From Chitinophagaceae bacterium (GTDB lineage Bacteria; Bacteroidota; Bacteroidia; Chitinophagales; Chitinophagaceae), in contig JAOQAL010000809.1 of assembly GCA_025963615.1 (NCBI GenBank), positions 1 through 10,395 on the forward strand: DNA of 10,395 nt, in the 5' to 3' direction. Positions 1 through 10,395 of the stretch are shown here, piece after piece. Under the pieces are notes generated by a model. The model made no database searches. It was not told the origin of the DNA and saw nothing but the letters and a program-made list of their open reading frames with translations. Made by a program: the position numbers and the translations under genes. The number at the start of each line of letters is the position of its first letter. Position 1 is the stretch's first letter.

Positions 1-382
1 ATTCAAAAAATAGGGGGTATACTTCCAATACTACGATTTTTGGATGCAAGATTTTTAAATAAGTTCTTAACATAAACTCCGTTTGAACTGGTGTTTGTGC
101 ACTAGATCCTAAATTAAAGCAGCGATATCCGTAGGCTGTGAATATTCGTGTATCAAACCCTCGACATGCATGAGAAGAACCACAAAAAAGGATATCAACA
201 TTGGAGTAGTTCTTAATGTTTTCGATTCTATTATACAAAAAATTATCGCTCTGATCATTTACAATAATCAAATTACTTCTAAATCTTGCCGGTATGTATT
301 TACCAAAGATTATTAAAAATACCCCGTAGAAGGTGATTGTGAAGCCAACAAAAAAAAATATATTTCTTATAAACTGCCGCAT
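1..382 (-). CDS. SGNH/AlgJ-DltD-like acetylation partner, 5' part only
   Basis: This is an N-terminal fragment of 127 codons; the 3' end lies beyond base 1. Translation from the ATG at 382 gives one hydrophobic helix (about residues 7-28), then a lumen-side domain. An SGNH-like block I reads FCGSSHACRGFD (GSSH at 68-71, with Ser70 the likely nucleophile before His). A block II-like stretch reads FNLGSSAQTP around residues 89-98. Family knowledge: single-pass SGNH-fold proteins next to MBOAT proteins (AlgJ/AlgX, DltD, PatB-type) take part in O-acetylation of exported polysaccharide. The ATG lies only 2 nt after the stop of the MBOAT gene, so the two are almost surely co-transcribed and translationally coupled. 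The catalytic Asp/His block that would confirm the family lies outside the window. Confidence 0.8.
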   Translation of the reverse strand, partial: MRQFIRNIFFFVGFTITFYGVFLIIFGKYIPARFRSNLIIVNDQSDNFLYNRIENIKNYSNVDILFCGSSHACRGFDTRIFTAYGYRCFNLGSSAQTPVQTEFMLRTYLKILHPKIVVLEVYPLFFE

Positions 383-384
383 AG

Positions 385-1830
385 TTAAAATTGAAAATAG
401 ATAAATGGCGTCTCCTGTGTTGGCATATACATACCTATATAAAAAATTATAAACGAGTAAAAACCCCATCTTATGACCTTGGGCCACGAAATTCCGAGAG
501 AAGCTATAGCATACTTTTCCGTTCTTCCTAACCATTCTATGGTAAAGAAAATAAAAAAATGAACCAGCAATAAACGTGTGTTTTCTATTTGAGGTACCGC
601 AAACGCACTTCTGGATATAATCCTAGATATATACATAAAAGCAGCTCCTAGGTTTTCCGAGCGAAAAAATATCCAGGCGAAGGTAGTAAGCATGAATGTC
701 AGGAGTATTTGCGAAATCTCGTTTAAGCTTGGTAATGACTTATCACTAGCTACGTTGTTCATGTGTACCCTGTTCTTTTTTAATAATAACAGCGGTATAA
801 AATAAATAGCATTTAACGCGCCCCAAGCCAAAAAAGTCCAATTTGCACCATGCCAGAAACCACTTAAAAGGAAAATGATAAACACATTCCTTATTTTTTT
901 TGCGGTGCTTACCCTGCTTCCGCCCAGTGGTATATATACATAGTCGGTAAACCAACTGGTTAACGAGATGTGCCACCTTCGCCAGAACTCGGCGATGTCT
1001 CTTGAAAAATAAGGAAACGAAAAATTTTGAAGCAATTCTATGCCAAAGAGTCTTGCAGTTCCAAGCGCGATATCCGAATAACCAGAGAAGTCGGCGTATA
1101 TCTGTATACTGAAAAATACCGCCCCCAAAATGTGCGTGCTCCCATTATATCCGTTCGAATTCTTAAAAATAATATTTGTATAGAGTGCACAGTTATCAGC
1201 GATAATTAATTTTTTAAAAAAGCCCCATAGAATCTGTTTGAGGCCATCAGCTGCTTGTAAGTAATTGAATTGTCTTGGCTTTTTGAACTGTGGCAAGAGA
1301 TGGTTTGCGCGTTCTATTGGGCCAGCAATTAACAAAGGAAAAAAACTGACGAACAAACCGTATTCAATTAAATTACCTTCCGGCTTGATCTTTCCTTTGT
1401 ACACATCGATGATATATGATAAGCCATGAAAGGTGTAAAAAGATATACCAAGCGGCAAAACCAACCTCAATGTCCAAAAGCTAGTGTGGATACCCAAATG
1501 CGAAATCCCTTCCGTAAATGAGTTCACAAAAAAGTTGAAATATTTGAATATCGCTAGAAAGCCGAGATTCACGGATAAGCTAAGCCAAAGTAAAAGTTTT
1601 TTGGTGGCTTGTTGAGGTGAAAGGAATATCTTCATCCCTAAAAAATAATCGAGTAGTGTCGAAAAAATGAGCAGGAACAAAAAGCGGATATCCCAACTTC
1701 CATAAAAATAAAAACTAGCAATAAGTAATAGTATATTTTGGATCTTTTTATTGTTCCTAATCGCTAACGTCCAATGCAGAATGAAAATAGTAGGCAGAAA
1801 TATGGCAAAATTTAAAGAATTAAATAACAT
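385..1830 (-). CDS. MBOAT-family membrane O-acyltransferase (AlgI/DltB-like)
   Basis: The product is 481 aa, with hydrophobic helices spread over the whole length, the usual size for AlgI-type MBOAT proteins. Clear family motifs are: the central block QIYADFSGYSDIALGTARLFG (about 243-263), EFWRRWHISLTSWF (281-294, His287), YIPLGG (299-304), and LLSGFWHGANWTF (321-333), whose His327 is the expected conserved catalytic His. MBOAT proteins of this type move acetyl groups across the inner membrane to a periplasmic acceptor glycan. The gene sits directly upstream of an SGNH partner and about 410 nt downstream of an exported beta-helix protein, which suggests exopolysaccharide or capsule O-acetylation. 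The substrate cannot be read from sequence. The start ATG at 1830 gives a standard hydrophobic N-terminus (MLFNSLNFAIFLP). Family call is firm; role in a named polymer is inference. Confidence 0.93.
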   Translation of the reverse strand: MLFNSLNFAIFLPTIFILHWTLAIRNNKKIQNILLLIASFYFYGSWDIRFLFLLIFSTLLDYFLGMKIFLSPQQATKKLLLWLSLSVNLGFLAIFKYFNFFVNSFTEGISHLGIHTSFWTLRLVLPLGISFYTFHGLSYIIDVYKGKIKPEGNLIEYGLFVSFFPLLIAGPIERANHLLPQFKKPRQFNYLQAADGLKQILWGFFKKLIIADNCALYTNIIFKNSNGYNGSTHILGAVFFSIQIYADFSGYSDIALGTARLFGIELLQNFSFPYFSRDIAEFWRRWHISLTSWFTDYVYIPLGGSRVSTAKKIRNVFIIFLLSGFWHGANWTFLAWGALNAIYFIPLLLLKKNRVHMNNVASDKSLPSLNEISQILLTFMLTTFAWIFFRSENLGAAFMYISRIISRSAFAVPQIENTRLLLVHFFIFFTIEWLGRTEKYAIASLGISWPKVIRWGFYSFIIFYIGMYMPTQETPFIYFQF

Positions 1831-1870
1831 TTCACAAAAGATTCAATCAATACAAGAATACCCGGCAAAT

Positions 1871-1885
1871 TAACAATAATTGTTA
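1871..1885. promoter_or_regulatory. 15-bp perfect palindrome upstream of MBOAT gene
   Basis: TAACAAT-A-ATTGTTA is a perfect 7+1+7 palindrome about 40 nt upstream of the MBOAT start. Position and symmetry fit a dimeric regulator site, but AT-rich palindromes arise by chance in such DNA. No cognate regulator is in the window. Confidence 0.25.
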
Positions 1886-2130
1886 TACACCAGCGTTTTT
1901 CCTTAGTCTAGTTAAGTAAGATTGAGCACAGTATAAACTAACGTATCTGAAATACTACCGCTTCATTATGGTTATCAGCCTTTTATAAGCAAAAAAACGC
2001 TAAATATGGTAGTGGATTAGACCGATTAAAAAATATCGTTAGACAATCCAAATATTGGATGATTATTGATTTAACCATTAAACTGCGAAACAAATTAGGG
2101 TAATTATTCTAGTTATCAACGTACGCACAC

Positions 2131-2215
2131 CACCTGGACTGATTGACCACCGGCGGAAAATAGAATTGATTGATACTGGAATAAGTGGCCGAATAAAGCC
2201 GGTCGGCCATTCCAA
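2131..2215. mobile_element. Possible decayed IS21-type end
   Basis: This GC-richer block carries TTGACCACC (2143-2151), then spaced GGAA/TGGCC/CCGGTCGG words. The same TTGACCACC word is repeated at the right edge of the window (10287 onward), where it looks like an IS21-family terminus. IS21 ends usually carry several copies of such a repeat. No transposase remains nearby, so this would be a relic only. The inverted repeat inside it could instead be an mRNA 3' hairpin of the beta-helix gene, although no T-run follows it. Confidence 0.3.
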
Positions 2216-2241
2216 GACACCATCGCTTTAAGTACAGGAGT

Positions 2242-4038
2242 TTAATATGTTAACACTTCTTTCAATCCACTATGAATTAAATGGCCATTTAGTTCGCCTG
2301 ATGATTGAAAGTTATTATTGATAATTTGGGTTTCTACAGGAGCAGAAATTTTATAATACCCTTTAAGCGTATTATTCCTAAAAATTGAGTGGTTGAGTGA
2401 ACCAATGGAAAATATGGCGTTAGAGGAATCCCGGACATTATCTGCAATTAATATATTATTCGATAATTTACTATTAAGAATATACTCCCCCTCGATTTTT
2501 AATAGTTTATAACCTGCAATGTTCGCTTTCGCATGAATCTGATTATTCGAAAAAGTAAGGTTAATTAGCTGTTTTAAATGCACACCCAATGTGCTTTTTG
2601 AATTAGTTGATATCTTATTTCCCACTATTTTTATATTTTGAATAGCTACACCGCCAACGGACCCTTGTATATCCATTCCAGCATTGGAACAGTTTTTAAT
2701 AACATTATTGAAGACATTTATATCTTGGAACGATGTATTTCGCACCGCTCCACCTGCAATTATACCGATTCCCACAGATGGGTTACTAATTGTTTCGCCT
2801 TTAATTGTCACTCCTTCTACGCCGTAAGTCGGCTCGCCCGACCAAATTGAAATTTGAACGGCAGTACGACAACGAATATAGAAGTTGCCGGAGCTGTATA
2901 TATTCCTGCTGCCACAATGGTTTTCGGGACTATTGCGGATATTTAGCGCTTGTCCCTTTCCGAAATTACTCCAATGATTTCCAATGATACGAACGTTTAC
3001 GCCTGAGTGGATACTGACTGCGTCATACGCTCGAGAAGAAATGGAGGAACCAATGGCTTTATTGCCTTGAATAAGTATATCTTCGCCATCTGCTGTAACG
3101 AATGAACCAGGTGTTTCCATTGCCGTATTGTTTATTATCGTTACGTTCTTCACTTGCCTATACAAACTCCCCATATTTGATCTTTGTAAAATATAAATTG
3201 ACGAGCCCATATGGTTGAATTTGCAATTTTCAATTACCACGTTCTGAACAGAAGGATGGGTTACCGCCACCACACTTTGGTCTACAGATAGTTTAATTCC
3301 CATAATTGTATTACCTGTAGTTGCGTTTAAATACAATCGTTTAAATATAAGCCCTGTTACAGGTAAATCAACTGCTTGGACTCCAAACATCCCCAGATAA
3401 GTAATACGGGGTAAGATACCAACCTGTCTAAATTCCGCGCCAGGTTGAAACTCTATTGTGGTATTGGACTTAAGGTTAAAAACGTTTTGATAGCTGGCCG
3501 TTAATTCGGAAAAATCGATAGCATAAAAAGAGCTAGATTTTGGTACAAATATTTTACCACCATTGGTAAAAGCTTTTTGAATTGCTACGTTGTCTATTGT
3601 TATGCCATCCCCTTTGGCCCCGTACCATTTAATATTAATAGCACCTGTAAATTGTCTAACCCAACAACCCGAACCCTTTCCTGCAGCTGGAAAAGAAAGA
3701 CCATAGTCAGGCGTTGCACTTTCAGTATATAAAAATATCCCTCCCCGGTTTACATCATTAATTATCAACCTATTGGCTAGGCCTGAATATTCTTGCAGCT
3801 GCGATATCGAACTAAGAGTAATCCCGTTATTGTCAATATACAGGTTCGGCATTTTAATGAGATTTCCTTTGAGTTGCACGTGCGGTATAATTTTACTTAC
3901 TAATTTATTAGATTCGGCTATTCCGTGCCACAATTCATCTTTCTCGTTACTACTAAATTGTTGAGTTAATGGGAATGTGTTCAATAGTAAAATCATTGTT
4001 AAACCGCTAAAAAATAGCATAAGTCGATACGTTGTCAT
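2242..4038 (-). CDS. Exported right-handed beta-helix protein, pectate-lyase-3 type
   Basis: The product is 598 aa. The N-terminus is basic-hydrophobic (residues 1-20, ending near TFPLTQQF) and looks like a signal peptide or membrane anchor; a second ATG seven codons in would serve equally well as a start. Residues about 90-135 (GGIFLYTESATPDYG, then GCWVRQF) lead into NIKWYGAKGDGITIDN (135-150), the signature opening of pectate_lyase_3/GH28-like beta-helix domains and of phage-tailspike-like depolymerases. From about 210 to 580 there are repeated short beta-strand rungs rich in Asn ladders (VVIENCKF, VTIINNTA, IKIVGNKIS, LTFSNNQIH). Such proteins bind, cut or epimerise polysaccharide in the periplasm or outside the cell. 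Its position next to the MBOAT/SGNH pair suggests action on the same polymer. The catalytic residues are not recognisable to me, so lyase, hydrolase, epimerase and pure binding roles all stay open. Confidence 0.85.
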   Translation of the reverse strand: MTTYRLMLFFSGLTMILLLNTFPLTQQFSSNEKDELWHGIAESNKLVSKIIPHVQLKGNLIKMPNLYIDNNGITLSSISQLQEYSGLANRLIINDVNRGGIFLYTESATPDYGLSFPAAGKGSGCWVRQFTGAINIKWYGAKGDGITIDNVAIQKAFTNGGKIFVPKSSSFYAIDFSELTASYQNVFNLKSNTTIEFQPGAEFRQVGILPRITYLGMFGVQAVDLPVTGLIFKRLYLNATTGNTIMGIKLSVDQSVVAVTHPSVQNVVIENCKFNHMGSSIYILQRSNMGSLYRQVKNVTIINNTAMETPGSFVTADGEDILIQGNKAIGSSISSRAYDAVSIHSGVNVRIIGNHWSNFGKGQALNIRNSPENHCGSRNIYSSGNFYIRCRTAVQISIWSGEPTYGVEGVTIKGETISNPSVGIGIIAGGAVRNTSFQDINVFNNVIKNCSNAGMDIQGSVGGVAIQNIKIVGNKISTNSKSTLGVHLKQLINLTFSNNQIHAKANIAGYKLLKIEGEYILNSKLSNNILIADNVRDSSNAIFSIGSLNHSIFRNNTLKGYYKISAPVETQIINNNFQSSGELNGHLIHSGLKEVLTY

Positions 4039-4712
4039 AATTTTTAATAACTAAAAATAGTTGGTACTCCCCAACCTCAAAAAAATCAACCCGTCACCAG
4101 AAGAAATCCCATTGTACTATAATAATTGTGTTTGCGATTTAACTTAAGCTGGTTTGTTTACATAGACAAATAGCAAGTGGTCAGAATAACAATGGTTAAT
4201 TAACGATTTTGTTTCGATTATAAAGATTCAAATTATTTTAGCCGCATCAATAAGTGTAACTGCCACTGCACCTACTTTCGCTCATTTATAAGAGATCATC
4301 TGCTACTAATACTTCAGAAGATATCTCATATAGTTCAGATGCTATATACCATTGTTGTGGCATCAGGTCGCGATTTGTTAAAAACGTTGGTCTCATTCCG
4401 ACAATGTTGTTGGAGGTGGAAATAAAATAGGCTAACCAGAGTTAAAGAATTTTTGATCTTGCATTTTCATTCTTCATTCCCATATTTATCCTTAATTGAA
4501 TTTTCCAGAGTGGCAATATTAATCACTTGAAATCCAACGGGTCGATGTTATTCAAGCAATTGCGATTAAGGTATAATAAAAGTGCCTGGCTATGCCAGGC
4601 ACTTCATCTATCAGCGGGGATAAGGGAGCCGATTAGAACACCTTTCTGCGATATTAGCAACAATAAGGGAGGTAATGAATGGCAAGCCCTGAATTTATAA
4701 GGGCTATTTGAA
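4039..4712. other. 674-bp gene-free stretch
   Basis: AT-rich, with no open frame of note on either strand. Near the beta-helix start there are two small tandem hairpins (AACTA/TAGTT at about 4050-4063 and GTTGG/CCAAC at about 4062-4077), which lie in its 5' leader. At the other end are the S41 terminator hairpin (4580-4604) and a weaker hairpin AGCCCT/AGGGCT (4685-4705) directly after the S41 stop. I see no RNA gene. Base composition changes from AT-rich to more balanced around 4600-4700. Confidence 0.6.
4571..4604 (-). terminator. Rho-independent terminator behind the S41 gene
   Basis: A perfect 11-bp stem, AAGTGCCTGGC (4580-4590) and GCCAGGCACTT (4594-4604), closes on a 3-nt loop. On the minus strand it is followed by TTTTATTATAC. 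It lies about 110 nt past the S41 stop. The plus-strand side has no T-run, so it acts mainly for leftward transcription. Confidence 0.8.
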
Positions 4713-6308
4713 TTATTTTGTTGAAGCCTTTTCGGCCTCGGCAATAGCGCGTTCCAGGATCTCGTCGCGGCCTTCGGTAATTCCTTTTATGGTAGGCTCA
4801 ACCACAATATCGGGAATGATGCCGTTGATATGCTCTTTGCTGCCATCATGATTTGTCACCAACTGGCCCGAATAAAACCTATTGTTCATTGCCGGCAATC
4901 TGAACTCAGCTATGCCGCCATTTGCGCCCGCAGTGGGTCGACCAATAATGGTAGCCAGTTTAAAATCCTTGAAATAGCCGGAATAGCTCTCGGCAGCGCT
5001 TTGCGTGCTGGCATCGATCAGGTGATAAATACGCGTGCCGATGTGGAGCAGCCCGTCTGAGTTTCCAATCCATAGGATGGTAGATAACCTGCTGATGATC
5101 CGGATAAATATATTGCGGCCCATACAGCCAGTGGCTGTCTTGTCATGTTTGAGCAATTGACAAATCAGCGATTCCATGGATGCTTTGGGATAGCCGCGCA
5201 TATCCATGATAACGGCTTTGGCCTGCAGGAGTTGCGGCAGTTGCCGCCTTATTTCGGCCAGTACAGAGTCACCCGAAAGATCATAGTAATAAATACCATC
5301 TTTCAGCAAACCGTTATGCACTGGGTTTAAAGAGAAATTGCCCGGCCGGAAGAAAGCGGGCGGGCTGCCGCGGTTTACACTTAAGCTGACTATTTTGTCC
5401 TGGTGATGGAGCGTTAAGCTTACCGGCTTTGCCTTTGGGCCAGTCAAAAGATAGGTCAGCGCATCGCGTTCCTTGCACTGCGGCGAGCCCGACATATATT
5501 GCATTTTCTGTTTCAGCACGAGAATCGCTTCTTGTCCGTCAACGGCGTCGATCACATCTCTGGCGCTGATGCTGCTATTCAGGGCGCTGTCCAACACAAA
5601 TCTGATTACCATTTTTCCTTTAGCTCTAGCAAGAATAAGAGGTGCTGATGCCTCATTGATGCCATTCGAATTATAAAACATGTGTCCGTCATTCAGCGTA
5701 GTGCACATAAGTTTGGTGGTATAAAAAAAGTCGTTGGCATTTTTGTCGGTGTAAGTCTTAATCAGAGCATCGTGAAACAACTGTTGCGGCGTTTTGGAAG
5801 CGTCGCTCCAGTAAGGAAAGAAGTGCTGAAACACATTCCAGGCAATTGCCACATCGCTTAAACGGGTATCCGGCGATGTTATATCGGTCTTGGCTCGGGC
5901 TATATGCTGCTTGAGTTCGTTCAGCCTTGCCTGTTCTGCGGTTTTAAGGTAGGTATAATATAAATCGCCATAAAGCGCCAACGGCACCATACAAGTGATG
6001 CCTTTAACCAAGGCTGTCCGCACGCACGCGCCAATAGCTGCTTGTGTGGCAAATAAAGGCTTGTCTGTAATATGCAGGTCATTAAAACTTAAAGCATAAT
6101 ATTTGGTGCCGGGTTTGTAAAACAACCAGTCACCACCCTGCCTTGGCAGCGATACCTCGGTTTTTTGGCCGTGGTTATAGATGTACAAATGCATATCGGT
6201 ATCAAGGCGCTTGCCATTATAATTAAGCCCGATAGATAATGTTTTAGGGTGGCTCCTTGATAAAGCAATGGGAGCCGTTACGTTCAAAATAGTAAAGCAG
6301 GTACCCAA
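4713..6308 (-). CDS. S41-family peptidase, probably 5'-truncated
   Basis: The frame encodes 531 aa. The S41 features are an N-terminal helical cap domain (DVAIAWNVFQHFFPYW, about 152-167; LNDGHMFYN, 205-213) and then the peptidase core. AVIMDMRGYP (365-374) is a core strand. IDASTQSAAES (431-441) carries the likely nucleophile Ser437. GRPTAGANGG (456-465) is the following loop, and the C-terminal strand reads NGIIPDIVV (495-503). The Lys of CtpA-type enzymes is not at the expected place (Ala462 instead), as in tricorn-like S41 subgroups. Oddity: the frame opens at TTG (6306-6308) two codons after an in-frame TAG, with no ATG before the S41-like sequence and no signal peptide. Homologues are normally exported with an extra N-terminal domain, of which only the end (residues 10-80) seems to be left. 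Either TTG starts a short variant or the gene is a 5'-deleted relic. The core shows no internal stops. Confidence 0.8.
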   Translation of the reverse strand: MGTCFTILNVTAPIALSRSHPKTLSIGLNYNGKRLDTDMHLYIYNHGQKTEVSLPRQGGDWLFYKPGTKYYALSFNDLHITDKPLFATQAAIGACVRTALVKGITCMVPLALYGDLYYTYLKTAEQARLNELKQHIARAKTDITSPDTRLSDVAIAWNVFQHFFPYWSDASKTPQQLFHDALIKTYTDKNANDFFYTTKLMCTTLNDGHMFYNSNGINEASAPLILARAKGKMVIRFVLDSALNSSISARDVIDAVDGQEAILVLKQKMQYMSGSPQCKERDALTYLLTGPKAKPVSLTLHHQDKIVSLSVNRGSPPAFFRPGNFSLNPVHNGLLKDGIYYYDLSGDSVLAEIRRQLPQLLQAKAVIMDMRGYPKASMESLICQLLKHDKTATGCMGRNIFIRIISRLSTILWIGNSDGLLHIGTRIYHLIDASTQSAAESYSGYFKDFKLATIIGRPTAGANGGIAEFRLPAMNNRFYSGQLVTNHDGSKEHINGIIPDIVVEPTIKGITEGRDEILERAIAEAEKASTK

Positions 6309-6416
6309 GAGCTAAAAGGAATCTTGCCAGACTGTTGGAAAATAACTCCAATGAGTGATGCAGTAATAGCGAGACCAAACGGAGTTATTTTAAATAATTT
6401 TCTTTCAACAAATCTC

Positions 6417-6424
6417 CAAAAATA
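6417..6424 (-). promoter_or_regulatory. Possible TAnnTTTG promoter box upstream of S41
   Basis: The minus strand reads TATTTTTG, an exact match to the Bacteroidota -7 consensus, about 110 nt upstream of the S41 TTG. A 13-bp palindrome TCCCTTAAAGGGA (6427-6439) lies directly upstream of it. No clear -33 TTG was found at the usual distance, so support is weak. Confidence 0.25.
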
Positions 6425-6467
6425 AATCCCTTAAAGGGACTTGCATAAAGAACTGATAGAAAATTAA

Positions 6468-6497
6468 AAAGCTCTCAGAAATTAATCTGAAAGCTTT
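6468..6497 (-). terminator. Terminator hairpin after the tRNA-like locus
   Basis: A 12-bp stem with one mismatch, AAAGCTCTCAGA (6468-6479) and TCTGAAAGCTTT (6486-6497), encloses an AATTAA loop. On the minus strand it is followed by TTAATTTTC. It lies about 50 nt past the tRNA-like 3' end and would end leftward transcription from it. The other strand also has a T-rich tail (GAAATTTTTC), so it may be bidirectional. Confidence 0.6.
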
Positions 6498-6549
6498 CAT
6501 GAAATTTTTCAATATTTCACACTATCACAACACAGTGTTAAAAATTCAG

Positions 6550-6642
6550 CGGTGAGGGAGGGATTCGAACCTCCTCCCCTATATCGTTGTAAATTAGTAT
6601 CTTATGCTAACGTCAACCAATTGAACTACACGAATAACTCAC
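6550..6642 (-). tRNA. Degenerate tRNA-like gene (possible tRNA pseudogene or att scar)
   Basis: The minus strand carries GTAGTTCAATTGGTTGAC, a D-arm-like segment, and GGAGGTTCGAATCCCTCC, a T-arm with the canonical TTCGAAT loop (6563-6569). CCTCACC and a G discriminator follow (6557-6550), without encoded CCA. The fold is poor. The T-stem pairs perfectly only with an 8-nt loop, as if one base were lost. The 7 nt before the D-arm (ATTCGTG) do not pair with CCTCACC. A 5-bp match GTGAG (6642-6638) to CTCAC does exist but leaves an 11-nt gap before the D-stem. An arm GTTAG/CTAAT holds a 9-nt loop with AAG at its centre, followed by a long variable-like stretch as in Leu/Ser tRNAs. I cannot assign an amino acid. 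A promoter box lies upstream and a terminator downstream, so it may be transcribed. tRNA 3' ends are common integration sites, which fits the neighbouring mobile cassette. Confidence 0.45.
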
Positions 6643-6672
6643 TTTTCTTCCGGGTATCTCAAATCGTTAATA

Positions 6673-6680
6673 CAAAGATA
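6673..6680 (-). promoter_or_regulatory. TAnnTTTG promoter box for the tRNA-like locus
   Basis: The minus strand reads TATCTTTG, an exact match to the Bacteroidota -7 box, about 30-40 nt before the start of the tRNA-like sequence. This is a normal spacing for tRNA genes. No good -33 TTG is seen at 19-21 nt upstream. Confidence 0.45.
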
Positions 6681-6744
6681 ATAAATTACTTACGGATTTA
6701 CGGTCAGATATTGTCAAAAAACCGAAGCAGTCTTCCACACAAAG

Positions 6745-6797
6745 CGCCCCTTGTTTTCCACCTGTTAAAAACAGATTATCCGGCAAAACAAGGGGCG
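6745..6797. repeat. 13-bp perfect inverted repeat with nested hairpin
   Basis: CGCCCCTTGTTTT (6745-6757) and AAAACAAGGGGCG (6785-6797) are exact inverted copies separated by 27 nt. Inside the spacer, CTGTT (6762-6766) and AACAG (6770-6774) form a second small hairpin. The right arm touches the T-run of the next terminator. It could be a second 3' RNA structure of the PRTRC operon, or the ends of a very small mobile relic. Confidence 0.65.
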
Positions 6798-6823
6798 AAA
6801 AAAAGGGCCCCGCAGAGCGGGGC
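6798..6823 (-). terminator. Rho-independent terminator of the PRTRC operon
   Basis: GCCCCGC (6807-6813), AGA loop and GCGGGGC (6817-6823) make a perfect 7-bp GC stem. On the minus strand it is followed by CC and seven T (6804-6798). It begins 12 nt past the stop of the last small ORF, so it closes the leftward operon. Confidence 0.88.
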
Positions 6824-6835
6824 GGCCGGGCATTT

Positions 6836-6985
6836 TTAAAGTTCGAGGACAATACTATCCTGACATTCAGCAGTTTCGGCTTCTACCTTTTTCATATCCT
6901 CGAATACTTATTTTTGACCGTGTTCGTCCGCAATAATGATGGCATGCTCCGAACCACCAAATGTTTCAATTACTATATAACTCAT
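6836..6985 (-). pseudogene. Small PRTRC-linked ORF split by an in-frame stop
   Basis: ATG at 6985 overlaps the stop of the 62-aa gene (ATGA). It encodes MSYIVIETFGGSEHAIIIAD and five more residues to Lys25, then an in-frame TAA (6910-6908). The same frame continues with VFEDMKKVEAETAECQDSIV and LEL before a second TAA (6838-6836). The continuation reads as one protein: strand-strand-acidic helix-strand, 48 residues plus the stop codon. Small proteins of about this length and pattern occur near PRTRC genes in Bacteroidota, by my recollection. The simplest reading is a recent nonsense mutation. A 25-aa product or readthrough are alternatives. It ends the operon just before the terminator. Function unknown. 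Confidence 0.6.
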
Positions 6986-7170
6986 AGCTGTATTAATTTT
7001 TGATATACATCTTCCCAATACGCCTGCAACCGCTCATCCGCATTTTGGAATTGTGGGTCAAAATGCCTGTAATGGCGATAATCATCCGCCTGCATAATCG
7101 CTAATTGCAGATTGTCAATTTCCAACTCGAAACCGTTCAAATCAGTTATTTTAAATGGGTGGTCTTTCAT
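6982..7170 (-). CDS. 62-aa conserved small protein after PRTRC ThiF
   Basis: A 62-aa acidic protein: LNGFELEIDNLQLAIMQADD, then YRHYRHFDPQFQNADERL and a Trp/Tyr helix AYWEDVYQKLIQL. Its ATG overlaps the ThiF stop by 4 nt (ATGA), and its own stop overlaps the next ORF's ATG in the same way, so it is translated as part of the operon. The two predicted parts are a short strand region (residues 1-20) and one or two amphipathic helices. There is no signal peptide, Cys or metal motif. I recognise it only as a small gene often found beside PRTRC ThiF in Bacteroidota; no function is known to me. The tight coupling suggests a partner or adaptor of the ThiF/PRTRC-B pair (inference). Confidence 0.75.
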   Translation of the reverse strand: MKDHPFKITDLNGFELEIDNLQLAIMQADDYRHYRHFDPQFQNADERLQAYWEDVYQKLIQL

Positions 7171-7988
7171 GCTACTTTCAATGGCTGTGTCCTGAAATCT
7201 TTGAGGTTCAAAAAGAAACCTCTGTTAAACAACATCCCCTCCCGAAACAATTGCCACAGTAGTGACGCGCCTATATTTGCCAAAGCGGAATTGATAAACA
7301 AATCTTGCTTGCTCAACGCTTCTGCAAGAGAGCAACTGGGCGTATTATCGCCTGCTTCTGATGCGTTTAGCAATTCATAAAATTCATCCGTAATCATTGG
7401 CAATTGTTCAATCGTGCGGTACTGTTTGGAATCGGGTTGTTTGATTTTACCAATGGTGGACAGAATAACCTGACCTGTTTCTTTACTATTTCCGAAATCC
7501 ATATAATAGAGCGGTTGGCTACGGTTGTTGCTCATATTCTTATTCAACCTTTTAAGGATTTGTGCTATCTCCTGTCTTGACTGTACGGTGTCTACACAAC
7601 CAATAGTAATGGTTGCCCATGAGGCGTCACCGATACCGCTATACGTTTTATTGTACTTTTCGGCAACTGCTTTCCAGTTCGTTCCAAAAAATCGGTTAAT
7701 GCGGTTTATTAAAGCGACTGACTTGTGCAAACCCAATTCGGCGGTGGTAAATAATTGCCGTCCCAAATTGGCTTTGTTCACGGTATCATCGTCAAATACC
7801 CTGACCATCAAGCCGGGATGGTTTAGCGCAATTAAAGCCTGGTTCATCCTTGCCAATGCGGTCAATACCTGACCGCCCGTACCCCCTGCCCCAAGCAAAT
7901 TAATCGTTACAGGATTATAAGGTTGTAAGATTTCTTTGCCCACGATATGGACTGCGGTCTTATCATTGTTGATATTTTGCTTTTTCAT
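7167..7988 (-). CDS. PRTRC system ThiF-family (E1-like) protein
   Basis: The product is 273 aa. It carries the E1/ThiF Rossmann ATP-binding motif LLGAGGTGGQ (31-40) and acidic FDDDTV (65-70). NKANLGRQLF (71-80) supplies the conserved Arg77-Gln pair, Lys89 follows in GLHKSVAL, and TIGCVDTVQSR (128-138) matches the strand after the adenylation site. NTPSCSLAEALSKQDLFIN (215-233) is a block I associate with PRTRC ThiF proteins; Cys219 is a candidate thioester cysteine, unproven. E1-like enzymes adenylate the C-terminal Gly of a ubiquitin-like protein and pass it to a Cys. The likely substrate here is PRTRC-C and the likely acceptor PRTRC-B. The ATG overlaps the PRTRC-B stop by 4 nt. Length and motifs look intact. 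Cytosolic. Confidence 0.92.
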   Translation of the reverse strand: MKKQNINNDKTAVHIVGKEILQPYNPVTINLLGAGGTGGQVLTALARMNQALIALNHPGLMVRVFDDDTVNKANLGRQLFTTAELGLHKSVALINRINRFFGTNWKAVAEKYNKTYSGIGDASWATITIGCVDTVQSRQEIAQILKRLNKNMSNNRSQPLYYMDFGNSKETGQVILSTIGKIKQPDSKQYRTIEQLPMITDEFYELLNASEAGDNTPSCSLAEALSKQDLFINSALANIGASLLWQLFREGMLFNRGFFLNLKDFRTQPLKVA

Positions 7989-8725
7989 CTGATAATGTCC
8001 TTTAAAGTTTTACCGTTTTTTATGAGTTCAGCCTGCGGAAAGTCCCGTCCAGCGCCGACCTGCTCTTGCCATAATTGAATGAGATTGCCTTTGCAATGCC
8101 GATGGTTACCGAGCGTATGCGTAAAATAACTGTTAAAGAAATAGTTTTGCCATTGCGCCATGAACTGCTCCAAACAGGTTTGCCTGTCAATATTCACATT
8201 AACCGTTCCCATGCAAACGCTACCATCCTGTGAGAGGTTAAATAAAGGTGCATAATAAAGCGGTGTATCGGCGCTGGGCTTTGCCTTGCCTTTCAACGCA
8301 AACACCTGTAAACGTTCTTTTGTAGCTTTCCACAGTATGGCGGGTATTTTGGTTTTACCCGATGCGATACCTAAACTATCACTAAAGAACAAGTCGGTTT
8401 CCTGTGGCGGGGTATGCCAAACCGCATATCCGTTATTTTGGCTTCTAACATGGATTAAGGTCGGTGGTATCATCCCCTTACATTGCAGGTAATTGTTTTG
8501 GATTTCCTGTGAAGATTGCAGTAATTCGCTCAAAGCATACATTTCGTTCAGCGATAACGGATGCGCATTGATAGGATTACCTTGTTTGCTAATGTCATAA
8601 CTTTCGACATAAATCTCTGTCGGTTTCCGTTCGTAATTATCGCTTTCCTGTTCGGCAGACTGATATATCAGCAAGGCTTTTACAGGCGTGTACTCTTCAT
8701 TAAATTGTTGGCTCACGTTGTTCAT
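7985..8725 (-). CDS. PRTRC system protein B, E2-like
   Basis: The product is 246 aa, matching PRTRC-B in layout. The N-terminal strands are KALLIYQSAEQ (16-26) and TEIYVESYDI (36-45); PPTLIHVRSQNNGYAVWHTP (87-106) is the middle; WKATKERLQVFALKGKAKP (132-150) leads to the core motif YYAPLFNLSQDGSVCMGTV (157-175). The C-terminus is a helical region (QWQNYFFNSYFTH, about 191-203). In the core motif Asn163 precedes Cys171 by 8 residues with DGSVC before it, the same spacing as HPN...NGSIC in ubiquitin E2 enzymes. I infer an E2-like role with Cys171 as acceptor. It lies between the unknown 8700-9803 gene (26-nt overlap) and ThiF (4-nt overlap). No ATG other than the one at 8725 suits the start, as the next in-frame Met is inside the core fold. 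Confidence 0.9.
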   Translation of the reverse strand: MNNVSQQFNEEYTPVKALLIYQSAEQESDNYERKPTEIYVESYDISKQGNPINAHPLSLNEMYALSELLQSSQEIQNNYLQCKGMIPPTLIHVRSQNNGYAVWHTPPQETDLFFSDSLGIASGKTKIPAILWKATKERLQVFALKGKAKPSADTPLYYAPLFNLSQDGSVCMGTVNVNIDRQTCLEQFMAQWQNYFFNSYFTHTLGNHRHCKGNLIQLWQEQVGAGRDFPQAELIKNGKTLKDIIR

Positions 8726-9803
8726 GGTCGTAGTGGTTTAACAGTCTGCTTAATTCATTTATCAATTCAAACAGGCGGGTTTCAAAATCAAAATCAGGTG
8801 TTGTATTTAGGGGCGGATAATCAAATAACTGTACATGGGCGGGTTCGTCCATATAGGCGATTTCCTGAAAGTGGTTGTCTATCATCTCAAACAGGCAGTC
8901 CTGAAAACAATCGTTACCGCTCCAGTAAAAGCTGATGTACTGGTCGGCGTAGATACGATCCTCGTCCTGCGGGTATAGCAGGTCGGAATGAATATGGTCG
9001 AATACGGAACGTTCAGGATATTGCATGTAAAGCTGTAAAAACTTCACCGCCATTTCAAGCCAATCATTTTGCCAATTTTCTTTGCATTGAAAATTTTGCA
9101 CAACCCTTTCAAAATCAATCAGTCGTTGCGGTTCGATGATTTGCTGGTAGATTTTCAACCCTGCATTTTGCATGGTGTACAATTCATCCAATTGTATGTT
9201 CCTGTATTTTTCGTCCTCTTGGTCATCGTTTACCCATTGTTCCAATGTTTCATACTGGCTTGCCAAATAACTGTCCTGTTCGGTATAATAAGGCACTTTG
9301 ACAACCTGTTCCAAATAGGCGAACACAGCAATGATAAGCTCGGCTAATGGTTGGCTCTGACTGCATTGCACCCAATGCCATAACGGGCGGACAGGGATAT
9401 AATACAAGGTCATGTTGGTGTCAAACCGTTTCAACGTAGCAAGGGTGGCAATATGTCTTTCGTCTTTCGCAATGATACAGGATACTTTGTTATCAACCGC
9501 TTTTAGCTTCTCGGAAAGCACTTGCTGTGTTTGGTAGATATAATGCGGAAAACTGCCTTCTAACGTTTCGGGTATCGGCAATTCATAGTACTTACACAGG
9601 ATGGAAAGGGAGCATAAAAACTCCCTTTCTGCCCCTGCCCTATTATCGTTATACTGCCAAAACGGTTTAAATTGATGCCTTAAAAAACCATTTCGGTTAG
9701 TTCGGCGGGTGCGCTCCGCATAGGATTGCGTTGCACCTCGTTTGCATCGGGTAAGCGGTTTAATTTGTCCACTAATGCTCCGAATTGCTGTTGTATTTGC
9801 CAT
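8700..9803 (-). CDS. Large PRTRC-operon protein of unknown function
   Basis: The frame is 367 aa from the ATG at 9803, which has an AAGGAG 8 nt upstream. However, residues 1-40 look like a shadow of the overlapping 58-aa gene. Convincing protein sequence starts near residue 41 (RHQFKPFWQYNDNRAGAERE). No usable start codon lies there, so the true start is unresolved: see the T6 finding. The body is soluble, mostly helical, rich in Trp/Tyr/Gln and acidic: EFLCSLSILCKYYELPIPET, then ATLKRFDTNMTLYYIPVRP and WHWVQC, then long acidic helices (YETLEQWVNDDQEDEKYRN) and a C-terminal DFDFETRLFELINELSRLL. No signal peptide, membrane helix or catalytic motif is visible. The stop overlaps PRTRC-B by 26 nt. 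I do not recognise a family beyond its place in Bacteroidota PRTRC loci. A structural or scaffold role is only a guess. Confidence 0.75.
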   Translation of the reverse strand: MANTTAIRSISGQIKPLTRCKRGATQSYAERTRRTNRNGFLRHQFKPFWQYNDNRAGAEREFLCSLSILCKYYELPIPETLEGSFPHYIYQTQQVLSEKLKAVDNKVSCIIAKDERHIATLATLKRFDTNMTLYYIPVRPLWHWVQCSQSQPLAELIIAVFAYLEQVVKVPYYTEQDSYLASQYETLEQWVNDDQEDEKYRNIQLDELYTMQNAGLKIYQQIIEPQRLIDFERVVQNFQCKENWQNDWLEMAVKFLQLYMQYPERSVFDHIHSDLLYPQDEDRIYADQYISFYWSGNDCFQDCLFEMIDNHFQEIAYMDEPAHVQLFDYPPLNTTPDFDFETRLFELINELSRLLNHYDHEQREPTI

Positions 9804-9856
9804 TCTCTGTTCTCCTTTTTAATTCTGACTACTCTGTTTTTTTGTTCCTTTTTCAT
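9680..9856 (-). CDS. 58-aa ORF between PRTRC-C and the large unknown gene
   Basis: ATG at 9856 lies 3 nt after the PRTRC-C stop, with AAAGGATAAACC just upstream as a weak Shine-Dalgarno. The product runs MKKEQKNRVVRIKKENREWQ, then IQQQFGALVDKLNRLPDANE, and ends RSAPAELTEMVF. It has a basic N-terminal half that should form a helix, then an amphipathic helix (FGALVDKLNRLPD) and an Ala/Pro tail. It overlaps the annotated 5' part of the large downstream gene in another frame and is the better coding choice there, because its composition looks like a real protein. Its last codons ATG-GTT-TTT-TAA include a T6 run; one more T would join it to the downstream gene in one frame. It could be a free small protein or the N-terminal part of a 385-aa fusion. 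Function unknown. Confidence 0.6.
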   Translation of the reverse strand: MKKEQKNRVVRIKKENREWQIQQQFGALVDKLNRLPDANEVQRNPMRSAPAELTEMVF

Positions 9857-9859
9857 GGT

Positions 9860-10075
9860 TTATCCTTTATGCCCCATCGTGCTTTCAAAGCGGTACTGAA
9901 CTTCATCGTCCTTAATTTCAGGGCCGATGATTTTCGCATTGGTCAGTACGGGGTAATTAGCGGAATAGAAATTCTGTACATCACTTGCGGTAAATTCCGC
10001 ACCGGGGTCTGCCAAACGCACTTCCTGCCCGTTTTCCTTATGCAGAAACACCCTTTTTAATTCGTTGACTATCAT
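9860..10075 (-). CDS. PRTRC system protein C, ubiquitin-like
   Basis: The product is 71 aa, the usual size of PRTRC-C. Strands LKRVFLHKENGQEVRLADP (6-24) are followed by a helix in the block TASDVQNFYSANYPVLTNAK (29-48). Then come IIGPEIKDDEVQYRFES (49-65) and the tail TMGHKG. The layout (hairpin, helix, YP, GPE, strand, G-x-K-G end) is that of the PRTRC-C family. A single exposed C-terminal Gly and the nearby E1-like ThiF fit a ubiquitin-like modifier that is ready for activation without trimming. It starts 16 nt after the stop of the PRTRC-E remnant, and its stop is 3 nt before the next ORF. Whether it is attached to other proteins is inference. Cytosolic. Confidence 0.88.
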   Translation of the reverse strand: MIVNELKRVFLHKENGQEVRLADPGAEFTASDVQNFYSANYPVLTNAKIIGPEIKDDEVQYRFESTMGHKG

Positions 10076-10091
10076 GTTCGTGGTGTTAAGG

Positions 10092-10284
10092 TTAAACTTC
10101 CTGTAAACTGGCGTAAAGTGCCTGACGTTTCTCTAATTGCTCCTGCTTGGTCTTGATTTCATCTGCCTTGTCAGGATATTCTTTTGGATCGGGCAATTGC
10201 GAAAGCGCTTCCTTGTATTTCATATCCGTATTCAACTGGCTTACTCTTTGCATCGCTTCATCATACAGCTGTATATTATGGAGA
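10092..10284 (-). pseudogene. PRTRC system protein E, 3' remnant
   Basis: The minus frame ending at TAA 10094-10092 encodes about 64 residues: HNIQLYDEAMQRVSQLN, MKYKEALSQLPDPKEYPDKA, and DEIKTKQEQLEKRQALYASL then QEV. This matches the C-terminal helical tail of PRTRC-E, with the DPKEYPD turn and the Lys/Glu/Gln helix. The N-terminal domain is missing. Upstream of about 10285 the sequence changes to IS21-like repeats, and the frame meets an in-frame TAA at about 10325. There is no start codon except an internal ATG. The gene therefore seems to have been cut by an insertion. Downstream genes keep their close spacing, so their transcription may now depend on a promoter in or beyond the insertion. 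Confidence 0.7.
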
Positions 10285-10395
10285 TGTTGACCACCCTGTT
10301 CCGGGCCAAATTGACCACTGGGTTAGCTGACTTTTGGGTTGAAGCAAATGCTATAAAAGCATGTACAAAAATAGTTATTTAAAAGGTAATTTCAT
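10285..10395. mobile_element. End of an IS21-family-like element (continues past window)
   Basis: From TGTTGACCACCC (10285) the plus strand has spaced copies of TTGACCAC (10287-10295 and 10311-10318), and perhaps a third degraded copy (TTAGCTGAC, about 10323-10331), separated by CCGG-type words. IS21-family termini usually begin with TG and carry two or three such internal repeats, and my recollection of Bacteroidota members includes TTGACCACC. The remaining bases to 10395 are AT-rich without a usable frame, and no istA/istB sequence is inside the window. The assignment rests on repeat pattern and on the interruption of PRTRC-E at the same point. Confidence 0.5.

Follow-up and report, generated by a model that had tools for sequence, protein, structure and literature searches.

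A predicted E1-like, E2-like and ubiquitin-like triad in a JAB-less PRTRC operon of Bacteroidota

The genes of the locus

The stretch of DNA considered here, referred to as the window, comprises 10,395 nt from a Chitinophagaceae bacterium (GCA_025963615.1, contig JAOQAL010000809.1, positions 1 to 10,395). Its minus strand carries an operon that is confirmed, at the level of sequence, to encode a predicted triad of an E1-like, an E2-like and a ubiquitin-like protein (Ubl). Read along that strand, the genes are the cut-off 3' part of PRTRC-E (10092..10268), PRTRC-C, the Ubl, of 71 aa (9860..10075), a conserved small ORF of 58 aa termed x58 (9680..9856), an F-like protein of 367 aa (8700..9803), the E2-like PRTRC-B of 246 aa (7985..8725), and the E1-like adenylyltransferase ThiF of 273 aa (7167..7988), which overlaps PRTRC-B by 4 bases. 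The coordinates and ORFs that the first-pass annotation gave for the triad are correct, and so is its placement of the three genes in a single operon; they are not contiguous, however, since x58 and the F-like gene lie between PRTRC-C and PRTRC-B. In the Bacteroidota-type loci, ThiF comes directly after PRTRC-B in 103 of 104 cases.

The F-like protein is the positional counterpart of PRTRC-F, or of the helical protein of operon row 6d discussed below, and it is kept at the same place in the Bacteroidota-type loci, with no match in Pfam, NCBIfam or PADLOC, including PF14456 and TIGR03742. Its gene is overlapped in the -1 frame by x58, which ends in (M)VF-stop or similar exactly where the F frame reads GFL, an arrangement that resembles a -1 slippery site. 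The overlap was studied in 110 loci, 16 of which were left out (without C or F, or not of Bacteroidota type), leaving 94 from which 88 distinct x frames were obtained, six of them with under 40 codons after the first ATG. None of the 88 has an F-frame stop within the last 40 x codons, where synonymous reshuffling would lead one to expect about 77 (300 reshuffles, mean 76.8, minimum 69 frames with a stop), and the first F-frame ATG before the junction lies exactly 40 codons away in 69 of the 88, 58-61 codons in 18 and 39 in one. The x frame itself is constrained, and it changes less often at codon positions 1 and 2 (2373 and 1743 changes) than at position 3 (3914 changes; 289 pairs, 82 frames). 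Nor is the junction uniformly slippery, as TTT and TTC, and TAA and TGA, are all present. A programmed frameshift fusing x58 to the F-like protein was rejected as the main reading, given the variable junction, and overlapping genes fit better because the F frame is open upstream of the junction and its ATG is regularly spaced; both overlap and frameshift may occur.

At the other end of the operon, the PRTRC-E fragment matches PF19556 with 39.5 bits over model positions 122-169, and its likeness to three relatives (L052, L054, L055) ends at about 10268. Because PRTRC-E is truncated in the contig, this copy may not be intact. It could be broken or silent, with an IS21-like end interrupting PRTRC-E and cutting the triad off from its promoter: a motif at 10285-10318, which we take to resemble such an end, is present a single time in the genome, the contig continues for 77 bases beyond it, and the bin, 79% complete, yielded no further piece of PRTRC-E. 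Against this stand the frames of PRTRC-C, x58, the F-like protein, PRTRC-B and ThiF, all open and with the invariant residues kept; moreover, an insertion can bring an outward promoter with it, and the break may have arisen during assembly of the bin, which consists of 835 contigs. We regard a broken copy as unlikely. Elsewhere in the window, a T-arm-like stretch near 6552-6640 resembled the att site of a tRNA integration event and was discarded, ARAGORN and Rfam finding no gene there.

The three proteins of the triad

ThiF matches TIGR03736 with 247 bits (cut-off 144.75) and the Pfam ThiF family, and a profile built from its alignment (A4) matched UBA6, UBA3, UBA1, ThiF, Cap2 and BubCD in the PDB, the best of these being the ubiquitin/NEDD8 E1s. 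The E1-like character and Lys89 pointed out in the first-pass annotation are thus borne out, K89, R77 and D133 each being kept in 21/21 cross-phylum rows. Equally constant over these 21 rows is Cys219 (codon 7332..7334, minus strand), the predicted E1 catalytic cysteine, in a PSCS motif; of the 104 ThiF frames of Bacteroidota type, 103 have a Cys at this place, the exception (L043) being a fragment that ends short of it. This residue was absent from the earlier list of E1 residues.

PRTRC-B matches Prok-E2_D (PF14460) with 114 bits against a cut-off of 25, and TIGR03737 with 119.5 bits, below its cut-off of 131.45. Ubiquitin E2s carry an HPN motif whose Asn lies 8 residues before the catalytic Cys (N-x7-C). 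The same spacing, already noticed in the first reading of this DNA, separates Asn163 (codon 8237..8239, minus strand), the counterpart of that Asn, from Cys171 (codon 8213..8215, minus strand), the predicted E2 catalytic cysteine, and it is found in 103 of 105 Bacteroidota-type PRTRC-B proteins, the other two keeping both residues around a shorter loop. Asn163 is present in all 21 cross-phylum rows, as is G173, and both Asn163 and Cys171 are invariant in a 68-row alignment (A2). Of the HPN motif, PRTRC-B retains just the Asn before Cys171 (L161-F162-N163 in the window). The downstream His of row 6d corresponds to His203 (codon 8117..8119, minus strand), invariant in a 51-row alignment (A5) and present in 16/21 cross-phylum rows. 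Two features count against a conjugation cascade: the HPN motif is without its His, and His203 is not found in all rows.

PRTRC-C scores above cut-off with both Prok_Ub (PF14454) and TIGR03738, and, as had been described, its 71 residues end in an unblocked Gly (...GHKG-stop). The alignment proposed in the first-pass annotation found Cys171 of PRTRC-B in 21/21 cross-phylum rows and the terminal Gly71 (codon 9863..9865, minus strand) in 54/54 aligned cross-phylum rows; the protein also ends in Gly in 96/96 Bacteroidota-type loci having a PRTRC-C. The tail is mostly KG rather than GG. Among the 120 nearest PRTRC-C homologues there is one (P0129, neighbours not known) with seven residues past the KG. 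Judged from these alignments, the conservation of the key residues in ThiF, PRTRC-B and PRTRC-C is far beyond chance.

A sequence-only search of the PDB with PRTRC-B and PRTRC-C found nothing relevant. The comparison of a PRTRC-B model with UBC folds, suggested at the outset, gave a divided answer: VIA placed UBC folds in rows 1-27, with Z below 5.5, a range that the tool calls common, whereas Foldseek returned no significant match (best E 0.26). The PRTRC-C model likewise drew mostly ubiquitin-like rows from VIA, with Z again below 5.5 and in the range called common, and no significant Foldseek match (best E 0.079). The modelled folds of PRTRC-B and PRTRC-C thus point, weakly, to UBC and ubiquitin.

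PRTRC-A and the tail of the Ubl

To place this operon, we need to mention operon type 6d, which was listed by Iyer, Burroughs and Aravind (2006) with Bacteroides thetaiotaomicron included, and whose E2-like protein has a downstream His. From its matching parts, we equate this type with the PRTRC system (TIGR03735-38, 41, 42). The window shares with it a Ubl with C-terminal Gly, an E1-like ThiF, an E2-like protein with a Cys and a downstream His, PRTRC-E upstream, and a larger protein, here the F-like one, in the position of the helical protein. The PRTRC system also has a ParB-family protein upstream; none is seen in the window, whose contig ends inside PRTRC-E. Unlike type 6d, the F-like protein of the window is without a Pfam or NCBIfam match, the additional overlapping ORF x58 is present, and PRTRC-A, which in type 6d is a JAB peptidase with an N-terminal alpha+beta domain (DUF2016 + Prok-JAB), is missing between PRTRC-B and ThiF in every Bacteroidota-type locus examined.

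A PRTRC-A profile built in this analysis gave no match in the 106 Bacteroidota-type loci, which represent 103 distinct places and are in some cases truncated by the end of a contig, and TIGR03735 matched none of 15 PRTRC-bearing Bacteroidota genomes; as a control, this model matched 9/9 JAB-bearing records (8 over cut-off) and 0/8 JAB-less ones. The window was therefore filed as a JAB-less variant and not as a full 6d member. Reversal by another enzyme is possible, since six of the 15 genomes hold other Prok-JAB matches, the nearest, in G095, at a distance of 22 kb from the PRTRC genes.

Outside the Bacteroidota type, residues follow the Ubl Gly in 11 of 14 JAB-bearing loci, and it is to remove such residues that a processing peptidase is required; one of the 11, from Cytobacillus, encodes two Ubls in tandem, both of which close with AGTKG, and a Phe at the very end. 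Three loci (L048, L149, L140) are tail-free despite a JAB. The association between JAB and tail gives a Fisher value of 4e-6 over 31 rows, and 1.5e-4 with Bacteroidota counted once. Presence of the JAB was taken from annotation for L050 and L158 and from Prok-JAB matches that stay under the cut-off for L148 and L051 (23.9 bits, cut-off 25), and its absence in L157 and L160 from annotation only. Left out of the table were L046 and L145 (Deinococcus), with no PRTRC-C recognised, L159 (Paenibacillus), with an E2 and a weak JAB match and again no PRTRC-C recognised, and L161 (Pseudanabaena), where PRTRC-A is reduced to its N-terminal part and tblastn found no ThiF within the 40 kb read. On a ThiF tree that took in seven of the 106 Bacteroidota-type loci (the window and six others) plus L044, there are two JAB changes and three tail changes, giving one or two independent pairs and a sign test that is not significant. 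Independent evolution of the link is not claimed, the pairs test being without power with only two JAB changes, and the link rests on few independent events. The pattern suggests that the JAB trims the Ubl tail elsewhere and that trimming is unnecessary in the Bacteroidota system.

Known systems and the proposed conjugation

The first-pass annotation held the conjugation chemistry and targets of this Bacteroidota variant to be undescribed. The triad type itself has been on record since 2006 as 6d, and in B. thetaiotaomicron the genes for an E2-family-D protein and a ThiF are listed together as BT2648-49 in the portion of the source available (PMC10434189). The literature searched yielded neither biochemistry of the PRTRC triad nor a link between the PRTRC name and ubiquitin. 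What is new here seems to be the Bacteroidota variant, a JAB-less operon with a Ubl encoded already trimmed.

Other bacterial systems resemble the operon in part. In Bil (BilABCD) and Bub, too, a single operon encodes Ubl, E1 and E2, and the ThiF profile picks up BubCD; unlike the window operon, Bil includes a JAB, BilC, which cuts BilA and frees its Gly, according to the accessible part of the report (PMC11354881). In CBASS type II, as far as the available excerpts describe it, Cap2 joins E1 and E2 domains in one protein and acts on cGAS, not a Ubl, and Cap3 is a JAB. In contrast, ThiF and PRTRC-B are separate ORFs, the window operon has neither JAB nor cyclase, and the NCBIfam model 6A-MBL cap2_3 gives 17 bits against 320. 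PADLOC returned weak partial E1-E2 matches to ThiF and none to PRTRC-B or PRTRC-C, with a 2023 library that may lack Bub. The pairs ThiF-ThiS and MoeB-MoaD share the adenylation fold and a small beta-grasp partner; unlike them, the window has an invariant E2-type Cys and a single Gly. We know of no E2 partner in either pair.

Taken together, the operon probably encodes a ubiquitin-like conjugation cascade, of which the Bacteroidota branch lacks PRTRC-A and has its Ubl encoded ending in a reactive Gly. For the chemistry, we infer that ThiF would adenylate Gly71 of PRTRC-C with ATP, that PRTRC-C would then form a thioester on Cys219 of ThiF and be handed to Cys171 of PRTRC-B, and that PRTRC-B would join it to an amine, or to another nucleophile, on its targets, with the F-like protein as a possible adaptor or substrate. 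Ending in Gly as encoded, the Bacteroidota Ubl would require no trimming, and no dedicated removing enzyme is present in the operon.

Two other readings of the same proteins need to be weighed. ThiF and PRTRC-C could work as a sulfur carrier like ThiF-ThiS or MoeB-MoaD, PRTRC-C bearing a C-terminal thiocarboxylate for a small-molecule pathway with PRTRC-B as an E2-shaped accessory. The ThiF profile matches ThiF and MoeB too, PRTRC-C has the short beta-beta-alpha-beta-beta form, with two molybdopterin synthase chains in VIA rows 22 and 40, and an Alteromonas plasmid carries an annotated PAPS-reductase gene some 5 kb downstream. We consider this improbable, as ubiquitin/NEDD8 E1s lead the PDB matches of ThiF, PRTRC-B has its own Cys and Asn in every row, and the records examined show no rhodanese annotation in the neighbourhood of the operon; the tail, in addition, is mostly KG and not GG, and the JAB and PRTRC-C tails elsewhere fit a protein tag. 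Conjugation to a lipid, a small molecule or a nucleic acid, as when Atg8, with its single C-terminal Gly, is joined to phosphatidylethanolamine, would agree with one Gly in place of GG, and the accessible part of the Cap2 paper notes the single Gly of Atg8/LC3 and lipids as possible targets (PMC10097602). Nothing in this analysis points to membranes, and the bacterial systems of demonstrated activity conjugate to protein, cGAS being the case described in the available excerpt, which makes a non-protein target improbable. To our knowledge, systems of shown activity other than the cGAS case also conjugate to protein.

Within the conjugation cascade, one further step can be offered tentatively, with more doubt than confidence. 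In the Bacteroidota elements, a tag born mature, with E1, E2 and Ubl and no JAB, could be conjugated one way, with x58, a small protein not recognised before and encoded in another frame over the start of the F-like gene, as a working part, whether adaptor, regulator or target. If so, the tails and tandem Ubls found elsewhere would be precursors cut by the JAB, as with eukaryotic polyubiquitin genes.

PRTRC operons are widespread on plasmids and chromosomes, and PRTRC-B matches 277 PLSDB plasmid records at E 0.01. The relation between tail and JAB predicts that the JAB cuts after KG in JAB-bearing relatives. Tandem Ubls were described by Iyer et al. (2006) in operon type 6e; with the tandem seen here, bacteria would have a counterpart of polyubiquitin genes beyond that type. 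Being compact, with a mature Ubl, a single E1, a single E2 and no remover, the Bacteroidota operon would offer an easy test of a long-predicted branch of bacterial conjugation.

The PRTRC operon and its contig

The operon lies on the minus strand of the window, which is one entire contig (C464, 10,395 bases) of an 835-contig genome bin that is 79% complete, and its nearest named relatives are found in Mucilaginibacter. It comprises the 3' part of PRTRC-E (10092-10268, cut at about 10268), the ubiquitin-like (Ubl) protein PRTRC-C (9860-10075; Prok_Ub PF14454, TIGR03738), a 58-aa ORF termed x58 (9680-9856), a 367-aa ORF at the position of PRTRC-F, termed F-like (8700-9803), the E2-like PRTRC-B (7985-8725; Prok-E2_D PF14460), the E1-like ThiF (7167-7988; TIGR03736, 247 bits), and a weakly DUF7673-like 62-aa ORF (6982-7170) overlapping the end of ThiF. 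From x58 onward, successive genes overlap by 124, 26, 4, and 4 bases. Pfam and NCBIfam searches put names to ThiF, PRTRC-B, and PRTRC-C, although PRTRC-B scored 119.5 against TIGR03737, below the cutoff of 131.45; with PADLOC included, they gave no match for x58 or the F-like ORF. The coordinates and motifs of this triad in the first-pass annotation were correct. The triad does not form an uninterrupted block: x58 and the F-like gene stand between PRTRC-C and PRTRC-B.

Of 19 further Bacteroidota PRTRC stretches used for comparison, 8 have a relative of the 62-aa ORF beside them. The remaining contig (385-6308) encodes an MBOAT/DltB-like acyltransferase, an S41-type peptidase, and a 598-aa protein with no family match over the cutoff, and no link of these genes to PRTRC was seen.

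Regarding carriage, plasmids often bear members of the PRTRC family (277 records in PLSDB match PRTRC-B at E 0.01), and Mucilaginibacter sp. SMC90 has four PRTRC loci (L068, L075, L076, L080) on one chromosome. Both observations fit mobile carriage; the window itself shows no sign of it, and PADLOC returned only weak partial matches there and no defence system. Past about 10268 the DNA is unlike the PRTRC-E of relatives, the contig ends at 10395, and 10285-10318 resembles the end of an IS21-like element. Separately, an IS21-family element lies between the F-like gene and PRTRC-B on a Pseudomonas rhodesiae plasmid (L160:2236-4526). Adjoining the operon end is a tRNA-like stretch (6550-6650) with the T-arm-like GGTTCGAATCCC on the minus strand, in which ARAGORN and Rfam detected no tRNA; it could be an integration-site remnant.

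Conserved residues of the triad and operon type 6d

The triad was compared across phyla in sets of 21 proteins each, namely the window and 20 loci on plasmids or phages, which represent Bacteroidota, Proteobacteria, Deinococcus, Cyanobacteria, and Nitrospirota. In PRTRC-B, Asn163, Cys171, and Gly173 are retained in 21/21 and His203 in 16/21, and ThiF keeps Lys89, Arg77, Asp133, and Cys219 (within SC[SAT]) in all 21. The only invariant positions in a 68-row alignment of PRTRC-B are P128, N163, C171, and G173, and those in 54 rows of PRTRC-C are Arg8, Pro42, and Gly71. Conservation of Cys171 and of the final Gly, which the first-pass annotation had proposed as a check, is borne out. Cys219 occupies the place of the catalytic Cys in E1 enzymes such as UBA3, which makes ThiF more E1-like than had been claimed.

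The same residues recur in 106 loci of the window's kind (Bacteroidota-type; 103 distinct, since three places were fetched twice, and some cut by contig ends). The pattern P-x2-N-x7-C-x-G is found in 103/105 PRTRC-B proteins, with a shorter loop but N and C retained at loci L044 and L135, and SC[SAT] in 99/104 ThiF frames; four more read TCS or NCS at this position, and the frame at L043 is a fragment that ends short of it. PRTRC-C ends in Gly in 96/96 of these loci, as do 119 of its 120 nearest homologues, with protein P0129 being seven residues longer.

Operons of this kind were already described in 2006, as type 6d. Iyer, Burroughs and Aravind 2006 (PMC1779556) give its components as a small beta-grasp protein whose C-terminal Gly is highly conserved, a mostly helical protein, an E1-like protein, an E2-like protein with a Cys and a downstream His replacing the usual one, and a JAB that carries an alpha+beta domain at its N-terminus. 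They list the type in beta and delta/epsilon proteobacteria, Bacillus, cyanobacteria, and Bacteroides thetaiotaomicron. These components correspond one by one to the PRTRC system. No experiment on the family was found in the literature searched with PRTRC and related terms, partly as excerpts, where the one paper to mention both PRTRC and ubiquitin was an unrelated study of Wnt modelling. In the text matched, PMC7466150 names a PRTRC on plasmids, and the match in PMC6436695 is the plasmid name pRtrCIAT. The iron-response table of PMC10434189, as excerpted, gives 3.6 for PRTRC-E of B. thetaiotaomicron and -4.2 for the E2-D/ThiF pair BT2648-49. Its second column reads 0.437 and 0.352, respectively; taken to be P values, these mean that the response is not significant.

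The overlapping frame x58

x58 and the F-like gene share 124 bases in a -1 overlap, with x58 starting just 3' of PRTRC-C and ending where the -1 F-like frame typically reads GFL. In the 88 distinct frames obtained from 94 Bacteroidota-type loci, which are related and hence not independent trials, the last residues are VF (78), LF (4), IF (3), or PF, AF, and LY (one each). The F frame is free of stops across the last 40 x58 codons in 88/88 (82 with all 40 codons), against 76.8 of 88 expected to have stops after synonymous reshuffling of x58; the +1 frame has stops in 73/88, and reshuffled F codons would give stops in the x58 frame in about 57/88. x58 is also the more conserved of the two (mean majority 0.59 vs 0.41 for the overlapping F part), varying most at third codon positions. 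Taken together, the open F frame, the conservation, and the codon-position pattern indicate that x58 probably represents a genuine gene overlapping the F-like one. Among 17 further records (L044 and non-Bacteroidota loci), frames ending VTLF, LPIVF, or LPMIF occur at the same place in Parabacteroides, Paraburkholderia, and Cupriavidus.

PRTRC-A, the end of PRTRC-C, and the proposed cascade

Complete Proteobacteria records have the order ParB-E-C-F-B-A-ThiF, in which PRTRC-A, the JAB peptidase, consists of DUF2016 and JAB. In contrast, ThiF directly follows PRTRC-B in 103/104 Bacteroidota-type loci, the exception being L080, where a short PRTRC-B frame leaves a 153-base gap. A PRTRC-A profile built from two proteins matched 0/106 of these loci, and TIGR03735, which as a control matched 9/9 plasmid or phage records that carry JAB (8 of them above cutoff) and 0/8 JAB-less ones, had no match in 15 whole PRTRC-bearing Bacteroidota genomes.

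The end of PRTRC-C varies as well. A tail follows its conserved KG in 11/14 JAB-bearing loci (3 residues in Paraburkholderia and 5 in Cupriavidus, with about 37-82 in most of the rest) and in 0/17 JAB-less rows tested; Sphingomonas, Rhizorhabdus, and Methylomonas are tail-free despite their JAB. A Cytobacillus plasmid with a sub-cutoff JAB match encodes two tandem Ubls (L051:2628-2969), each ending in AGTKG, then a final Phe. A search with this protein, the only one whose operon neighbours are known, gave ten proteins including the query, with two or three AGTKG ends in six (P0242-P0246 among the tandem cases), one in four, and residues beyond the last in 10/10 (P0250 apparently fragmentary). 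In Pseudanabaena (L161:3859-4322, L161:5803-6087), PRTRC-A is shrunk to its N-terminal part and the tail is a separate ORF directly 3' of a PRTRC-C ending in PKG; no ThiF was found within the 40 kb read. The ThiF tree contains two JAB changes and three tail changes, with too few independent pairs for a test, so that phylogenetic support for a JAB/tail link is weak.

The conserved parts and the gene order are observed directly. From what is known of the family, Gly71 of PRTRC-C would be adenylated, carried as a thioester on Cys219 of ThiF, handed to Cys171 of PRTRC-B, and attached to a target. The system may serve to maintain its carrier element or be directed at rivals. A simple reading of the tails is that PRTRC-A trims PRTRC-C, and that lineages lacking PRTRC-A may encode it in mature form. 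Less firmly than these cascade steps, the Bacteroidota system would then work with neither trimming nor dedicated removal. Further Prok-JAB matches occur in 6/15 of the genomes, none within a PRTRC operon and the nearest 22 kb off (genome G095), so deconjugation might possibly be assisted by a JAB from outside the operon.
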